A stretch of 64,000 bases of DNA from Spirosoma aerolatum (GTDB lineage Bacteria; Bacteroidota; Bacteroidia; Cytophagales; Spirosomataceae): NCBI RefSeq assembly GCF_002056795.1, contig NZ_CP020104.1, positions 4,845,501 through 4,909,500 on the forward strand. Direction: 5' to 3'. Positions 1 to 64,000 of this stretch are shown here, piece by piece (positions within the stretch are counted from its first letter, which is position 1; each line of letters opens with the position of its first letter). The notes under the pieces were generated by a model that was not told where the DNA came from, made no database searches, and was given only the letters and a program-made list of their open reading frames with translations. Both the position numbers and the translations under genes were made by a program.

Positions 1-243
1 TCCCCAACAAATGAATGACCCAGTGATACAGCTTAACTACCCCAGGCGAACGTAGAGCCTGTATGGTGGGGTTTACTCGAACAAATCGGGCCAGCACCAG
101 CCCTATACCAGTAAGCCTTATCTATTTATTCGGTGTGCATTTTCTGGTAACAGGCGAATCGCTGATATACGCATAGTGTGGCAACCCCAGTCTTTCAGTC
201 AACAACTGGAGACAGAGGATGGGCAACGCTGTACGTAAGCACT
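1..243. other. left edge, no supported gene
   Basis: No convincing gene is visible. On the minus strand one frame stays open from a TAG near position 130 to the window edge, with a possible GTG start at 97; its roughly 32 residues do not resemble anything I recognise. It could be the beginning of a gene that continues to the left or a chance open frame. Confidence 0.3.
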
Positions 244-783
244 TTAGCACTCGGGAGGGGGTGAGTGAATAGGTAGGGACCGCGCCAGAAACACAAACGA
301 CAGATCAGGAATCCGAATGGTCTTTCGCCAATGAGGAGTAAGAAAATAAAAAACCACTCGTGGAGTGGGTGAATACTCTTTCAATAAGAACTTAAGAAAG
401 CGATTAGCTTTTCGTTGTGATTCACTGGCTTCGCTAATATGATCATTCAGAAAAGAGAGTAAATCATGCTGCCAAACCGAATGGCTTTCCATTTCAAGGC
501 CAGCAATATAAAGTATGGCCTCCCTGACTTCCATACTAACAACTGAGTAATAATGACCGCGATATGTAAAGCCATCAGATGTTGTATGAGCAATATCGTT
601 GAGTTCAAATTTATTTTTTAGCGGAATTTGAAACTCGACAAGACTATCTACCGATCGGTATACTAAAAGGCGTTCCGATAAATCGTGTTCAGCCTGCCAC
701 CAGCTAGCTACCGCCACTAGCATATAAGCCAGCGTATGATATACAATCAATATAAAAAAGCCGATGGATAGAACTTTCTTCAC
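244..783 (-). CDS. hypothetical protein with N-terminal membrane anchor
   Basis: A 179-residue protein of unknown function. Residues 5-27 form one hydrophobic segment after MKK, so it is either a signal anchor or an uncleaved signal peptide, with the rest probably outside the cytoplasm. The body has mixed composition with no motif I recognise; a second weakly hydrophobic patch (VVFYFL) lies near residue 145 and the C-terminus is proline-rich. It is transcribed in the same direction as the downstream part of the window edge and is separated from the acyl-CoA dehydrogenase gene by a long inverted repeat, so it is probably its own transcription unit. It is called as coding because of the clean ATG, the plausible anchor and the lack of a better frame. 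Confidence 0.6.
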   Translation of the reverse strand: MKKVLSIGFFILIVYHTLAYMLVAVASWWQAEHDLSERLLVYRSVDSLVEFQIPLKNKFELNDIAHTTSDGFTYRGHYYSVVSMEVREAILYIAGLEMESHSVWQHDLLSFLNDHISEASESQRKANRFLKFLLKEYSPTPRVVFYFLTPHWRKTIRIPDLSFVFLARSLPIHSPPPEC

Positions 784-885
784 GTAAAGAGGTTTGGCAA
801 CGCAACATCAACGTATGCCAAGCCATCTACAAAACTTATGCCAGTCTTCTAAGTCATCTTTTCTATTAAAATAGGCGGTATAGTG

Positions 886-974
886 GCTATTTTGCCATGT
901 CGACCCAGGCGATATTTCAGGCATACTTACTGGAGAAGCTTGAAATATCGCCTGGGTCGACATGACAAAATAGC
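886..974. repeat. 34-bp near-perfect inverted repeat
   Basis: Arms 886-919 and 941-974 are reverse complements with one mismatch in 34 and a 21-nt loop. It lies between the acyl-CoA dehydrogenase gene and the small membrane protein gene, both on the minus strand. There is a short T-run in the outer part of the arm, so it could end transcription of the upstream gene, but the arms are about three times longer than an ordinary intrinsic terminator. Confidence 0.9.
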
Positions 975-1006
975 GCGTTTTACGGTATTTAAGTTCGTTT
1001 ATCTAT

Positions 1007-2215
1007 CTATTTAAAGGCTGGTATTCCCGTGATTTCAGCTCCCAGAATCAGTAGTTGAATATCATGTGTACCTTCGTACGTACTAACCGATTCGAGGTTC
1101 ATCAGATGCCGCATAATTGGGTATTCACCTGATATACCCATAGCGCCCAAAATCTGGCGAGCCTCGCGGGCCGTTTTTAAGGCCATTTCAACATTGTTAC
1201 GCTTGGCCAGCGAAATCTGCGCTACCGTAGCCCGATCTTCATTTTTGAGCATCCCCAGCCGCCAGCAAAGTAGCTGAGCCTGCGTAATATCGGTCAGCAT
1301 CTCGGCCAGTTTCTTCTGCACAAGCTGGAAACTGGCGATGGGTTTATTGAATTGAATCCGTTCGAGTGCATATCGCCTGGCTACCTCATAGCATTCCATA
1401 GCGGCTCCAACCGCGCCCCAGCAAATGCCATAACGAGCCTGTTCCAGACATTTCAAGGCACTTTTTAGCCCGTATGCTTCGGGCAGGATATTCTCTTTCG
1501 GCACCTGTACATCCCGAAACACCAGTTCTCCCGTACTGCTTGCCCTGAGCGACCATTTGTTTTTGATTTCGGCGGTTGTAAAGCCTTCCATACCTCGTTC
1601 CAGAATCAGGCCGCGAACTTTTCCCTGGTCGTTTCTGGCCCACACAATGGCAATATCAGCAATGTTGGCGTTGGTAATCCAGAGTTTAGAGCCGTTGAGC
1701 AGGTAGTAATCGCTGCGCTCGATAAAGTTCGATTCCATACCACCCGGATCTGAACCATGATTAGGCTCCGTAAGGCCAAAGCAACCGAGCATATCGCCCT
1801 TTGCCAGTTTAGGCAGGTATTTCTTCTTCTGTTTTTCCGAGCCAAACGTCAGAATAGGATACATAACCAGGGAGTTTTGAACGGATACACATGAACGCAT
1901 ACCCGAATCGCCCCGTTCAATTTCCTGCGTCATCAACCCATACGAAATCTGATCCAGTCCACCACCCCCATATTCGGTTGGGACGGTAGCTCCGAACACA
2001 CCGATCTGACCAAACTTACGAACCAGCTGCTGGGGGAATTCGGCCCGTTGAGCGTACTCTTCCGCAATGGGTGTTATTTCGCGCTTCACAAAATCACGTA
2101 CTGCCGACCGAACTAATTTATGTTCGGCCGTAAATAGATCGTCGAGGTTATAGAAATCGGGCGATTCGAACGTATCGACCTTGTTTCTGGGCGGAGTTAT
2201 CGATTGGGATTGCAT
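1007..2215 (-). CDS. acyl-CoA dehydrogenase, glutaryl-CoA dehydrogenase type
   Basis: Flavoenzyme of the acyl-CoA dehydrogenase family, 402 residues, the usual length. The FAD/substrate motif GCFGLTEPNHGSDPGGME (around 143-160) and the C-terminal YEGTHDIQ with the likely catalytic base Glu381 match glutaryl-CoA dehydrogenase more closely than short-chain enzymes; that enzyme oxidises and decarboxylates glutaryl-CoA to crotonyl-CoA in lysine and tryptophan breakdown. The arginine expected to hold the substrate carboxylate was not verified, so the exact substrate remains inferred. It stands alone, without an electron-transfer flavoprotein or a lysine pathway gene nearby. The ATG at 2215 gives a typical N-terminus with a short polar extension before the first helix. 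Confidence 0.88.
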   Translation of the reverse strand: MQSQSITPPRNKVDTFESPDFYNLDDLFTAEHKLVRSAVRDFVKREITPIAEEYAQRAEFPQQLVRKFGQIGVFGATVPTEYGGGGLDQISYGLMTQEIERGDSGMRSCVSVQNSLVMYPILTFGSEKQKKKYLPKLAKGDMLGCFGLTEPNHGSDPGGMESNFIERSDYYLLNGSKLWITNANIADIAIVWARNDQGKVRGLILERGMEGFTTAEIKNKWSLRASSTGELVFRDVQVPKENILPEAYGLKSALKCLEQARYGICWGAVGAAMECYEVARRYALERIQFNKPIASFQLVQKKLAEMLTDITQAQLLCWRLGMLKNEDRATVAQISLAKRNNVEMALKTAREARQILGAMGISGEYPIMRHLMNLESVSTYEGTHDIQLLILGAEITGIPAFK

Positions 2216-2340
2216 AGTGGGTTAACCGAAAAAAACGGGGCTTGTTGTAGGAATAGGGTATTTTTTGCCAATTTACGAGAAGAATTGCGTATCCGTTCGG
2301 GCAGGCATTTTCTGACTAACCGATAGGCCTTATTAATTCC

Positions 2341-2889
2341 ATGAGAATCCACATTTTTGGCGCTTCCGGCTCGGGTGTTACTACGCTGGGCAACGCCTTA
2401 TCCACCCAAACTGGAATACCTTATTTCGATACAGATGCGTATTACTGGATACCTTCAAACCCGCCCTATCTTTTCAGAAGAGATCCGACTGAACGTATTG
2501 CTTTACTGACCACCGACCTGAGCCATTCTGCAAACTGGATTGTAGGAGGATCACTCCTCAACTGGGGCGACCAATGGCTTTCTGCGTTCGATCTGGCCGT
2601 TTTCCTCTGGGTTCCTCCTTCCTTACGATTGGAACGCCTGCGCAAACGCGAGTTTGAGCGGTATGGCGATGTCATTTTTACAGACAAAGATCGCCATCAA
2701 CAATACGAAGAATTCATTGACTGGGCATCGGGCTATGATACCAACGTAGCACATGGGCGGACATTACAGGCACACGAAAACTGGATGCAGAAACTTACCT
2801 GTCCACTCATCGAACTGCGGGGTAACCATACTGTTACCGAACGACTAGACATGGTTGCCCGCCAACTGGCCCTTCAGAACCATAGGTAA
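2341..2889 (+). CDS. P-loop nucleotide kinase-like protein (FlaR / topology-modulation family)
   Basis: A 182-residue P-loop NTPase. The Walker A is GASGSGVTT at residues 7-15, where the usual lysine of GxxGxGK(S/T) is replaced by valine, as is seen in the adenylate-kinase-related FlaR or topology-modulation group. FDTDAYYW (around 29-36) is the expected substrate-side motif and RLRKREFERYG the lid-like arginine-rich segment. The biological substrate of this family is not established. It is followed after 29 bp by the GMC oxidoreductase gene on the same strand and may share its transcript, although no functional link is obvious. Confidence 0.75.
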   Translation: MRIHIFGASGSGVTTLGNALSTQTGIPYFDTDAYYWIPSNPPYLFRRDPTERIALLTTDLSHSANWIVGGSLLNWGDQWLSAFDLAVFLWVPPSLRLERLRKREFERYGDVIFTDKDRHQQYEEFIDWASGYDTNVAHGRTLQAHENWMQKLTCPLIELRGNHTVTERLDMVARQLALQNHR

Positions 2890-2918
2890 GAATCCTGATC
2901 TGTTCACTTTACTAAAAC

Positions 2919-4631
2919 ATGGCAAACTTCCTCATCGATAGTCGCAAAGCGCAAACCTACGATGCCATTGTTGTGGGGTCTGGTATCAGTGGCGGCTGGG
3001 CAGCTAAAGAACTTACGCAACAGGGTCTTCGAACGTTGCTACTGGAACGTGGGCGTCCCGTCAATCACGTTACTGATTATCCGACGGCCATGCTGAATCC
3101 CTGGGAACTAGACCATCGGGGACAGGTTCCGTTGGCCGTTCGAAACGAGTATTCAATAGCCAGCCGGAATTATGCCTTCCATGAGGATACCATGCACTTT
3201 TTTGCCAAAGACAGTGAGCAGCCTTACGTGCAGGAAAAACCCTACGATTGGATACATGGCTATCAGGTTGGCGGTCGTTCGCTAACCTGGGGGCGGCAAA
3301 CCCAACGCTGGAGCGATTTCGACTTTGAAGGCCCCGCCCGTGATGGCTATGCCGTGGATTGGCCCATTCGTTATGCCGATATAGCTCCCTGGTACAGCCA
3401 TGTAGAACGCTTTGTGGGCATAACCGGACATAAAGATGGACTGGCTACCCTGCCCGATGGGGAGTTTTTACCCCCACACGAGATGTCTTGTGTGGAGCGT
3501 TATTTTAAGCAACAGGTGTCGGCCCGCCATTCGGACCGGCATGTGATTATTGGCCGGGCGGCCCATATTACAGAGCCTAAACCTATTCATTTACAACAGG
3601 GCCGGGCACGCTGCCAGCATCGAACCCTTTGCGAACGGGGCTGTCCATACGGCGGGTATTTTAGCAGCAATGCCTCCACCATACCCTGGGCCATGCGTAC
3701 CGGCAAACTTACCCTACGCCCCTACTCGGTAGTGCATTCCATCATCTATGATGAGCAAAAACAGCGGGCAACGGGCGTTCGTGTGATCGACACCCAGACG
3801 CATCAAATGACGGAGTACTACGCCCGGATCATTTTTGTCAACGCGTCGGCCCTGCACACGAATCTAATTCTACTGAACTCCACCACCCATCGTTTTCCGA
3901 ATGGGCTGGGCAATGATTCGGGTTTATTGGGAACGTATATGGCCTTTCACAGCTACCGGGGCCGGATTACGGCCACTTACGATGGCTTACTGGACGCTAC
4001 CACCGACGGACGACGGCCCAACAGCAGTTATATCCCTCGCTTTAGAAACGTTTTTAAACAGGAAACCGACTTCCTGCGTGGCTATGCTGCCACCTTTTAT
4101 TCATCTCGAAACCCTGTTGACAATCAGAACGGTGTCGGTGCGGCCTTAAAACAAAACCTGATCAATCCTGATCTGGGCGAATGGCAGGTAGGTTCGGCCA
4201 TGATGGCTGAAACCATTCCGAAACCGCACAGTACCGTTCGGCTCGACCCTGTTCTCAAAGATAATTTTGGGATTCCGCAGCTACGCGTATCGGTCGACTA
4301 TGATGAGAATGACCGGAAGATTCTGAATGATTTCTTTGAGCAGTTTACGGAGATGTTTACCCAGGCGGGTTTTAAAAACATTCGGACGATTGATACTGGG
4401 CGATTACCCGGCAGCGAAAATCATGAGATGGGCGGTGTGCGCATGGGCCGTGATCCTAAAACGTCGTTGCTCAACCGCTGGAATCAACTCCACCACTGTT
4501 CAAATGTATTTGTCACCGACGGTGCCTGCATGACTTCTACCAGTACCCAAAACCCGTCGTTGACCTACATGGCCCTTACAGCCCGAGCTGCCAATTACGC
4601 AGTCAGGCAGATGAAGAGATCAACGCTTTAA
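2919..4631 (+). CDS. GMC family oxidoreductase
   Basis: FAD-dependent glucose-methanol-choline oxidoreductase of 570 residues. The dinucleotide-binding motif VVGSGISGGWAAKEL begins near residue 18 and is followed by the LLLERG strand end. The C-terminal GMC domain shows the catalytic region HEMGGVRMG and the terminal TSTQNPSLTYMAL with the conserved asparagine. There is no signal peptide or Tat motif, so it is predicted to be cytoplasmic or to depend on a partner; many Bacteroidota homologues pair with a small Tat-exported gluconate-2-dehydrogenase subunit 3, which is absent here. The substrate is probably a sugar or polyol. The gene ends in a long inverted repeat facing the convergent GH105 gene. 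Confidence 0.9.
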   Translation: MANFLIDSRKAQTYDAIVVGSGISGGWAAKELTQQGLRTLLLERGRPVNHVTDYPTAMLNPWELDHRGQVPLAVRNEYSIASRNYAFHEDTMHFFAKDSEQPYVQEKPYDWIHGYQVGGRSLTWGRQTQRWSDFDFEGPARDGYAVDWPIRYADIAPWYSHVERFVGITGHKDGLATLPDGEFLPPHEMSCVERYFKQQVSARHSDRHVIIGRAAHITEPKPIHLQQGRARCQHRTLCERGCPYGGYFSSNASTIPWAMRTGKLTLRPYSVVHSIIYDEQKQRATGVRVIDTQTHQMTEYYARIIFVNASALHTNLILLNSTTHRFPNGLGNDSGLLGTYMAFHSYRGRITATYDGLLDATTDGRRPNSSYIPRFRNVFKQETDFLRGYAATFYSSRNPVDNQNGVGAALKQNLINPDLGEWQVGSAMMAETIPKPHSTVRLDPVLKDNFGIPQLRVSVDYDENDRKILNDFFEQFTEMFTQAGFKNIRTIDTGRLPGSENHEMGGVRMGRDPKTSLLNRWNQLHHCSNVFVTDGACMTSTSTQNPSLTYMALTARAANYAVRQMKRSTL

Positions 4632-4632
4632 C

Positions 4633-4711
4633 TTTGTCATTCTGAGGAACGAAGAATCTCAAAATTCCCTAATAGGATGCATTAAGATTCTTCGTTCCTC
4701 AGAATGACAAA
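4633..4711. repeat. 27-bp perfect inverted repeat between convergent genes
   Basis: Arms 4633-4659 and 4685-4711 are exact reverse complements separated by 25 nt. The arm starts TTTGTCATTCTGAGGAACG. It fills the gap between the ends of the GMC oxidoreductase and GH105 genes, and with the flanking T/A runs could terminate both. I recall similar TGTCATTCTGAGGAACGAAG elements as dispersed intergenic repeats in Cytophagales genomes, but cannot check that here. Confidence 0.9.
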
Positions 4712-4720
4712 AAAGTAAAG

Positions 4721-6685
4721 CTACCGCTTGCTGGTTGCCGAACCAGGGGCAACAGTGCCTCCCTGTTTCAACAACCAGCTGGCCAATTCTTTAGCTGCCT
4801 TAAAATTCTCATACTGAGCGGGAATTTTCCGCCCGTCTACATACTCATTATACAACCAGGGATCGCCAACCGCAAACACGGTTCCCTTGCCCACTTTGGC
4901 AACACTCATAATCACATCACCGCCATCTGTAACCACCGCTTTAGCCGGAGCTTTCACGCTCAATGGCGACAGTTCCTTAATGTATACCGTCCGGGTGGTC
5001 GGGAATACCGTATTACCAGCCGGAATACTGATTTTTCCCTGCTCAAACTTGTCGCCCTGTACCATATTCCGATTTTTGGGCAGTAACTGCATACCAAATC
5101 GGGCAGCTAGCTGGTTAAAATGCTTGTGTTCGCAGTTCGATGTATCATTAGCCATTAGTACCAGCGTACCACCTGCCTCGACCCAAGTGGCAATGGCATT
5201 GATGTCGCTTTCGCTCACGTAATTAGGTTTAGAGGTTTCCTTTGGTGTGTCGGGATCAACAATGATGTACACATCAACCCCTTTCAGCGACGCGGCTGTC
5301 GGAGCGCCTGTAACCGTGGTGGTTTTAGCACCCAGTTTGCGAAAGATACTACCCCACCAAAAGAATCCAGAATGCTGCTGATCCTCCCAGGTGTAATGAA
5401 ACGGTTCCTGTTCACCTGTATAGCCTTTGCGGAACTCATGGTTGAAATAATTATCGACGGCAACAGTTTTGCCTTTTCCGAGTGCATTTTCGGCGGCAAT
5501 CTCCATTTCGACACTCGCCATGATAAACGGCCCCACGCCTTTCAGATCATCCTGCCGAATAGGCTCACTAAGGTAGTATTCGTAGCTACCATCGCGATAA
5601 GGTGAACCGCCTAAGCCACCTACAACCACCGTTTTTTCCAGGTGAATGAGTCCTTTATCGTCGGTGGTGATAAATTGTTTCAGTATACCTTCATAGCCTT
5701 TCCGAGCAGGTGCCATCAGCGATGCTGGCAGATAGCCCATACGAACACCTTTGGCCAGGGCATACACAAACATGCAGGAACCCGAAGCTTCGAGGTAATT
5801 TCCTTTATCGCCCATACGGTCGGTTACCTGCCACCAGCAACCCGATTTGGGGTCCTGAAATTTCACCACCGACGGCATAAACCGATTCAGAATGGCAATC
5901 AGTTCGCCACGACGAGGGTGATTCTGGGGAACATAATCCAGTACATCGACCAGCGCCATCGCATACCAGCCCATAGCCCGACTCCAGAAATTGGGCGAAT
6001 TACCTGTTTCTTTGTTAGCCCATTTCTGTTCGCGGCTCTCGTCCCAACCGTGGTAAATCAGCCCGGTTTTAGGATCGCGGGCGTGCTTCTCCATCCAGAC
6101 AAACTCATTGATCACATCGTCGAAGTGCTTGGCATCGCCGAATAAGGCGGTATACTCGGCATAGAACGGTTCGGCCATGTAGAGTCCGTCGAGCCACATC
6201 TGATAGGGATACCGTTTCTTGTGCCAGTAGCCCCCCTCTTTTGTGCGCGGTTGTTCGGCCAGTTGTTTCCGAAGCAGGTCAGCCGCTTTTCGGTACTTTT
6301 CCTTGCCGGGCAACGACTGTTGATATAACAGGAGCAACGACCGGCCGGGTGTAATAAAATCCAGGTTATAATCGTCGAGCTTATAGGTACGGATATCGCC
6401 ATCGGCTTTCACGTACCGATCCATGTTTTTCTGGATGTAATTGACATACCGATCATCAGCGGTACGGTACCAAACCTGTTTTACCCCTTCCAGCAAAACG
6501 CCCGTTTCATATTCCCAATGGGCAGTACCCTTAGTACCGTCCTGCCGCTTATACGAAATCGAATCAGGGTTACTGGCCATAATAGAGGTTACCATACGCT
6601 CCGACCACGGGAGGGTTGTGCCAGACTGGGCCAATACGGCCTGACTTACAACCACCAAACAACTGAAAAGGCTAAATTTCATCAT
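4721..6685 (-). CDS. secreted GH105/GH88-type unsaturated glycuronyl hydrolase with C-terminal DUF4350-like domain
   Basis: A 654-residue secreted enzyme. Residues 1-19 are a signal peptide ending ...VLAQ. Residues about 25-385 form the (alpha/alpha)6 barrel of the GH88/GH105 group, which remove unsaturated uronic acid or rhamnogalacturonyl ends left by polysaccharide lyases through a hydration mechanism; YQMWLDGLYMAEP near residue 162-174 carries the expected catalytic aspartate. The last 250 residues are a separate domain with VYIIVDPDTP, WVEAGGTLVLM and a final GKGTVFAVGDPWLYNEY, resembling the DUF4350 / glutamine-amidotransferase-like fold often attached to Bacteroidota hydrolases. No polysaccharide lyase or SusCD pair is adjacent. 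A second GH88 gene occurs at 20.2 kb. Confidence 0.88.
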   Translation of the reverse strand: MMKFSLFSCLVVVSQAVLAQSGTTLPWSERMVTSIMASNPDSISYKRQDGTKGTAHWEYETGVLLEGVKQVWYRTADDRYVNYIQKNMDRYVKADGDIRTYKLDDYNLDFITPGRSLLLLYQQSLPGKEKYRKAADLLRKQLAEQPRTKEGGYWHKKRYPYQMWLDGLYMAEPFYAEYTALFGDAKHFDDVINEFVWMEKHARDPKTGLIYHGWDESREQKWANKETGNSPNFWSRAMGWYAMALVDVLDYVPQNHPRRGELIAILNRFMPSVVKFQDPKSGCWWQVTDRMGDKGNYLEASGSCMFVYALAKGVRMGYLPASLMAPARKGYEGILKQFITTDDKGLIHLEKTVVVGGLGGSPYRDGSYEYYLSEPIRQDDLKGVGPFIMASVEMEIAAENALGKGKTVAVDNYFNHEFRKGYTGEQEPFHYTWEDQQHSGFFWWGSIFRKLGAKTTTVTGAPTAASLKGVDVYIIVDPDTPKETSKPNYVSESDINAIATWVEAGGTLVLMANDTSNCEHKHFNQLAARFGMQLLPKNRNMVQGDKFEQGKISIPAGNTVFPTTRTVYIKELSPLSVKAPAKAVVTDGGDVIMSVAKVGKGTVFAVGDPWLYNEYVDGRKIPAQYENFKAAKELASWLLKQGGTVAPGSATSKR

Positions 6686-6926
6686 TTCTATAGGCTACCC
6701 TCAACTAGCCAATTTGGACTAAAATTCTTGTCTTATTGATCCGTATGATCTGCGTAAATCATACGAACAAGATTTATCGCTGAATAAGAATATAGTCATA
6801 AATTCGGCCCACATACTCTATGATTGGCAGAAAAAATGTTACTTGGCAGGCAATCGAACCCAAACCCAGGGCCGCCTGTTACCTAACAAATAGTCCTTTG
6901 CCAGATAAACACTGGCCGTATTTACA

Positions 6927-8510
6927 ATGATTCACCAACTTTCGTTAACGCTTGCGCCCGAACTGGCTTTAGATGATGATGCATTTCGAATGCATGTACT
7001 CGGTCATCTATCACTACCCAACACCGATGATATACTTGTTCGAAAAAAACGCCAATCCATCGACGCGCGTAATCGTCAGGTGCGGATACAGGTTGAGGCC
7101 GATGTTTTTGTAGGCCAGACTCCTCCCCCACTGATTCAATACCAAAAACCACAGACCGATGTCAGCAAAGCTCCGCAGGCTATTGTGGTAGGAGCAGGGC
7201 CAGCCGGATTGTTTGCCGCTCTGCGGCTTATTGAACTGGGCATCAAGCCGGTCGTTGTAGAGCGTGGCAGCGATGTACGCACCCGCCGACGCGATTTGGC
7301 TGCCATCAATAAAGACCATATCGTCAATCCTGAATCAAACTATTGTTTTGGCGAGGGTGGAGCTGGTACGTACTCGGATGGAAAACTGTATACACGCTCA
7401 ACCAAACGTGGAGATGTCAAGCGCATTCTGGAGATTTTTGTTGCTCACGGCGCTACCGAACAAATTCTGGTGGATGCTCATCCCCACATTGGCACCAATA
7501 AACTTCCGAACGTAGTGGCCGACCTTCGGACCAGTATTCTGAATGCTGGAGGGGACGTTCGATTCGATACCAAAGTAACTGACCTCTTACTCGACGGGAA
7601 AGAGCTGAATGGTGTGGTACTAGCCAACGGCGAAGCGATAACAGGTATTGGGGTCATTCTGGCAACAGGCCACTCGGCCCGCGACATTTTTTACCTGCTC
7701 CACAACCGAAAGGTACGTATCGAAGCAAAGCCATTTGCGATGGGCGTTCGGATTGAGCACCAGCAACGACTGATCGACCAATTTCAGTATCACCGCCCGA
7801 ACCGCGGAGATTATTTACCTGCTGCGTCTTACAGTTTAGTTGCCCAAACACGTTATCAGGGGGTAGAACGTGGCGTTTTTTCGTTTTGTATGTGTCCGGG
7901 TGGGTTTATTGTTCCGGCAGCTACTGCACCGGGCGAACTGGTCGTCAATGGCATGTCGCCTTCCCGTCGGGATTCTCAGTACGCCAATTCGGGACTGGTC
8001 GTGGCTATTACCGATGCCGATTTACGACCCTATGCCGACGAAGGCCCCCTGGCCGGATTAGCCTTACAGCAGGAACTCGAACGCTGGGCCTGCCGGATGG
8101 GTGCAACTCAGGCAGATCGACCCTCACAAACGGCTCCTGCACAGCTAATTGCCGATTTTGTGGATGGCCGTATCTCTAATGATCTGCTGCCAACGTCCTA
8201 TCAGCCGGGCCTGGCTTCGGTCGATATGACGGAGGTATTACCCGATCATATTGCCCAGCCATTACGGCAGGGGTTGCGGGATTTTGGTCGAAAAATGCGG
8301 GGCTATGTGAGCAACGAGGGTCAATTGATTGGCGTTGAGAGCCGAACCTCATCGCCTGTACGCATACCCCGTCACCGCGATACCTGTGAGCATGTCGACA
8401 TTCAACGGCTGTTTCCCTGTGGCGAAGGGGCTGGTTATGCGGGAGGTATTGTTTCAGCAGCCATGGATGGTGAACGTTGTGCGGAAGAATTAGTTAAGTT
8501 GTACAGGTAG
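6927..8510 (+). CDS. NAD(P)/FAD-dependent oxidoreductase (COG2509-like)
   Basis: A 527-residue FAD-dependent protein. An N-terminal domain of about 90 residues (containing VRKKRQSIDARN) precedes the Rossmann motif VVGAGPAGLFAALRLIELG near residue 88-106 and its acidic strand end VVVERG. CFGEGGAGTYSDGKLYTR (around 143-160) and the C-terminal PCGEGAGYAGGIVSAAMDG are hallmarks of the COG2509 group, whose physiological reaction is not known. It is read from the intergenic region shared with the divergent GH105 gene. The secreted unknown at 8519 starts 8 bp after it, so the two and the Nudix gene at 9726 may form one transcript. Confidence 0.85.
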   Translation: MIHQLSLTLAPELALDDDAFRMHVLGHLSLPNTDDILVRKKRQSIDARNRQVRIQVEADVFVGQTPPPLIQYQKPQTDVSKAPQAIVVGAGPAGLFAALRLIELGIKPVVVERGSDVRTRRRDLAAINKDHIVNPESNYCFGEGGAGTYSDGKLYTRSTKRGDVKRILEIFVAHGATEQILVDAHPHIGTNKLPNVVADLRTSILNAGGDVRFDTKVTDLLLDGKELNGVVLANGEAITGIGVILATGHSARDIFYLLHNRKVRIEAKPFAMGVRIEHQQRLIDQFQYHRPNRGDYLPAASYSLVAQTRYQGVERGVFSFCMCPGGFIVPAATAPGELVVNGMSPSRRDSQYANSGLVVAITDADLRPYADEGPLAGLALQQELERWACRMGATQADRPSQTAPAQLIADFVDGRISNDLLPTSYQPGLASVDMTEVLPDHIAQPLRQGLRDFGRKMRGYVSNEGQLIGVESRTSSPVRIPRHRDTCEHVDIQRLFPCGEGAGYAGGIVSAAMDGERCAEELVKLYR

Positions 8511-8518
8511 TTTTCAGT

Positions 8519-9712
8519 ATGAAATATCCACTCTATATTGTTCTTATAGTTTTAGGCTTAACTCCTTCTCACCTAAAGGCACAAGCTCGTATCAGTGCCT
8601 ATTGGGGATTTTCGTTGCCTGTTGCCAAAAAGCATGAATTGAAAGGCAATGTTAAAACAATTACTCAGACGCAGTCCCCTGTCACGAATAAACCCGCCGA
8701 TTGGCTCGACGGCTATTCAGGTCAGAACTATTCAGAAGAATACAACAAGCAGGGTTATCTGGAAAAACGTACTTCCTTCGACGATTATAATAAACCACAG
8801 GTAGCTACTCATTACGCGTATAGATCCATCGGAGAAATTAGCGCCATTTGGGACGAAGTTTTAGCCCAAAAATCGAGAATGCCTCTTTCCGAAGGTCGTG
8901 TTAGCTATGAATTTAATCCAACTAGCAAGCTCTATATAATTCGGGATAAACGAATCATTGGAGGAGTTCCCCGGAATACTCGGACGGAGATGCAGATGGA
9001 TTCCGCAAACCGGGTTGCCATAAAACGTACCTATAAACAGGATACACTGCTGATAGAAGATGAACGTTATACCTGGGATAAGCCGGGATATTTGACGGAG
9101 CATATCATACGCAGGCGGAAGCAAGTTAACGAAATGCCCAAACTCGGTCAGGCAGAGCTTGACGCATTCATGGATGAAATAACCAGTAATCTTTCCGAGG
9201 ACGAAAAAGCAGCCTTCAAAGCAGAAGCGGCCAAAGGAAAAGTCCAATTGAAAAATCGGGAAGATAGTCTTAAACGTGTAGAAGATAGTTTATATGCCCT
9301 TCAGCCAGAATGGTCTGTCGATACAACGGTATATCGAAATCAATACGACAATCAATCCAGACTACTTAGGCAAGCATCTTATAAACAGAATCGATTGACA
9401 GAGGTATTTAGTTTTAGTTACACCCCAGAAGCTACTCATAGGGTAGTTCAATATTATGATCGATCTGGCAATTTAATTAACGAGACTAAGAGTCGTCAGC
9501 ATCCTGTAGAGGGCTACATATTATCTGACGTTTCGCGAAATAATCATGCCGGAAAATGGGAGGAACGTGTATTTGACTATACCAACATAACCAAACCGAT
9601 TTACCAGTACCAATACGATACACATAGCAACTGGATCGAACGAAGACAGGTTGATGCTACTGGTAAACAAATTGGCAGCGCCTTAGTCCGTAAGATCGAG
9701 TATTATCCATAA
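8519..9712 (+). CDS. secreted hypothetical protein
   Basis: A 397-residue protein with a signal peptide (residues 1-22, cleaved after LKAQ). The mature part is rich in short beta-type segments with tyrosine and charged residues, such as YKQDTLLIEDERYTWDK and YQYQYDTHSNWIERRQ, a pattern like the repeat strands of secreted or lipoprotein beta-sheet proteins with YD/RHS-like character, but no family is assigned. A charged helical stretch (about 215-265) interrupts it. It follows the FAD protein by 8 bp and precedes the Nudix gene by 13 bp. Function unknown. Confidence 0.7.
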   Translation: MKYPLYIVLIVLGLTPSHLKAQARISAYWGFSLPVAKKHELKGNVKTITQTQSPVTNKPADWLDGYSGQNYSEEYNKQGYLEKRTSFDDYNKPQVATHYAYRSIGEISAIWDEVLAQKSRMPLSEGRVSYEFNPTSKLYIIRDKRIIGGVPRNTRTEMQMDSANRVAIKRTYKQDTLLIEDERYTWDKPGYLTEHIIRRRKQVNEMPKLGQAELDAFMDEITSNLSEDEKAAFKAEAAKGKVQLKNREDSLKRVEDSLYALQPEWSVDTTVYRNQYDNQSRLLRQASYKQNRLTEVFSFSYTPEATHRVVQYYDRSGNLINETKSRQHPVEGYILSDVSRNNHAGKWEERVFDYTNITKPIYQYQYDTHSNWIERRQVDATGKQIGSALVRKIEYYP

Positions 9713-9725
9713 AAATTCCGCCCGA

Positions 9726-10355
9726 ATGTTACAAACCTCGTTCAACGCTTTTACCGAAAACCTCCAGCAACGGTTACAGCAACCGTTGCCCGGTGAGGCT
9801 GCGCACCAGAAAATGGCGTCGGCAGCGCGGTATCGGCTGGGTATCAAACCCAACGAGCGGACACGTCGGAGTGCGGTCCTGATTTGTTTCTATCCTTTTC
9901 AGAACTCCATTTATTTACCGCTCATTCTTCGCCCTCAGTACGATGGCGTTCATGCCGGGCAAATGGCCTTTCCGGGTGGTCGCATGGAGCGATTCGATGA
10001 GAATCTGACCCGTACCGCCTTACGCGAATCGCAGGAAGAGGTTGGTATTCGGGTGTCGGATGTGAAGGTACTCGGCCTGCTCACGGAGCTATTCATTCCA
10101 CCCAGCAATTTTTACGTACAGCCTGTGGTGGGTGTACTCCCCTACCGCCCTGACTTCTACCCCGACCCTCGTGAGGTAGAAGCCATCGTTGAAGTTGATC
10201 TGGAAACCTTGCTCGACGAAACCATCGTAGGCGATAGCCAGATCGAAGTACGGGGCGTACTGGTCGATGCGCCATTCTACCAGATTCAGGGGCACCGGGT
10301 ATGGGGGGCTACCGCCATGATGATCAGCGAATTGTTGATGCTGCTGGATGCTTAA
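9726..10355 (+). CDS. CoA pyrophosphatase-type Nudix hydrolase (NudL-like)
   Basis: A 209-residue Nudix hydrolase. The Nudix box begins at GGRMERFDENL and continues to ALRESQEEVGI (roughly residues 84-108), matching GX5EX7REX2EEXG. The upstream stretch LPLILRPQYDGVHAGQMAFPGGR fits the UPF0035 motif of the CoA-diphosphatase subgroup, which hydrolyses CoA or its derivatives to 4'-phosphopantetheine and 3',5'-ADP. The specificity is by family only. It ends three bases from the stop of the convergent tolC-like gene, leaving no room for a separate terminator. Confidence 0.85.
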   Translation: MLQTSFNAFTENLQQRLQQPLPGEAAHQKMASAARYRLGIKPNERTRRSAVLICFYPFQNSIYLPLILRPQYDGVHAGQMAFPGGRMERFDENLTRTALRESQEEVGIRVSDVKVLGLLTELFIPPSNFYVQPVVGVLPYRPDFYPDPREVEAIVEVDLETLLDETIVGDSQIEVRGVLVDAPFYQIQGHRVWGATAMMISELLMLLDA

Positions 10356-10358
10356 ACT

Positions 10359-11792
10359 CTATTGACTGGTACCGGCTACATAATACAGCTCCGCAATCGC
10401 TTTCTGGTATTTCGTTTTCAGTTCTTCTCCTTTTATTCGTAAATCAATCAGCTTGGTTTCGCGGGAATTAACCAGAAACAGAGAACTTTCCCCAATGTCG
10501 AACTTTTGCTGTTCAGCCTGAAGAAGTCGTTGCTGGTTCTGAACAGCCTGTTGCTGTACAATCACCTGTCCGGCCAGAGCCTGAAGCTGATTATAGGCCG
10601 CCTGAACGGTGTTTGTAATGTCCCGATTAGTCTGTTGTCGTTCTAAGGCCACCTGCTGATTTTTCACCTGAACTTCCCGCAGTTTACCCCGCTCTTTCCG
10701 AAGAAATAAAGGAAATACTACGTCCAACCCAATTTTATGATTCTGTGGGCGGAACGAGTAATAATCGCTCCAATCGTAGGGAACATCGACCGTAGGCGTC
10801 TGACTCAACAGGCTGGCACTGACCGTGATCTGTGGCTGTACCATCGCTCGCCTAAACTGCTCCTCAATCGTGAGCTGTTGCGCCTTGGCCGCCAGCTTCA
10901 GCAATTCAGGGTGCTGCTGAGTGGCCCGATTCAGGAGTGCCTGAAGCGTATCGGCTGAGTAAGTGGTTAGCGGAGCCTGCTGTGGTATAGCTGACACAGG
11001 TAACTCGGCGGGTTGCCCCCGTTCGTTCCATAAAAAGGTGCTCACCCTGAGCCGGGCGTTTTGCTCCTCAAGTTCTGCCTGCTGGCGCTGCACCAGTCGA
11101 TCCTGTGCCGTTATCAGCGCTTCTGTCGTATCAATTATGGCGGCATCGCCTATCAAAGCCCGCTCGCGTAAGGCCCGAAAACGTAAATCGGCCAGTTCAT
11201 ACCCTTCTACCAGTAACCTACGCTGTTGATACGCCAGAAACCACTCCCAGTATGATTTGGCCGCATCGAAAAGCGTTTTGTTGACCAGTTTCAGCCGATC
11301 GGCTTCGGCCAGATTTACGGCCAGACGCGCCTGTCGCACGGCCGAACGTCGGGCATCAATACTGATCGTTCTGCCGATTGGCAAACTCAGACCGATTCCG
11401 GCAAGGCCAGACGATGGAGTTCTTTCGGCCGGGTTAATATATTGACCTGCATTCTGGTCATAGGAGGCATTCAAATCAATCCCCGCCCACCATAATGGCA
11501 CTAACAGTTTATTTTGCCAGTGATTGTAATAGAGGGTATTACCAAACTCTTTCCGGTCGTAGCTCGAGGCCAATTTCGGATCGAACGCCCCTCGTGCCTG
11601 CATTACGACCTGCTTTGCTTCTTCGCCAAACAATCCGGCCTGTTTGATAATTGGGTGGTTGGCCCGAATCAATTCGAAGAATAATTCAGCCGTAAAAACG
11701 GTGGTATCGGTCGGGCTAGCCAATGACTGGGCCGACACCCTCCCCACCAGAATTCCTAATCCGCAAAGGAATAACGCTGTCAACCGCTTCAT
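10359..11792 (-). CDS. TolC family outer membrane efflux protein
   Basis: A 477-residue outer-membrane factor with signal peptide (MKRLTALFLCGLGILVGRVSAQ, residues 1-22) and the long coiled-coil helices of the OEP family in two halves, for example KLVNKTLFDAAKSYWEWFLA and the glutamine-rich helix around 395-430. It would form the outer-membrane channel of a tripartite exporter. Its start overlaps the stop of the HlyD-type gene by four bases (ATGA), so the two are translationally coupled, and the ABC membrane subunit gene lies just upstream. Confidence 0.9.
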   Translation of the reverse strand: MKRLTALFLCGLGILVGRVSAQSLASPTDTTVFTAELFFELIRANHPIIKQAGLFGEEAKQVVMQARGAFDPKLASSYDRKEFGNTLYYNHWQNKLLVPLWWAGIDLNASYDQNAGQYINPAERTPSSGLAGIGLSLPIGRTISIDARRSAVRQARLAVNLAEADRLKLVNKTLFDAAKSYWEWFLAYQQRRLLVEGYELADLRFRALRERALIGDAAIIDTTEALITAQDRLVQRQQAELEEQNARLRVSTFLWNERGQPAELPVSAIPQQAPLTTYSADTLQALLNRATQQHPELLKLAAKAQQLTIEEQFRRAMVQPQITVSASLLSQTPTVDVPYDWSDYYSFRPQNHKIGLDVVFPLFLRKERGKLREVQVKNQQVALERQQTNRDITNTVQAAYNQLQALAGQVIVQQQAVQNQQRLLQAEQQKFDIGESSLFLVNSRETKLIDLRIKGEELKTKYQKAIAELYYVAGTSQ

Positions 11793-13147
11793 TTCTTCGC
11801 TCCTTTTTCTTCCTTAGGTTCTTCTTTCAAACTGGGCGGAAAGCCATTGAGCTGGCGCCAGAGTTCATACCAGACGGGTACATCGTCGAGCATAACCCAG
11901 CCATATACACCCGACCCGACCCGCAACTGGGTAGGCCAGGGCTGATCGCCCTTTTCCTGTATCGGCTGGACCAGTAGCCGGTATTTGCCACCTACACTGC
12001 TTACCGCATCGATTACCGCAACCCGCCCGCCAAACGTACCGACCGATACAGACGGCCAGCCCGAGAACTGAATAGCTGGCCAGCCATCGAACTGCAACCG
12101 AACAGTTCGCCCGCGTTGAATCAGGGGAACATCCATCGCACGCACATATAACTCAACGGCAAGTTGCGGATTGGCCGGCTGAAGTGTAGCAATCGGCTCT
12201 CCTTCTTTAATGGTTTCGCCAATACCAGCTTTCGATGGACGGACGACGTATCCTGCCTGCGGTGCCCGAACAATATATAGTCCGCGTCGAACATCCACAC
12301 TGGTCATCTTATTCTGAAGTTTAGAAATTTCACCGTTGATATCAGCCAGATACGAAACAGCTGAACTTCGGTCCGACTGCGCTTTAGCCAGCTTTTCCTG
12401 GAAGTCAGCTCTGAGCGTACCTAATTCAAGTTTGGCGTTCACCAATTCCTGCCGCGACACATTGACTTTATTCTCCTGCGAAATCACTTTGGCATTGTCT
12501 TCCTGCACTTTGAGTCGTCTGGTTTCCAGATCTGTCAATGAAAACAACCCATTCGTGTAGCCTTTTTCGTAGCGGGATAATCGGTCGAGAGCAATCTGAT
12601 AGTTCTTCTGAATGGCAGCCAGATCAGCTTCGTCGGCTGATAGCTTGTATTCACTTTGCCGAACTTTATTTCGAGCAGCTTCGAGTTTTACCGTAATCCC
12701 CGTCTGTAAGGCCGTAATTTGCCCATCCAATGCTTTTATTTTCGCATTGGTAGCCTGTAAACTGCCTTGTTTGGCGGCCAATTGTTCATCCAGCCGCAGA
12801 GGTAGGTTGGGATCAAAATACTCGTCTTTTATGTCGGAGATAACCAGTAAGGTATCTCCTTTTTTTACGTAGTCACCATCTTTCACGGCCCAGCGTTCGA
12901 TCCGACCGGCAATGGCGTTCTGGATCGTCTGAGGGCGGTCCTGGGGTGTCAGGGCTGTAAGCGTTCCTTCGCCGTTGATATTCTGTTGCCAGGGCAAAAA
13001 CATGATCAGAACACCGACTATGAGAAAGAAAAGCATCCAGCGCCCCAGCTTTCGTCCTCCATCCGACTGCGGAAGTGCGTGAAGCGTTTTAAGTGGGTAC
13101 TTGGTCAATAACTCTTCGTTGACCCGCTGATTGGATATATTGAGCAT
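11789..13147 (-). CDS. HlyD family periplasmic adaptor
   Basis: A 452-residue membrane-fusion protein. One transmembrane helix at about residues 38-56 follows a cytoplasmic N-terminus, then a lipoyl-like half (GRIERWAVKDGDYVKKGDTL), a long coiled coil of about 150 residues with VRQSEYKLSADEADLAAI, the second lipoyl half and a C-terminal beta-barrel domain. The size, the cytoplasmic N-terminus and the long hairpin fit a type 1 secretion or ABC-exporter adaptor more than an RND adaptor. The gene starts 14 bp after the ABC membrane subunit gene and overlaps the tolC-like gene. Confidence 0.9.
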   Translation of the reverse strand: MLNISNQRVNEELLTKYPLKTLHALPQSDGGRKLGRWMLFFLIVGVLIMFLPWQQNINGEGTLTALTPQDRPQTIQNAIAGRIERWAVKDGDYVKKGDTLLVISDIKDEYFDPNLPLRLDEQLAAKQGSLQATNAKIKALDGQITALQTGITVKLEAARNKVRQSEYKLSADEADLAAIQKNYQIALDRLSRYEKGYTNGLFSLTDLETRRLKVQEDNAKVISQENKVNVSRQELVNAKLELGTLRADFQEKLAKAQSDRSSAVSYLADINGEISKLQNKMTSVDVRRGLYIVRAPQAGYVVRPSKAGIGETIKEGEPIATLQPANPQLAVELYVRAMDVPLIQRGRTVRLQFDGWPAIQFSGWPSVSVGTFGGRVAVIDAVSSVGGKYRLLVQPIQEKGDQPWPTQLRVGSGVYGWVMLDDVPVWYELWRQLNGFPPSLKEEPKEEKGAKK

Positions 13148-13161
13148 TGTTCTTTCAAGAT

Positions 13162-14166
13162 TCAGGATAATGGTTGATCGATCAGGGGCATGTCCGTTAC
13201 AGTTCCGATTTTCTCGACCGCCGTAACCAAATCAAATACGGTATCGATTCCCGAAATAAGCTTATCGACTGAGCCCGTAATTAAGACAATGACCAGTTCG
13301 GCAGCCACGAATTGACCCAGCGACATTTCACGACCGACAACCAGCGTGGTGCCCAGGATCAACAGCCCCCCCGTTACAATCGTTTTAAAGGCTACGCCCC
13401 CATAAAAAAACTGGCGAAGTACTTTGAAATGCTCGTTGCGGTACTTCACATAGTTTGCAACCAGTTCATCCATTTTATCGATCGGGTCTTGATCGACAGC
13501 TCTCGGTGGGTTTCGATACCTGGGTAAGTCACTGGCTATCGCTTCGAGCCAGGCCACTACTTTATATTTATATTTTGACTCGTTCAGACTTGTCCGTACA
13601 CCACTTGGTCCATATAACCGACTTAAGAGCCAGATAATAAATACCGTAAAAATCCCGAATCCAACAAATATTGGATGGTAGGCCGACAAAAGAATCAGAC
13701 CGAAAATGATTTGAACCGTTGCGGCTGTCAGATCGATCAATAATTTGGGCAACCCCTTCTGAATGGTCAGAACATCGAAAAATCGGTTCATCAACTCAGG
13801 CGGATAATAGCCCTCCAAGGCTTCAGGTTCAATTCGAGGTAATCGGTAGGTAAATTCAAAGGCCGCCTTGGCAAAAATTCGCTGCTGTAGAACTTCTACC
13901 AGGGCCATCTGCCCTACCAATAACAAACCAGCTGCCAGTACCCCTAGAATAACGACCCCAATCAGTACGTACACCGAGCTAAAAACCAGCCCTCCTGATA
14001 CCAGGTTAAAAACGGCCTGTATACCTAATGGAAGAGACAGGCTAATAATCCCTGTTACCAGCGCATACAAATAGATGTAGCCTATATCCTTTTTCTCATT
14101 GACCAGAAGCCGCATCAATCGCTGCCAGGGCGAGGGAGGTAATTCGATAGGCCTTACAACACTCAT
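13162..14166 (-). CDS. ABC exporter transmembrane domain without nucleotide-binding domain
   Basis: A 334-residue integral membrane protein equivalent to the transmembrane domain of a type 1 secretion ABC exporter. Hydrophobic segments are at about 30-55, 62-88, 148-172 and 262-300, in the order of the ABC_membrane fold. The protein stops after TAVEKIGTVTDMPL, the segment that normally leads into the ATPase domain; no Walker A, signature or Walker B motif is present, and none is encoded in the remaining two genes. Such short versions occur in Bacteroidota operons with HlyD and TolC and may recruit an ATPase from elsewhere. It is first in the operon and divergent from a TetR regulator. Confidence 0.85.
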   Translation of the reverse strand: MSVVRPIELPPSPWQRLMRLLVNEKKDIGYIYLYALVTGIISLSLPLGIQAVFNLVSGGLVFSSVYVLIGVVILGVLAAGLLLVGQMALVEVLQQRIFAKAAFEFTYRLPRIEPEALEGYYPPELMNRFFDVLTIQKGLPKLLIDLTAATVQIIFGLILLSAYHPIFVGFGIFTVFIIWLLSRLYGPSGVRTSLNESKYKYKVVAWLEAIASDLPRYRNPPRAVDQDPIDKMDELVANYVKYRNEHFKVLRQFFYGGVAFKTIVTGGLLILGTTLVVGREMSLGQFVAAELVIVLITGSVDKLISGIDTVFDLVTAVEKIGTVTDMPLIDQPLS

Positions 14167-14197
14167 GATAGTTTTATAATATTATATGATAGTTTTA
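14165..14197. promoter_or_regulatory. direct repeat at ABC operon start, candidate TetR operator
   Basis: ATGATAGTTTTA occurs at 14165-14176 and again at 14186-14197, a 21-bp period, which places both copies on the same face of the helix. The first copy overlaps the ABC gene start codon. The position between the efflux operon and its divergent TetR gene suggests repressor binding; this is inferred from position and spacing only. Confidence 0.45.
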
Positions 14198-14285
14198 CTA
14201 ACTTTAATGCAAATATAACTTTCTCGACCAAACCTTTGTTTAATTTGCACCCTTTCTTTCGACAATTGGTTATAAATCAGGATAA

Positions 14286-14978
14286 ATGGAGTATTCTGTA
14301 CATGTGCGCATGAACGAACGCCTGTTTCTGCGCGACCCCGAAAGCTCAGAATTAGGTCGACGTATTGTTCGGCAAGGCATTTTACTGGTCAATGAGATTG
14401 GTTTTGAAGACACTACGTTTCGGAAGTTAGCCGACCGGATGGGGACGAAAGAAGCCAGCATCTATCGCTACTTTGAGAACAAGCATCGGTTGCTGGTGTA
14501 CCTGGTAGCCTGGTATTGGCAATGGCTTGAATTTCAACTGGTTTTCCAAACGAACAACCTGACTGATCCCCGGCAAAAACTGGAACGACTAATCCGTTTG
14601 CTTCTGTTTGCTGACCTGGATGAATCGCATAATAAAGATATTGATTTGCGGGCGCTTCACAACATTGTGGTGCATGAATCCAGTAAGGCCTACTTTACCC
14701 ATCATGTAACCGAAGACAATCGGCAGCAATTATTCAAACCGTATAAAGACCTCTGTCACCGTATTGCTGACATTATTCTGGCATACAACCCCACCTATCC
14801 CTATGCCCGGTCGCTGGCCAGCTCGCTAATCGAAACTGCTCATTACCAGGCTTTTTTCATGGAGAATCTACCGACCCTGACTGATTTCGGCTCGAAGGAC
14901 ATAACTGACCCATCCGAAGCTATGCATAAACTCCTGGGCTTTGTACGCCACCTGTTGTTTGCGTCACTGGACGCTTAA
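14286..14978 (+). CDS. TetR/AcrR family transcriptional regulator
   Basis: A 230-residue regulator. The N-terminal helix-turn-helix covers about residues 20-68, with the recognition region LADRMGTKEASIYRYFENK typical of the family; the rest is an all-helical ligand or dimer domain. It is transcribed away from the ABC-HlyD-TolC operon, with 119 bp between the start codons, so it most likely controls that operon and itself. TetR partners of exporters usually bind a transported or related small molecule. ATG 14286 is chosen; an internal ATG at residue 9 is possible. Confidence 0.88.
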   Translation: MEYSVHVRMNERLFLRDPESSELGRRIVRQGILLVNEIGFEDTTFRKLADRMGTKEASIYRYFENKHRLLVYLVAWYWQWLEFQLVFQTNNLTDPRQKLERLIRLLLFADLDESHNKDIDLRALHNIVVHESSKAYFTHHVTEDNRQQLFKPYKDLCHRIADIILAYNPTYPYARSLASSLIETAHYQAFFMENLPTLTDFGSKDITDPSEAMHKLLGFVRHLLFASLDA

Positions 14979-15640
14979 CGTTACGTTTAGTACGTTTTTC
15001 CTCAATCCGTCTGCCGCACATAAACCTTTAATCCCTCCTCTTTGCCCTACAAGGTATCAATCTTTGGGGAAATCCAGGATTCGGCTCTCCTTTATACCCG
15101 TCCAGAACCCATTCATGACCCAAATTACACCTGACAAGAAAAGTAGCAACAGCCATGAAGCAAAGGCGATTTAGCATATAATCCGAATGGTCGTGGTCTC
15201 GGAGAATGAAAGAAGGTATATTGCCCAACTAGCGAACTAATTTACAGGCTGAGCACCCTTATTGCCGACGAATGTATTTTGAGAATAAAAAATAATATTT
15301 TTTTTTATATCATTATGTCAAACAAACACTAAGTACTTCCTGAAAATACCGTAAATAACATCTTTTAATAGCTTATGGTATATGTTAGTAGCCAGGCTAT
15401 TCATTTCTTGCGACATATAGCCCTTTTTATCCAAAAATTGCATGCTAAACCGCTGAGGTCAATAAGCATTTCTACGGATGACTCAGGTCATCTTTAGTTT
15501 CTGATTAAGTAACAAAAAAACATTCAGGGTCAGGCATCTACCGATTGTTATCATCGCCAAGGATGATAGCTTTGCAAATTGTAACAAATGCGGACTCTGA
15601 ACCGTTAAAATCTTCGTTCTTTCTTGCAAATTATTACTCT
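14979..15640. other. 662-bp intergenic region, AT-rich
   Basis: No coding sequence is supported. The second half is AT-rich, with a run of ten T near 15296-15305. A small palindrome GATGAC-tcag-GTCATC lies at 15477-15492. The last part may be the promoter and leader of the RND efflux operon; the reading frame is open from 15545 but its conserved part begins at 15641. Confidence 0.5.
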
Positions 15641-16801
15641 GTGAAAAGGTGGATTGCTATCGGCCTCGTCGTTCTGGTTCTCGGCGGGATTATTGTGTAT
15701 AATAAGATTTTACATCCGGCTCCCGGAGCCGCTGGTGGTCCCGGCGGTGGAGGGGGCGGTGGCGGCCGAGGAGCCGCTGAAGGTGGTAAAGGAGGGCCCG
15801 GCGGCAAAGGAGGACCCGGTGGCGGTGGTCCAGCCAATGTACAGGGTTTTGTTGTCGTATCGCAACGCTTGCAGGAAGATGTCGTTTCCAGTGGTTCGCT
15901 GCTGGCATCCGAGCAAGTTGATATCTACCCTGAAATTTCAGCCCGAATCACACAGCTCAACATTCATGAAGGCCAACCTGTAGCAAAAGGGGCCTTGCTG
16001 GTGAAACTTTTTGACGCAGACCTAAAAGCTCAGCTCCAGAAATTACAGGCTCAGGCCGAAAATGCACGCCGTACCGAAGAACGGAACAAACAACTGCTAT
16101 CGCGGGGGGGGATTAGCCAGCAGGAGTACGACATTACTACAACCAATCTGCAATCGTCCATAGCGGATATTGAACTGGTAAAGGCCAATCTACAGCGAAC
16201 CGAAATTCGGGCCCCTTTTTCGGGCGTGATTGGGCTTCGTAATGTGAGTGCCGGTGCTGTCGTTTCGCCCAATACGCTGATTGCTCGTTTGCAGCAGGTG
16301 TCATCCCTGAAACTCGACTTTTCAATCCCCGAAAAATACGGACCTTATGTGCATAATGGTAGTACGATTTCGTTTTTAGTAGACGGGGCTGCTAAACCCA
16401 GCGAAGGGGTTGTATATGCTATTGAACCGGGCGTAGAAGAGCAAACCCGCAACCTTCGTATTCGGGCGCGGGTCAATAATGCATCGGCTCGATTCCGGCC
16501 CGGTACATTTGCGCGCGTAACCCTGACCGTGCAAAACGAGCAAAGTCTGGTGGTACCTACGCAGGCTGTCATTCCGCAAACACGTACGAATCAGGTAATT
16601 GTGGTTAAAAATGGAAAGGCCGTCTTTAAAGATGTTAAAACTGGCTTACGAACAGCGGGCGTTATCCAGATCTTATCGGGTCTGTCGGCAGGCGATACAG
16701 TGGCAACAACAGGCTTATTGTTCCTCAAACCCGATGCGCCGGTCAAAGTCGGCAAAGTAATTGGCGTACAGGGGAATGGCCCCAAAGTAGCAAGTAATTA
16801 A
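15641..16801 (+). CDS. RND efflux periplasmic adaptor with glycine-rich linker
   Basis: Membrane-fusion protein of about 386 residues from GTG 15641, which places a transmembrane helix (KRWIAIGLVVLVLGGIIVY) directly at the N-terminus; ATG 15563 is the alternative start and would add 26 residues. Unusually, the membrane anchor is followed by about 38 residues of almost only glycine with some proline, alanine and lysine, apparently a flexible spacer. Then come the lipoyl halves (INIHEG-like LNIHEGQPVAKGALLVKL and IRAPFSGVIG), a helical hairpin and the barrel domains. It belongs with the RND pump gene 105 bp downstream. No tolC-like gene follows, so the channel must be shared. Confidence 0.9.
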   Translation: MKRWIAIGLVVLVLGGIIVYNKILHPAPGAAGGPGGGGGGGGRGAAEGGKGGPGGKGGPGGGGPANVQGFVVVSQRLQEDVVSSGSLLASEQVDIYPEISARITQLNIHEGQPVAKGALLVKLFDADLKAQLQKLQAQAENARRTEERNKQLLSRGGISQQEYDITTTNLQSSIADIELVKANLQRTEIRAPFSGVIGLRNVSAGAVVSPNTLIARLQQVSSLKLDFSIPEKYGPYVHNGSTISFLVDGAAKPSEGVVYAIEPGVEEQTRNLRIRARVNNASARFRPGTFARVTLTVQNEQSLVVPTQAVIPQTRTNQVIVVKNGKAVFKDVKTGLRTAGVIQILSGLSAGDTVATTGLLFLKPDAPVKVGKVIGVQGNGPKVASN

Positions 16802-16803
16802 AG

Positions 16804-16832
16804 GTTCTCAGGATTCGGTTTACGGTGAGCTG
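16804..16832 (+). repeat. dispersed intergenic element, copy 1
   Basis: GTTCTCAGGATTCGGTTTAC followed by GGTGAGCTGA. The core CAGGATTCGGTTTACGG recurs after the GH88 gene (21.4 kb, as both arms of an inverted repeat) and in altered form after the SusC gene (43.17 kb). It lies between the two RND genes. Confidence 0.7.
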
Positions 16833-16906
16833 ATCTATCACCCGTTGGCATGAGCCCATCCTGAACTAAAAACCGAAAACTAAAAACTTTACAACTTCAT
16901 ACAGCA

Positions 16907-19900
16907 ATGAGTCTCCCCGAACTAAGCTTAAATCGGCCCGTTTTCGCGATGGTGATGTCCATCGTGATCGTGCTGTTTGGTATTATCGGCTTTACGTTCC
17001 TAGGTGTGCGGGAGTATCCGGCTATTGACCCGCCCGTTATTTCGGTTCGGACCAACTATACCGGTGCTAACCCCGAAATTATTGAGTCGCAGATTACAGA
17101 ACCCATCGAGAAATCGCTGAACAGTATCGAAGGGATTCGTACCATTTCGTCAAACAGTGCTTTAGGAGCCAGTACAATAACCGTTGAGTTCAATCTTGAC
17201 GCTAATCTCGAACAAGCAGCCAATGATGTACGCGACAAAGTAGCACAGGCTCAACGACAACTCCCACAGGACGTCGACGCGCCACCGGTAGTTACGAAAG
17301 CCGACGCCAACTCGGACCCAATTATTTTCATGAACGTTCAGAGTACGACACGTAGCGCTACGCAATTATCAGACTACGCTGAAAATGTACTTCAAGAACG
17401 CTTGCAGACGATTCCGGGCGTTAGCCAGGCTAATATTTACGGATTGAAACGCCAGGCCATGCGTCTTTGGATTGATCCGATTAAACTGTCGGCCTACCGC
17501 TTAACCTCGCAGGATATTCAGACTGCTCTGACCGCCCAAAATGTAGAATTGCCCGGTGGTAAAGTATATGGTAACAATACAGAGTTGACCGTAAAGGCCG
17601 TTGGTCGACTGACCAGCGAGGATGATTTCAATAACCTGATTCTGCGCCAGACCAGCAACCAGATTATCCGTTTCAAGGATGTCGGATACGCTACCCTGGG
17701 TGCCGAAAACGAAGAAACCTCCTCAAAGCAGAATGGAACCGTTGGAGTTATTCTGGCCCTGATTCCACAGCCGGGAGCCAACTATGTTAACATTGCGGAT
17801 GAATTCTATAAGCGTTTTGATCAGCTAAAAAAAGACTTACCACCCGATATTATCGTCTATGTCGGAACTGATCGAAGTATCTTTATCCGTCGGGCCATTG
17901 AGGAAGTGGGCGAAACCCTCCTTATTTCGTTTGTGCTGGTTGTACTGGTGATCTACCTATTCTTCCGCGACTGGTTGATTGCATTCCGACCACTGATCGA
18001 CATTCCAGTATCGTTGATTGGCGCGTTCTTTATCATGTACGTAGCTGACTTCAGTATCAATGTACTGACCCTGCTGGGTATCGTGCTCGCAACAGGCCTT
18101 GTGGTGGACGATGGGATTGTGGTTACAGAAAATATCTTCAAGAAGATTGAAGATGGCATGGATACCGAGACGGCCGCTCGCGAAGGCTCAAACGAAATCT
18201 TCTTTGCGGTTATATCTACGTCCATCACCCTGGCCATAGTCTTCCTGCCAATTATCTTCCTGCAAGGATTCGTTGGTCGGCTGTTCCGTGAATTTGGTAT
18301 CGTGGTGGCCGGTGCCGTATTGATTTCGGCCTTTGTATCGCTGACGTTAACGCCTGTATTGAGTGTAAAACTGACCAGCAAAAATCACGGTCGTTCCTGG
18401 TTTTACCGGAAAACAGAACCATTTTTTGAATGGCTCGACGAATCTTATCGCGATTCGCTCACTGGATTTATGAAGAAACGGGGTTGGGCATTTGTAATGA
18501 TTGCCGTATGTCTGCTCCTGATTTTTGGCGTCGGTTCTCAACTTAAGTCTGAGCTGGCTCCGCTGGAAGACCGGGGTCGTACGCGGATTGCGATTACCTC
18601 GCCAGAAGGAACCAGCTTCGAAGTGCAGTCGGCTATTACGGATAAGGTACTGCAATTCGTACTGGATTCGATTCCTGAAAATAAACTGGCGTTTAGTGTA
18701 GTAGCACCAGGTTTCTCAGGCGCAGGAGCAGTGAACTCGTCGTTTGTGATGGTTAACATGGTCGATGCCGCCGATCGGAAGCGGTCGCAGCAGGACATTG
18801 TCGATTACCTGACGAAAAACCTTCGGAAATTCAGTGAAGCCCGCATGTTTGCCACCCAGGATCAGACGATTCAGGTAGGTCGTCAGGGCGGTGGATTACC
18901 GGTTCAGTTCGTGATTCAGAACCTGAACTTTGAGAAATTACGCGAAAAACTGCCTGCTTTCCTCGACGAAGTTCAGAAAGACCCAACCTTCCTCAACTCG
19001 GATGTTGACCTAAAATTCAACAAACCCGAATTGAACATCACCATCGAGCGGGAGAAAGCAACGAATCTTGGCGTTTCGGTACAGGATGTAGCTCAGACAC
19101 TGCAACTTGCCCTCAGTAACCGTCGCCTGGCGTATTTCCTGATGAATGGAAAACAATACCAGGTGATTGGACAAGTTGACCGGCACGACCGCGATGAACC
19201 CGTCGATCTGGCGTCGTTCTATGTTCGCTCGAATCAGGGACAGTTGATTCAGTTGGACAACCTCGTGAAGTTCCAGGAAGTAAGTAGCCCACCGCAGGTA
19301 TACCATTACAACCGCTTTAAGTCGGCTACGGTATCGGCAGGTCTGGCTCCCGGCAAAACGATTGGTGACGGCGTTGAGGCCATGCGCGCCATTGCAGCTC
19401 GTACCCTTGACGATACGTTCCAGACTGCCCTTTCCGGCCCCTCACGCGATTACGCCGAAAGCTCATCCAATACGCTGTTTGCTTTCGGTCTGGCGCTAGT
19501 GCTGATTTACCTGGTTCTGGCGGCTCAGTTCGACTCGTTTATCGACCCATTCATCATTATGATGACCGTACCTCTGGCCCTGGCAGGAGCAGTCTTCTCG
19601 CTCTGGATGTTTAACCAGACGCTGAATATTTTCAGCCAGATCGGGATTATTATGCTGGTGGGCCTTGTTACGAAAAACGGGATTCTGATTGTGGAATTTG
19701 CCAATGAACAGCGGCTATTGGGCAAAAATAAATTTGAAGCGGCTGCGGAGTCGGCAGCGCTGCGTCTTCGTCCGATTCTGATGACGACCCTTGTAGCTGC
19801 CTTTGGTGCGTTACCGCTGGCAATGGCTCTGGGTTCAGCCTCAAAAAGCCGCGTGCCGCTGGGGATCGTGATCGTAGGCGGTTTGCTTTTCTCGCTGGTT

Positions 19901-20020
19901 CTGACCTTATATGTGGTGCCGGTTATCTATACCTACATGACCCGACGGAAAGATGTGAAACCGGTTGAGCCCCAAGCTGGCGACACACCAAAACCAGCTC
20001 AGCAGAAAGTACACGCATAA
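16907..20020 (+). CDS. RND efflux pump inner-membrane subunit, HAE1 (AcrB-like)
   Basis: Hydrophobe/amphiphile exporter of 1037 residues, the standard length, with the two-fold arrangement of one helix, a large periplasmic domain and five helices. GLVVDDGIVVTEN near residue 400 carries the paired aspartates of the proton relay. The N-terminus MSLPELSLNRPVFAMVMSIV and REYPAIDPP are typical. It exports drugs, lipids or other amphiphiles from the periplasm and membrane using the proton gradient, together with the adaptor upstream and a TolC-type channel. A strong hairpin terminator follows at 20051-20107, closing the two-gene unit. Confidence 0.95.
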   Translation: MSLPELSLNRPVFAMVMSIVIVLFGIIGFTFLGVREYPAIDPPVISVRTNYTGANPEIIESQITEPIEKSLNSIEGIRTISSNSALGASTITVEFNLDANLEQAANDVRDKVAQAQRQLPQDVDAPPVVTKADANSDPIIFMNVQSTTRSATQLSDYAENVLQERLQTIPGVSQANIYGLKRQAMRLWIDPIKLSAYRLTSQDIQTALTAQNVELPGGKVYGNNTELTVKAVGRLTSEDDFNNLILRQTSNQIIRFKDVGYATLGAENEETSSKQNGTVGVILALIPQPGANYVNIADEFYKRFDQLKKDLPPDIIVYVGTDRSIFIRRAIEEVGETLLISFVLVVLVIYLFFRDWLIAFRPLIDIPVSLIGAFFIMYVADFSINVLTLLGIVLATGLVVDDGIVVTENIFKKIEDGMDTETAAREGSNEIFFAVISTSITLAIVFLPIIFLQGFVGRLFREFGIVVAGAVLISAFVSLTLTPVLSVKLTSKNHGRSWFYRKTEPFFEWLDESYRDSLTGFMKKRGWAFVMIAVCLLLIFGVGSQLKSELAPLEDRGRTRIAITSPEGTSFEVQSAITDKVLQFVLDSIPENKLAFSVVAPGFSGAGAVNSSFVMVNMVDAADRKRSQQDIVDYLTKNLRKFSEARMFATQDQTIQVGRQGGGLPVQFVIQNLNFEKLREKLPAFLDEVQKDPTFLNSDVDLKFNKPELNITIEREKATNLGVSVQDVAQTLQLALSNRRLAYFLMNGKQYQVIGQVDRHDRDEPVDLASFYVRSNQGQLIQLDNLVKFQEVSSPPQVYHYNRFKSATVSAGLAPGKTIGDGVEAMRAIAARTLDDTFQTALSGPSRDYAESSSNTLFAFGLALVLIYLVLAAQFDSFIDPFIIMMTVPLALAGAVFSLWMFNQTLNIFSQIGIIMLVGLVTKNGILIVEFANEQRLLGKNKFEAAAESAALRLRPILMTTLVAAFGALPLAMALGSASKSRVPLGIVIVGGLLFSLVLTLYVVPVIYTYMTRRKDVKPVEPQAGDTPKPAQQKVHA

Positions 20021-20050
20021 CGCACAAAAGAGTCTACAAGCTAACTAACC

Positions 20051-20107
20051 ATAAAAAGAAAGAGGGTAGAATCTGAGAAAGTCAGGTCCTACCCTCTTTC
20101 TTTTTAT
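20051..20107 (+). terminator. intrinsic terminator after RND operon
   Basis: Arms 20051-20069 and 20089-20107 are perfect 19-bp reverse complements (arm ATAAAAAGAAAGAGGGTAG). The outer part of the stem supplies an A-run and a T-run, so it can act in both directions. Confidence 0.85.
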
Positions 20108-20212
20108 AGATTATCCGTTCAATTAGCACCGGAAAGGTTATAAACAGCCACATTTATACTTCTTTCTTTTTAGGCCATCCTTCACCAACCCTGGCCTCCT
20201 CGGATAAAACAA

Positions 20213-21394
20213 ATGAAATCGCTCCTACCCTTTTTGCTGGTAATGCTGGTAAGCACAGCATTTGCGCAATCGTCCATCAATGTTGATAAAGAGTTTACGT
20301 TTGCCGCCCAGCAATATCAGGGCATGCTAAAAAGCCATCCTGATACGACTAAATTCCCGCAGTCGACCAAACCTGATGGTTCACCCGATGATCGGAAATC
20401 AGACTGGTGGTGTAGTGGCTTCTTTGGCGGTTCGCTCTGGCATATCTACGAACGGACGAAAGCGCCCATGTGGAAAGAAGCGGCCAACAAATGGACGATG
20501 GCCGTAGCCAAGGAACAATACAATACGGGCACACACGATCTGGGTTTTATGATTTACTGCCCATTTGGGAATGGTTATCGACTGACTAAGAACGAGACTT
20601 ACCCGCCCATCATGCTCACCGGTGCCAAATCGCTATCGACTCGGTTCAATCCTAAAGTAGGCGTGATTAAGTCCTGGAATAAATTTCAGAATTACGACTA
20701 CCCGGTTATAATCGACAACATGATGAATCTGGAGTTCTTGTTCTGGGCCGCCAAGCGGTCGGGCAATAAGGAGTTTTATAACATCTGCGTTACCCATGCC
20801 GACAATACTATCAAGAACCATTACCGCCCCGATTACAGCAGCTACCACGTTGTTTGCTATAATCCTGATGGAACAGTGGCTGCTAGGAAAACCGCACAGG
20901 GTTATGCCGACAATTCGGCCTGGGCACGTGGGCAAGCCTGGGGGTTGTACGGCTTTACGGTCATGTACCGCGAAACTAACGATAAAAAGTACCTGGACTT
21001 TGCCCGGCACATTGCTGATTTCTACCTGAATCATCCGAACCTACCGGCCGACAAGATTCCGTATTGGGATTTCAATGCGCCGAATATTCCGAATGAAGAG
21101 CGGGATGCGTCGGCTGCAGCCATTACCGCTTCTGCCCTGCTTGAACTATGCACGTATGGTGGCCCTTCGGCCAAAACCTATTATCAGGCAGCAGTGAAGA
21201 TGTTGGAAAGCCTGTCGAGCCCGGCGTATAAAGCCAATTTGGGAGAGAACAACCATTTCATTCTGAAACACAGCGTTGGCCACAAACCAGCCAAGAGCGA
21301 AGTCGATACCCCAATTATTTATGCGGACTACTACTATCTGGAAGCGTTACTCCGCTACGATGCGTTGTCTAAAAAGCCCGGATTTAAACGGTAG
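20213..21394 (+). CDS. secreted GH88 unsaturated glucuronyl hydrolase
   Basis: A 393-residue enzyme with signal peptide (residues 1-19, ending AFAQ). It has the (alpha/alpha)6 GH88 fold; GTHDLGFMIYCPFGNGY (about 106-122) and IIDNMMNLEFLFW (about 165-177) carry the two aspartates used by unsaturated glucuronyl hydrolases. SAWARGQAWGLYGF is another family hallmark. It would remove 4,5-unsaturated glucuronic acid from oligosaccharides made by polysaccharide lyases from glycosaminoglycans or plant and algal gums. It stands alone between two terminator-like hairpins. It is a true GH88, whereas the enzyme at 4.7 kb is closer to GH105. Confidence 0.92.
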   Translation: MKSLLPFLLVMLVSTAFAQSSINVDKEFTFAAQQYQGMLKSHPDTTKFPQSTKPDGSPDDRKSDWWCSGFFGGSLWHIYERTKAPMWKEAANKWTMAVAKEQYNTGTHDLGFMIYCPFGNGYRLTKNETYPPIMLTGAKSLSTRFNPKVGVIKSWNKFQNYDYPVIIDNMMNLEFLFWAAKRSGNKEFYNICVTHADNTIKNHYRPDYSSYHVVCYNPDGTVAARKTAQGYADNSAWARGQAWGLYGFTVMYRETNDKKYLDFARHIADFYLNHPNLPADKIPYWDFNAPNIPNEERDASAAAITASALLELCTYGGPSAKTYYQAAVKMLESLSSPAYKANLGENNHFILKHSVGHKPAKSEVDTPIIYADYYYLEALLRYDALSKKPGFKR

Positions 21395-21400
21395 TTTAAG

Positions 21401-21479
21401 GGTTACAGGATTCGGTTTATAACGAACTAATGCACCATTGCTTTCGTGTCAGCTAACCGTAAACCGAATCCTGTAAACC
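21401..21479. repeat. inverted repeat made of two dispersed-element copies
   Basis: Arms 21401-21419 and 21460-21479 are complementary over 19 bp with a one-base indel, with a 40-nt loop. Each arm contains CAGGATTCGGTTTA, and the right arm read on the minus strand extends the match to the 16.8-kb copy through CAGGATTCGGTTTACGGT and AGCTGA. It lies between the convergent ends of the GH88 and SGNH-like genes. Confidence 0.85.
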
Positions 21480-21484
21480 ACAAC

Positions 21485-22189
21485 TTATTCTTCCCGCTTG
21501 ATTGACTGAACGGTGACAATCGTTGGAGCAGATAAGTAAAAATCGAATAGCGAACGGCCCAGTATCTCATGGCTAATGGCATTCAGATGGTCGTCATCAC
21601 CATTAACAAAATATTCTTCTTTAGGACGAATCACTGAATCAGTATCAAAAACGCTGAACAATTGGTCATCAGCTTCATCAAGTACAATAGCCCGGCTCCG
21701 TTGTTGTAACCACTGATCAACTCGGTTCAGATGCGGAAATGGAGTCAGCAGCAGAACATTATGCCGAAAAGGCTTTAACTTCTTCAACAAGGAGGAGAAT
21801 ATAAGTGATCGCTTAGGCCGCACAAACGATAACAGGCCATCGCGAACTGAGGTCAAACAATTCTTCAAAGCTGAACCTTCCGCCTGTTTGGATCGCACAG
21901 AAGAATAAGGCAATATGGGTGTAGCTAGTGTGTCAGAGCAGCCCAACTGCCTACCAGTCGGCTGAAGTAACGATGCATCTAATTGTACAACAATCAGATC
22001 GTAGCGGTTGAGAGGCAATTGCGATAACGTAGCTACAATCTGCGGAATGGTCAGATGGGCATAAGCTTCAACAGATACCGTTTGACCAGCCCGGCTGATT
22101 TGCCGGATAAAATGACCGATATAATTTAACTTTCCTCCTGGCAAGCCATACCCATACGTATGTTCATCGCCAATAACCAGCACGTTCAT
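21485..22189 (-). CDS. SGNH-like protein lacking the nucleophile serine
   Basis: A 234-residue cytoplasmic-type protein. The N-terminus VLVIGDEHTYGYGLPGG aligns with block I of SGNH/GDSL hydrolases (GDSxTxG), but the catalytic serine position is glutamate (residue 9). The block III strand is IVVQLDASL where an asparagine is normal. The distal Asp-His pair is kept in NGDDDHLNAISH (His201). It may therefore be a non-hydrolytic member that binds rather than cuts, or one with a different mechanism. It has no signal peptide and no operon partner; the start is 300 bp from the divergent sigma factor gene. Confidence 0.7.
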   Translation of the reverse strand: MNVLVIGDEHTYGYGLPGGKLNYIGHFIRQISRAGQTVSVEAYAHLTIPQIVATLSQLPLNRYDLIVVQLDASLLQPTGRQLGCSDTLATPILPYSSVRSKQAEGSALKNCLTSVRDGLLSFVRPKRSLIFSSLLKKLKPFRHNVLLLTPFPHLNRVDQWLQQRSRAIVLDEADDQLFSVFDTDSVIRPKEEYFVNGDDDHLNAISHEILGRSLFDFYLSAPTIVTVQSIKREE

Positions 22190-22495
22190 TCGGGGATGTC
22201 AATAGGCTGAATAAACCCATTTCCTATCGTTACGTTATCGACCCATGAACTGTGGCAAAAAATAGAAATTAATTATCAACTTAAACAATAATTGCAACGT
22301 TATACGGTTGAGGAGCGTAGTTGTAAATAATCGTCTTTTACGGGTTCGATTGATACATATGATTTAATATTGCATTCAGATTTCTCCTTGATTATCAGCA
22401 GGGTGCATAAACAATCTGGCGAATCAATACAACCTATATAAATTGAATGAATTAAGTATTTACAATCAGGGCGTTTACGTAAATCTGACAGAACT

Positions 22496-23104
22496 TTGTT
22501 TTTTCGCAAATCATCTTCGTTCTCCGAAAATGACCTGCTTAGTGTCATAAGGGCTTGTCGTACCAACGACCCTCGTGCCCAACGGACGCTGTTCAAGCAG
22601 TTTTTTGGGTACGCCAAAAGCATCTGTCTACGGTATACCTCTAATGTGGAAGAGGCCGAAGATGTCCTGAATGAGGGCTTTCTCAAAGCCTTTCAGCATC
22701 TGGATAGTTACGACGAAACCTTACCGTTCAAAGCCTGGCTACGTACTATTCTGGTCAATACGGCCATCAGTCACTACCGAAAAAATCATCGTTTTGATCA
22801 GCACACTTCGCTGGAAACCGGCGAGCATGTAGCGTTTGACGAAAACGTGGTCGATCAGATTGCAGCCGAAGAAATCCTGGCACTAGTTCAACAATTAACC
22901 CCTACCTACCGTACTGTATTTATGATGCATGTGGTGGATGGCTATAGCTTACACGAGATTGCAGGAATATTAAACCATAATGAAGCGACGGTGCGCTCCA
23001 ATTATGCACGCGCCCGACAAAAGTTACAACTACTCATCAAACAAGCGTATCCTTTTTACGAAAAGGCTGGCCCTGGGGCTGGTTTTCCCTATCATGAGCA
23101 CTGA
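22496..23104 (+). CDS. ECF-type RNA polymerase sigma factor
   Basis: A 202-residue sigma-70 family factor with region 2 (LFKQFFGYAKSICLRYTS, AEDVLNEGFLKAF) and region 4 (YRTVFMMHVVDGYSLHEIAG, NEATVRSNYARARQ). The in-frame stop at 22448 and the lack of any ATG before region 2 leave TTG 22496 as the best start. The gene's end overlaps the start of the next gene by 11 bp, indicating translational coupling with a membrane partner that probably acts as its anti-sigma factor. The 300 bp upstream hold no gene. The long minus-strand open frame across this gene is a shadow. Confidence 0.88.
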   Translation: MFFRKSSSFSENDLLSVIRACRTNDPRAQRTLFKQFFGYAKSICLRYTSNVEEAEDVLNEGFLKAFQHLDSYDETLPFKAWLRTILVNTAISHYRKNHRFDQHTSLETGEHVAFDENVVDQIAAEEILALVQQLTPTYRTVFMMHVVDGYSLHEIAGILNHNEATVRSNYARARQKLQLLIKQAYPFYEKAGPGAGFPYHEH

Positions 23105-24803
23105 CCGATTTTCCGATATTATCCGGCGAAAACTGGAAAGTATTCGGCCGGAATTTACTGAAAAAGACTGGGCCCGAATGCAGGCAACGCTGCATCAGGC
23201 GGGTCCTCCTCAGGCCAGTCCGACGGAGACTGGTAAGCCCTTTAGCGGGGGCGCCTGGACAGGCCAGCCCTGGCTACTGGCGGCAGCCAGTGTCAGTACA
23301 GCCTTGCTAATCGTCTACAGCGTCTGGCAACGGACTGAAATCAACCACCTGCGTGAAACCATTGGGCAACTGAAGAAGCAGCCTGCTTCCAATCAGATTG
23401 CCCCTAAATCTGTTGAGAGAGATCGTCCTGTCGCGTCGCAGGCCGAAGGAACCCATCAGCCATCGCAACGGCATGAGTCACTGACTACGCCTGCCCCGAA
23501 AGAGGAGTTGGTCACTCGTCACGATACGGTCTACATTACCCGGTATATAACGGCTCCGGCACAACCACGTCTGGCCCCCATGCGTGATCGGGTCAAACAG
23601 CCAACCGAAACACCTCCTGAACAACGATACGCCACGGCTAGTCGCGCACCCTCTCCAGGCAGCCCATCGCGTCAGGAACGTAACCTAAACAAGAACCTTA
23701 AAACCAGTCCTTATGGTGTTTTCTCTACTCCTTTAACGAATGACAGTACCTCTAATACGCCTAATCAGCCCCCTATCAATCATGAATCATCGGCTCCTGC
23801 TGGTCTGAACCAACCCGACGAGCGTCTGTCAAGCGGTCGGGATCGGGGCATCAATGCCCGCGGAGGCAACCCACGAAATGCTTTATCCGGTACAAAGGAG
23901 AGTTATTCAGGAACTACAGATAATGGTTCGGTCAATTCGTCGTCTAAGCCTCTTAATTCCGTTGTCGATAATCAGGGAGCAGTAGCTGTAAATGAGCCGC
24001 AGTCTACAGAGATCGAACGCACTCAAATTGCTCCAACGGGCAACTATGAGCTGTTGGCAGGCCGTCCGCTATCGACCGAAAACGCAAACTGGAATGCACT
24101 GCTTGCGCAACGTGCCCGACGGATGCGTCCTGCCCGGACCACTGTGGTTACTGGCCCGACTCAAGCCCCCGAAAGCCAACGGGTCGAACCGGCCATTGCC
24201 AAATTCCGGGCGGGTATAGGCGGAGAAGTCAGTGCTCACCTTTGGAGCGCTGGTGCGTTTGCCGAAATGCCTATTGGCAAAAACGTTATGGTTGGGGTTG
24301 GGCTAAGCCGAGCTGTCTATCTGGGAGGTACATTCCTGACAGCCTACGATTTTGACGTCCGTACCCGTCGGAACTTCAAGCAGGAATTTGGGCGTCAGCT
24401 TCCCCCAACGGTCAACTTCGATAGTGATGTTCTCGATATCGACACACGGGTCATTCGCATGCAGATTCCGATTACGCTAGGCTATCGAGTTCCTTTATCC
24501 CGGTCGCTTACGTTCCAGCCTACGATGGGTACATTTATGAATCTGAGCAGCAAAGAGAAAGTTACCTATTACTACCGGGGTCCGCAACGAGGCTTCAACC
24601 AGATTGATTTCAGTACCGATTGTGGAACGGATTTATTTAGTGGATTCACCTTCAGTACAGGTCTTGAGTGGCAACATAAGGAGTGGGTACTGCAAGGCAT
24701 ACCTACCCTTACGCTACCGACCTCGGTGGCTATCTTGCCGGGGCCAAGCTGGGAGAATAATACGACCGTTGGCCTGCGCGTCCGGTTGATGCATCAGTTT
24801 TAG
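23094..24803 (+). CDS. sigma-factor-coupled membrane protein with C-terminal outer-membrane-barrel-like domain
   Basis: A 569-residue protein from ATG 23094, which overlaps the sigma factor stop codon region. Residues 1-58 are cytoplasmic and begin like Bacteroidota anti-sigma or sigma-linked proteins (DIIRRKLESIRPEFTEKDW). One transmembrane helix lies at 60-78, followed by a short coil and about 280 low-complexity residues rich in Pro, Ser, Asn and Gln. Residues about 385-569 are amphipathic beta strands with a final aromatic residue (RLRVRLMHQF), as in PorT-like or OMP_b-brl outer-membrane barrels. Such a protein could span the periplasm from inner to outer membrane and signal to the sigma factor. 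That role is inferred from coupling and architecture. Confidence 0.78.
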   Translation: MSTDRFSDIIRRKLESIRPEFTEKDWARMQATLHQAGPPQASPTETGKPFSGGAWTGQPWLLAAASVSTALLIVYSVWQRTEINHLRETIGQLKKQPASNQIAPKSVERDRPVASQAEGTHQPSQRHESLTTPAPKEELVTRHDTVYITRYITAPAQPRLAPMRDRVKQPTETPPEQRYATASRAPSPGSPSRQERNLNKNLKTSPYGVFSTPLTNDSTSNTPNQPPINHESSAPAGLNQPDERLSSGRDRGINARGGNPRNALSGTKESYSGTTDNGSVNSSSKPLNSVVDNQGAVAVNEPQSTEIERTQIAPTGNYELLAGRPLSTENANWNALLAQRARRMRPARTTVVTGPTQAPESQRVEPAIAKFRAGIGGEVSAHLWSAGAFAEMPIGKNVMVGVGLSRAVYLGGTFLTAYDFDVRTRRNFKQEFGRQLPPTVNFDSDVLDIDTRVIRMQIPITLGYRVPLSRSLTFQPTMGTFMNLSSKEKVTYYYRGPQRGFNQIDFSTDCGTDLFSGFTFSTGLEWQHKEWVLQGIPTLTLPTSVAILPGPSWENNTTVGLRVRLMHQF

Positions 24804-24820
24804 CAGTTATTGCCCGCTTT

Positions 24821-24851
24821 ACATCCCGAAAACGTAAAGTTTTCGGGATGT
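24821..24851. terminator. bidirectional intrinsic terminator
   Basis: Perfect 13-bp stem ACATCCCGAAAAC / GTTTTCGGGATGT with a GTAAA loop, followed by TCTGTTTT. It separates the convergent sigma-partner and sorbosone-dehydrogenase-like genes. Confidence 0.9.
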
Positions 24852-24868
24852 TCTGTTTTAAGCCTTCT

Positions 24869-26185
24869 TTACTTCGCAGCAGAAACCCGCCAGATTCGCC
24901 CACTGGCATCATCGGCCACAAGCAGCGCCCCATCCATAAGCACAGCAACGCCAACAGGTCGCCCATAGGCTTCGTTGTCATTTCCCGTCAGAAACCCGGT
25001 TAAAAAGTCTTCCGGTTCACCAGGCTTTCCATGTTGGAAGGGTACAAAAACAACTTTATACCCGGCAAGTTGTGAGCGGTTCCATGAACCATGCTGGCCA
25101 ATAAATGCTCCATTCTGATAATGCGTCGGGAACTGTGTTTTGTCGTAAAAAGCTAAACCGAGGGAGGCCGTATGCGAGCCCAGTGGCACATCAGGTACGA
25201 TCGTCTTTTTTACTAAGTCGGGCCGTTCTCCTTTCCGACGCGGATCCTCATGCTGGCCAAAATAGGCATAAGGCCAGCCATAAAAAGAACCTTCTTTCAC
25301 ACCGGTCAGGTAATCTGGCACCAGATCATCGCCCAGTTCATCACGCTCGTTGACGGCCGTATACAACACCTTAGTTGTTGGCTCCCAGTCCATACCGACC
25401 GGATTTCGTAAACCAGCCGCAAAAATGCGTTCGCCCGTACCATCGGGGTTTATTTCCAGAATATTAGCCCTGCGAATTTCATTTTCAGGACCGTGTTCAC
25501 CCACGTTGCTCCCTGACCCGACGGAGATATAGATTTTCTTCCCATCAGGGCTAGCCAGCAGATTCCGCGTCCAGTGATTGTTGTAGCCGCCAGCCGGTAA
25601 ATCCACAATTTTCTTCCCAGGTGTTTTCATCGCTGTCTGGCCTGCTTTGTAGTCGTAGCGAAATAGACCATCCGTGTTGGCCACGTAAAAAGAATTACCC
25701 AGTACCAGCAACCCAAACGGCTGATTCAACCCTGTCAGAAAAGTTTCTTTCAAATCTGGTTTACCATCCTTGTTTGTATCCCGAAAGAGCGTAATTCGGT
25801 TGGCGCTGGTGCCCGTTTCCTGCGATTTAGCCTTACCAGAAACAGCATTAACCACCTTTGTTTTCAAACTGGCAGGCTCAGTATTCGCTTCAGCAACAAA
25901 GATATCACCATTGGGAGCTTCATACATCCAACGAGGGCTTTTCAGATCACGGGCAAATTCAGTTACGGTAAAGCCAGCAGGTGCTTTTGGCGTTTTGCCT
26001 TCCGGCCAGCCGATCACGTTACTAAATTTGGTTGACGATTTAGTAGCATACGGAGCGGGCAGATCAATTGTGGTATCGATCATGGCTACTGAGTCGCTGC
26101 CCTGATCGGCATTTTTCTTCTGATTACAGGCCAGAAAAGCGGCTGACAGGACAGCCGTAGTGAAGAGATAAGGTATGCTTTTCAT
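24869..26185 (-). CDS. PQQ-dependent sugar (L-sorbosone-like) dehydrogenase, lipoprotein
   Basis: A 438-residue protein exported as a lipoprotein: the signal peptide ends in the lipobox AAFLAC with Cys20. The mature part is a six-bladed beta-propeller of the glucose/sorbosone dehydrogenase group, with KIYISVGSGSNVGEHGPENE, IFAAGLRNPVGMDWEP and GSFYGWPYAYFGQHEDP as family landmarks. Relatives oxidise aldoses with pyrroloquinoline quinone in the periplasm; PQQ use and the substrate are not proven by the sequence. The two genes downstream on the same strand (a small secreted protein and a GNAT acetyltransferase) are transcribed towards it, not after it. Confidence 0.88.
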   Translation of the reverse strand: MKSIPYLFTTAVLSAAFLACNQKKNADQGSDSVAMIDTTIDLPAPYATKSSTKFSNVIGWPEGKTPKAPAGFTVTEFARDLKSPRWMYEAPNGDIFVAEANTEPASLKTKVVNAVSGKAKSQETGTSANRITLFRDTNKDGKPDLKETFLTGLNQPFGLLVLGNSFYVANTDGLFRYDYKAGQTAMKTPGKKIVDLPAGGYNNHWTRNLLASPDGKKIYISVGSGSNVGEHGPENEIRRANILEINPDGTGERIFAAGLRNPVGMDWEPTTKVLYTAVNERDELGDDLVPDYLTGVKEGSFYGWPYAYFGQHEDPRRKGERPDLVKKTIVPDVPLGSHTASLGLAFYDKTQFPTHYQNGAFIGQHGSWNRSQLAGYKVVFVPFQHGKPGEPEDFLTGFLTGNDNEAYGRPVGVAVLMDGALLVADDASGRIWRVSAAK

Positions 26186-26253
26186 CGTTGAATTGAGTCA
26201 ATATGTAGCTTACTGCATCTGACTCAACTCCCGAATCAATCATTTGGTTACGC

Positions 26254-26610
26254 CTAATCCTTTTTTGCGGTCAGCGTCGATCCCTCTATAGCCATCGAAA
26301 AACCCGTCACGGCTTTGGTGGCCGCATCCCGAATGAAGGTAATTACTGAGCCATACGAACTCGTTGACTTAAACGTATCGGCTTTGTCCTGCTTCAATAA
26401 CTTATTTTTACCGTAGCTGTCGGCCTCACCATACAATTCCCCTTTATCAGCCGTCACCGTAAATTTCTGAATGGGGCTCCCACTTTCGAAGGTGTACGAG
26501 CCTGTATATGTTTTGAGAGCGGCTGAATCGGCAACCGTAGTTTGTGCATTTGACGGAGTAGCCAGAGCAACCAGGGCTATTCCTATCAGAAGTGTTAAAA
26601 TCGTTTTCAT
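26254..26610 (-). CDS. small secreted protein, DUF3471-like
   Basis: A 118-residue protein with a signal peptide (residues 1-22, ending SNAQ). The mature 96 residues follow the pattern of the small beta-barrel DUF3471 domain often found after beta-lactamase-like or peptidase domains: YTGSYTFESGSPIQKFTV, then GELYGEADSYGKNKLL and a final VTGFSMAIEGSTLTAKKD. Here it is free-standing. It probably binds a ligand or partner at the cell surface; nothing more specific can be said. It lies 26 bp downstream of the GNAT gene. Confidence 0.72.
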   Translation of the reverse strand: MKTILTLLIGIALVALATPSNAQTTVADSAALKTYTGSYTFESGSPIQKFTVTADKGELYGEADSYGKNKLLKQDKADTFKSTSSYGSVITFIRDAATKAVTGFSMAIEGSTLTAKKD

Positions 26611-26636
26611 AAATCAGTTAGGCGTTAGGCGATGAT

Positions 26637-27068
26637 TTATAGCAAGGTACGCGAAAATTTGGCATATGGAATGGCTCCCTTGTAAAACACATCACTGACA
26701 GCCTCCATCCCGAAACGTCGGTAAAAGTCAGCCGCATCCAGGCGGGCATCGCACCAGAGTGTGGAAGCCCCTAACCGACGAGCCTCATCAATAACCTGAT
26801 TCAGCAATTGGGTACCAATTCCGCGTCGTTGGTAGTCGGACCGAGCGGCAAACTTTCGGAAACGGGCCATATTCCCGTCAACGAACAGGGAAATCACAGC
26901 TAGCAATTCATCCGCTCGAAAGGCACCAAAGTGGTATCCTTCGGAATCATTTTCTACTTTCACATACTCAAACGGTTTATCGGGCCAGAGCACCGCATGG
27001 CGAAGTGGGTAGGTTTGTTCGGGCGTTATCAAACGAATCGTAATTGTGGGAGGCAGTGAGTCGGCCAT
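26637..27068 (-). CDS. GNAT family N-acetyltransferase
   Basis: About 143 residues from ATG 27068; ATG 27101 would add 11. It has the GNAT fold, with the acetyl-CoA-binding motif RGIGTQLLNQVIDEARRLG (motif A, Q/RxxGxG/A) and the C-terminal FYRRFGMEAVSD. The N-terminal PEQTYPLRHAVLWPDKP is typical of a small ElaA-like group. The substrate is unknown; it is likely a small amine or protein amino group. Confidence 0.85.
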   Translation of the reverse strand: MADSLPPTITIRLITPEQTYPLRHAVLWPDKPFEYVKVENDSEGYHFGAFRADELLAVISLFVDGNMARFRKFAARSDYQRRGIGTQLLNQVIDEARRLGASTLWCDARLDAADFYRRFGMEAVSDVFYKGAIPYAKFSRTLL

Positions 27069-27298
27069 AGGGCTGTTGGTCAATATCAACCATTTCTGCA
27101 AACATAATAGGATCGTTTTGAAATCCCCGGCGAGTATTTGTATCGCAATCTTTACTATTAGTTTAGCGTAATCATACTACACCAGCTTACTGCCTTGTCT
27201 CTGCTGGCGGGCAAAACGGGTAGAATTTTCTACCAGCATTCATTTACTGATAAGCGAGCATTCGAATCAATACATACGCATTATTTTCCCTGAATAGA

Positions 27299-28636
27299 AT
27301 GGACAATTCCAGAAGAGAGTTTATTAAAAAAGCAGCCTTAGGCACTGCGGGTTTTACAATCGGTGGCCTAGGCATGTCGGCTAAGAGTTATGCCAAAATT
27401 ATCGGTGCCAACGAACGCATTCATGTCGCCATTGCCGGACTTGGCCGACGATTGGGCGCTTATTATGAACCCATTTCACGAAAAGAAAGTAATGTCGAGT
27501 TGATGTACCTCTGCGATGTTATGCAAAAACAGCGGGAATCGGCGCTTCAAAAATTTTCGAAATACATCGATTACAAACCCAAACTGGAAAACGACCTCCG
27601 TAAGGTGATTGCCGATAAAAACGTCGACGTGCTGATCAATGCCACGCCCGACCATTGGCATACCCCCGGCACCTGTCTGGCTGTACAGGGAGGCAAACAC
27701 GTCTATGTCGAAAAACCGTGCAGCCATAACCCACGCGAAGGTGAAATTCTGGTTGAATACCAGAAGAAATACGGCAAAGTCATTCAGATGGGAAATCAGC
27801 AGCGTTCGGCAGTTGAATCGATCGACATCATTAACCAGATTCACAAGGGCGTTATTGGCACAGCGTATAAAGCGGTAGCCTTTTACGTTGCCAACCGGGG
27901 CGAGGTTCCTGTGCCGAAGGCAGCACCTGTACCGCAAGGGCTCGACTGGGAGTTGTTTCAGGGGCCCGCTCCGCGCATGGACTATACCCACGACACCTGG
28001 GATTACAACTGGCACTGGTACGGCTGGCTCTACGGAACGGCCGAAGCGGGTAATAATGCCACGCATGAGCTGGACGTAGCTCGCTGGGCTTTACAGGTAG
28101 AGTTTCCGGAACACGTTACGGTAGAAGCAGCCAAACGTCATTTTCAAAATGATGGTTGGGTTATGTACGACACCATGGATGCAACCTATCGTTTTCCGGG
28201 CAATAAAATCATCAAGTGGGATGGTAAGAGCCGGAATGGCTACAAAACCTACGGCAGCGACCGGGGTACCATCATTTACGGCACCAATGGTAGTGTGTAC
28301 GTTGACCGAAATGGGTATAAGCTCTTCGACCGGGATGGCAAAGAAGTGAAAAGCAGCAAATCGCAGGGCAACGAAGCCGGAACAGCGTTAGGGGGCGGTG
28401 GCGATATGACTACCCGACATGTCGTTAATTTCTTCGAAGCTGTACGGGGGAAAGAGAAGCAGGCATCTACCATCGAAGAGGGGGCTAGAAGTACGCTGCT
28501 TTGCCACTTAGCCAATATCGCTTACCGAACTAATAAATCGCTCGACATTGACCCTAAAAATGGCCATATCCACGACAAAGACGCCATGAAACTCTGGAGT
28601 CGGGAATATGCGAAAGGTTGGGCACCTATTGTTTAA
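27299..28636 (+). CDS. Gfo/Idh/MocA family oxidoreductase with Tat signal
   Basis: A 445-residue NAD(P)-dependent sugar or cyclitol dehydrogenase-like protein. The N-terminus SRREFIKKAALGTAGF is a twin-arginine export signal, so it acts in the periplasm, probably with tightly bound cofactor as in glucose-fructose oxidoreductase. The Rossmann motif is IAGLGRRLGAYYEP and the family motif is VEKPCSHNPREGE (around 139-151). The C-terminal half is the GFO_IDH_MocA sheet domain with many tryptophans (DTWDYNWHWYGW). The gene is followed by a large cytochrome-containing protein on the same strand, which could receive electrons from periplasmic oxidation. Confidence 0.9.
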   Translation: MDNSRREFIKKAALGTAGFTIGGLGMSAKSYAKIIGANERIHVAIAGLGRRLGAYYEPISRKESNVELMYLCDVMQKQRESALQKFSKYIDYKPKLENDLRKVIADKNVDVLINATPDHWHTPGTCLAVQGGKHVYVEKPCSHNPREGEILVEYQKKYGKVIQMGNQQRSAVESIDIINQIHKGVIGTAYKAVAFYVANRGEVPVPKAAPVPQGLDWELFQGPAPRMDYTHDTWDYNWHWYGWLYGTAEAGNNATHELDVARWALQVEFPEHVTVEAAKRHFQNDGWVMYDTMDATYRFPGNKIIKWDGKSRNGYKTYGSDRGTIIYGTNGSVYVDRNGYKLFDRDGKEVKSSKSQGNEAGTALGGGGDMTTRHVVNFFEAVRGKEKQASTIEEGARSTLLCHLANIAYRTNKSLDIDPKNGHIHDKDAMKLWSREYAKGWAPIV

Positions 28637-28651
28637 AACATCATCGATCGT

Positions 28652-28683
28652 TGCACGTCTGCAGTTCCAACCGCAGACGTGCA
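28652..28683 (+). other. 11-bp perfect hairpin between oxidoreductase and cytochrome genes
   Basis: TGCACGTCTGC at 28652-28662 pairs with GCAGACGTGCA at 28673-28683 around a 10-nt loop. No T-run follows, so it is not a standard terminator; it may stabilise the upstream mRNA end or tune expression between the two genes. Confidence 0.6.
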
Positions 28684-28728
28684 GTCCCAATCCCATCCAT
28701 TCGCAGTACTTTAGACACCAATTTTTAC

Positions 28729-31386
28729 ATGATTAAACTTAGTCTTTCATTTTTCTCAACCCTTCTATTTCTGTTCTGGAATAGCCTCACACACGTTTTT
28801 GAGCCAAATGAGAGCCATTCCCCAACGAAACGAAGTGTTCTGGTTCAAGCCGACTCCCTACCCAATGCCAGCAGTTGGCCAGCCGAACTAAAGGTTACCC
28901 ACTTCGCTGGCCCCGATCTGACGCCTAGCCCTGCCTGCCTGGCTGTAGCGCCAACGGGGGAGGTTTACGTGGGAGTCGACATGATTGGGTCGCTGGGCAA
29001 AAAGCCTGGGCAGGGAAAAATTGCCCGGCTGGTAGACACCAACAACGATGGGAAAGTCGATCAGCATACTACCTTTGCCATGGTCGATAATCCGCGTGGC
29101 CTACTGCCCGTTGGCGATCAGCTTTTTGTTCTCCATACGGTTTTTTCGAAGGAAACAGGCATAGCAACAGGTATGGATCTGGTCGTTTTTGACGACAAAG
29201 ACCAGAATGGCGTTGCCGATGGTCCTTCCCGTCCCTTGATTGAGCACATCAGTTCGCCAAAATTTCTGCAAAGCCGGGGCACCGACCATGCTACCAATGG
29301 TATTCGGATGGGCATCGATGGCTGGATTTACATTGCTGTAGGTGACTTTGGCTTTCATAATGCCACCGACCGTAGCGGCAAAAAATTAACCATGCTGGGG
29401 GGCGGTATTGTCCGGGTTCGGCCCGACGGCACCGAAATGGAAATCTATTCGCATGGTCTTCGGAACATCTATGATGTGGCGATCGATCCCTTCATGAACA
29501 CCTTTACCCGTGACAACACCAACGATGGCGGGGGCTGGAATATCCGGTTCAGCCACCAGATTCAGTCGGGCGAATATGGCTACCCGGTTTTATTCCAGCA
29601 TTTTACCGACGAAATTATTCCTGCCCTAGTCGACGTAGGTGGTGGATCTGGCACCGGCTCTCTCTTTATGGACGATGACACCTGGCCAGCCCAATTCAAC
29701 CATGTACCAATGATGGCTGATTGGGGCCGAAATCAGCTCTACGTTCATCGTGTAATACCCGATGCCAGTAGCTTTACCCAAAAGGAGGAAGAGTTTATCA
29801 AACTGTCACAGATTACCGACGTTGATGTCGACGCTTCGGGTCGTATGTACCTGTCGGCCTGGGCTGGAGCGGGGTATTCAGGCAATCCTAGTAAAGGGTT
29901 TGTTGTGCGGGTGGTTCCCAAAAGCTGGACGTACAAAGCATTCCCAGACCTAAAAAAAGCTTCGGAGAAAAAATTAGCTTCTTGGTTAACCTCTGGCAGT
30001 GCCGTAGCCCGGCTGGCAGCTCAGCAGGAACTATTGACCCGACCGGCCAAAAAGACGACAAAACTCACCTGGGCAATCGCAACGAATAAAAGTCTGCCGC
30101 TTTCGGCGCAGGTAGCCGGCATCTATACCTATGCGCAGATTACTGGGGCCAGCGGAATCGCCAATCTCGTAAAACTGTCAGCCGACGAAACTGTTCGGGA
30201 GTTTGCGCTTCGGGCCCTTGCCGACCGCAAGCCAATTCTTGATCAAGTTCCGACGGAACCATTCCTGCAAGGACTCAACGACCCATCCGTTCGCGTACAA
30301 CAGGCTGCTATCATTGGGCTCGGGCGTTTGGGTCGGCCAGCGGCTGCTTCTGCCTTACTCCAGGTAAACGTGCCAGCCTCGTTTGTAGCCCCTGCCCTGG
30401 GAACAGAAGGCCCACATGCTACGCCAAACTCAGCCATTGTACTACCACATCTGGCTGTTCGATCGTTGGTACGCTTACAGGCGGTTGATGCCTGCCTGAA
30501 GGCTGTTGGCACAAATCAATCGACGCTTGCGCTCTGGGCGTTGCGTTATATGCATGACCCAAAAGCCGTAGATGGTCTGGTCTCAGCGTATAAACACGCG
30601 AATGACCCTACTTTGAAAACGCAGATTTTAACCACACTTGCCCGTCTCTACAAAAAGGAAGCTGACTACGATGGTTCGTGGTGGTGGAGTACACGACCCG
30701 ATACCCACGGCCCCTATTACAAAGCCATTAGCTGGGAGTCGTCGCCTGTGATCAAAACGCTTCTGATCGATGAATGGCGCCAATCAACTAACAAGTCATT
30801 TTTTGTCGATCTGAATAGTCGGCTTCGGCTGGAAATTCCTGAATACGGCGTCGAAGAGCCTGTTGTGGCCAAAGAGGAGACGAAAGTCGATCTGGAAAAA
30901 ATCAGGAACAAAAAAGGTCAGGTTGGTGAGTCTTCCATTGAAGATGTGATGCTGGCGATGGCCAAAATAGACGGGAATTCAGCCCTGGGAAAAACGCTGT
31001 TTACGCAGCAGGGCTGTGTAGCCTGCCATAGTCTGAGTAAAACCGAACCCATGAAAGGCCCGTTTATGGGGCAGATTGGCTCAATCATGACGCGCGAGCA
31101 GATTGCCGAATCGATCTTGAAACCCAATGCGTCTATCTCTCAGGGATTTGCGACGGTGCTCATTACAGCCAAAGGTGGAAAGAGTTACACCGGATTTGTT
31201 ACGGAAGAATCATCGAACCGAGTCGTTCTACGCGACATTACCGGACAGGTCTATACGATAAAAGCATCAGATATAGTGAGCCGTAAGGAGATGGAAAACT
31301 CTATGATGCCTACAGGACTCGTTAACGCCCTCTCCTACGAAGAATTCGCTTCGTTGATTACTTTCCTGTCGCAGCAGAAAAAGTAA
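28729..31386 (+). CDS. secreted beta-propeller / HEAT / cytochrome c protein (membrane-bound dehydrogenase-like)
   Basis: An 885-residue exported protein from ATG 28729, which gives a signal sequence (MIKLSLSFFSTLLFLFWNSL). The N-terminal 400 residues form a propeller of the putative membrane-bound dehydrogenase type (Piru_Ver_Nterm/TIGR02604 group), with GLRNIYDVAIDPFMNTF. Residues about 420-680 are HEAT-like helical repeats (REFALRALADRKP, RVQQAAIIGLGRLG). The C-terminal 140 residues form a heme-binding domain (TIGR02603 type) with GCVACHSL: Cys763, Cys766, His767. It probably passes electrons from periplasmic sugar or polyol oxidation. It likely shares a transcript with the Gfo/Idh/MocA gene. 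Confidence 0.88.
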   Translation: MIKLSLSFFSTLLFLFWNSLTHVFEPNESHSPTKRSVLVQADSLPNASSWPAELKVTHFAGPDLTPSPACLAVAPTGEVYVGVDMIGSLGKKPGQGKIARLVDTNNDGKVDQHTTFAMVDNPRGLLPVGDQLFVLHTVFSKETGIATGMDLVVFDDKDQNGVADGPSRPLIEHISSPKFLQSRGTDHATNGIRMGIDGWIYIAVGDFGFHNATDRSGKKLTMLGGGIVRVRPDGTEMEIYSHGLRNIYDVAIDPFMNTFTRDNTNDGGGWNIRFSHQIQSGEYGYPVLFQHFTDEIIPALVDVGGGSGTGSLFMDDDTWPAQFNHVPMMADWGRNQLYVHRVIPDASSFTQKEEEFIKLSQITDVDVDASGRMYLSAWAGAGYSGNPSKGFVVRVVPKSWTYKAFPDLKKASEKKLASWLTSGSAVARLAAQQELLTRPAKKTTKLTWAIATNKSLPLSAQVAGIYTYAQITGASGIANLVKLSADETVREFALRALADRKPILDQVPTEPFLQGLNDPSVRVQQAAIIGLGRLGRPAAASALLQVNVPASFVAPALGTEGPHATPNSAIVLPHLAVRSLVRLQAVDACLKAVGTNQSTLALWALRYMHDPKAVDGLVSAYKHANDPTLKTQILTTLARLYKKEADYDGSWWWSTRPDTHGPYYKAISWESSPVIKTLLIDEWRQSTNKSFFVDLNSRLRLEIPEYGVEEPVVAKEETKVDLEKIRNKKGQVGESSIEDVMLAMAKIDGNSALGKTLFTQQGCVACHSLSKTEPMKGPFMGQIGSIMTREQIAESILKPNASISQGFATVLITAKGGKSYTGFVTEESSNRVVLRDITGQVYTIKASDIVSRKEMENSMMPTGLVNALSYEEFASLITFLSQQKK

Positions 31387-31474
31387 ACGAGCGAAAGTGT
31401 GCATGAGTGAACGAGCGAATAGCTTACGCTGACCAATATTTCGCTCGTTCACTCATGCACACTTTCGCTCGTTT
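31385..31474. repeat. 35-bp perfect inverted repeat overlapping both stop codons
   Basis: Arms 31385-31419 and 31440-31474 are perfect reverse complements (35 bp, loop 20 nt) and fill the whole gap between the convergent cytochrome and sigma-54 regulator genes, touching both stop codons. Each arm itself holds AACGAGCGAA twice, 23 bp apart. Confidence 0.92.
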
Positions 31475-32948
31475 ATAAATGTATATCGTAGGCTTTAAGC
31501 TTATTGTAGAGCGTTTTGCGATCGATATTAAGGACTTCAGCAGCCTTGGTTTTGTTGTACCCTGTTTTCTCCAGTACTTTCAGAATTGCAGCCCGCTCGG
31601 CATTTTCCGATACGGATTTCAGGTTACCTCCCGATTGCGTAAAAACAGGAATGCCAGGTCGTGCCGGATCGTAATTGATCTGAATATTGGCAGGCACAGT
31701 CTCTTCAGGACTGAAATATTGCGGAGAAATAATTTCCTGTGGCAATACATCTGCTTCAATGTAGTCACCGGGCGTTAACAATACGGCCCGCTTCACCACG
31801 TTCTGCAACTCACGCAGATTACCATGCCAGTAGTAGTCCTTCAGCTTTTCTTTGGCCTCTTCCTCAAAACCCAGGATATCTTTTTCCAATTGCTGATTAG
31901 CTACTTCGAGGAAGTGATCAGCAAAGATCATAATGTCCGATTTACGCTCCCGCAAAGGCGATAAATGCATCTCGAATTCGGCAATCCGATGATAAATATC
32001 TTCCCGAAATTTTCCCTGCCGAACAGCCTCACGTAAATCTTCGTTTGTAGCCACAATAATCCTAACATCGACAGGAATATCCTGGTTGCTACCAATACGC
32101 CGGATCTTACGTTCCTGCAACACACGCAGCAGCTTTATCTGGTTATCATACGAGAGATTACCGATTTCATCGAGAAAGATGGTACCACCGTTAGCATATT
32201 CAAAGCTACCAGCCTTATCCGACATAGCGCCAGTGAATGAGCCCTTTACGTGGCCAAACAACTCGCTGCCAGCCAGTTCTTTTCCCAGAGCGCCACAGTC
32301 GATAGCCACAAATGGTTTATCGGCTCGCTTACTTTTTAGGTGAATAGCATTGGCTACGAACTCTTTTCCGGTACCTGTCTCACCTGTTATAATCACCGAC
32401 ATATCCGTCGGGGCAATTAGATCGATATGTTTCTGGAGTTGTTCTGCAGCCCGGCTCTTTCCAAAAATAAACCGTTTACCATCAGGTGCTAATGCTGTTT
32501 TAGCCGACGCTGTTTTTGTACCACTCACTTTAGCGGTAGCAGAACCATTGGCAGGTGTAGCACTCTTCGCCTGACTCAGTGATTGCGCTCGGCGTTCAAG
32601 AGCCGCCTTGATCGTGTACAGGATTTCGTCGGGATAAAGCGGCTTTGTTACGTAATCGTAGGCACCATGTTTAACCGTTTGCACGGCCATTCGAACGTCG
32701 GAGTAGCCAGTAATGATAATGACGGCAGTGGTAGGATGCATGACCTTGATGCGACGCAGCATTTCAAGACCATCAATATCAGGAAGTTTAAAATCGCAAA
32801 TGACTAGTTCAAATGCTTCTTTTCTCAACAGGACTAACCCATCATCCCCACGCTGTACCGACGCAGTTTTATAGCCTTGTTTGCTCAGAAAACGCTCCAG
32901 CAACAGGCATATGTCATTGTTATCGTCAATAATCAGAATTTTTTCCAT
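31473..32948 (-). CDS. sigma-54-dependent response regulator, NtrC family
   Basis: A 491-residue activator from ATG 32948. Residues 1-120 are a receiver with Asp8, Asp9 and the phosphorylation site Asp52 (CDFKLPD). After a Ser/Ala/Thr-rich linker, the AAA+ domain (about 165-405) has Walker A GETGTGKE, the sigma-54 contact loop GSFTGA (usually GAFTGA) and Walker B GTIFLDEIG. The C-terminal Fis-type helix-turn-helix is YNKTKAAEVLNIDRKTLYNK. No histidine kinase gene lies beside it. A receiver-only gene lies upstream on the same strand, and a near-consensus sigma-54 promoter is found at 33.8 kb on the opposite strand. Confidence 0.93.
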   Translation of the reverse strand: MEKILIIDDNNDICLLLERFLSKQGYKTASVQRGDDGLVLLRKEAFELVICDFKLPDIDGLEMLRRIKVMHPTTAVIIITGYSDVRMAVQTVKHGAYDYVTKPLYPDEILYTIKAALERRAQSLSQAKSATPANGSATAKVSGTKTASAKTALAPDGKRFIFGKSRAAEQLQKHIDLIAPTDMSVIITGETGTGKEFVANAIHLKSKRADKPFVAIDCGALGKELAGSELFGHVKGSFTGAMSDKAGSFEYANGGTIFLDEIGNLSYDNQIKLLRVLQERKIRRIGSNQDIPVDVRIIVATNEDLREAVRQGKFREDIYHRIAEFEMHLSPLRERKSDIMIFADHFLEVANQQLEKDILGFEEEAKEKLKDYYWHGNLRELQNVVKRAVLLTPGDYIEADVLPQEIISPQYFSPEETVPANIQINYDPARPGIPVFTQSGGNLKSVSENAERAAILKVLEKTGYNKTKAAEVLNIDRKTLYNKLKAYDIHL

Positions 32949-33033
32949 GAAGAGGCATTGAACTTGTTCAGACAGACCATGTCCCATTTATGAACAACGA
33001 AAAAATCTATCCAAGCTGTATGAACAAATTTAC

Positions 33034-33408
33034 TTAAACCTGAATGGTTTGCAAAGCCATTTCGACCGAACGACGTGTAAACGGCTTCCCAATAAAGTAA
33101 TCGGCCCCCTGTTCAGTAGCTCGTCGACGCTCGGCTTGTCCATCGAAAGCGCTGATCATAATTACTTTTGCTTCGTTCTGATCTTCTTTTATTGAAGGGA
33201 GTAAGTCGAAACCCAGGCCATCAGGCAAGTTAAGATCTAAAAATATGGCGTCAAATTTTTGCGTATGCAACCATTGGCGTCCTTCTTCAATAAAATGTGC
33301 ACATGTAGGCTGATAGCCTAAGCGCCTTAAAAGCCCCGACAACAATAAGCAGATATCAGCCTCATCATCGACAATTAGAACACGCTTTGCCTGAGATGCT
33401 GTATTCAT
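33034..33408 (-). CDS. single-domain response regulator
   Basis: A 124-residue receiver domain from ATG 33408 (ATG 33462 would add 18 residues that do not look like receiver sequence). It has the acidic pair in VLIVDDEADIC, the phospho-acceptor Asp58 in IFLDLNLPDG and the conserved lysine in ADYFIGKPF. There is no output domain, so it likely relays phosphate or acts by protein contact, like CheY or Spo0F. It is 85 bp upstream of the NtrC-like gene, suggesting co-expression and possibly a phosphorelay. Confidence 0.9.
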   Translation of the reverse strand: MNTASQAKRVLIVDDEADICLLLSGLLRRLGYQPTCAHFIEEGRQWLHTQKFDAIFLDLNLPDGLGFDLLPSIKEDQNEAKVIMISAFDGQAERRRATEQGADYFIGKPFTRRSVEMALQTIQV

Positions 33409-33875
33409 GACAATTGGTCTGAATTGTTGTCCTGTATTTACTCGTGTTACCATGCTAGCCAAGACTCATCCTGTTTCATAAACGTTCGTTACCTTCAATC
33501 TTAATAAAATATGTGCCGAAAATGTTTAAACCCTAAAAATTAAAGTAGCAACACGCATTAATACCCAATAGATTAGTTATTTGTACCATAAAAGCTACTG
33601 GGCAACCTATACGTCTCTAGCTATCCTAGTTGAAGAATCGCGCTATTTTTCCACGTTTATTCTACATGTGTAGAGCAAATTCCACACTTTTTATTTGTTT
33701 CATTTTTTCAAATGACCATTCTGCTCAATATGTAAACATCAATTAAAAGCTCATTTCCAAGCTTATAGGGCATTTAACCATAATAATTCTAAGTTTTCAG
33801 GATTCTTGGCACAACTTTTTCTAACTAATTAGTCGATTACAAGGTGGCTATTCTGATTTACTCAAGGGAAATGAC
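33409..33875. promoter_or_regulatory. intergenic region with sigma-54-like promoter
   Basis: This 467-bp AT-rich region separates the divergent response regulator and small membrane protein genes. At 33806-33822 the sequence TTGGCACAACTTTTTCT matches the -24 box (TGGCAC) and spacing of a sigma-54 promoter; the -12 box has TTTC instead of TTGC. It points towards the small membrane protein gene, whose ATG lies about 53 bp beyond. No other feature is visible. Confidence 0.4.
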
Positions 33876-34043
33876 ATGGGAAACCTTCTTTACACCATTG
33901 CAGTCATTTTAATCATTATCTGGCTTCTGGGATTCCTAGGGGTACTTGGAACCGGAATCGCCAGTAGCAATTTGATACACATTTTGCTAGTGATTGCAGT
34001 GATTGCCATACTCCTACGTCTGATTCAAGGACGGGGTGTGTAA
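33876..34043 (+). CDS. lmo0937-family small membrane protein
   Basis: A 55-residue protein. The sequence begins MGNLLYTIAVILIIIWLLGF and continues with LGVLGTGIASSNLIHILLVI, two hydrophobic segments (about 4-22 and 33-48) around a small glycine-rich turn, ending in RLIQGRGV. This matches the lmo0937 family of tiny two-helix membrane proteins, widespread in Bacteroidota and often associated with stress-inducible genes. ATG 33876 is chosen over the in-line ATG at 33871, which is in another frame. The next genes on the strand are two YtxH-type proteins, so a stress or envelope role is plausible but inferred. Confidence 0.82.
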   Translation: MGNLLYTIAVILIIIWLLGFLGVLGTGIASSNLIHILLVIAVIAILLRLIQGRGV

Positions 34044-34143
34044 GGAAGGGAGTACAATTGATGAGGACCATTAAAAAGCAGTTCGCTGCACAATGATATT
34101 CCTAGTTGCTAGGCGCGGTTGAGGCCGTAGTAATTTATTTTAG

Positions 34144-34205
34144 GTTAAGTACAAGTTACGGTGGGTACGGAATCCCTGCGCCAAGTTGAGCGCGGGGATT
34201 TTTTT
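34144..34205 (+). ncRNA. candidate small RNA 3' end with intrinsic terminator, copy 1
   Basis: The motif GTTAAGTA...AGTTACGGTGGGTA (34144-34167) is followed after 3 nt by a terminator stem AATCCCTGCGC / GCGCGGGGATT (34171-34181 and 34190-34200) and a run of T. The same motif directly before a different terminator occurs at 57091. No gene encodes a protein between 34044 and 34486, so the terminator probably ends a small RNA or a leader. The 5' end cannot be placed. Confidence 0.45.
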
Positions 34206-34486
34206 ATGGTTCTATATATGTCTCATAGTTATGGATCCCAAATCTCCCCATGAAAAGCAAAGGGTACATAAAAGATTGACACTCACAGCATCAGACGAGT
34301 AGGCTCCACAACAAATTGCGTAAAACGTGGACGCCATTGTAGAAAAAAGTCCTCAATTCCAAAAAGACGTATTAATTTAACCAGCTAATATACAAGGCAT
34401 TACCTATACATATCATTTTGTGGTACAGTATTTTCTACTACATTAGCATCATTGGAACCATAAGTCATTCACAAAAGTTAGAAACC

Positions 34487-34738
34487 ATGAAATCATTACC
34501 AGGAGTTTTAGTAGGATTAGCGGTTGGTGCAGTAATAGGTGTTCTGCTGGCTCCAGAGAGCGGCAAAAAAACCCGTAAGCGTATTTCATCTGAAACAGAT
34601 ACGTTTTTTAAAGATTTGCAGGATCAGCTTCAATCGGGTATCGATAGTATTAAAAAGCAGTACACCGACTATGTTGATTCGGCAGCTGAAAAAACACACG
34701 AGTTAACCACTCAGGCTAAGCGGAAGGCTAAACAATAA
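34487..34738 (+). CDS. YtxH domain-containing protein
   Basis: An 83-residue protein from ATG 34487. It begins with a glycine-zipper-like membrane segment (MKSLPGVLVGLAVGAVIGVL) and the family signature LLAPESGKKTRKRI, then a charged helix (DTFFKDLQDQLQSGIDSIKK) ending in basic residues. YtxH proteins are general-stress proteins of unknown mechanism, found in many Gram-positives and Bacteroidota. The longer open frame from 34418 is rejected because its first 23 residues look non-coding. A paralogous YtxH gene follows 56 bp later. Confidence 0.85.
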   Translation: MKSLPGVLVGLAVGAVIGVLLAPESGKKTRKRISSETDTFFKDLQDQLQSGIDSIKKQYTDYVDSAAEKTHELTTQAKRKAKQ

Positions 34739-34794
34739 GCATAAGCATCGCTTTCCAACTAAAATGACACTCACCTAAAACACACAATAAAATT

Positions 34795-35136
34795 ATGAGA
34801 AGCTCAAGAGATTTTCTGGCTGGTATTATTACTGGAATTGTTATCGGTATTCTGACCGCTCCCCGCAGTGGAAAAGAAACGCGTGACAAGCTAACAGAAG
34901 AAGCCAACAAACGCACCGATGATCTGAAAGATCAATGGGAAAAAGGCGTATCACAGGTCAAAGAAGGACTGGAACAGGCTAAAAGTCAGGTAAGCCAATA
35001 CGCCGACAAAGCAAAAGATCAGTACAATCAATATAAAGATCAGGCTCAGGCTGCATTCAACAAAAACAAAGAGAATGCAAAAGATGAGTACAACGAAAAA
35101 GTTGACCAATTGGCCGACAATGCCAAACTGAACTAA
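34795..35136 (+). CDS. YtxH domain-containing protein, paralogue
   Basis: A 113-residue protein with the same layout as its neighbour: glycine/isoleucine-rich membrane segment (LAGIITGIVIGILTAPRSG), the family motif GKETRDKLTEE, then a longer charged helix with repeats of lysine, glutamine and aspartate (SQYADKAKDQYNQYKDQ) that resembles late-embryogenesis-abundant or apolipoprotein-like amphipathic helices. The two genes look like a local duplication. The C-terminal repeats may protect membranes or proteins under desiccation or osmotic stress; that is an analogy, not shown. Confidence 0.88.
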   Translation: MRSSRDFLAGIITGIVIGILTAPRSGKETRDKLTEEANKRTDDLKDQWEKGVSQVKEGLEQAKSQVSQYADKAKDQYNQYKDQAQAAFNKNKENAKDEYNEKVDQLADNAKLN

Positions 35137-35175
35137 TCCATTCTCTGAATTTACTCAACGTCTTTGAAAAATTGC

Positions 35176-35207
35176 GCATTCTCATCTGGCCAGCCAGATG
35201 AGAATGC
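35176..35207 (+). terminator. intrinsic terminator after YtxH genes
   Basis: Perfect 15-bp stem GCATTCTCATCTGGC / GCCAGATGAGAATGC with a 2-nt gap, followed by TTGCTTTT. Confidence 0.85.
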
Positions 35208-35481
35208 TTGCTTTTAGGGTGTTTAATAACCTTTTAATGTGGCCTTAAGAGTGCTTTAATTAGCAAATGAGATTTTTGTTTTATCCCTTTAGCCGATCAG
35301 TCAGGCACATAAATAGATTGGCTAAAGGTGGAACAATCTCATGACAAAGTACCTGCTTGCTGTATTTCAATCCTGGTTAGGCCTTAAGCCTAACCCCCTA
35401 CTGATACAAATTATACCCCAAGAAGAACGCACCTTTGCAAAACGCGGTCGCTCAGCTCTACCTGGCTATCCTAATAAATTA

Positions 35482-36582
35482 ATGCCCCACCGTAATTGGC
35501 TGATGGTAGCAAGTGTCAGTTTGCTACTAGCCCATGGGCTGAGCAGTTGTAGCAACTCAAGTCCATCCTCAACGGCTATTGATGAAACGAAAGCCCATCA
35601 GGAAAAAAACCTGCTGGCAACAGCCGCCCTTGATACAGCCAGATTAGAAAATGCCCGTAATGAACTGAATCTAACGGGGAAAATTACATTTAATCAGGAT
35701 CAGGTCGTTAAAGTGTTCCCTTTAGTTGGCGGCCATATTGAAACCTTAAAAGCCGATCTGGGCGATTACGTAAAGAAAGGGCAAACACTGGCTGTTATTC
35801 GCTCGGGCGATCTGGCCGATTTAGAGCAGCAGGCTGTAGCCGCTCGAAGTCAGCTTTCATTGGCTCAGAAAAATATGCAGGTTACGGAAGATATGACCAA
35901 AGCAGGTCTAAGCTCACAAAAAGACCTAGTAGCCAGCAAAGAGCAGTTGGAGGCAGCTAAAGGCGAAGTCAATCGCGTTAACGAACGCCGTCGGATTGTC
36001 GGCGGCAATGGGTCTGTTTATATCGTTAAAGCGCCGGTTAGTGGTTTTATTGTTGAAAAAACAGCCGCTCAGGGAATGGAACTTCGCTCTGACGATCCTG
36101 AGAATTTGTTCACGATTTCCAATCTTGACCACGTGTGGGTACTGGCCAACGTGTATGAGTCGGATCTCGCCAATGTTAAAGAAGGTGATCAGGCGACTAT
36201 CACAACGCTCTCCTACCCCGACAAAATCTTCCATGGTCGCATCGATAAAATCTTTAACGTACTCGACCCTGAAAGTAAAACGCTAAAAGTTCGGGTTACG
36301 CTGGAAAATGCTGACTATCGACTTAAACCCGAAATGTTTGCTAATGTGAGTGTAACCTATGCTGGTCACGATCAGCGGATAGCCATACCAGCCAAGGCAG
36401 TTGTATTCGACAAAAACCGCAACTTTGTGGTGATGGTCAACAAAAAGAACCAGCCAATGGTCCGTGAGGTAGACATTTATAAGTCAATTGGGCCCAAAAC
36501 GTATCTGGCAGGTGGCCTTGCCCCGGGCGACCGGGTTGTCACAGCGAATAACTTACTGATTTATAACGCGCTGGGGAATTAA
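35482..36582 (+). CDS. RND-type periplasmic adaptor lipoprotein (CusB/CzcB-like)
   Basis: About 366 residues from ATG 35482, chosen because it gives a lipoprotein signal (MPHRNWLMVASVSLLLAHGL then SSC at the lipobox); the open frame extends to 35341 but those 47 residues lack adaptor features. The lipoyl motif is LKADLGDYVKKGQTLAVIRSG, followed by a helical hairpin (LSLAQKNMQVTEDMTKAGL), and the barrel includes WVLANVYESDLANVKEGD, typical of heavy-metal efflux adaptors. No RND pump or TolC gene follows; the gene runs into a long inverted repeat and the convergent pyrophosphatase. It is either an orphan partner of a distant pump or the remnant of a larger operon. Confidence 0.85.
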   Translation: MPHRNWLMVASVSLLLAHGLSSCSNSSPSSTAIDETKAHQEKNLLATAALDTARLENARNELNLTGKITFNQDQVVKVFPLVGGHIETLKADLGDYVKKGQTLAVIRSGDLADLEQQAVAARSQLSLAQKNMQVTEDMTKAGLSSQKDLVASKEQLEAAKGEVNRVNERRRIVGGNGSVYIVKAPVSGFIVEKTAAQGMELRSDDPENLFTISNLDHVWVLANVYESDLANVKEGDQATITTLSYPDKIFHGRIDKIFNVLDPESKTLKVRVTLENADYRLKPEMFANVSVTYAGHDQRIAIPAKAVVFDKNRNFVVMVNKKNQPMVREVDIYKSIGPKTYLAGGLAPGDRVVTANNLLIYNALGN

Positions 36583-36660
36583 GCAATAAAACGAGGAAAG
36601 CCCCCGGAAGAGACAACATCTTTCTCTTCCGGGGGCTTTCCTCGTTTTATTGCTTAATTC
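36576..36660. repeat. 38-bp perfect inverted repeat between convergent genes
   Basis: Arms 36576-36613 and 36623-36660 are perfect reverse complements over 38 bp with a 9-nt loop. The left arm includes the stop codon of the adaptor gene and the right arm ends one base before the pyrophosphatase stop. The inner GC-rich part (AAAGCCCCCGGAAGAGA) flanked by AT-rich tails makes it a strong bidirectional terminator. Confidence 0.95.
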
Positions 36661-39342
36661 TTATTTTTTCGTCACCCGAATAGAAATCCGGCGGTTTTGG
36701 GCACGGCCCTCTTCCGTTTCATTGGAGGCAACAGGATGTTCCTGACCGTAGCCTTCTGCTTCCAGCCGATCTTTTGAAATATCCATTTTTTCCAGCTCCG
36801 CCCGAACCGAGTTAGCACGATCCTGCGAAAGTTTCAGGTTAGCAGCTGCATTCCCCGTATTATCGGTGTAACCACCTAATTTGATAGTCACATTTGGATA
36901 GGCTTTCAGGATTTCTGCAATGTTCTTTAACTGCTCCTGCGATTGCGGCTCCAGGGTAGCGCTACCTGTTTGAAACAACAGCCGATCAAAATCGAACCAA
37001 GTTGTTTTATCAACGGGCTTATCACTTTTGATAAACGCCAGCAGCTTATTTTCAACGCCAAACTCAGGGATGTTTAGCTCAATACCGCTGGTCAGTTTTT
37101 GAACGCTAAACTCACCCAGTTTTGCATTGGGCGTACTCACTTTATCATTGTCGGCGGCTGTTGATTCTTCGAGGGGTAGTTCAGTACCAGCCGCTTCTTT
37201 TCCTTCCTTATTATAACCCGGTGTTTCAGATGACTGTACCGCAATGTACGGTGCAATAACTAGCGACACAATCGACATCAGCTTGATAAGAATGTTCATC
37301 GACGGGCCCGATGTATCTTTAAATGGATCACCCACCGTATCGCCCGTTACCGACGCTTTGTGTGGCTCCGATTTCTTATAGTAGGTCTGTCCATTAATCT
37401 CAACCCCTTTTTCAAACGACTTCTTGGCGTTGTCCCAAGCTCCACCGGCATTGTTCTGGAAAATCCCCATCAATACGCCCGAAACTGTCACCCCAGCCAG
37501 CAGACCACCCAGTACTTCAGGCCCGAAAATAAAGCCAACAATCACAGGAACTGTCAGGGCAATAGCCCCAGGTAATACCATCTCCCGGATCGATGCCTGA
37601 GTTGAGATCGCTACGCATTTTTCATATTCAGGCTTGCCCGTACCTTCCAGAATGCCCGGAATTTCGCGGAACTGGCGACGAACTTCTTCCACCATTTTCA
37701 TGGCAGCGCGCCCTACAGCCGCAATCGCCAGCGACGAGAAGATAAACGGAATCATGGCCCCGACAAATAATCCAGCCAGTACGTCAGCTTTGTAAATATC
37801 GATAGCCGAAATACCTGAAATACCCACAAAAGCAGCAAACAAAGCTAATGCCGTCAAAGCTGCCGAAGCAATCGCAAAGCCTTTCCCCGTAGCGGCCGTA
37901 GTATTACCAACTGCATCCAGAATATCAGTACGTCCACGAACTTCTTCGGGCAAGTAGCTCATTTCGGCAATACCACCCGCGTTATCGGCGATTGGCCCAA
38001 AAGCATCAATTGCCAACTGCATCGCTGTAGTTGCCATCATACCAGCCGCCGAAATGGCCACACCGTATAGACCAGCAAAATGATAGGATGTATAAATACC
38101 AGCCGCTAGCACCAAAATTGGTAGTACGGTCGATTCCATACCAACCGATAACCCACCGATGATATTGGTCGCTGCTCCCGTTGCTGACTGACGAATAATC
38201 GACAACACCGGCCGCCGACCCATAGCCGTATAATATTCTGTAATCGACGACATGAGGGCTCCGACGATGAGGCCTGTTATTATGGCATAAAACACATCCA
38301 TCCGGCTAAACTCTACCCCACGGATTTCCATGGTCACATCAGGGAGATAGCTGGTTACCAGAAAATAGGAAGCAATGATCGTAATGATGATCGAGGCCCA
38401 GTTACCGATATTCAAAGCGCCCTGAACACTACCCTCGTCATTTTTGATCTTCACGAAATAGGTAGCAATAATCGAGAAGATCAGACCTAGCCCCGCAATC
38501 ATCATGGGCAGCACGATGGGAGCGTGACCAACAATATTCATATCAGCCGGAATCTTGATTTCACGGCCCAGTACCATCGTAGCCAGGATCGTTGCCACAT
38601 ACGAACCGAAGAGGTCAGCACCCATACCGGCTACGTCACCTACGTTGTCGCCAACGTTATCGGCAATAGTAGCCGGGTTACGTGGGTCATCTTCAGGAAT
38701 ACCCGCTTCCACTTTACCCACCAGGTCAGCGCCTACATCGGCCGCTTTGGTGTAAATCCCTCCGCCTACCCGGGCAAACAAAGCGATCGACTCCGCCCCC
38801 AGCGAGAAACCAGCCAGCACTTCCAGGGCTCGCTCCATAGGTAACCCGTTCATATCACCGGTCGACGCTACATAGGTATTATAGAGTACGAGAAAAAGAC
38901 TACCGAGCCCTAACACGGCCAGACCTGCCACACCAATCCCCATCACCGATCCACCCGTAAACGACACGTCTAAGGCGCGGGCCAGACTAGTACGGGCAGC
39001 ATGGGCCGTACGAACATTGGCTTTGGTGGCAATATTCATCCCGATGTATCCGGCCAAGGCCGACAGGAAAGCCCCCAGTACAAACGACAAACCAATAACG
39101 GGGCTGGAATTTTCAACTAGGGTACCTGAATAAGCCAGAAGAAGGGCTACAACAATACCGAAATAAGTAAGAACGCGCCATTCAGCTTTAAGAAAAGCAA
39201 TGGCGCCATTGGCAATGTACGACGAGATCTCCTGCATCCGGTCATCGCCGGCTTCCTGTTTAGAAACCCACAGGAATTTGGTGTACATGATCACCAACCC
39301 GACAAGACCCAATACGGGAACCAGATAAACACTGTAATTCAT
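36661..39342 (-). CDS. hppA: membrane pyrophosphatase fused to OmpA domain
   Basis: An 893-residue ion-pumping pyrophosphatase. Residues 1-720 are the 16-helix membrane PPase with the PPi/Mg site [20 protein letters not shown] and [27 protein letters not shown] has alanine where potassium-independent enzymes have lysine, indicating K+ dependence. The TM6 gate glutamate of Na+-PPases (LFESY) is glycine (LFGSY), while Glu184 in TM5 (LGAESIALF) matches the arrangement I recall for Flavobacterium-type proton pumps, so H+ transport is likelier. Residues about 782-893 form a complete OmpA/MotB-type domain ([28 protein letters not shown]), expected to bind peptidoglycan; the C-terminus of these pumps faces the periplasm, consistent with that. 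It is much longer than the usual 650-800 residues. Confidence 0.93.
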
Positions 39343-39880
39343 GCGACTAAGTATAGGTTTTAGAAATAAACTGCCCCAAAGATAGCTTTTGAGGGAAATA
39401 ACCCAACGTCGAAAGCAGCGTTTGTTGACTTTTTTTGAGGTTAATTACGTTTTTTTTAGGAACAAAAACTGTCAAAAAGTTAATTTAGAGTAATTATTCA
39501 CTTGGAAATACTGCAATTCTGCTTATTCATATCAATTACTCATAACTAATTCGGCGAACAAGCTACAACTACTAAGTAGTATCATCTACCTGTCCCATTA
39601 CACTACTTGCTTGTCAGATGGTTACCACCTGACAATTATAAATCTACACCGCATTTCTACTTATCATAATAGGGGCTTCTGGCTGGCTAATAGCCCATTT
39701 CTTAAAGGCTAGAAATTAAATCTTCATTAAATTATAATTTATATTATAAATAATTTAAATTACAGAATATAATTCTAAAATTAATTTTATTATTAAAATA
39801 TAATTTCATTATTATTGAGCATAACTTACCAAATCAGTAGACTCAATTTACACTTTCTTAACTTAACTAAGCTGATTACC
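39343..39880. promoter_or_regulatory. 538-bp region upstream of the SusC gene
   Basis: Divergent control region for the pyrophosphatase and SusC genes. A nested palindrome TTGTCAG-a-TGG-tta-CCA-c-CTGACAA lies at 39611-39635 and resembles a dimeric regulator site or a hairpin without a T-run. From about 39715 to 39820 the sequence is extremely AT-rich (runs such as ATTATAATTTATATTATAAA), as is common for promoters of SusC-type loci. Confidence 0.5.
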
Positions 39881-42800
39881 ATGAAGAAGTCTTTACTGCT
39901 GAGTCTACTCATAGTAGGCTTAAGTTGCTCGTTGGCGTGGGCCCAGAGTCGCAAGGTAAGCGGCACCGTTACTGCAGAGGAGGGCGTTGGTGGCTTTGCG
40001 GGCGCTACCGTTGTTGTGAAAGGCACCACCATAGGTACGGTGACAGATGTGAAGGGAGAATACACACTCAATGTACCCGCTTCTGGAGTTACACTTGTGT
40101 TTTCAGCCGTAGGTATGCAGACCATGGAAGAAGTACTCGGCGGCCGAAGTCAGATTAACGTTACCCTAAAAACAGATACCAAACAATTAAATGAAGTTAT
40201 TATCACAGCGCTCGGCATTAAGGAAGAGCGCGACAAATTTGCCTCTTCCGTATCGACTGTAGACGGAAAAAACATTGCCAAGTCGGGCGAAACCAGCCTA
40301 CTGACCGGGTTAAGTGGAAAAGCATCCGGGGTGTTGATCACCCGAAACGGGGGTGACCCAGGTGCAGGGGCCTACATCCAGATTCGCGGCCAGAACACCA
40401 TCAATGGTAACGCTCAACCTTTATTTATTGTCGACGGAATTCCAGTCAGTAATTCCAGTGATAACACAGGATCAGCGGCTGGGAACTCTATCGTTCAGCA
40501 GTCGCGCATCAACGATATTAATCCTGAAGATATCGAAAGCATGGAGGTGCTTAAAGGCGCTTCGGCGGCTGCTTTATGGGGGACTCGTGCGGCCAATGGG
40601 GTCGTCGTTATTACCACCAAGAAAGGGAAAGACTCCAAAGGGAAAGTCAATATTACGTTCAAATCCACCGTTTCCTTCGACAAGGTCAATAAGATGCACG
40701 AGTTGCAGCGAACCTATGGACAAGGTACGGGGGGACGTTTTGTACAGGGTAATAAGACTAGTTTCGGCGACCTGATTGCCGACCGTACAGGTGGCCCGGA
40801 CACGTACATCACCGATCCTACGGCTGCGGGCTACCAAGGTTTTGTTACCTTTCCAGATGGCACGAAGCGCTACGCCATAGCTTCAGGAACCACAGCCAAT
40901 CCGCATGGAGGGAAAAACGCTAAAGACACCTACGATCATACGAATGATGTATTCCAGACAGGCCATTTCACCGATAATAGCCTGAACATCAGCGGTGGTA
41001 ATAACCGATCCAACTTCATGCTCAGCTATTCAAATCTGAATCAGGAGGGGGTAATTAAGGCATACAGCAATTATCAGCGTAACACGGCCCGCATCAATGT
41101 GGCCAGTCAGTTTACCGAATGGTTCCGGGCGTCAGCTAATGTAGGATACAGCAAAGTCTATTCATCCCGTACTCAACAGGGTGATAACCTAGATGGTATT
41201 CTGCTGGGAGGAACCCGCACTCCACCGGATTTCGACAATTCGTATTATACCGGCACCTATACAAACGCAACAGGGCAGGTCTTCAACGATGTACACGTAT
41301 CGTACCGGAACCCGCTTGGTATCGATCAGAACTCCATTTATTCCAACCCGGTCTGGAATATCAACAACAATAAAAACAGTACCGACGTCGACCGGATCAC
41401 AGGGAATGTAGAGCTGAATATTACCCCAAAATCATGGCTAACCCTTACAGGCCGTACTGGTATCGACAACTTTACCGATGCCCGTCTGGAACGTTTTGCC
41501 CGCAATTCATCAACTTACCTGGGAGGCTATTTGTCAAAAAACTGGATTACTGAAAAACAGTTTAATACGGATGTGTTTGTTAATGCTACCAAAACGTTCA
41601 ACAATGATTTCAACGGTTCGGTATTGGTAGGCGTCAATTACAATAGTCGGCGAAAAGCAATCCTAACCGATGCCATCACCAATTTTATTGTCCCTACGGC
41701 TCCAGATATTCTGACGAATGCGTTGAATTCCAATCTGTCGGCCAGCAATTATAACTCGTTGATTCGAACCTATGCCTATTATGCTCAAGCCGAAGTACAG
41801 GCGTATAATATGCTATTCCTGACGCTGACGGGCCGAAATGAAAGTGCCTCGACCTTTGGATCAAAAACGAACAGCAGTTTCTTTTTTCCGTCGGCTGCGT
41901 TGGCCTGGCAGTTTAGCAAGCTGAAAGGGCTGGAATCCAGCTCTATTATTAGTTTCGGCAAACTTCGGGCTACCTGGGGTCAGGTGGGTATTCAGCCCCA
42001 GCCTTATCAGAACTTCACCACCTTTTCGCCAGCCGCCTATGGCGATTCGTTTGCGGGTGGTTTGACCTCCGCCAGTTCGTTATACGGTGGGGGCTATGTT
42101 CGAAGTACAACGGCCGGTAACGACTTCCTGCGCCCCGAACGGAAAACCGAAACCGAATTGGGTGTCGATCTGCGTTTTCTCAATAACCGCTTTACCTTCT
42201 CAGGAACAGCCTACAGCAATTCGACAAAAGACGTAATTCTGTCGCTGAACGTACCGTACGAAACAGGCTATACCGTTCGGAATATCAACGCAGCGGAATT
42301 ATCGAACAAGGGACTCGAATTTGAAGCCAGTGCCGACATGCTTCCGCAAAGCGATCTCAAATGGAACCTCTCGGCTAATTTCTCCCTGAACCGCAACAAA
42401 GTGATCTCGCTGGCTGGCTCCTCGGTCTACATCCTGCCCGACAGCTACCAGGAAAACTCTTCCCTGATTCCGGGGCAGCCATTCGGTATCTTTTATTCAA
42501 CCGACTTTCTGAAAGACGAATCGGGCAAGTATAAGCTGGATGCCAATGGGTTTCCGCAGGGAGGTACTGACAACGAAATTATTGGCAACCCAAATCCAAA
42601 ATGGCGGGGTGGACTCGGTAGTACGTTCTCCTACAAAGGTGTATCACTGTATGTTCTCTTTGATCGGGTGTCGGGTAATGACTTTTACAACGGTACACGA
42701 GGTGCGCTTTACAACATAGGTACTCATGCCGATCAGGGACACACAGCCATCGCTCCGGCTGGTGGAATTAAAGATATAAATGGGAACCTGATTGCAGCGG

Positions 42801-43168
42801 GCACAAAATTCCAGGGCGAAATAAAAGACTTTGGCGCTGGCCCCGTAGCGCTCAATCAGGCGTGGTATCAGGGACGTGGTACGGCATTCAATTCAGCCTC
42901 GTATAAGCAATTTATCGAAGATGGTAGTGCCTCACGACTTCGTGAAGTGACGCTGACGTATAGCCTGCGGAGCCCTAAATTCCGTCAGTTTACCCATCTG
43001 TCGTCTGTTGATTTTGCGCTTACTGGACGAAACCTCGTTCTGTGGACTAAATACACTGGCACCGATCCCGAAGTTAATATTACCGGAGCTGGCTTATCGC
43101 GTGGGCAGGATTGGTTCACTAACCCCAACACCAAGTCCATTCTGTTCTCAGTAAAAATCAACTACTAA
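39881..43168 (+). CDS. SusC/RagA family TonB-linked outer membrane protein
   Basis: A 1095-residue outer-membrane transporter from ATG 39881, which gives a clean signal peptide (MKKSLLLSLLIVGLSCSLAW, cleavage before QSRK). Residues about 25-110 are the carboxypeptidase-regulatory-like domain (VSGTVTAEEGVGGFAGATV), followed by the plug with the SusC signature GAAYGSRAANGVV-like ALWGTRAANGVVVITTKKG. The remainder is the 22-strand barrel, ending WFTNPNTKSILFSVKINY. With the SusD lipoprotein downstream it imports an oligomeric nutrient, energised by TonB. There is no dedicated sigma/anti-sigma pair here; the substrate may relate to the PIG-L deacetylase that follows. Confidence 0.95.
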   Translation: MKKSLLLSLLIVGLSCSLAWAQSRKVSGTVTAEEGVGGFAGATVVVKGTTIGTVTDVKGEYTLNVPASGVTLVFSAVGMQTMEEVLGGRSQINVTLKTDTKQLNEVIITALGIKEERDKFASSVSTVDGKNIAKSGETSLLTGLSGKASGVLITRNGGDPGAGAYIQIRGQNTINGNAQPLFIVDGIPVSNSSDNTGSAAGNSIVQQSRINDINPEDIESMEVLKGASAAALWGTRAANGVVVITTKKGKDSKGKVNITFKSTVSFDKVNKMHELQRTYGQGTGGRFVQGNKTSFGDLIADRTGGPDTYITDPTAAGYQGFVTFPDGTKRYAIASGTTANPHGGKNAKDTYDHTNDVFQTGHFTDNSLNISGGNNRSNFMLSYSNLNQEGVIKAYSNYQRNTARINVASQFTEWFRASANVGYSKVYSSRTQQGDNLDGILLGGTRTPPDFDNSYYTGTYTNATGQVFNDVHVSYRNPLGIDQNSIYSNPVWNINNNKNSTDVDRITGNVELNITPKSWLTLTGRTGIDNFTDARLERFARNSSTYLGGYLSKNWITEKQFNTDVFVNATKTFNNDFNGSVLVGVNYNSRRKAILTDAITNFIVPTAPDILTNALNSNLSASNYNSLIRTYAYYAQAEVQAYNMLFLTLTGRNESASTFGSKTNSSFFFPSAALAWQFSKLKGLESSSIISFGKLRATWGQVGIQPQPYQNFTTFSPAAYGDSFAGGLTSASSLYGGGYVRSTTAGNDFLRPERKTETELGVDLRFLNNRFTFSGTAYSNSTKDVILSLNVPYETGYTVRNINAAELSNKGLEFEASADMLPQSDLKWNLSANFSLNRNKVISLAGSSVYILPDSYQENSSLIPGQPFGIFYSTDFLKDESGKYKLDANGFPQGGTDNEIIGNPNPKWRGGLGSTFSYKGVSLYVLFDRVSGNDFYNGTRGALYNIGTHADQGHTAIAPAGGIKDINGNLIAAGTKFQGEIKDFGAGPVALNQAWYQGRGTAFNSASYKQFIEDGSASRLREVTLTYSLRSPKFRQFTHLSSVDFALTGRNLVLWTKYTGTDPEVNITGAGLSRGQDWFTNPNTKSILFSVKINY

Positions 43169-43170
43169 AC

Positions 43171-43196
43171 AGTTCTCGGCATCCGGTTTACGGCAG
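43171..43196 (+). repeat. dispersed intergenic element, diverged copy 3
   Basis: AGTTCTCGGCATCCGGTTTA followed by CGGCAGG, between the SusC and SusD genes. It matches the 16.8-kb copy (GTTCTCAGGATTCGGTTTAC) at most positions. Confidence 0.5.
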
Positions 43197-43285
43197 GCTA
43201 TTGGCTTAGTCAGTTGACTCACGACCTGTTAACGCGGCCTTACCTCTATTACTGCCCCGTCGTAATCCCCAAACTTCTTCAAACC

Positions 43286-44716
43286 ATGAAAAAATTAGTT
43301 TCTCATAAAATCACTATCGCTTTCGTACTGATTACGTTACTCAGCAGTTGTAGCGATTTATTTAATGAGCCCAACATTAAAAACAATCCGAATGCGGTTA
43401 CTGACGTCGATGTAGCCACCTTACTCTCGGGAACGCTGTTGGGGGTAGCCATGATCCATGAGGATACCGACGTGCGGATTGGGGCCATCTGGGCAGGTCA
43501 GTTGAATGGTCTGGCTCGTCAGCATCAGGGCTATGCCGATTATATTGTTTCTTCGCAGAATTTTAGCTGGAGTCCTTTATATCCTGCAGCCAGTCAGGCC
43601 CGTCTTATCCAGACCAAAGCCGATGCCGTTGGCGATAAGTGGACAAAAGGGATAGGTCAGGTCTTGGAAGCGCTATTAATTGCTAAGGCCACCGATTTCT
43701 ACGGTGATGTCCCGTACAGCCAGGCCTTCGATGATGTAAAGTATCCGACCCCCACATTCGACAAGCAGGCCGATGTTTATACTGCCCTTCAGACGACGTT
43801 AGACAATGCCATTCAAAATCTGTCGGCACCGTCGGGTTTGGCAATTGCTTCTCAGGATTTTATCTATGGCGGGAATGTAGGTAAATGGAAAGCAGCCGCC
43901 TATACCCTGAAAGCAAGACTGTATCTACACGTAGGGGACTATGCCAAAGCCGTTACCAATGCCACGTCGGGGATCAGCAGTACTTCCGGAGATGCCCTGA
44001 TTCCCCACGGCACCAGTCAGGGAGTGGATTATAATCAGAACTATGATTTCTTCCGGGTAAACCGGGCAGGTGATACGGGTTTCGATGGGGCTTATCTTCC
44101 CGTGCTGATGCAGTCACGTATTAAATCGGCTAATACAAAAACCGACGAAACATCGCTTTACAATCATTACTTCAAAGTCGGCATAACCGCAACGGGCAGT
44201 CTGGACCCTAACACGACAGATGGCGCTTTTACGGCCTCCTCTCCGCATCCCATCATTACGTATTATGAAAATCAGTTGATTCTTGCCGAAGCGCAGGCCC
44301 GTCTGGGCGTAACGGATAAAGCCCTGGATGCCCTTAATTCTGTCAGAAAAGGACTGACCAGCGGCTATATCAATGGGAAGACGATTTCGGCTACCGGCCT
44401 TAAATACGATGCCTATACGCTGAGTGATTTTGCGCCCACTGGTCTGGCGAATCCAACAAAGTTAGCAACGGTACAAACGGCCCTTCTCTATGAAATCATC
44501 AGCCAGCGGTATATTTTCCTGCTGATGCAATACGAGGCTTTTAACGACGTGCGTCGGCTTGAAAAAGCCACACCTGTTGTCCAGCTTCCTATCCCGTTAT
44601 ATACAGGCTCCCAAAAACCGGAACGGTTTATTTACCCACAGAATGAAGTAAACACGAATCCGAATGTGCCCAAGCCCTTGCCAGACCAGTTTACGAAAAT
44701 CCCGATCTTCCAATAA
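43286..44716 (+). CDS. SusD/RagB family nutrient-binding lipoprotein
   Basis: A 476-residue surface lipoprotein from ATG 43286; the signal peptide leads into the lipobox LLSSCSD. The tetratricopeptide-like helical fold of SusD is seen in TKGIGQVLEALLIAKATDFY, GKWKAAAYTLKARLYLHVGD and the C-terminal ALLYEIISQRYIFLLMQYEAFND, RRLEKATPV. YGDVPYSQAF is a family landmark. It forms the lid of the SusC transporter and binds the incoming substrate. A terminator-like hairpin follows the gene. Confidence 0.94.
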   Translation: MKKLVSHKITIAFVLITLLSSCSDLFNEPNIKNNPNAVTDVDVATLLSGTLLGVAMIHEDTDVRIGAIWAGQLNGLARQHQGYADYIVSSQNFSWSPLYPAASQARLIQTKADAVGDKWTKGIGQVLEALLIAKATDFYGDVPYSQAFDDVKYPTPTFDKQADVYTALQTTLDNAIQNLSAPSGLAIASQDFIYGGNVGKWKAAAYTLKARLYLHVGDYAKAVTNATSGISSTSGDALIPHGTSQGVDYNQNYDFFRVNRAGDTGFDGAYLPVLMQSRIKSANTKTDETSLYNHYFKVGITATGSLDPNTTDGAFTASSPHPIITYYENQLILAEAQARLGVTDKALDALNSVRKGLTSGYINGKTISATGLKYDAYTLSDFAPTGLANPTKLATVQTALLYEIISQRYIFLLMQYEAFNDVRRLEKATPVVQLPIPLYTGSQKPERFIYPQNEVNTNPNVPKPLPDQFTKIPIFQ

Positions 44717-44745
44717 ATACGTTTAGTTGTTAGGTAATGCGGGTT

Positions 44746-44775
44746 AAAAGGCTATCCTTTTGGGGTAGCCTTTTC
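44746..44775 (+). terminator. intrinsic terminator after SusCD
   Basis: AAAAGGCTA-t-CC pairs with GG-g-TAGCCTTTT around a short loop, followed by TTTTC. It may partly separate the deacetylase gene from susCD transcription. Confidence 0.75.
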
Positions 44776-44823
44776 TATGCTTTCGTTGTAAATTTGTCCA
44801 TTCCATCTTAACTGCTTCCGACT

Positions 44824-47376
44824 GTGTCGCTTCAAAAACGCCTACCCGTTCTGCTATCTGGCTTATTACTCTGCTTATCCTTATCCGCCCAAGTACCTTA
44901 CGGCCCTATCAAACCGGCTCCGGCTGGCGAAATCCTATCGAATCTTAACAAGCTAAACGTATTGGGAACGGTACTCTACGTAGCCGCTCACCCCGACGAC
45001 GAAAACACGCTATTTTTAGCTTACATGGCTAAAGGACGACTCGTTAGAACAGGTTATCTGGCCTTAACGCGAGGTGATGGCGGACAAAACCTGATTGGTG
45101 CCGAACAAGGCGAAAACATTGGCGTTATTCGTACCCAGGAATTACTAGCCGCCCGGCGTGTCGATGGCCCTGACCAGTTTTTCAGCCGGGCCTACGATTT
45201 TGGCTTTTCCAAATCAACCAACGAAGCCGTACGAACCTGGGGTCAGGACAAAGTACTGGCCGATGTGGTCTGGATCATCCGTAAGTACCAGCCCGATGTG
45301 ATCATTACCCGGTTTCCACCCGATGCACGCGCGGGGCACGGGCACCACAGCGCATCGGGCTACCTGGGCGAAGAAGCGTTCAAAATCTCGAACGACCCGA
45401 CCAAATTCCCAGAGCAACTAGCCTATGTAAAACCCTGGCAGGCTAAACGAATTCTCTGGAACGTCTTCATTCCAGGTGCTTTCATGAGCAATAAAAAACC
45501 CGACGAAGCCGGAAACCTGATCGGTATCGAAACGGGGTTATACAATTCATTACTCGGCAAATCGTATGGCGAAATAGCCTCCGAAAGCCGGAGCCAGCAT
45601 AAGAGCCAGGGCTTTGGTGTAGCGCCTAACCGAAATGCCCGCATCGATTACCTGCTGTTGAAAGGCGGTGATCCAGTGGCAAAAGACCCGTTCGATGGCA
45701 TTGATGTAAGCTGGAAACGGGTTAAAAACAGTGATGCTGTTCAGGCACAGGTTACGCAACTCATTTCGTCGTTCAAGGCCGACCAGCCTTCGGCTTCGGT
45801 TCCCGCACTGGTGCAGCTCTACGGGTCGCTCGGCAAGCTGGACACCACCAATAACTACGTAAAGATCAAACGTCAGGAAGTCCAAACACTTATTCAGCAA
45901 TGCCTGGGCCTATGGATCGAAACCAACCCAACCGATTTTGCCGCTACGCCGGGTGAGACGGTCAAAGTATCTACGAACGTGGTAAGTCGGGAAGAGTATC
46001 CGGTTAAGCTGGTGAGCGTTCACTACTCAACCGGAAAGGATACCACCCTCAATCTGGCTTTGAAACCCAACGAAGTGGTGCAGTATCCAACCTCGCTCAC
46101 AATTCCGAAAACGCAAAAAATTTCGCAACCCTACTGGCTCGAAAAGCCGATTGATAAAGGTTTGTTTCAGGTCGATAATCAGCAACTGATCGGTTTACCC
46201 GAAAATCCCCCAGCCGTAGCTGCCAGCTATACAGTCGAAATCAGTGGTCAACGTTTTGTGTATACGCGACCCGTCGTTTATAAATCAACCGACCCGGTCG
46301 ATGGCGAGATTTACCGACCCTTTATCATCCAGCCCGACGTAACGGCCAACCTGACCGAACGGGTATTCACCTTCAGCGACAACACGCCCAAAACCGCTGA
46401 TCTGGTCCTGAAAGCGGGTCGTGCCAATGTGTCGGGAACTTTAACTCTGACAGCTCCAACCGGCTGGCGCATCGAACCTGCATCGGTCCCGTTCTCACTG
46501 ACCTACAAAGGCGATGAGCAACGAGTTACGTTTACCGTAGTACCAACGAATCAGGCTAAAGATGGCAAGTTACAGGCCAGCATGGCAACGTCCAGTGGCA
46601 CATTCACGACCGGCTTGCGACAGATTGCCTACAAACACATTCCAACGCAAACGCTATTTCCTCCAGCCGAGGCCAAACTGGTAAAGCTGGACATCAAAGT
46701 AACAGCTAAGAACATCGGTTACATTGTGGGAGCGGGCGATGAAGTTCCGGCAGCCCTTCAGCAAATGGGCTGTAAAGTTACCATTCTTGGTCCTGCCGAA
46801 CTCAATGGCAACCTGTCGGGCTTTGATGCGATTGTAGTGGGCGTTCGGGCGTACAACACCAACCAATGGCTGGCCCGTTACCAGCCCAAACTCCTGGATT
46901 ACGTAAAAAATGGTGGTAATATGATCGTCCAGTACGTGACTCCCGGAAGTTCGTTTCTGCGAAATGACCCATCGTTGCCACAGCTTGGCCCCTACCCTTT
47001 CTCCGTTGGTGCTGAGCGGGTTACAGAAGAAGACGCGAAAATGACGTTTATCAATCCACAACACCCACTGCTCAACTATCCGAACAAAATTACCGATGCC
47101 GACTTCAACGGCTGGATTCAGGAGCGCGGGATTTACTTCGCGAAAGACTGGGATAAAGCATACGAGCCTATTTTCTCGGCCAACGACCAGAATGAAGCGC
47201 CCAAACAGGGAAGTTTACTCTACGCTACCTACGGTAAAGGGCATTTTATGTACACAGGACTCGTATTCTTCCGCGAACTACCTGCCGGTGTACCGGGAGC
47301 CTACCGTCTGTTTGCCAATATGATCTCGGCAACAGGTAGCCCAGCCGCGTCGGTATCAGGCTCACCACGTAAGTAG
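44824..47376 (+). CDS. secreted PIG-L family deacetylase with C-terminal extension
   Basis: An 850-residue secreted protein with a GTG start and signal peptide (ending SLSAQ, residue 22). Residues about 47-260 form the PIG-L/LmbE zinc deacetylase domain, with the metal motif AAHPDDENTLF (His56, Asp58, Asp59) and a second histidine site in GHGHHSASGYLG. The middle region holds NPCBM- or Ig-like beta domains, and the C-terminal 190 residues resemble a glutamine-amidotransferase-like fold (DAIVVGVRAYNTNQWLARYQ, YGKGHFMYTGLVFFRELPAG). Relatives remove N-acetyl groups from glycans or glycolipids. Its position after susCD suggests it processes the imported glycan outside the cell. Confidence 0.88.
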   Translation: MSLQKRLPVLLSGLLLCLSLSAQVPYGPIKPAPAGEILSNLNKLNVLGTVLYVAAHPDDENTLFLAYMAKGRLVRTGYLALTRGDGGQNLIGAEQGENIGVIRTQELLAARRVDGPDQFFSRAYDFGFSKSTNEAVRTWGQDKVLADVVWIIRKYQPDVIITRFPPDARAGHGHHSASGYLGEEAFKISNDPTKFPEQLAYVKPWQAKRILWNVFIPGAFMSNKKPDEAGNLIGIETGLYNSLLGKSYGEIASESRSQHKSQGFGVAPNRNARIDYLLLKGGDPVAKDPFDGIDVSWKRVKNSDAVQAQVTQLISSFKADQPSASVPALVQLYGSLGKLDTTNNYVKIKRQEVQTLIQQCLGLWIETNPTDFAATPGETVKVSTNVVSREEYPVKLVSVHYSTGKDTTLNLALKPNEVVQYPTSLTIPKTQKISQPYWLEKPIDKGLFQVDNQQLIGLPENPPAVAASYTVEISGQRFVYTRPVVYKSTDPVDGEIYRPFIIQPDVTANLTERVFTFSDNTPKTADLVLKAGRANVSGTLTLTAPTGWRIEPASVPFSLTYKGDEQRVTFTVVPTNQAKDGKLQASMATSSGTFTTGLRQIAYKHIPTQTLFPPAEAKLVKLDIKVTAKNIGYIVGAGDEVPAALQQMGCKVTILGPAELNGNLSGFDAIVVGVRAYNTNQWLARYQPKLLDYVKNGGNMIVQYVTPGSSFLRNDPSLPQLGPYPFSVGAERVTEEDAKMTFINPQHPLLNYPNKITDADFNGWIQERGIYFAKDWDKAYEPIFSANDQNEAPKQGSLLYATYGKGHFMYTGLVFFRELPAGVPGAYRLFANMISATGSPAASVSGSPRK

Positions 47377-47401
47377 CTATCTTATTGTAGCATAGTCTTT
47401 T

Positions 47402-47435
47402 TTGTGGCGTCGGGTTGAGGAACCCGACGCCACAA
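47402..47435. terminator. bidirectional intrinsic terminator
   Basis: Perfect 15-bp stem TTGTGGCGTCGGGTT / AACCCGACGCCACAA with loop GAGG, preceded by CTTTTT and followed by GACAA, between the convergent deacetylase and Nudix genes. Confidence 0.9.
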
Positions 47436-47498
47436 GACAAATAACTTACTGAACATCTTCCAGAGTTCGGGACAGGCTTTTATTCAACAACTGATCGA

Positions 47499-48086
47499 TT
47501 AGTTCAGTGAGTTTGTCAGTTGTTGCAAGCGCAGATACTGCAACAGCATGATTGTTTTGCCATCCATAATTTCGCCCCGGACCACCATATCTATTGCCTC
47601 ACTGACAGGCAATTCAAGAATATCAATTTCTTCTTCGTCGATACCGCCACCAGCTAACCGTTCTGTATCGGCAGTGTAGTGAGCAATATAAAAAAACAGT
47701 TTTTCGGTCACTGAGCCGGGGCTCATGTAGGCTTCCATCACCTTCTGTACTGACTGGATTCGGTAGCCCGTTTCTTCTTCTGTTTCGCGTCGGATAGCAT
47801 CATCGGGATGCTCATCGTCAAGTAATCCGGCGCAGGCTTCGATGAGCATGCCCGTTGGGTTCCCATTTACGAAGGTTGGTAATCGAAACTGGCGGGTCAG
47901 AATAACCGTGTCGGCCTGGGAGTTATAGAGCAAAATGGTAGCCCCATTACCCCGATCATACGCTTCCCGTTGCTGCGTTGTCCACTGCCCATTTTTACCC
48001 AGGTAATTAAATGTAAACCGTTTCAGAATGTACCAATTATCTGAAAGCAATTTCTCCTCCGTTATTTGTACGTGATCAGTAAGCAT
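47499..48086 (-). CDS. nudK: Nudix hydrolase, GDP-mannose pyrophosphatase (NudK) type
   Basis: A 195-residue Nudix protein. The Nudix box is AGLLDDEHPDDAIRRETEEE then TGYRI (about 104-128), and the domain-swapped N-terminal half contains the NudK landmarks REAYDRGNGATILLYN and LTRQFRLPTFVNGNP. FMEAYMSPGSVTEKLFFYIA-like KVMEAYMSPGSVTEKLF is the substrate loop of the ADP-sugar/GDP-mannose subfamily. It would hydrolyse GDP-mannose or a related sugar nucleotide. Its start codon is 54 bp from the divergent DeoR gene, with a phased repeat between them. Confidence 0.85.
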   Translation of the reverse strand: MLTDHVQITEEKLLSDNWYILKRFTFNYLGKNGQWTTQQREAYDRGNGATILLYNSQADTVILTRQFRLPTFVNGNPTGMLIEACAGLLDDEHPDDAIRRETEEETGYRIQSVQKVMEAYMSPGSVTEKLFFYIAHYTADTERLAGGGIDEEEIDILELPVSEAIDMVVRGEIMDGKTIMLLQYLRLQQLTNSLN

Positions 48087-48090
48087 ATGT

Positions 48091-48120
48091 TCAATTTTGT
48101 TAAATTTTGTTTATTTTTGT
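48091..48120. promoter_or_regulatory. three 10-bp phased repeats, candidate DeoR operator/promoter
   Basis: Three consecutive decamers, TCAATTTTGT, TAAATTTTGT and TTATTTTTGT, lie in the 54 bp between the divergent NudK-like and DeoR genes. The 10-bp period puts every copy on the same helix face. The last copy contains TATTTTTG, an exact match to the Bacteroidota -7 element TAnnTTTG, placed 21 bp before the DeoR ATG. A repressor bound to the repeats would block that promoter. Confidence 0.6.
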
Positions 48121-48140
48121 TCAAATCAAATCATTTACGA

Positions 48141-48893
48141 ATGAATTTCCAAGAACGGAAAAGCCGAATTGTACAAACGGTCGAAGAACGGGGCTCGGTT
48201 GATGTGCGAGATCTAGCTGAATTACTGCAAACTTCTGAAATGACCGTTCGACGGGATTTGGCCCAATTGTCTGCTTCGGGTTTAATTTATCGGACGCACG
48301 GTGGCGCTATGAAAGTAAGTCTGGCTACGGATAAGCACCGTTTTGCCAATAAAACGGCCGTCAATGCTAAGCGCAAAGACTACATCTGTCAGTTGGCCGC
48401 CAACGAAATTCAGGAGGGGGACGTTATTTTTATGGATTGTGGAAGTACAGTTTTCCGGCTCTGCCCATTTATTCGGAACAAACGAATTACCGTCATTACC
48501 AACTCCCTGCCCGTTATAGCTGAATTAATGAGTTCGGAGGTAACGGTTAACCTGATTGGGGGTGAAGTGGATAAGGAACGACAGGCGGTGCACGGGCTGA
48601 TTGCCGAAGAACACATGGCCCGCTACCAAGCCAACCGGGCTTTTATTGGCGTCGATGGTATTTCGCTGGCAAATGGTCTGAGTGCCAATAGTGAAAAGGA
48701 AGCCAGTACGGCCGTAGCGATGGCCCGCCAATCGGCCCAAGTCTACTTGCTCTGCGACTCGTCAAAGCTGGAGACCACCAAATATCTCCAGTTTGCTCCG
48801 TTGACTCTGTTCGATGTGTTGGTTACCGACAACGAAGCTTCACCCGATCTCTTGACTGCTTACCAACAAGCCGGGGTCAAGTTGCTATATTGA
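48141..48893 (+). CDS. DeoR/GlpR family transcriptional regulator
   Basis: A 250-residue regulator from ATG 48141; the 25 residues of open frame before it overlap the phased repeats and are not conserved in type. The N-terminal DeoR helix-turn-helix has LAELLQTSEMTVRRDLAQLS and the signature GLIYRTHGGAM. The C-terminal DeoRC sugar-phosphate sensor contains FMDCGSTVFRLCPF and TNSLPVIAELM, with SANSEKEASTA, the usual effector site. It probably senses a phosphorylated sugar and represses a sugar-use gene set, including itself and perhaps the divergent Nudix gene. Confidence 0.9.
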   Translation: MNFQERKSRIVQTVEERGSVDVRDLAELLQTSEMTVRRDLAQLSASGLIYRTHGGAMKVSLATDKHRFANKTAVNAKRKDYICQLAANEIQEGDVIFMDCGSTVFRLCPFIRNKRITVITNSLPVIAELMSSEVTVNLIGGEVDKERQAVHGLIAEEHMARYQANRAFIGVDGISLANGLSANSEKEASTAVAMARQSAQVYLLCDSSKLETTKYLQFAPLTLFDVLVTDNEASPDLLTAYQQAGVKLLY

Positions 48894-49065
48894 TATATGG
48901 CTATAATTAGTCAATGAGGTTGTTAGCATCCCGTTATAAATACAAAGTTATTTTTTGTGAAAAAGCCCTGATTATTCAGGCTGGCTGGCTTACTTCGCTA
49001 CAGCACAGTCTTAGTTTTGTCTTTTGAACTTCTTACGCGCTCCGTACAGAGGGCGTTAACGATAT

Positions 49066-52000
49066 ATGTACCAGATCTGGATCGACACGGGCGGCACGTT
49101 CACGGATGGTCTTGCGCTTGATCCCAACGGCACCTTACACCGTACCAAAGTACTCAGCAGCAGTCGTTTACGTGGGCAATTAATTCATAACAAATTGGTT
49201 GCTCCCTGGCTGACAGCCCCTATTTTCGACGGGTATCAGCTCCGTATACTCGAAACCAATGAGGTATATACCATTGAATCACTGGGTGTTGATGGCGGGT
49301 TAGTACTAAGTAATGCGGTGGTGTGGCATTCCGGCATCTCGTCTGCGATACATACAGTTGAACTGTTTACGGGCGAGGAAGCTCCCGTTTTAGCGGCCCG
49401 GCTCCTGACACAAACCCCTCTCAATCAACCCTTTCCAGCATTGGAGATGCGACTTGGCACCACAAAAGGTACGAATGCGCTGCTGGAGCGAAAAGGAGGG
49501 CGAATAGCCCTGCTGGTGACCAAAGGCTTTAAAGACCTGCTTAAAATCGGAACCCAGCAACGACCTAACTTATTCCAGTTGGCGATTCCTCCCGCCGAAG
49601 TTCTTTATGATACCGTTCTGGAAGTCGACGAACGGATAGCTGCCGATGGCCTGCCGCTGATACCGCTAACAGAGTCGATTTGCACCAGCCTGATTGACGA
49701 ACTTCAGCAGCTAAAACCCGATGCGATTGCCGTATCATTTCTGAATGCGTACCGCAATCCAACTCATGAGCATCAACTCAGGGAAGTATTAACCCAAGCC
49801 GGGTTCAAATACATAACCCTATCGACCGATACGTCTGTAACGCCCCAATATGTGTCGCGCACGCAAACAGCTGTAGTCGATGCCTACCTGACCCCCGTTA
49901 TGCGGTCGTATCTGGATAATGTGCAGCAGCAACTGGGCGGTAACCCGGTACGCATCATGACTAGTTCAGGCGGTCTGGCTCGAGCCGACCTGTTTCAGCC
50001 GAAAGATAGTCTGCTAAGTGGACCCGCAGGGGGCGTTATCGGAGCGGCTGACATTGGTAACCAACTCCATACTATCCGATCAACCGTAGGAATGCTTACG
50101 CTCGACATGGGTGGTACCAGCACCGACGTTGCCCGCATCCAAAACGGATTAGACTACCGTTTTTCGACCAAAATCGGCCCGTTCGATTTGCAGCTCCCTT
50201 CGCTGGCCATCGAAACGGTAGCGGCTGGCGGTGGGTCAATCTGCTGGTTCGAAAGTCACGGTGCTACATCGGGCCAATTACGCGTTGGGCCTCACAGTGC
50301 CGGTGCCAACCCTGGCCCAGCCTGCTATGGCGCTGGTGGCCCACTGACCATTACCGACGTTAATCTGCTACTTGGCAAACTCCATCCGAAGCAATTTGGC
50401 ATTCCGGTTTTCCCCGAAAAAGCGCAGGCTGCTCTGGAAGAGATTTTGCACCAAGTGGAGCAAAAAACAGGAAGCCAGACAGACGCCTTCAGCCTACTCC
50501 GTGGTTTCGAACAAATCGCCAACGAAACAATGGCCGGGGCCATTCGGAAGATTTCCGTATCGCGCGGATTCGATCCAAAAGATTATAGTTTACTGGTATT
50601 TGGTGGTGCTGGTGGATTACACGGTTGTGCGATTGCCCAGTTGCTGGGAATAGAACAACTTATTTTACCCTTCGACGGCGGCTTACTCAGTGCCTACGGG
50701 ATTGGCCAGGCCCAAATCGAACGGCTGGCTTCACGCTCAGTCTTACAGCTACTGGCAACTGTGGAACACGAGCTGCCAGCCATTAGTAGTAGTCTGACCG
50801 ATACAGCTACCGAAACGCTACAGCAGGATGTCGGCCAGCAAGTAGCCGTCGAAACAAAATCGATTACAGTATTTCTGCGCCTGCTAGGCCAGGAGTCCAC
50901 CGTCGATGTCCCGATAAGCGACAATCTGGAAGCTGACTTTCGGCACAAATACCAGCATCTTTATGGCCACTTCCCTGAAAACCGATCCATTGAGGTCGAG
51001 AGTGTCCGCGTGATGGTCAGCACGACTTCTCCCCATCAGGGTATAAACAGTGCTCCGGTTAGCCATCGGCATGCATCACCCACCTTTACGACCGATGCTT
51101 ATCCAGCCTATGACTGGACGCAGTTGCAGGAGGGCGATACATTCCGGGGCCCTGCCTTATTGCTCAATACCACCTCTTCGGCCTTCATCGAACCCGGCTG
51201 GCGAGTCATTGTTCAGGCCAATAAAAATGCCCTTGTCGACTACATCGCAGACTACGAAGAAGACCTAGATTTTCAGGAGAAGACCGATGTAGATTCGAAA
51301 CAGGAGGCAGGCCGACAGGGTCGTGAAGTCATTCAGCTTGAGTTATTTACGCAGCGCTTCCGGGCTATCGCCGAAGAAATGGGCGCTCAATTGCAGCGAA
51401 CAGCGTTTTCGGTAAATGTCAAAGAACGGCTTGATTTCTCCTGTGCGTTGCTGAACGAAAAAGCCGAACTGGTTGCCAACGCCCCTCACATTCCGGTCCA
51501 TCTGGGTAGTCTGGGTATTTGTGCCCAACTGGTTTTGCATGCCCTGCCTCCGCTCGAACCCGGCGATGTCGTTATCACAAATCATCCCAAGTATGGGGGC
51601 TCTCACCTACCCGACCTAACGCTCCTGAGTGGCGTATTTACCGACGATAATCAACTGATTGGCTACGTAATCAACCGGGCTCACCACGCCGAAATCGGTG
51701 GAAAAGTACCGGGATCGATGCCCCCCGATGCCGTATCGCTGGTTGAAGAAGGTGTAGTGCTGGAGCCGACATACGTAGTAAAAAATGGTCAGTTTTTGTG
51801 GGATGCAGCACTAGCCGATCGGTTTACCAACTGCCCTTATCCTACTCGTTCGCTGGCCGAAAACAAAGCCGACATCGAAGCCGCTCTGGCCTCGCTCCGA
51901 GCCGGTGAACAGGCGTTGCAAACCCTTGTCCGACAACACGGACTGGCCACCATCCATCAGTACATGAGCCGCCTTCAGCAATCGGCAGCCGATGCGATCA

Positions 52001-52917
52001 CGGCTGTTTTAAAACCACTAAATGGGCAGGTTTTCGAGGCCGATGAATCGCTGGACGACGGACATCAGATTCGGTTAAAAATTACCATTTCGACCAGCAA
52101 TGAGGCTGATCCAAATCTGGGTCAGCCGCGTATTCGCTTCGACTTTACCGGAACCTCTGGTGTTCACCCGAACAACCTGAACGCAAATATATCCATTCTG
52201 TACAGTGCCGTTTTGTATGTACTACGGCTATGGTGCGGACGCGACATTCCCCTAAATGAAGGGCTGATGGCTCCCGTGGACCTCATTCTTCCAGCATCCT
52301 CTTTCCTGAATCCCATTTTTCCCGATGACGGTAACGAAGGATCATCCGCCCAATGCCCGGCTGTTGTTGGAGGTAATACCGAAGTCAGCCAACGCCTGGT
52401 CGATACACTGCTGAAAGCGCTGGGCCTAGCCGCCTGTAGCCAGGGAACCATGAATAATTTTCTATTTGGCAACGCTAATTTTGGCTATTACGAAACCATT
52501 GGTGGGGGTGCCGGAGCTACCGATGGCGCTGATGGGCGTTCGGCTATCCACCAGCATATGACCAATACCAAACTTACTGATCCCGAAGAACTGGAACGAC
52601 GCTACCCCGTCCGGCTTCATCAATTCAGCATTCGTACCGGCTCCGGTGGCGATGGGCAAAGGCGAGGTGGCGATGGCATCGTTCGCGAAATCGAATTTTT
52701 ACAGCCTGTTCAGGCTACGCTCCTGAGCCAACACCGCGTGATAGCTCCGTATGGCCTCCAGGGGGGCGATGCCGGACAACCTGGTCGGCAATGGGTAAGG
52801 TTATTGAATGGCACCGAAGAGCCGCTACCGGGCATCTTCACCCGAACCATGCAGCCCGGCGAACGCATCCGAATCGAAACACCCGGTGGCGGTGGAGTTG
52901 GTAAACGAGGAAACTAA
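49066..52917 (+). CDS. 5-oxoprolinase / hydantoinase A-B fusion
   Basis: A 1283-residue enzyme with both halves of the ATP-dependent oxoprolinase family in one chain. Residues about 1-740 are the hydantoinase A part (WIDTGGTFTDGLALD at the start, LTLDMGGTSTDVARI near 345, HSAGANPGPACYG). Residues about 760-1283 are hydantoinase B (TQRFRAIAEEMGAQLQRTAF, NHPKYGGSHLPDLT, and the glycine-rich end GERIRIETPGGGGVG). The length equals that of eukaryotic-type and bacterial OplAH, which opens 5-oxoproline to glutamate using ATP. The substrate remains family-level. It is two bases from a methyltransferase gene, implying co-transcription. Confidence 0.9.
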   Translation: MYQIWIDTGGTFTDGLALDPNGTLHRTKVLSSSRLRGQLIHNKLVAPWLTAPIFDGYQLRILETNEVYTIESLGVDGGLVLSNAVVWHSGISSAIHTVELFTGEEAPVLAARLLTQTPLNQPFPALEMRLGTTKGTNALLERKGGRIALLVTKGFKDLLKIGTQQRPNLFQLAIPPAEVLYDTVLEVDERIAADGLPLIPLTESICTSLIDELQQLKPDAIAVSFLNAYRNPTHEHQLREVLTQAGFKYITLSTDTSVTPQYVSRTQTAVVDAYLTPVMRSYLDNVQQQLGGNPVRIMTSSGGLARADLFQPKDSLLSGPAGGVIGAADIGNQLHTIRSTVGMLTLDMGGTSTDVARIQNGLDYRFSTKIGPFDLQLPSLAIETVAAGGGSICWFESHGATSGQLRVGPHSAGANPGPACYGAGGPLTITDVNLLLGKLHPKQFGIPVFPEKAQAALEEILHQVEQKTGSQTDAFSLLRGFEQIANETMAGAIRKISVSRGFDPKDYSLLVFGGAGGLHGCAIAQLLGIEQLILPFDGGLLSAYGIGQAQIERLASRSVLQLLATVEHELPAISSSLTDTATETLQQDVGQQVAVETKSITVFLRLLGQESTVDVPISDNLEADFRHKYQHLYGHFPENRSIEVESVRVMVSTTSPHQGINSAPVSHRHASPTFTTDAYPAYDWTQLQEGDTFRGPALLLNTTSSAFIEPGWRVIVQANKNALVDYIADYEEDLDFQEKTDVDSKQEAGRQGREVIQLELFTQRFRAIAEEMGAQLQRTAFSVNVKERLDFSCALLNEKAELVANAPHIPVHLGSLGICAQLVLHALPPLEPGDVVITNHPKYGGSHLPDLTLLSGVFTDDNQLIGYVINRAHHAEIGGKVPGSMPPDAVSLVEEGVVLEPTYVVKNGQFLWDAALADRFTNCPYPTRSLAENKADIEAALASLRAGEQALQTLVRQHGLATIHQYMSRLQQSAADAITAVLKPLNGQVFEADESLDDGHQIRLKITISTSNEADPNLGQPRIRFDFTGTSGVHPNNLNANISILYSAVLYVLRLWCGRDIPLNEGLMAPVDLILPASSFLNPIFPDDGNEGSSAQCPAVVGGNTEVSQRLVDTLLKALGLAACSQGTMNNFLFGNANFGYYETIGGGAGATDGADGRSAIHQHMTNTKLTDPEELERRYPVRLHQFSIRTGSGGDGQRRGGDGIVREIEFLQPVQATLLSQHRVIAPYGLQGGDAGQPGRQWVRLLNGTEEPLPGIFTRTMQPGERIRIETPGGGGVGKRGN

Positions 52918-52919
52918 AT

Positions 52920-53663
52920 ATGGCCTTTCAAAAACCCGAGTCATCCCAATCAATTTACGAGCCTGAATTTGTTGAAAAGCTTTTCAACGAAATGAGCCTT
53001 ACCTACGAGCGTATGAATACGATTACCTCGTTTGGCTTTTCGAATCGATGGCGTCGGCAATGCGTGTTTGAACTAGCTATTCAGCCGGGGCAGGTTGTGG
53101 TTGACCTGATGACAGGTATGGGCGAAACCTGGGACTACATCTGTCAGCGAATTGGGCCTGATGGCATGTTGATTGGGGTTGATTTTTCAGCAGGGATGCT
53201 CCAATACGCGGATCAGAAACGACAACGAAAGCGATTTGCTCAGCATACGATTCACCTCTACAAACAAAACGTATTGGCGGGAACGTTACCAGACCAATCG
53301 GCTGATCATGTGATTGTTTCATTCGGACTTAAAACCTTCAATAGCGACCAAATCAACCAGTTAGCCCAGGAAATAAACCGGATTCTTAAACCGGGCGGCC
53401 AGTTTTCATGCATCGAAGTTTCTGTCCCCAGGCCCACGCTGCTTCGGGCACTCTATATCTTCTATCTGCGCCGGGTTATTCCTGTTCTCGGTGCTGTATT
53501 TCTGGGTAACCCGGAAACGTATCGCATGCTGGGAATTTATTGTACGGAGTTTAAGAATACACAACAGGCTCAACAACTCTTTCAGAAAGCAGGGCTATCC
53601 TGCCGTACCACACGTTATTTCTTCGGATGCGCTTCAGGGATTGTAGGCAAAAAGTCTATTTAA
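52920..53663 (+). CDS. class I SAM-dependent methyltransferase, UbiE-like
   Basis: A 247-residue methyltransferase. It opens like UbiE/MenG (VEKLFNEMSLTYERMNTITSFG) and has a SAM motif I in the form VVDLMTGMGETWDYI, where the usual GTGT glycines are partly changed, followed by GVDFSAGML (motif II) and the post-motif LKPGGQFSCIEVS. A conserved UbiE feature, the F-G-L at FGLKTF in place of FGLRNV, is nearby. Whether it methylates menaquinone precursors or another small molecule is open. Two bases separate it from the oxoprolinase gene. Confidence 0.85.
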   Translation: MAFQKPESSQSIYEPEFVEKLFNEMSLTYERMNTITSFGFSNRWRRQCVFELAIQPGQVVVDLMTGMGETWDYICQRIGPDGMLIGVDFSAGMLQYADQKRQRKRFAQHTIHLYKQNVLAGTLPDQSADHVIVSFGLKTFNSDQINQLAQEINRILKPGGQFSCIEVSVPRPTLLRALYIFYLRRVIPVLGAVFLGNPETYRMLGIYCTEFKNTQQAQQLFQKAGLSCRTTRYFFGCASGIVGKKSI

Positions 53664-53843
53664 GCAACTACTTATTGTAACGAATAAGCCTTCAGAAAGG
53701 AATGATTTAAAACTTTACTATCTTTAGTGCCTTGCTATCTACTCAACACACAATTATTTAATTAAGCAATCACCCCATCGACGGGTCTTAAGCGACGTAT
53801 GAATCACTTTCTTATGTTCAAACGTCTCATCTGTCTGTAGTCA

Positions 53844-55073
53844 ATGAATGCTACCGTTATGTCCGACGACTCACTGGGTCAACAGTCGGTGGTTGATTAT
53901 AAAAAAAAGCAAAAACAGCGTAAAGCCCTTGCCTATCTGTATTATGAAGGCAACAGCACACTGGCCCAACTCACAAAGATGTTGCATGGCAGCGTTCCTT
54001 CTGTAACGGGTCTGATCGAAGAACTGATTGATGATCAATGGGTATCGCCAATCGGCATAGCGATTGGGAGCAATGGTCGGCGCCCGGTGTTGTTTGGTCT
54101 GAATACAAAACGTAATTATATCGCCATACTCGACGTAAGTACACACGACACCAAAGTTCTACTGATGGATGCTCGTCGTAATTTGGTTTTTCGTGAAGAC
54201 TATCCCTTCCGAATCGTCGATAACCCAACCTTTTTACCGTCGCTGGTACAGTGTTTTAGGAACGCTCTGGCGACTTCCGGACTGAGCGACAGCGATATAC
54301 TAGCCATTGGAATCTCTATGCCAGGGCTCATTGATGCACACCGTAGCTTAAATCTTACCTATAAAAGTCTTAACCCTGCTAATACCTCATTAGCTAACTG
54401 GTTCTCTAAACAGACCGGCAAGCCCGTTTATCTAATCAACGACACCAAAGCCACCGTACTGGGAGAAAGCCGTTTTGGCCGGGCAAAAGGCAAAAAACAA
54501 GTGCTCGCCATCAATATTGACTGGGGTGTCGGGCTGGGTATTGTTGTCAATGGTGAAGTCTTCCAGGGGGCAAGTGGCTTTGCAGGCGAGTTAGGTCATA
54601 TTCAGGTTGATCCGGCTGGAGAACTTTGCCATTGCGGGAAAATCGGTTGCCTGAATACCATCACATCCGCTTCGGCGCTGGTTAGCCGGGCGAAACGCGA
54701 TATTCTGGCCGGGCAACCCTCTAAGCTGGCAGGTTTTCGTGAGCGGATAGAAGAGCTCGATATTGATGAGCTGATTCTTGCGGCTCAGCAAGACGATATG
54801 TATGCTATCCAAATCCTGAACGAAGCCGGTTTCCAGCTAGGAAAAGGGTTGTCGGTAGCCATCAGCCTGCTCAATCCTGAAATGATTGTTGTGGATGGCA
54901 TACTTGCTAAAGCATCCACCTTCATTCTGACCTCTATCGAGCAAGCCATCCGACAGTATTGCCTGGGTGATTTTCAAAATGATCTGCGCATCGAAGTTAC
55001 CCAGCTCAACGGGGCCGCCAACTGGCTAGGTACCCATGCCTATGTAATGGAAAATAGTATCGCTACGCTCTAA
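53844..55073 (+). CDS. ROK family transcriptional regulator (NagC/XylR-like)
   Basis: A 409-residue ROK protein. The N-terminal helix-turn-helix covers about 25-75 (STLAQLTKMLHGSVPSVTGL). The kinase-like sugar-binding domain has the zinc cluster CHCGKIGC near residue 260 and INDTKATVLGESRFGRAKG and GFAGELGHIQV. ROK regulators of this kind repress sugar-use genes and respond to a sugar or amino-sugar phosphate. ATG 53844 is used; ATG 53859 is an alternative five residues in. It is convergent with porX. Confidence 0.92.
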   Translation: MNATVMSDDSLGQQSVVDYKKKQKQRKALAYLYYEGNSTLAQLTKMLHGSVPSVTGLIEELIDDQWVSPIGIAIGSNGRRPVLFGLNTKRNYIAILDVSTHDTKVLLMDARRNLVFREDYPFRIVDNPTFLPSLVQCFRNALATSGLSDSDILAIGISMPGLIDAHRSLNLTYKSLNPANTSLANWFSKQTGKPVYLINDTKATVLGESRFGRAKGKKQVLAINIDWGVGLGIVVNGEVFQGASGFAGELGHIQVDPAGELCHCGKIGCLNTITSASALVSRAKRDILAGQPSKLAGFRERIEELDIDELILAAQQDDMYAIQILNEAGFQLGKGLSVAISLLNPEMIVVDGILAKASTFILTSIEQAIRQYCLGDFQNDLRIEVTQLNGAANWLGTHAYVMENSIATL

Positions 55074-55080
55074 AGATGTA

Positions 55081-55126
55081 GGTAGCGTGAGTGCATCCGT
55101 TTCGTCAGCGAATCACCCACGCCACC
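55081..55126 (-). terminator. GU-containing hairpin after porX
   Basis: On the minus strand GGTGGCGTGGGTG (55126-55114) pairs with CACTCACGCTACC (55093-55081) over 13 positions with two G-U pairs. On the plus strand the same two positions are A-C mismatches, so the structure favours the porX transcript. Confidence 0.55.
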
Positions 55127-55141
55127 AATTAGTTATGTCTA

Positions 55142-56707
55142 TTACTTTGCTCGTAAAAAGGCAAACGGAATAATCATTTCCTCCAGCGATACTCCTCCAT
55201 GCTGGAATGTATTGCGGTAGTGATTCACGTAGTAATTATAATTGTTCGGATACGCGAAGAAGTAATCTTCCAGGGTGAAAACGTATGCCGTCGATACGTG
55301 AGGTTTCGGCAGGAACAACCGTTCGGGTTTACGGCCAACAAACAGGTGATCTTCGTCGAATCCGAGGTTTTTACCCTGTTTATAGCGCAGATTGGTATTC
55401 GTTTCGCGATAGCCCACAATTTTGGCCGGTTTCTGGACCCGAATCATGCCATGGTCCGTTGTTACGATGAGTCGTCCACCTTTGGCCGCAATCTTCTGGA
55501 CAAACTCCAGCAGGGGTGAATGCAGGAACCACGAACGAGTGATCGACCGATAAGCCGATTCGTCGGGAGCTAGTTCTTTAATCATGGCCATGTCGGTGCG
55601 GGCATGCGACAGCATATCCACAAAGTTATAAACCACCACGTTCAACTGGTTCTGAAACAGGTTATTGAAATTATCGACCAGTGCTTTGCCCTGATTCACG
55701 TTTAGAATCTTGTTATACGACATCTTTACATTCAGGCGGCTCTGATCGAGCTGTCGTCGCAGAAACTCTTCTTCGTGGTTGTTCAACCCCTCGTCTTCAC
55801 TATCATCATTCACCCAAAGATCGGGGTGTTTGCGCTCCATCTCGCTGGGCATCATGCCTGAGAAAATAGCATTTCGGGCAAAGCCGGTCGTTGTCGGCAG
55901 AATAGAGTAGTACGAGGTTTCTTCTTCCACCGTAAAATATTCGGCCAGGATCGGCTCAATAACTTTCCACTGATCGTAACGTAGATTATCGACCAGGATA
56001 AAGAACAGCGGGGCCTGGTTACCGCCCTGGTTCAGTAATGGAAACACCTTTTTTCGCATCAGTTGATGCGACATGATCGGGCTGCTCATTTTCGGATCGT
56101 TCAGCCAGTCTTCATAATTATCGATCACGAACTTGCAGAATTCGGCATTGGCTTCGCTTTTCTGCATGTTCATCACTTCCGACATACTCCGGTCCTGCGA
56201 TCCATCCAACTCCAGTTCCCAATAGATTAACTTTTTATAGACATCCGCCCACTCGTCAAAATCCATCCGGTCGTTATACTGCATGGATATATTCCGAAAG
56301 TCCTGCTGATATCCGATGTTCGTTCGTTCGGTAACGAGCCGCTTATTGTCCAGTATCTTTTTAACTGACAGCAGAATTTGATTGGGATTCAGGGGCTTTA
56401 TTAAATAATCGGCAATTTTTGAGCCGATAGCTTCCTCCATTATATGCTCCTCCTCACTCTTCGTAATCATTACGACGGGTAGGTTCGGACGCATTTGTTT
56501 GATTTGGGAAAGGGTTTCCAGACCAGTCATCCCCGGCATCATCTCGTCGAGGAAAACGACATCGTAATTGTTGTTTTCTACTTCATCCAACGCATCGGCC
56601 CCGCTATTCACAGAGGTGACATCATATCCCTTATTTTTCAAAAATAGGATATGGGGTTTCAGCAAATCTATTTCGTCATCGGCCCAGAGTATCGAGTAAT
56701 TTTGCAT
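55142..56707 (-). CDS. porX: PorX, type IX secretion response regulator with PglZ domain
   Basis: A 521-residue protein from ATG 56707 (ATG 56758 would add 17 non-family residues). Residues 1-120 are a receiver with Asp10, Asp11 and the phospho-acceptor Asp54 (FLDEMMPG). The long C-terminal part is a PglZ/alkaline-phosphatase-like domain with the metal ligands in FFILVDNLRYDQW, the nucleophile region ILPTTTGFARNAIFSG, FVDMLSHAR and VTTDHGMIRV, and the closing HGGVSLEEMIIPFAFL. PorX works with PorY and an ECF factor to control type IX secretion genes in Porphyromonas and Flavobacterium; it has been reported as a zinc-dependent phosphodiesterase. No porY is adjacent. Confidence 0.95.
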   Translation of the reverse strand: MQNYSILWADDEIDLLKPHILFLKNKGYDVTSVNSGADALDEVENNNYDVVFLDEMMPGMTGLETLSQIKQMRPNLPVVMITKSEEEHIMEEAIGSKIADYLIKPLNPNQILLSVKKILDNKRLVTERTNIGYQQDFRNISMQYNDRMDFDEWADVYKKLIYWELELDGSQDRSMSEVMNMQKSEANAEFCKFVIDNYEDWLNDPKMSSPIMSHQLMRKKVFPLLNQGGNQAPLFFILVDNLRYDQWKVIEPILAEYFTVEEETSYYSILPTTTGFARNAIFSGMMPSEMERKHPDLWVNDDSEDEGLNNHEEEFLRRQLDQSRLNVKMSYNKILNVNQGKALVDNFNNLFQNQLNVVVYNFVDMLSHARTDMAMIKELAPDESAYRSITRSWFLHSPLLEFVQKIAAKGGRLIVTTDHGMIRVQKPAKIVGYRETNTNLRYKQGKNLGFDEDHLFVGRKPERLFLPKPHVSTAYVFTLEDYFFAYPNNYNYYVNHYRNTFQHGGVSLEEMIIPFAFLRAK

Positions 56708-57090
56708 GTGTTCAGTTGGTGGTTTATTCGTCTGAATTTCGTTCGGCCTATATGGCAATACAAACGAAACTGTTTCATCTAGTTTAACTGGAAACGTCCG
56801 GTTGTGTTTTAGCAGTTCATAATTAAGGTTTTTTAAGATAAAAGCATACTAAAGCCAGTTGAACGCCCCAGATCCTATTTTGACTAGGTATGGTATGGTT
56901 GTAAGGAAGACGGAAAACCACGCCTTTAGTTGACTAGAGCAGGTTTCCATCTGCGTTACACAGGCAACTATCCGCTCATCATCTCCTTGTTTTTATACAC
57001 ATCAAGTCTATTAAATTTAAAACTTGATACCATCATCCATTACTTTCTACCCGATATAGCATCTAATACAATGCGATTGGCTTACTGTCA

Positions 57091-57152
57091 GTTAAGTAAG
57101 CACAGTTACGGTGGATATTCAAACGCCCGATCAGTTGTATCGGGCGTTTTTT
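57091..57152 (+). ncRNA. candidate small RNA 3' end with intrinsic terminator, copy 2
   Basis: GTTAAGTA...AGTTACGGTGGATA (57091-57117) is followed directly by the stem AACGCCCGAT / ATCGGGCGTT (57122-57131, 57139-57148) and a T-run. The motif equals the one at 34144, while the stem sequences differ, indicating that the motif rather than the terminator is conserved. Confidence 0.45.
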
Positions 57153-57255
57153 GTAAGAAATAACCTGTTCGGTAGATATAACGAGTAGGATTGGCGTTTT
57201 AATCTATTTTTAATGTAATTAGAGAAGGTCTTTGGAAAGCACTTAGGTTGAGAAT

Positions 57256-57290
57256 AAAATGCCTGACTTCGTTTGAGGTCAGGCATTTTT
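57256..57290 (+). terminator. intrinsic terminator
   Basis: Perfect 12-bp stem AAAATGCCTGAC / GTCAGGCATTTT with a 10-nt loop and terminal T-run. No gene lies upstream of it, so it probably ends a short untranslated transcript. Confidence 0.8.
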
Positions 57291-57427
57291 CATAAATAGC
57301 TTCTTACTATCAGCGTTATTCGTTTGAATTAAATTCTGATTATAATGATTTGTGGGCCAGAACATTACTTTCAACAGCCCGTACTTATTCAAGAGAAATC
57401 GTTTCGTGTGAATAATAGTGATGACCC

Positions 57428-57466
57428 ATAAGCTCGGATTCGCCATTGAAGTCCGGGCTTATTTTA
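57428..57466 (+). terminator. intrinsic terminator with GU pairs
   Basis: ATAAGCTCGGATT pairs with AAGTCCGGGCTTAT allowing two G-U pairs, followed by TTTTATTTT. Confidence 0.6.
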
Positions 57467-57753
57467 TTTTGCTCCATACATACATAAAAGGCAATGGCTT
57501 ATCACTCACCTTACCTGAGGGTAGCAGCTTCAAGTGCCAAGTTCCAATCCCTTATCTTACCTGGTCGGTCGGTTTACTTGTACTGGATCGGCTGCGCCTG
57601 ACGACCGTTCACTCAAAATCTCGTCACTAAAGGCCCGTATAATCAACTCTTTAGGTCGATTTCCGCATCTATATCACATTACTATTTACTTTGTATACTT
57701 TCTACAAAGTACTTATTGACCACTAATCTCAATCACTTTATTTTAAGGCTACT

Positions 57754-58815
57754 ATGTTCCCGAAACGCTACTATTTCCCTTCCATGCTAACCCTGATGAT
57801 CGTTAGCATTATTGTTTTTGGCGTTGCCAGTTGCGTGATACAGGACCACCGAATTCCCAGCCCAGAAGGTCTGACAGCCGCTCAGGGGCCACCTTTTGCC
57901 TCTGGATTAAAATCGCCCATTGGCCTTACCGATGATCCTAAAGGCAATCTGTGGGTTACCGAAGCTGGTAGTGGCACGGTCAATAATGGCCAGGTAACAG
58001 TCATTACGCCAGCAGGAGCTATGTATCCCGCTATTACCGGCTTTGTCTCGGCTATCAGCCCCGAAAATTCGCCGGAGGGTCTCAACCATCTGGCCTACAG
58101 AGACGGTAAGCTGTATATCCTGCACGGTGTAGAAGAAAAACTTTACATTGTTGATATTTCGGGTTTCGTTCCGGGCGTCAGTTCACCTATTTCAGCCAGC
58201 ACCCTCACTGGTTTTGATATAGGCACCTTCGTTCGCAAAGCCCACACCAACGCACCTGACCCGGAAGACTCGAATCCGTATAACCTTACCTTTGGCCCCA
58301 ATGGCGATCTGTTCATAACCGACGCGGGTGGTAACGCTATTATTCGCCGGGATAAAACAACGGGTAACCTGAGTGTATACGCTATTTTCCCCGATACCCC
58401 CAATCCAGGCTTTCCGGGCGCTCCGGGTCCTCCTACGCTCGATCCTGTACCGACCGGCATTGTCTTTGATGGCTCGAACTTCTTCGTCACGTCGCTGGTC
58501 GGATTTCCGTTCCCCGCTGGGCAATCAAAAATATACCAGGTGGCTGGTGCAGGTACGCCCCCCCTTTCGCCATCTATCTACAAGTCAGGTTTTTCGGGCT
58601 TGACCGACTTAACGTTCACATCGGGAGGTCAGTTGCTGGTTACGGAATTTGGCTTTTCGACCACGGCTCGGGTAGCCAGCGGTGACGATCCGAATAAGAC
58701 GTTGTTTTCGCCAGCCATCACCCCTGTCGACATTCTGTTAAGCTCGTCCGGTACAGATACCTATTATGTGCTGTACTACGGTCCTGGAATTATCGTTAAG
58801 ATGACTGCCAAGTAA
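57754..58815 (+). CDS. ScyD/ScyE-like beta-propeller lipoprotein
   Basis: A 353-residue exported protein. The signal peptide ends at the lipobox VFGVASC (Cys27). The mature part is a six-bladed propeller: LKSPIGLTDDPKGNLWVTEA, ENSPEGLNHLAYRDGKLYIL, NPYNLTFGPNGDLFITDAGG and LTDLTFTSGGQLLVTEFG are successive blade motifs. This matches the ScyD/ScyE family label, named after cyanobacterial scytonemin-cluster proteins of unknown function; in Bacteroidota they are not linked to scytonemin. A PPGPPT-like proline loop near 220 is unusual. It is a single-gene unit ended by a strong terminator. Confidence 0.8.
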   Translation: MFPKRYYFPSMLTLMIVSIIVFGVASCVIQDHRIPSPEGLTAAQGPPFASGLKSPIGLTDDPKGNLWVTEAGSGTVNNGQVTVITPAGAMYPAITGFVSAISPENSPEGLNHLAYRDGKLYILHGVEEKLYIVDISGFVPGVSSPISASTLTGFDIGTFVRKAHTNAPDPEDSNPYNLTFGPNGDLFITDAGGNAIIRRDKTTGNLSVYAIFPDTPNPGFPGAPGPPTLDPVPTGIVFDGSNFFVTSLVGFPFPAGQSKIYQVAGAGTPPLSPSIYKSGFSGLTDLTFTSGGQLLVTEFGFSTTARVASGDDPNKTLFSPAITPVDILLSSSGTDTYYVLYYGPGIIVKMTAK

Positions 58816-58840
58816 GACCAGCCTATTACCTTATACGCTA

Positions 58841-58876
58841 ATGCCCGCTACTGTTATAGTAGCGGGCATGTTTTTT
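58841..58876 (+). terminator. strong intrinsic terminator
   Basis: Perfect 12-bp stem ATGCCCGCTACT / AGTAGCGGGCAT with loop GTTAT, followed by seven T. Confidence 0.95.
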
Positions 58877-59067
58877 TACACTATACGTTGATTTTTAATT
58901 CTTTAAGGCAGTCTTTGAACTCTATCATAGAACTCCTGTTTGATCGAATAAATACATATACTGCACATTTCTGGTAAATTCAGGTGTACATTTACCTATA
59001 TTTCACTAAATAAACCGTTTATATAGCTGACTACCGACTACGGATACGTTTGGCTGCGTATAAACCC

Positions 59068-60231
59068 ATGAAAACGATTTCCCTCTATTCAACGCTGTTG
59101 CTTTTAAGTGGATCTATTTGCTCGAGTCTTCCTTCAGCGCGGGCAACTACTGTAAACATCGTTCACACCTTTAGCACTGATTCCCTTCGTATTGAGAAAA
59201 AAGATGGAAAGCGGTTTATCGTACACCGGGTCGATGAAGGGCAAACACTTTACGCGATTTCCCGAAAATACAAACGATCAGTTGCCGAGATTAAAGCCGC
59301 CAATCCCGAAATGAAAGACGCTGTTCGCTACGATCAGCTTATTCTGATTCCGGTTCCCGACGGAACGCTGAGCCGAAAAGAAGAAAAGGTCATTGATAAA
59401 GCGATAAAAAAACAGGAAAAAGAAGCCAAACGAGAAGCCCGCGAGCGAGAGAAAGAAACAGAAAAAGTTACAGAAGCAAAACCCGTAGCCAAAGCGGAAA
59501 AAATCCCTGAAAAAGAAGTCAAAAAATCAGACGATCCGGCTCAGTCGGGCATCCACGTCGTTGAAGCAGGGCAAACCCTGTATAGCCTTGCGAATCGATA
59601 TGGCGTATCGCAGGCCGATATTCGCAAATGGAACAACCTGCCCGGCAATAATGTACTCATCGGCCAGCCACTGATTGTTTCGGAAAAAGCGTATCAGGAC
59701 CGTACCCCATCCAATTCGGTAGTCACCACCAAATCGCCTGATGCGCCAAGCCGCCCAACACCCGCTCATCCGGTCGATACAAACACCAATGAGTCGCGCC
59801 CCCACGAGTCCCGCCCTACTCCTCACACTGAACCCAAATCAGACCACCGAAACGAAAACGATACACCTACCCGTCCGTCGGCAACCGGAACGAAGCCTTC
59901 CGAACCCGAGCCGGAACCGCCCCGTCCAGGCAACGACGCCCCCATGCCAACCCAGGGCCGTCGCATTTCATCAAGTGGTGTTGCCGAAATGATTGAAGGT
60001 ACCGATGGATCAGGTAAATACCTTGCCCTGCACCGCACTGCCCCTATTGGAACGCTGGTACAGGTCCGAAACGAGTTCAATAATCAAAGCTTATGGGTAA
60101 AAGTCATTGGGCGGCTACCCAATACCGGGATTAACGACAAGATTCTGATTAAGCTCTCAAGTCAGGCTTTCGCGAAACTTTCGCCCGAGGATCGGCGTTT
60201 TCGGGCAGAGGTAAGTTATATAGTGCGATAA
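59068..60231 (+). CDS. two-LysM protein with RlpA-like double-psi beta-barrel
   Basis: A 387-residue exported protein from ATG 59068 (the TTG at 59050 is also in frame). After the signal peptide (about 1-24) comes a first LysM (HRVDEGQTLYAISRKYKRS), a highly charged Lys/Glu helix of about 70 residues, a second LysM (HVVEAGQTLYSLANRYGVSQ), a long Pro/Ser/Thr-rich linker, and a C-terminal domain (YLALHRTAPIGTLVQVRNEF, KVIGRLPNTGINDKILIKLS) like the double-psi beta-barrel of RlpA. It should bind peptidoglycan in the periplasm; the aspartate needed for lytic activity was not identified, so it may be a scaffold. It starts a three-gene operon. Confidence 0.88.
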   Translation: MKTISLYSTLLLLSGSICSSLPSARATTVNIVHTFSTDSLRIEKKDGKRFIVHRVDEGQTLYAISRKYKRSVAEIKAANPEMKDAVRYDQLILIPVPDGTLSRKEEKVIDKAIKKQEKEAKREAREREKETEKVTEAKPVAKAEKIPEKEVKKSDDPAQSGIHVVEAGQTLYSLANRYGVSQADIRKWNNLPGNNVLIGQPLIVSEKAYQDRTPSNSVVTTKSPDAPSRPTPAHPVDTNTNESRPHESRPTPHTEPKSDHRNENDTPTRPSATGTKPSEPEPEPPRPGNDAPMPTQGRRISSSGVAEMIEGTDGSGKYLALHRTAPIGTLVQVRNEFNNQSLWVKVIGRLPNTGINDKILIKLSSQAFAKLSPEDRRFRAEVSYIVR

Positions 60232-60234
60232 GTT

Positions 60235-60447
60235 ATGGAAACTAAAGAAGAAAGGATTGCCCGAAGACACCGGGAGCGCGATGAGGAGATGAAAGCTTCG
60301 CCCGGCTACATCACCTTCAGTATTATGTTTACCCTGGCCTATCCATTCATTGCCGTTTTTACCTTTGTCATGTCTACTCTACTGGCTATCTTTTCTGGCA
60401 TTTCACGTGCCTTAGCCTGGATTGTTAGTGGTGGAAAAAGTAAATGA
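60235..60447 (+). CDS. small membrane protein
   Basis: A 70-residue protein with a charged N-terminal helix (KEERIARRHRERDEEMK) and one long or two short hydrophobic segments between residues 24 and 62 (TFSIMFTLAYPFIAVFTFVM, LAIFSGISRALAWIVSGG). It starts 3 bp after the LysM gene and its stop overlaps the next gene's ATG (ATGA), so it is translated from the same transcript. No family is recognised. Confidence 0.78.
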   Translation: METKEERIARRHRERDEEMKASPGYITFSIMFTLAYPFIAVFTFVMSTLLAIFSGISRALAWIVSGGKSK

Positions 60448-61238
60448 GCCCCGTCAATTTTTCGTCCATAAAGATTTTTTTAGATGCAAAGGCCGATCAA
60501 TACAATCGGCCTTCGTTCATTGAGCGCGATCCGATCAGCATCCCCCATCGATTCAGCCAGAAGCAGGATATTGAAATCATGGGATTCTGGGCGGCCGTCC
60601 TGGCCTGGGGACAACGCCCCGTAATTCTGAAAAAATCGGCTGAACTTGTTGACCTCATGGACGGCGCACCTTACGATTTCATTCGGAATCATCAGGAGAG
60701 TGATCTAAAGCGTTTTCTATCATTCAAACACCGCACGTTCAACCCAACCGATGCTCTCTATTTCCTTCACTTTTTCCGCCAATATTACCAGCAGCACGAG
60801 TCGCTGGAAGATGCTTTTTTGCCGGATAAGGCCGTTCAATCAGATACAACCCCAACCGTCGAAACAGGTCTGATTGCCTTTCACGACCATTTTTGTGGCC
60901 TTACCGACTTTTTCCCCGAGCGTACCCGGAAGCACATTGCCACACCAATCCGCAACTCATCCTGCAAGCGGCTTCTCATGTTTCTGCGCTGGATGGTTCG
61001 TCATGACGATCGGGGGGTTGATTTTGGTTTATGGCCCCGTATCCGACCTGAGCAGCTGGTAATTCCTATTGATGTACATGTTAACCGGGTAGCCCGCCAA
61101 TTAGGGTTGCTGATCCGCCCGCAAACCGACTGGAAAGCCGCTTTGGAACTGACCGAAACCCTTCGTCAATTCGACCCATCGGACCCCGTCCGCTACGATT
61201 TTGCCCTGTTTGGTCTCGGCGTTGAAGGCGAAATGTAA
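60444..61238 (+). CDS. TIGR02757 (DUF2400) family protein
   Basis: A 264-residue protein of the TIGR02757 family, with KADQYNRPSFIERDPISIPH, IMGFWAAVLAWGQRP and the C-terminal IDVHVNRVARQLGLL followed by RQFDPSDPVRYDFALFGLG. The fold appears helical and related to the HhH-GPD DNA glycosylases, but the function is not established. ATG 60444 overlaps the stop of the small membrane protein gene. Confidence 0.9.
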   Translation: MSPVNFSSIKIFLDAKADQYNRPSFIERDPISIPHRFSQKQDIEIMGFWAAVLAWGQRPVILKKSAELVDLMDGAPYDFIRNHQESDLKRFLSFKHRTFNPTDALYFLHFFRQYYQQHESLEDAFLPDKAVQSDTTPTVETGLIAFHDHFCGLTDFFPERTRKHIATPIRNSSCKRLLMFLRWMVRHDDRGVDFGLWPRIRPEQLVIPIDVHVNRVARQLGLLIRPQTDWKAALELTETLRQFDPSDPVRYDFALFGLGVEGEM

Positions 61239-61360
61239 ACCCTATAGCCGATCTACCTACCTTTATTCCAATTCTCATTTTTTGTTGGGATTAATAAAGG
61301 TTAATAAACAAACATTGGCCAAAACGGATTACCCAAATACGAACTTGTCACACGAACAGG

Positions 61361-62410
61361 ATGCCATTTCAGATCACTACCCAACCATTTGGCCCTCTAC
61401 CGACGGGCAGTACTCCACTTACCGAATACATGCTTGAACACACCGAAACCGGTGAATTCATTACGGTAATACCAGAATTTGGTGCAATTCTGCGTCGATT
61501 AGTCCTTCGAAAAGGCGATCATCTGTTCGCACTGATTCAGGCCCCGGAATCCCCTCAGGCGCTACTGGCCGACGAAAGCTATGCCAGTGCATTCCTGTAT
61601 CCTTTTGCCAGCCGGATTCGACATGGCATTTACCAGTTTGACGGGACCGACTATGCCGTAAAAATGAACGAAGTTCACCGCGACAATGCTATACACGGTT
61701 TTGTTCATGGGCGTCCTTTCACGGTGGTCAATGAAGAAGTGACCTCAACGCATGCTCAACTAGTTCTTCGCTATTCGTATGAGGGTGATACATTCGGCTA
61801 TCCATTTCCCTTCGTCCTGACCGTTACATACCAATTGACTCAGGCAAATCGGCTCCTGCACGGCAGCAACCCCGCCAGCGATCGAATGTGTGCGCTGAAA
61901 ATCAGCTACACGGCCCAGAATACGGGAACAACGCGGGCCCCCGCTGCCTTCGGATGGCACCCCTATTTTACATTTACCGAAGACGCTGAACGAACGGCTG
62001 AGTTTGTTGACGGAATGACACTCGCATTGCCAGGCCGAACCGCTATTGTACTCGACGACCACCTGATTCCTGTCAGTCATTACCCATTTCAGCCTGCCGA
62101 AGTCATCGACCTCCACAAACGTCAGTTAGATACGCCATTTCTGATCACGCCAACCAGCCTGCCAACCGACAGTGAGTCTTTCGCTGAAACCATTCTAACG
62201 TCAGGAGAAACAGGGGCACGGCTAATTGTTGGACAACAAACCGGCGAAGGGAAACTGAATTACCTAGTATGCTATACTCCACCCCGACGCGACAGTATTG
62301 CCATTGAACCTCAAACGGCTAATGTAAATGCGTTCAACAATGGTGAAGGTTTAGCCGTTCTCTCTCCTGGCGACACGCTTTCCGGTACCATCTGGGTGCG
62401 ACTGGATTAG
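61361..62410 (+). CDS. aldose 1-epimerase family protein
   Basis: A 349-residue mutarotase-like protein. The active-site landmarks are FASRIRHGIYQFDG, NEVHRDNAIHGFVHGRPF (His112) and AAFGWHPYFTF, which place it in the aldose 1-epimerase superfamily that interconverts alpha and beta sugar anomers. No signal peptide is seen, so it is cytoplasmic. It is the last ordinary gene before the repeat region. Confidence 0.9.
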   Translation: MPFQITTQPFGPLPTGSTPLTEYMLEHTETGEFITVIPEFGAILRRLVLRKGDHLFALIQAPESPQALLADESYASAFLYPFASRIRHGIYQFDGTDYAVKMNEVHRDNAIHGFVHGRPFTVVNEEVTSTHAQLVLRYSYEGDTFGYPFPFVLTVTYQLTQANRLLHGSNPASDRMCALKISYTAQNTGTTRAPAAFGWHPYFTFTEDAERTAEFVDGMTLALPGRTAIVLDDHLIPVSHYPFQPAEVIDLHKRQLDTPFLITPTSLPTDSESFAETILTSGETGARLIVGQQTGEGKLNYLVCYTPPRRDSIAIEPQTANVNAFNNGEGLAVLSPGDTLSGTIWVRLD

Positions 62411-62449
62411 ATTATCGGCCGAAAAAGTATCCTGCGTCACCGGGAAGAA

Positions 62450-62850
62450 TAGCAGCGCGGAGCGAATCACTAATGCACACATCCGCTTTTCAGACTGGCG
62501 CGAAGCTTATCGCTACGTTTGTCAAGCTCACCGATTAGTGGTTAATTTGTCGAACGCTACGTCCCTAACTCGCTTTTGGCTTCCAAACCGGGGCGACTCT
62601 CGCGTCGCATGCGGCCCAACTCCGGCGTTTCTCGTGTCAGCCGAGGCTGGCCAACAAACCGAAAAACTTCCCTAACGAGCCGTGCAGCTTGTCACACACT
62701 AGACCTGACCGCTACGTTATTGGCTGTTTGGTCCACCCAACGACCGCGAGGGCTGATGGATGATGGAGCTAATCACCTGAACACTCGTACCTGCTACCTT
62801 TACACCCTTTCTCGGTTGGGCTGCTTTGGTGGACCTTGCGGCCTGCATCC
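62450..62850. repeat. left part of diverged structured repeat array (blocks X, C, A)
   Basis: Non-coding region made of three blocks that recur on the right of the NADAR gene. Block X (about 62450-62566; ATCCGCTT, GCGCGAAGC, CTACGT) matches 63725-63846. Block C (62567-62680; AACTCGCTTTT, ACCGGGGCG, CCCAACTCCGGCGTTT at 62615) matches 63847-63974. Block A (62681-62850; ACCCAACGACC, GGTTGGGCTGC, GCATCCTGTCGC) matches 63543-63712. Conservation is patchy, about two thirds by eye, so the copies are old. Small hairpins such as CTCG-tgtcagc-CGAG recur. Confidence 0.85.
62735..62821. other. attC-like 87-bp element A1
   Basis: Begins ACCCAAC (RYYYAAC) and ends GTTGGGC (GTTRRRY), the outer boxes of integron attC sites, with inner complementarity CGAG/CTCG. 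The same-length element A2 at 63591 has a better inner stem. In contrast to true attC sites, the sequence on the right of the GTTGGGC box is conserved between copies, so a simple integron boundary is doubtful. Confidence 0.4.
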
Positions 62851-62878
62851 TGTCGCACGAAAGCCACCCATGCGGAGC

Positions 62879-63436
62879 TTACTTTTTAAGCAAGTCTCGT
62901 ACTTCCATCAGAGCAAAGCCCAGCAAATTTAATCCGTTCCACCGCTTAGGATTCTCAGCCTTGTCGCTGTCAGCCGCCAGACCAATACCCCAAATTTTGT
63001 CTACCGGACTGGCTTCAACTAATACTCTCTCTTTGGTTTTGACCAAGAACTCTTTAAGGTCTTGATGTTGAGTGAATTTCTGTAGACTGCCCTCAACTAC
63101 GATCTCAAAGCGTTTGCTGTTCCAAATGGCTTCATCAAAGTTATGAACTTGCCTACCAAGTGTTTTGGCTTCGGCTGGCGATTTGGCAACGATGATTTTT
63201 TCATAAACTTCTTGGTCACCAAATAGCAAGGCTTTTTGGGCCATCATCCAATGCTCTGCCGTGTTGTATTTGACCTTGTCAACGATAAACGGTGATGTCC
63301 ACCACTGGCTAAAACAAGACGCTATCAAATCACCAGTTTTACTTTTCTGATGCCCCCAAAAGAACAAGTATTTAATTCGTCTCCCTCGTTCAAAATTTTC
63401 TATCAGCCACTCTAAACTGTATGTCATTTCAGTCAT
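62879..63436 (-). CDS. NADAR family protein (apparent cargo gene)
   Basis: A 185-residue protein from ATG 63436 (MTEMTYSLEWL); an upstream ATG at 63523 is in frame but would read through repeat sequence. It has the NADAR/YbiA fold: YLFFWGHQ, CFSQWWTSPF, NTAEHWMMAQKALLFGD and the terminal GLNLLGFALMEVRDLLKK. The family cleaves N-glycosidic bonds, and members remove ADP-ribose from nucleic acids or act in riboflavin and NAD metabolism; some oppose ADP-ribosylating toxins or phage factors. The gene is AT-richer than its flanks and fills, almost without spare bases, an interval bounded by TGTCGCACGAAA (62851) and TGTCGACCGAAA (63495). Confidence 0.9.
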   Translation of the reverse strand: MTEMTYSLEWLIENFERGRRIKYLFFWGHQKSKTGDLIASCFSQWWTSPFIVDKVKYNTAEHWMMAQKALLFGDQEVYEKIIVAKSPAEAKTLGRQVHNFDEAIWNSKRFEIVVEGSLQKFTQHQDLKEFLVKTKERVLVEASPVDKIWGIGLAADSDKAENPKRWNGLNLLGFALMEVRDLLKK

Positions 63437-63494
63437 TTTCTTGTCACGCGGAACCCAGCTTTGATGTTGGCTTGGTCTATACAGGTGTCCATTT

Positions 63495-64000
63495 TGTCGA
63501 CCGAAACTCAGAGATGGAAGCAAAATGCTGCCTCACGGGACGTGCAATCTGTCGCCGAGACGCTGGCAATTAAGTACTGCTTTGGCCTGCACCCAACGAC
63601 CACAGGGGCTGATGGCTCCAGAAGTTGCTTGAAACCACGAACGTAGTGCCTGCCTTTACACCCCTGTTTGGTTGGGCTGCCTTAGCTTCCCAACCGGCGA
63701 GCATCCTGTCGCTGGAACGGTGACAGGCGCGAAGCGGGCAAAACGCACGAAATCCGCTTAAAGACCAGCGTGAAGCCTCACACTACGTATCTGCTTTTTG
63801 TCAGGCTTCCTTTTGGAGCGGTTGGCTTGTCACAAAGAACATAGCAAACTCGCTTTTAGCTGACCTCACCGGGGCGCTCCTCGTGTCGACCGAGACCCGA
63901 AAGGCCACCCAACTCCGGCGTTTGTGCTGTCGACAGAAAGCCGCCGAACGAACCAAACAGTCGGCCTTCGGGACGCGCTCACTGTCGCACGACACTGACC
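63495..64000. repeat. right part of diverged structured repeat array, continuing past the edge
   Basis: Order: tail of a C block (63495-63542, TGTCGACCGAAA to CGGGACG), block A (63543-63712), block X (about 63725-63846), block C (63847-63974) and the start of another A. In both C copies TGTCGAC and CGGGACG are exactly 41 bp apart (63495/63536 and 63928/63969), which fixes the alignment. The unit without cargo is 433 bp. It continues to the right of the window. Confidence 0.85.
63591..63677. other. attC-like 87-bp element A2
   Basis: ACCCAAC (63591-63597) and GTTGGGC (63671-63677) form the outer stem; ACAGGGG and CCCCTGT form a perfect 7-bp inner stem, separated by unpaired GACC and TTG. This outer box, unpaired spacer, inner box geometry is that of folded integron attC sites. 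Length is identical to A1. Confidence 0.45.

Follow-up and report, generated by a model that had tools for sequence, protein, structure and literature searches.

The window analysed here is the whole of a 64-kb stretch (64,000 nucleotides; G000:C1:4845501-4909500) within the 8.0-Mb single-contig genome of Spirosoma aerolatum. Near its right end, on the minus strand, lies a gene whose product belongs to the NADAR family (PF08719, 193.6 bits against a cut-off of 35.1) and to the PADLOC candidate family PDC-M42C (154 bits). The ORF comprises 214 aa from a TTG (62879..63523); the start is likelier to be the ATG at 63436 (185 aa), near the beginning of its relatives, given that, of 25 NADAR matches in other genomes, 24 begin to align at residue 25-37 and one at residue 78. 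The GC content of the gene is 0.43, against 0.54 and 0.57 in the flanking 500-bp bins. On either side of it run diverged copies of the same blocks, a 68-nt pair (62794/63650, 74% identity) and a 26-nt pair (62734/63590, 88%), the members of each lying 856 apart. An earlier sequence-only reading of the window had already named the NADAR product, the shared blocks on both sides and the AT-richness of the gene relative to them, and on all three it was right. Tandem Repeats Finder listed nothing in the region, because the copies are too diverged; Rfam returned only a sub-threshold match between 60000 and 64000 (RF03131, E 0.59), and ARAGORN found no tRNA in the window.

The spacing of both repeat pairs is the length of the NADAR cassette (cassette 22; 856 bp, 62741..63596, minus strand), the most distal full cassette of an array. 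It is delimited by the R' boxes of two successive attC-like sites, its first bases being the TT of one R' box (63596) and its last base the G at 62741. Its own site occupies 62731..62825 (R'' 62815-62821, R' 62735-62741; 85.6 bits, E 7.3e-18) and that of cassette 21 occupies 63587..63681 (R'' 63671-63677, R' 63591-63597; 87.6 bits, E 2.5e-18), both on the minus strand. At E<=1 the site model, built with both of them included, matches the 64-kb window at these two places, which chance does not explain; it also yields 108 sites in 17 of 20 loci from other genomes. The NADAR cassette opens with a 160-nt 5' leader (63437..63596, minus strand) bearing the GACA motifs common to cassette leaders; beyond the last site, a leader-like tail on the same strand (62411..62740), the distal remnant of the array, adjoins an ORF at 61361-62410. 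Cassette 21 (435 bp, 63597-64031, minus strand) runs past the edge of the window, with 63597..64000 inside it, and holds no recognised gene, only a 64-aa ORF through its leader. Thus, a unit close to the 433 bp once proposed does exist, but the NADAR gene does not interrupt it: instead of replacing one block and part of another, the gene belongs to a cassette with its own, shorter leader. The imperfect direct repeats taken as insertion boundaries, TGTCGCACGAAA (62851..62862) and TGTCGACCGAAA (63495..63506), are present, yet they are minus-strand copies of a GACA motif that recurs around the sites, the first ahead of the R'' box and the second in the cassette leader; the array itself places the boundaries in the R' boxes, at 62735-62741 and 63591-63597. 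GACA-type motifs near the sites and in the leaders therefore account for both the blocks and the supposed direct repeats. NADAR does not look like a cassette that moves frequently: of the 25 matches elsewhere, 11 were inspected with 1.5 kb flanks, and sites were found near only one (L202, genome G029), one of them 57 nt past the stop.

A 22-cassette array

The non-coding block at 62411-62878 matches 28 places in the genome, itself included, most of them between 4907911 and 4930311 and the rest at four other loci. On the minus strand this stretch alternates gene, site, gene, site: 22 attC-like sites delimit 22 cassettes over 22.4 kb, with the NADAR cassette at the distal end and a recombinase at the opposite one. 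The sequence-only reading had rightly suspected a cassette-capture array truncated by the window edge; many units holding different short genes at the same point, which it had named as support, are present. It had also been right that no integrase is visible: the repeats extend 21 kb beyond the window and the integrase lies 21.5 kb to its right. The readings that it had itself set against this one fall away: the blocks do not occur only here, since they occupy five genomic places and sites are found in 35 of 150 genomes of the family, nor are they decayed protein-coding repeats, since their stems covary as a non-coding structure.

By our own reading, at least one gene lies on the integrase strand in 16 of the 22 cassettes, and no gene was recognised in the other six (1, 6, 8, 10, 16 and 21); ORFs of 64-65 aa run through the leaders of cassettes 8 and 21, and cassette 8 also has a 38-codon ORF. 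Transposase-like ORFs account for the larger size of cassettes 9 and 18, the former of which also includes an ORF on the opposite strand. Family searches, which covered the cassette products except g11 (4920211-4920696), found, besides NADAR, three PDDEXK_2 proteins, a DUF4595 protein, a lipocalin-like protein, a Sel1/TPR-like protein below cut-offs and one that weakly matches TIR and deoxyribosyltransferase families; many products had no family. The three PDDEXK_2 nuclease-family genes are separate cassettes of this one array (L021:4129-5013, 9298-10161 and 10842-11714). A GACA(A/G)G motif stands some 32 nt ahead of R'' in all 22 sites, in the fuller form GACAGGnnGCACG in 15 of them, and related motifs return in the leaders; one idea is that they could serve as arm-type sites for the N-terminal domain of the integrase. 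TAnnTTTG, the Bacteroidetes-type -7 box, occurs near the starts of 4 of 16 genes (1.1 expected; 10 of 500 shuffles as high), and because some of these boxes sit inside genes we do not claim cassette promoters from them. Inspection by eye for cassette-specific R'/R'' matches in the S. aerolatum genome gave no signal, because the R boxes are uniform there.

Architecture of the attC-like sites

Each cassette has one site, placed after the gene and in canonical orientation to it, with the order R'' (GCCCAAC), L'', L' and R' (GTTGGGT). In a pattern scan the sites are mostly 85-88 nt long, a few being shorter, and read GCCCAAC-CAAA-TGAGGGTGT ... CATCAACCCTCA-TGGTC-GTTGGGT. The consensus of attC boxes is RYYYAAC for R'' and GTTRRRY for R'; the Spirosoma sites agree with both, and their stems covary. 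Among 25 sites from four clusters, the R boxes are nearly invariant and the variation falls in the L stem, where it is compensated: 42 cells are changed on both sides versus 14.5 in shuffles (0/500 as high), both-sided changes reach up to 11 of the 25 sequences in a pair, and the covariation score is 0.298 versus 0.146 (0/500 reach it). The signal is lost when the stem partner is slid. Two other covariation measures were not above shuffles, namely pairs with any both-sided change (192/500 as high) and further pair types (146/500 as high). The unpaired spacers are asymmetric, with 3 versus 4 nt and 5 versus 4 nt. Minimum-energy single-strand DNA folds of the two window sites were no better than those of shuffles.

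The integrase and its neighbour

The enzyme at the array end is a tyrosine recombinase of the XerA/IntI kind (G000:C1:4930974-4932221, minus strand; PF00589, 137 bits). It scores 177 bits with TIGR02249, below the cut-off of 265 that no match in the genome passes; the best match of the genome sits exactly at the array end. The IntI-specific insert of about 41 residues, around patch III, is absent and appears as a gap in the alignment. The distance from GKGxKDR to HxLRH is 59 residues (59-64 where readable by script), versus 100 in true IntIs. In the tree, 13 IntI rows form one group (support 100/100) and the integrase family falls outside it (94/86 in the full tree), the branching order between the IntI group and the insert-less family being not firmly resolved. 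By sequence and fold the catalytic domain is closest to XerA, with PDB 5hxy as best match. An extra N-terminal domain precedes it. The fold predicted for this domain is similar to that of domains of UvsW, XPB and HARP, which bind branched DNA; tentatively, we would assign it a UvsW/XPB-like fold. The gene is codirectional with the cassettes, not divergent from them as canonical intI.

An 82-aa ORF (L022:10251-10499, plus strand; G000:C1:4930751-4930999) is convergent with the integrase gene and overlaps its stop. A search of 79 loci found it conserved in 24, which represent 22 distinct places and all belong to the Spirosoma-family clade; it possibly encodes an accessory factor or regulator. 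Recombinases encoded on Bradyrhizobium plasmids and on one from Sphingomonas match the catalytic part (37-40%) and have no N-terminal domain; the Sphingomonas record places an IS91 family transposase under the match. Paenibacillaceae relatives at two loci (L035, at L035:12026-12355, and L036) match at 35 and 32% over nearly the full length; both lie about 1 kb from contig ends, and L035 ends in a 52-bp tandem repeat.

attI-like sites and dispersed platforms

Beside the integrase, about 365 nt past its stop and at the other end of the array from the NADAR cassette, lies an attI-like 22-mer with a G^TT insertion point, GCGTACAATACTATG^TTGGGTG (4930587-4930608). It recurs with up to five changes in 16 of 24 loci, in nine of those 16 with at most one. 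At up to three mismatches the genome contains exactly five copies, each heading one of five clusters (control 0), and 34 of 36 genomes of the genus, S. aerolatum counted, contain 96 copies (control 2). The four secondary cassette clusters of S. aerolatum (L023, L024, L025 and L026) each have the attI-like site at their head. Twenty further platforms away from known integrases were fetched, by our own choice, from seven genomes: sites follow within 4 kb in 19, and 41 of 41 lie on the strand of the platform. Upstream of the core there is an inverted repeat, perfect over 22 bp at the main site, whose arms vary by platform and tend to match each other (48 cells with both-sided changes versus a shuffled mean of 18.7, 0/500 as high; mean pairing score 9.1 versus 6.5 with arms swapped). 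It is poor in at least four of 25 platforms (L026, L024, L229 and L235, best pairing score 3-5).

In one relative (G114), the same pair of 254-bp cassettes stands at three platforms. From the core onwards the three are identical for 529 bp, as far as the end of the next R' box (TTGGGTG); the duplicated cassette has complementary R' and R'' boxes of its own (TTGTACG/CGTACAA). On the left, the third platform diverges after 25 nt and the first two differ by one base over the 60 nt compared, so that one of these two was possibly copied from the other. We regard these identical cassettes at three platforms as the best sign of mobility.

Conserved pairing and wider distribution

Among 150 genomes of the family, the integrase (E<1e-85) occurs in 30, sites in 35 and both in 25 (Fisher p 8.9e-16); this cut was set after the list was seen, and at E<=1e-60 the overlap is 25/38. 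Seventeen of 20 fetched integrase loci have sites, all 108 matches lying downstream on the integrase strand. None were found in the 17 kb read at L088 and L090, whose genomes have sites in other places, or at L093, where the contig ends after 0.7 kb, nor in the 10 kb upstream of the integrase at L031-L033. The loci of S. sordidisoli, F. aquatilis and F. forsythiae likewise have sites downstream on the integrase strand, both Fibrella loci being among the 20. At L091 and L092 the same site architecture, with different stems, accompanies integrases that are 42-44% identical. Within the cassette array of L091 (L091:10140-12160, reverse-complemented locus), a transposase-like ORF, which we take to be IS91-like, lies by a second tyrosine recombinase.

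Relatives of the integrase (E<=1e-45) occur in 151 of 345 genomes of the class, and other families, too, have insert-less integrases accompanied by cassette arrays. Forty loci were picked for long contigs, and the ORF was obtained in 39. At five loci (L116, L117, L183, L192 and L194) attC-like arrays can be seen by eye, the cassette ends being complementary to their own R''. A strand-symmetric cassette-chain test of 37 loci of at least 2.5 kb each (28 from this survey and nine earlier ones) gave at least two links downstream in 13 and upstream in one (L181), with shuffled means of 0 to 0.85. The other 24 of the 37 fell short, including two known arrays (L083 and L092); the near-invariance of R' and R'' in the Spirosoma array L083 leaves the test nothing to detect in it (0 links). 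A de novo hairpin detector was too insensitive, with one match in the clear array L116, and no counts were taken from it. On a plasmid of Chryseobacterium sp. SNU WT5 (L242; NZ_CP041688.1, 9031-19017), a relative annotated as 'site-specific tyrosine recombinase/integron integrase' is followed by mostly codirectional genes, an IS110 element and a group II intron; the locus has no chain-test links, although some intergenic junctions are attC-like by eye. In 10 of 40 fetched insert-less loci (L163, L164, L168, L171, L174, L176, L177, L179, L182 and L195) no more than about 1.3 kb of contig follows the integrase, as if a repeat array broke the assembly, a count biased by the choice of loci. Across the phylum, with up to five candidates scored per genome, 105 of 395 genomes have a match above the IntI cut-off. 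Among the listed matched genomes of the same order (G198) or class (G186, G237 and G459) only G186 does; G237 and G459 have insert-less integrases.

Discussion

The kind of array that the sequence-only reading left unnamed is integron-like, with attC-like and attI-like sites and a tyrosine integrase, and we consider it highly probable that the NADAR segment is the distal end of such an array, served by a recombinase of the XerA/IntI kind. Its anatomy is one that would work as an integron does, yet we do not class it as such, because the IntI domain was tested for and is missing; we regard it as a non-canonical, integron-like variant with dispersed platforms. What the DNA offers is the array, the covarying site architecture, the attI-like sites, the conserved pairing, the absence of the insert and a relative's identical cassettes with exact right-hand junctions, from which we infer that the integrase encoded at the array end performs the recombination. 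It would insert circular cassettes at the attI-like site, with the cut at G^TT in the R' box, and would excise them between two attC-like sites; the outcome would be the row of 22 cassettes, most of them single-gene, read away from the integrase. The same enzyme may serve the four other chromosomal attI-like platforms in trans. Single-stranded attC would be its substrate and, to judge from the predicted fold, the N-terminal domain would hold the structured DNA instead of the IntI insert.

Alternatively, the cassettes and sites were laid down by a canonical IntI that either worked in trans or has disappeared since (CALIN), and the insert-less recombinase is a bystander. Bacteria reportedly contain more CALINs than intI-bearing integrons (PMC9668308), and 10 of the 35 site-bearing genomes have no integrase match at E<=1e-60. 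We nevertheless regard this as improbable: the genome has no match above the TIGR02249 cut-off and its best one lies precisely where the array ends, both pairing and strand are shared between genera, the attI-like site accompanies 16 of 24 loci, and G186 alone passes the IntI cut-off among the listed matches from the order and class. Xer/dif-type modules, of which pdif modules are an example, would instead have short dif-like sites recombined as double strands by XerC/XerD-like enzymes, the hairpins being incidental. A catalytic domain nearest to XerA (5hxy), a short attI-like core and window sites that fold no better than shuffles as single strands suit such modules; two-stemmed, covarying sites of mostly 85-88 nt, with asymmetric unpaired spacers and one ending each cassette, do not, and make this account very unlikely. 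The copies are diverged and several cassettes have no recognisable gene, but that they are decayed repeats of another kind (a broken repetitive protein gene or a REP-type element), with genes between them by chance, is scarcely credible against non-coding stem covariation, a regular place after genes, a single orientation, a recombinase and attI-like site at the array end, and the same design in many genomes.

Returning to the integron-like array, a broader and more doubtful hypothesis is that the class around Spirosoma (Bacteroidia) has a second widespread integron lineage. Its insert-less integrase might read folded attC through the UvsW/XPB/HARP-like N-terminal domain, with a small convergent partner protein in the Spirosoma family; within Spirosoma itself, a single integrase might stock several scattered attI platforms. 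The IntI-specific domain serves as both the definition of integrons and the handle by which they are searched, and IntegronFinder requires both profiles (PMC9668308); as that rule is described, it is expected to miss the Spirosoma integrase. If insert-less integrases sit on attC arrays in many families, the number of complete integrons has been underestimated, an integrase that went unrecognised may belong to some 'orphan' attC clusters, and there is more than one way to recognise attC. A genome with several attI-like platforms would store its cassettes in an unusual layout. Integrons have been detected in Bacteroidota, and the origins of CALINs discussed (PMC8618304). Our limited literature search, of titles and the starts of abstracts, returned nothing on Spirosoma integrons or insert-less integrases, so that novelty is provisional; if confirmed, this would be an overlooked branch of bacterial gene-capture machinery.

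How does the array compare with known systems? Like canonical integrons, sedentary chromosomal ones included, it has a tyrosine recombinase, an adjoining attI-like site, canonically oriented attC and tandem cassettes that are mostly single-gene, on one strand, and in part without an ORF. It differs from them in that the integrase lacks the IntI additional domain, has an N-terminal one and is oriented towards the array, that there are several attI-like platforms in a genome, and that the cassettes share non-coding leaders. An intI in 'reverse' orientation is one on the cassette strand, where the Spirosoma integrase lies as well. Integrons with such a reverse intI are mentioned for Spirochaetota (PMC9668308); unlike the Spirosoma enzyme, theirs are typed as IntI, that is, with the additional domain. 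The enzyme shares its catalytic domain with XerA and XerCD, XerA being the nearest in both sequence and fold; it differs from them, and from dif modules, in its extra N-terminal domain and its tie to attC-like arrays. Finally, the four secondary clusters are like CALINs in having sites with no integrase noticed beside them as far as inspected, and unlike CALINs in that each starts at a conserved attI-like site, with the matching integrase elsewhere in the genome.
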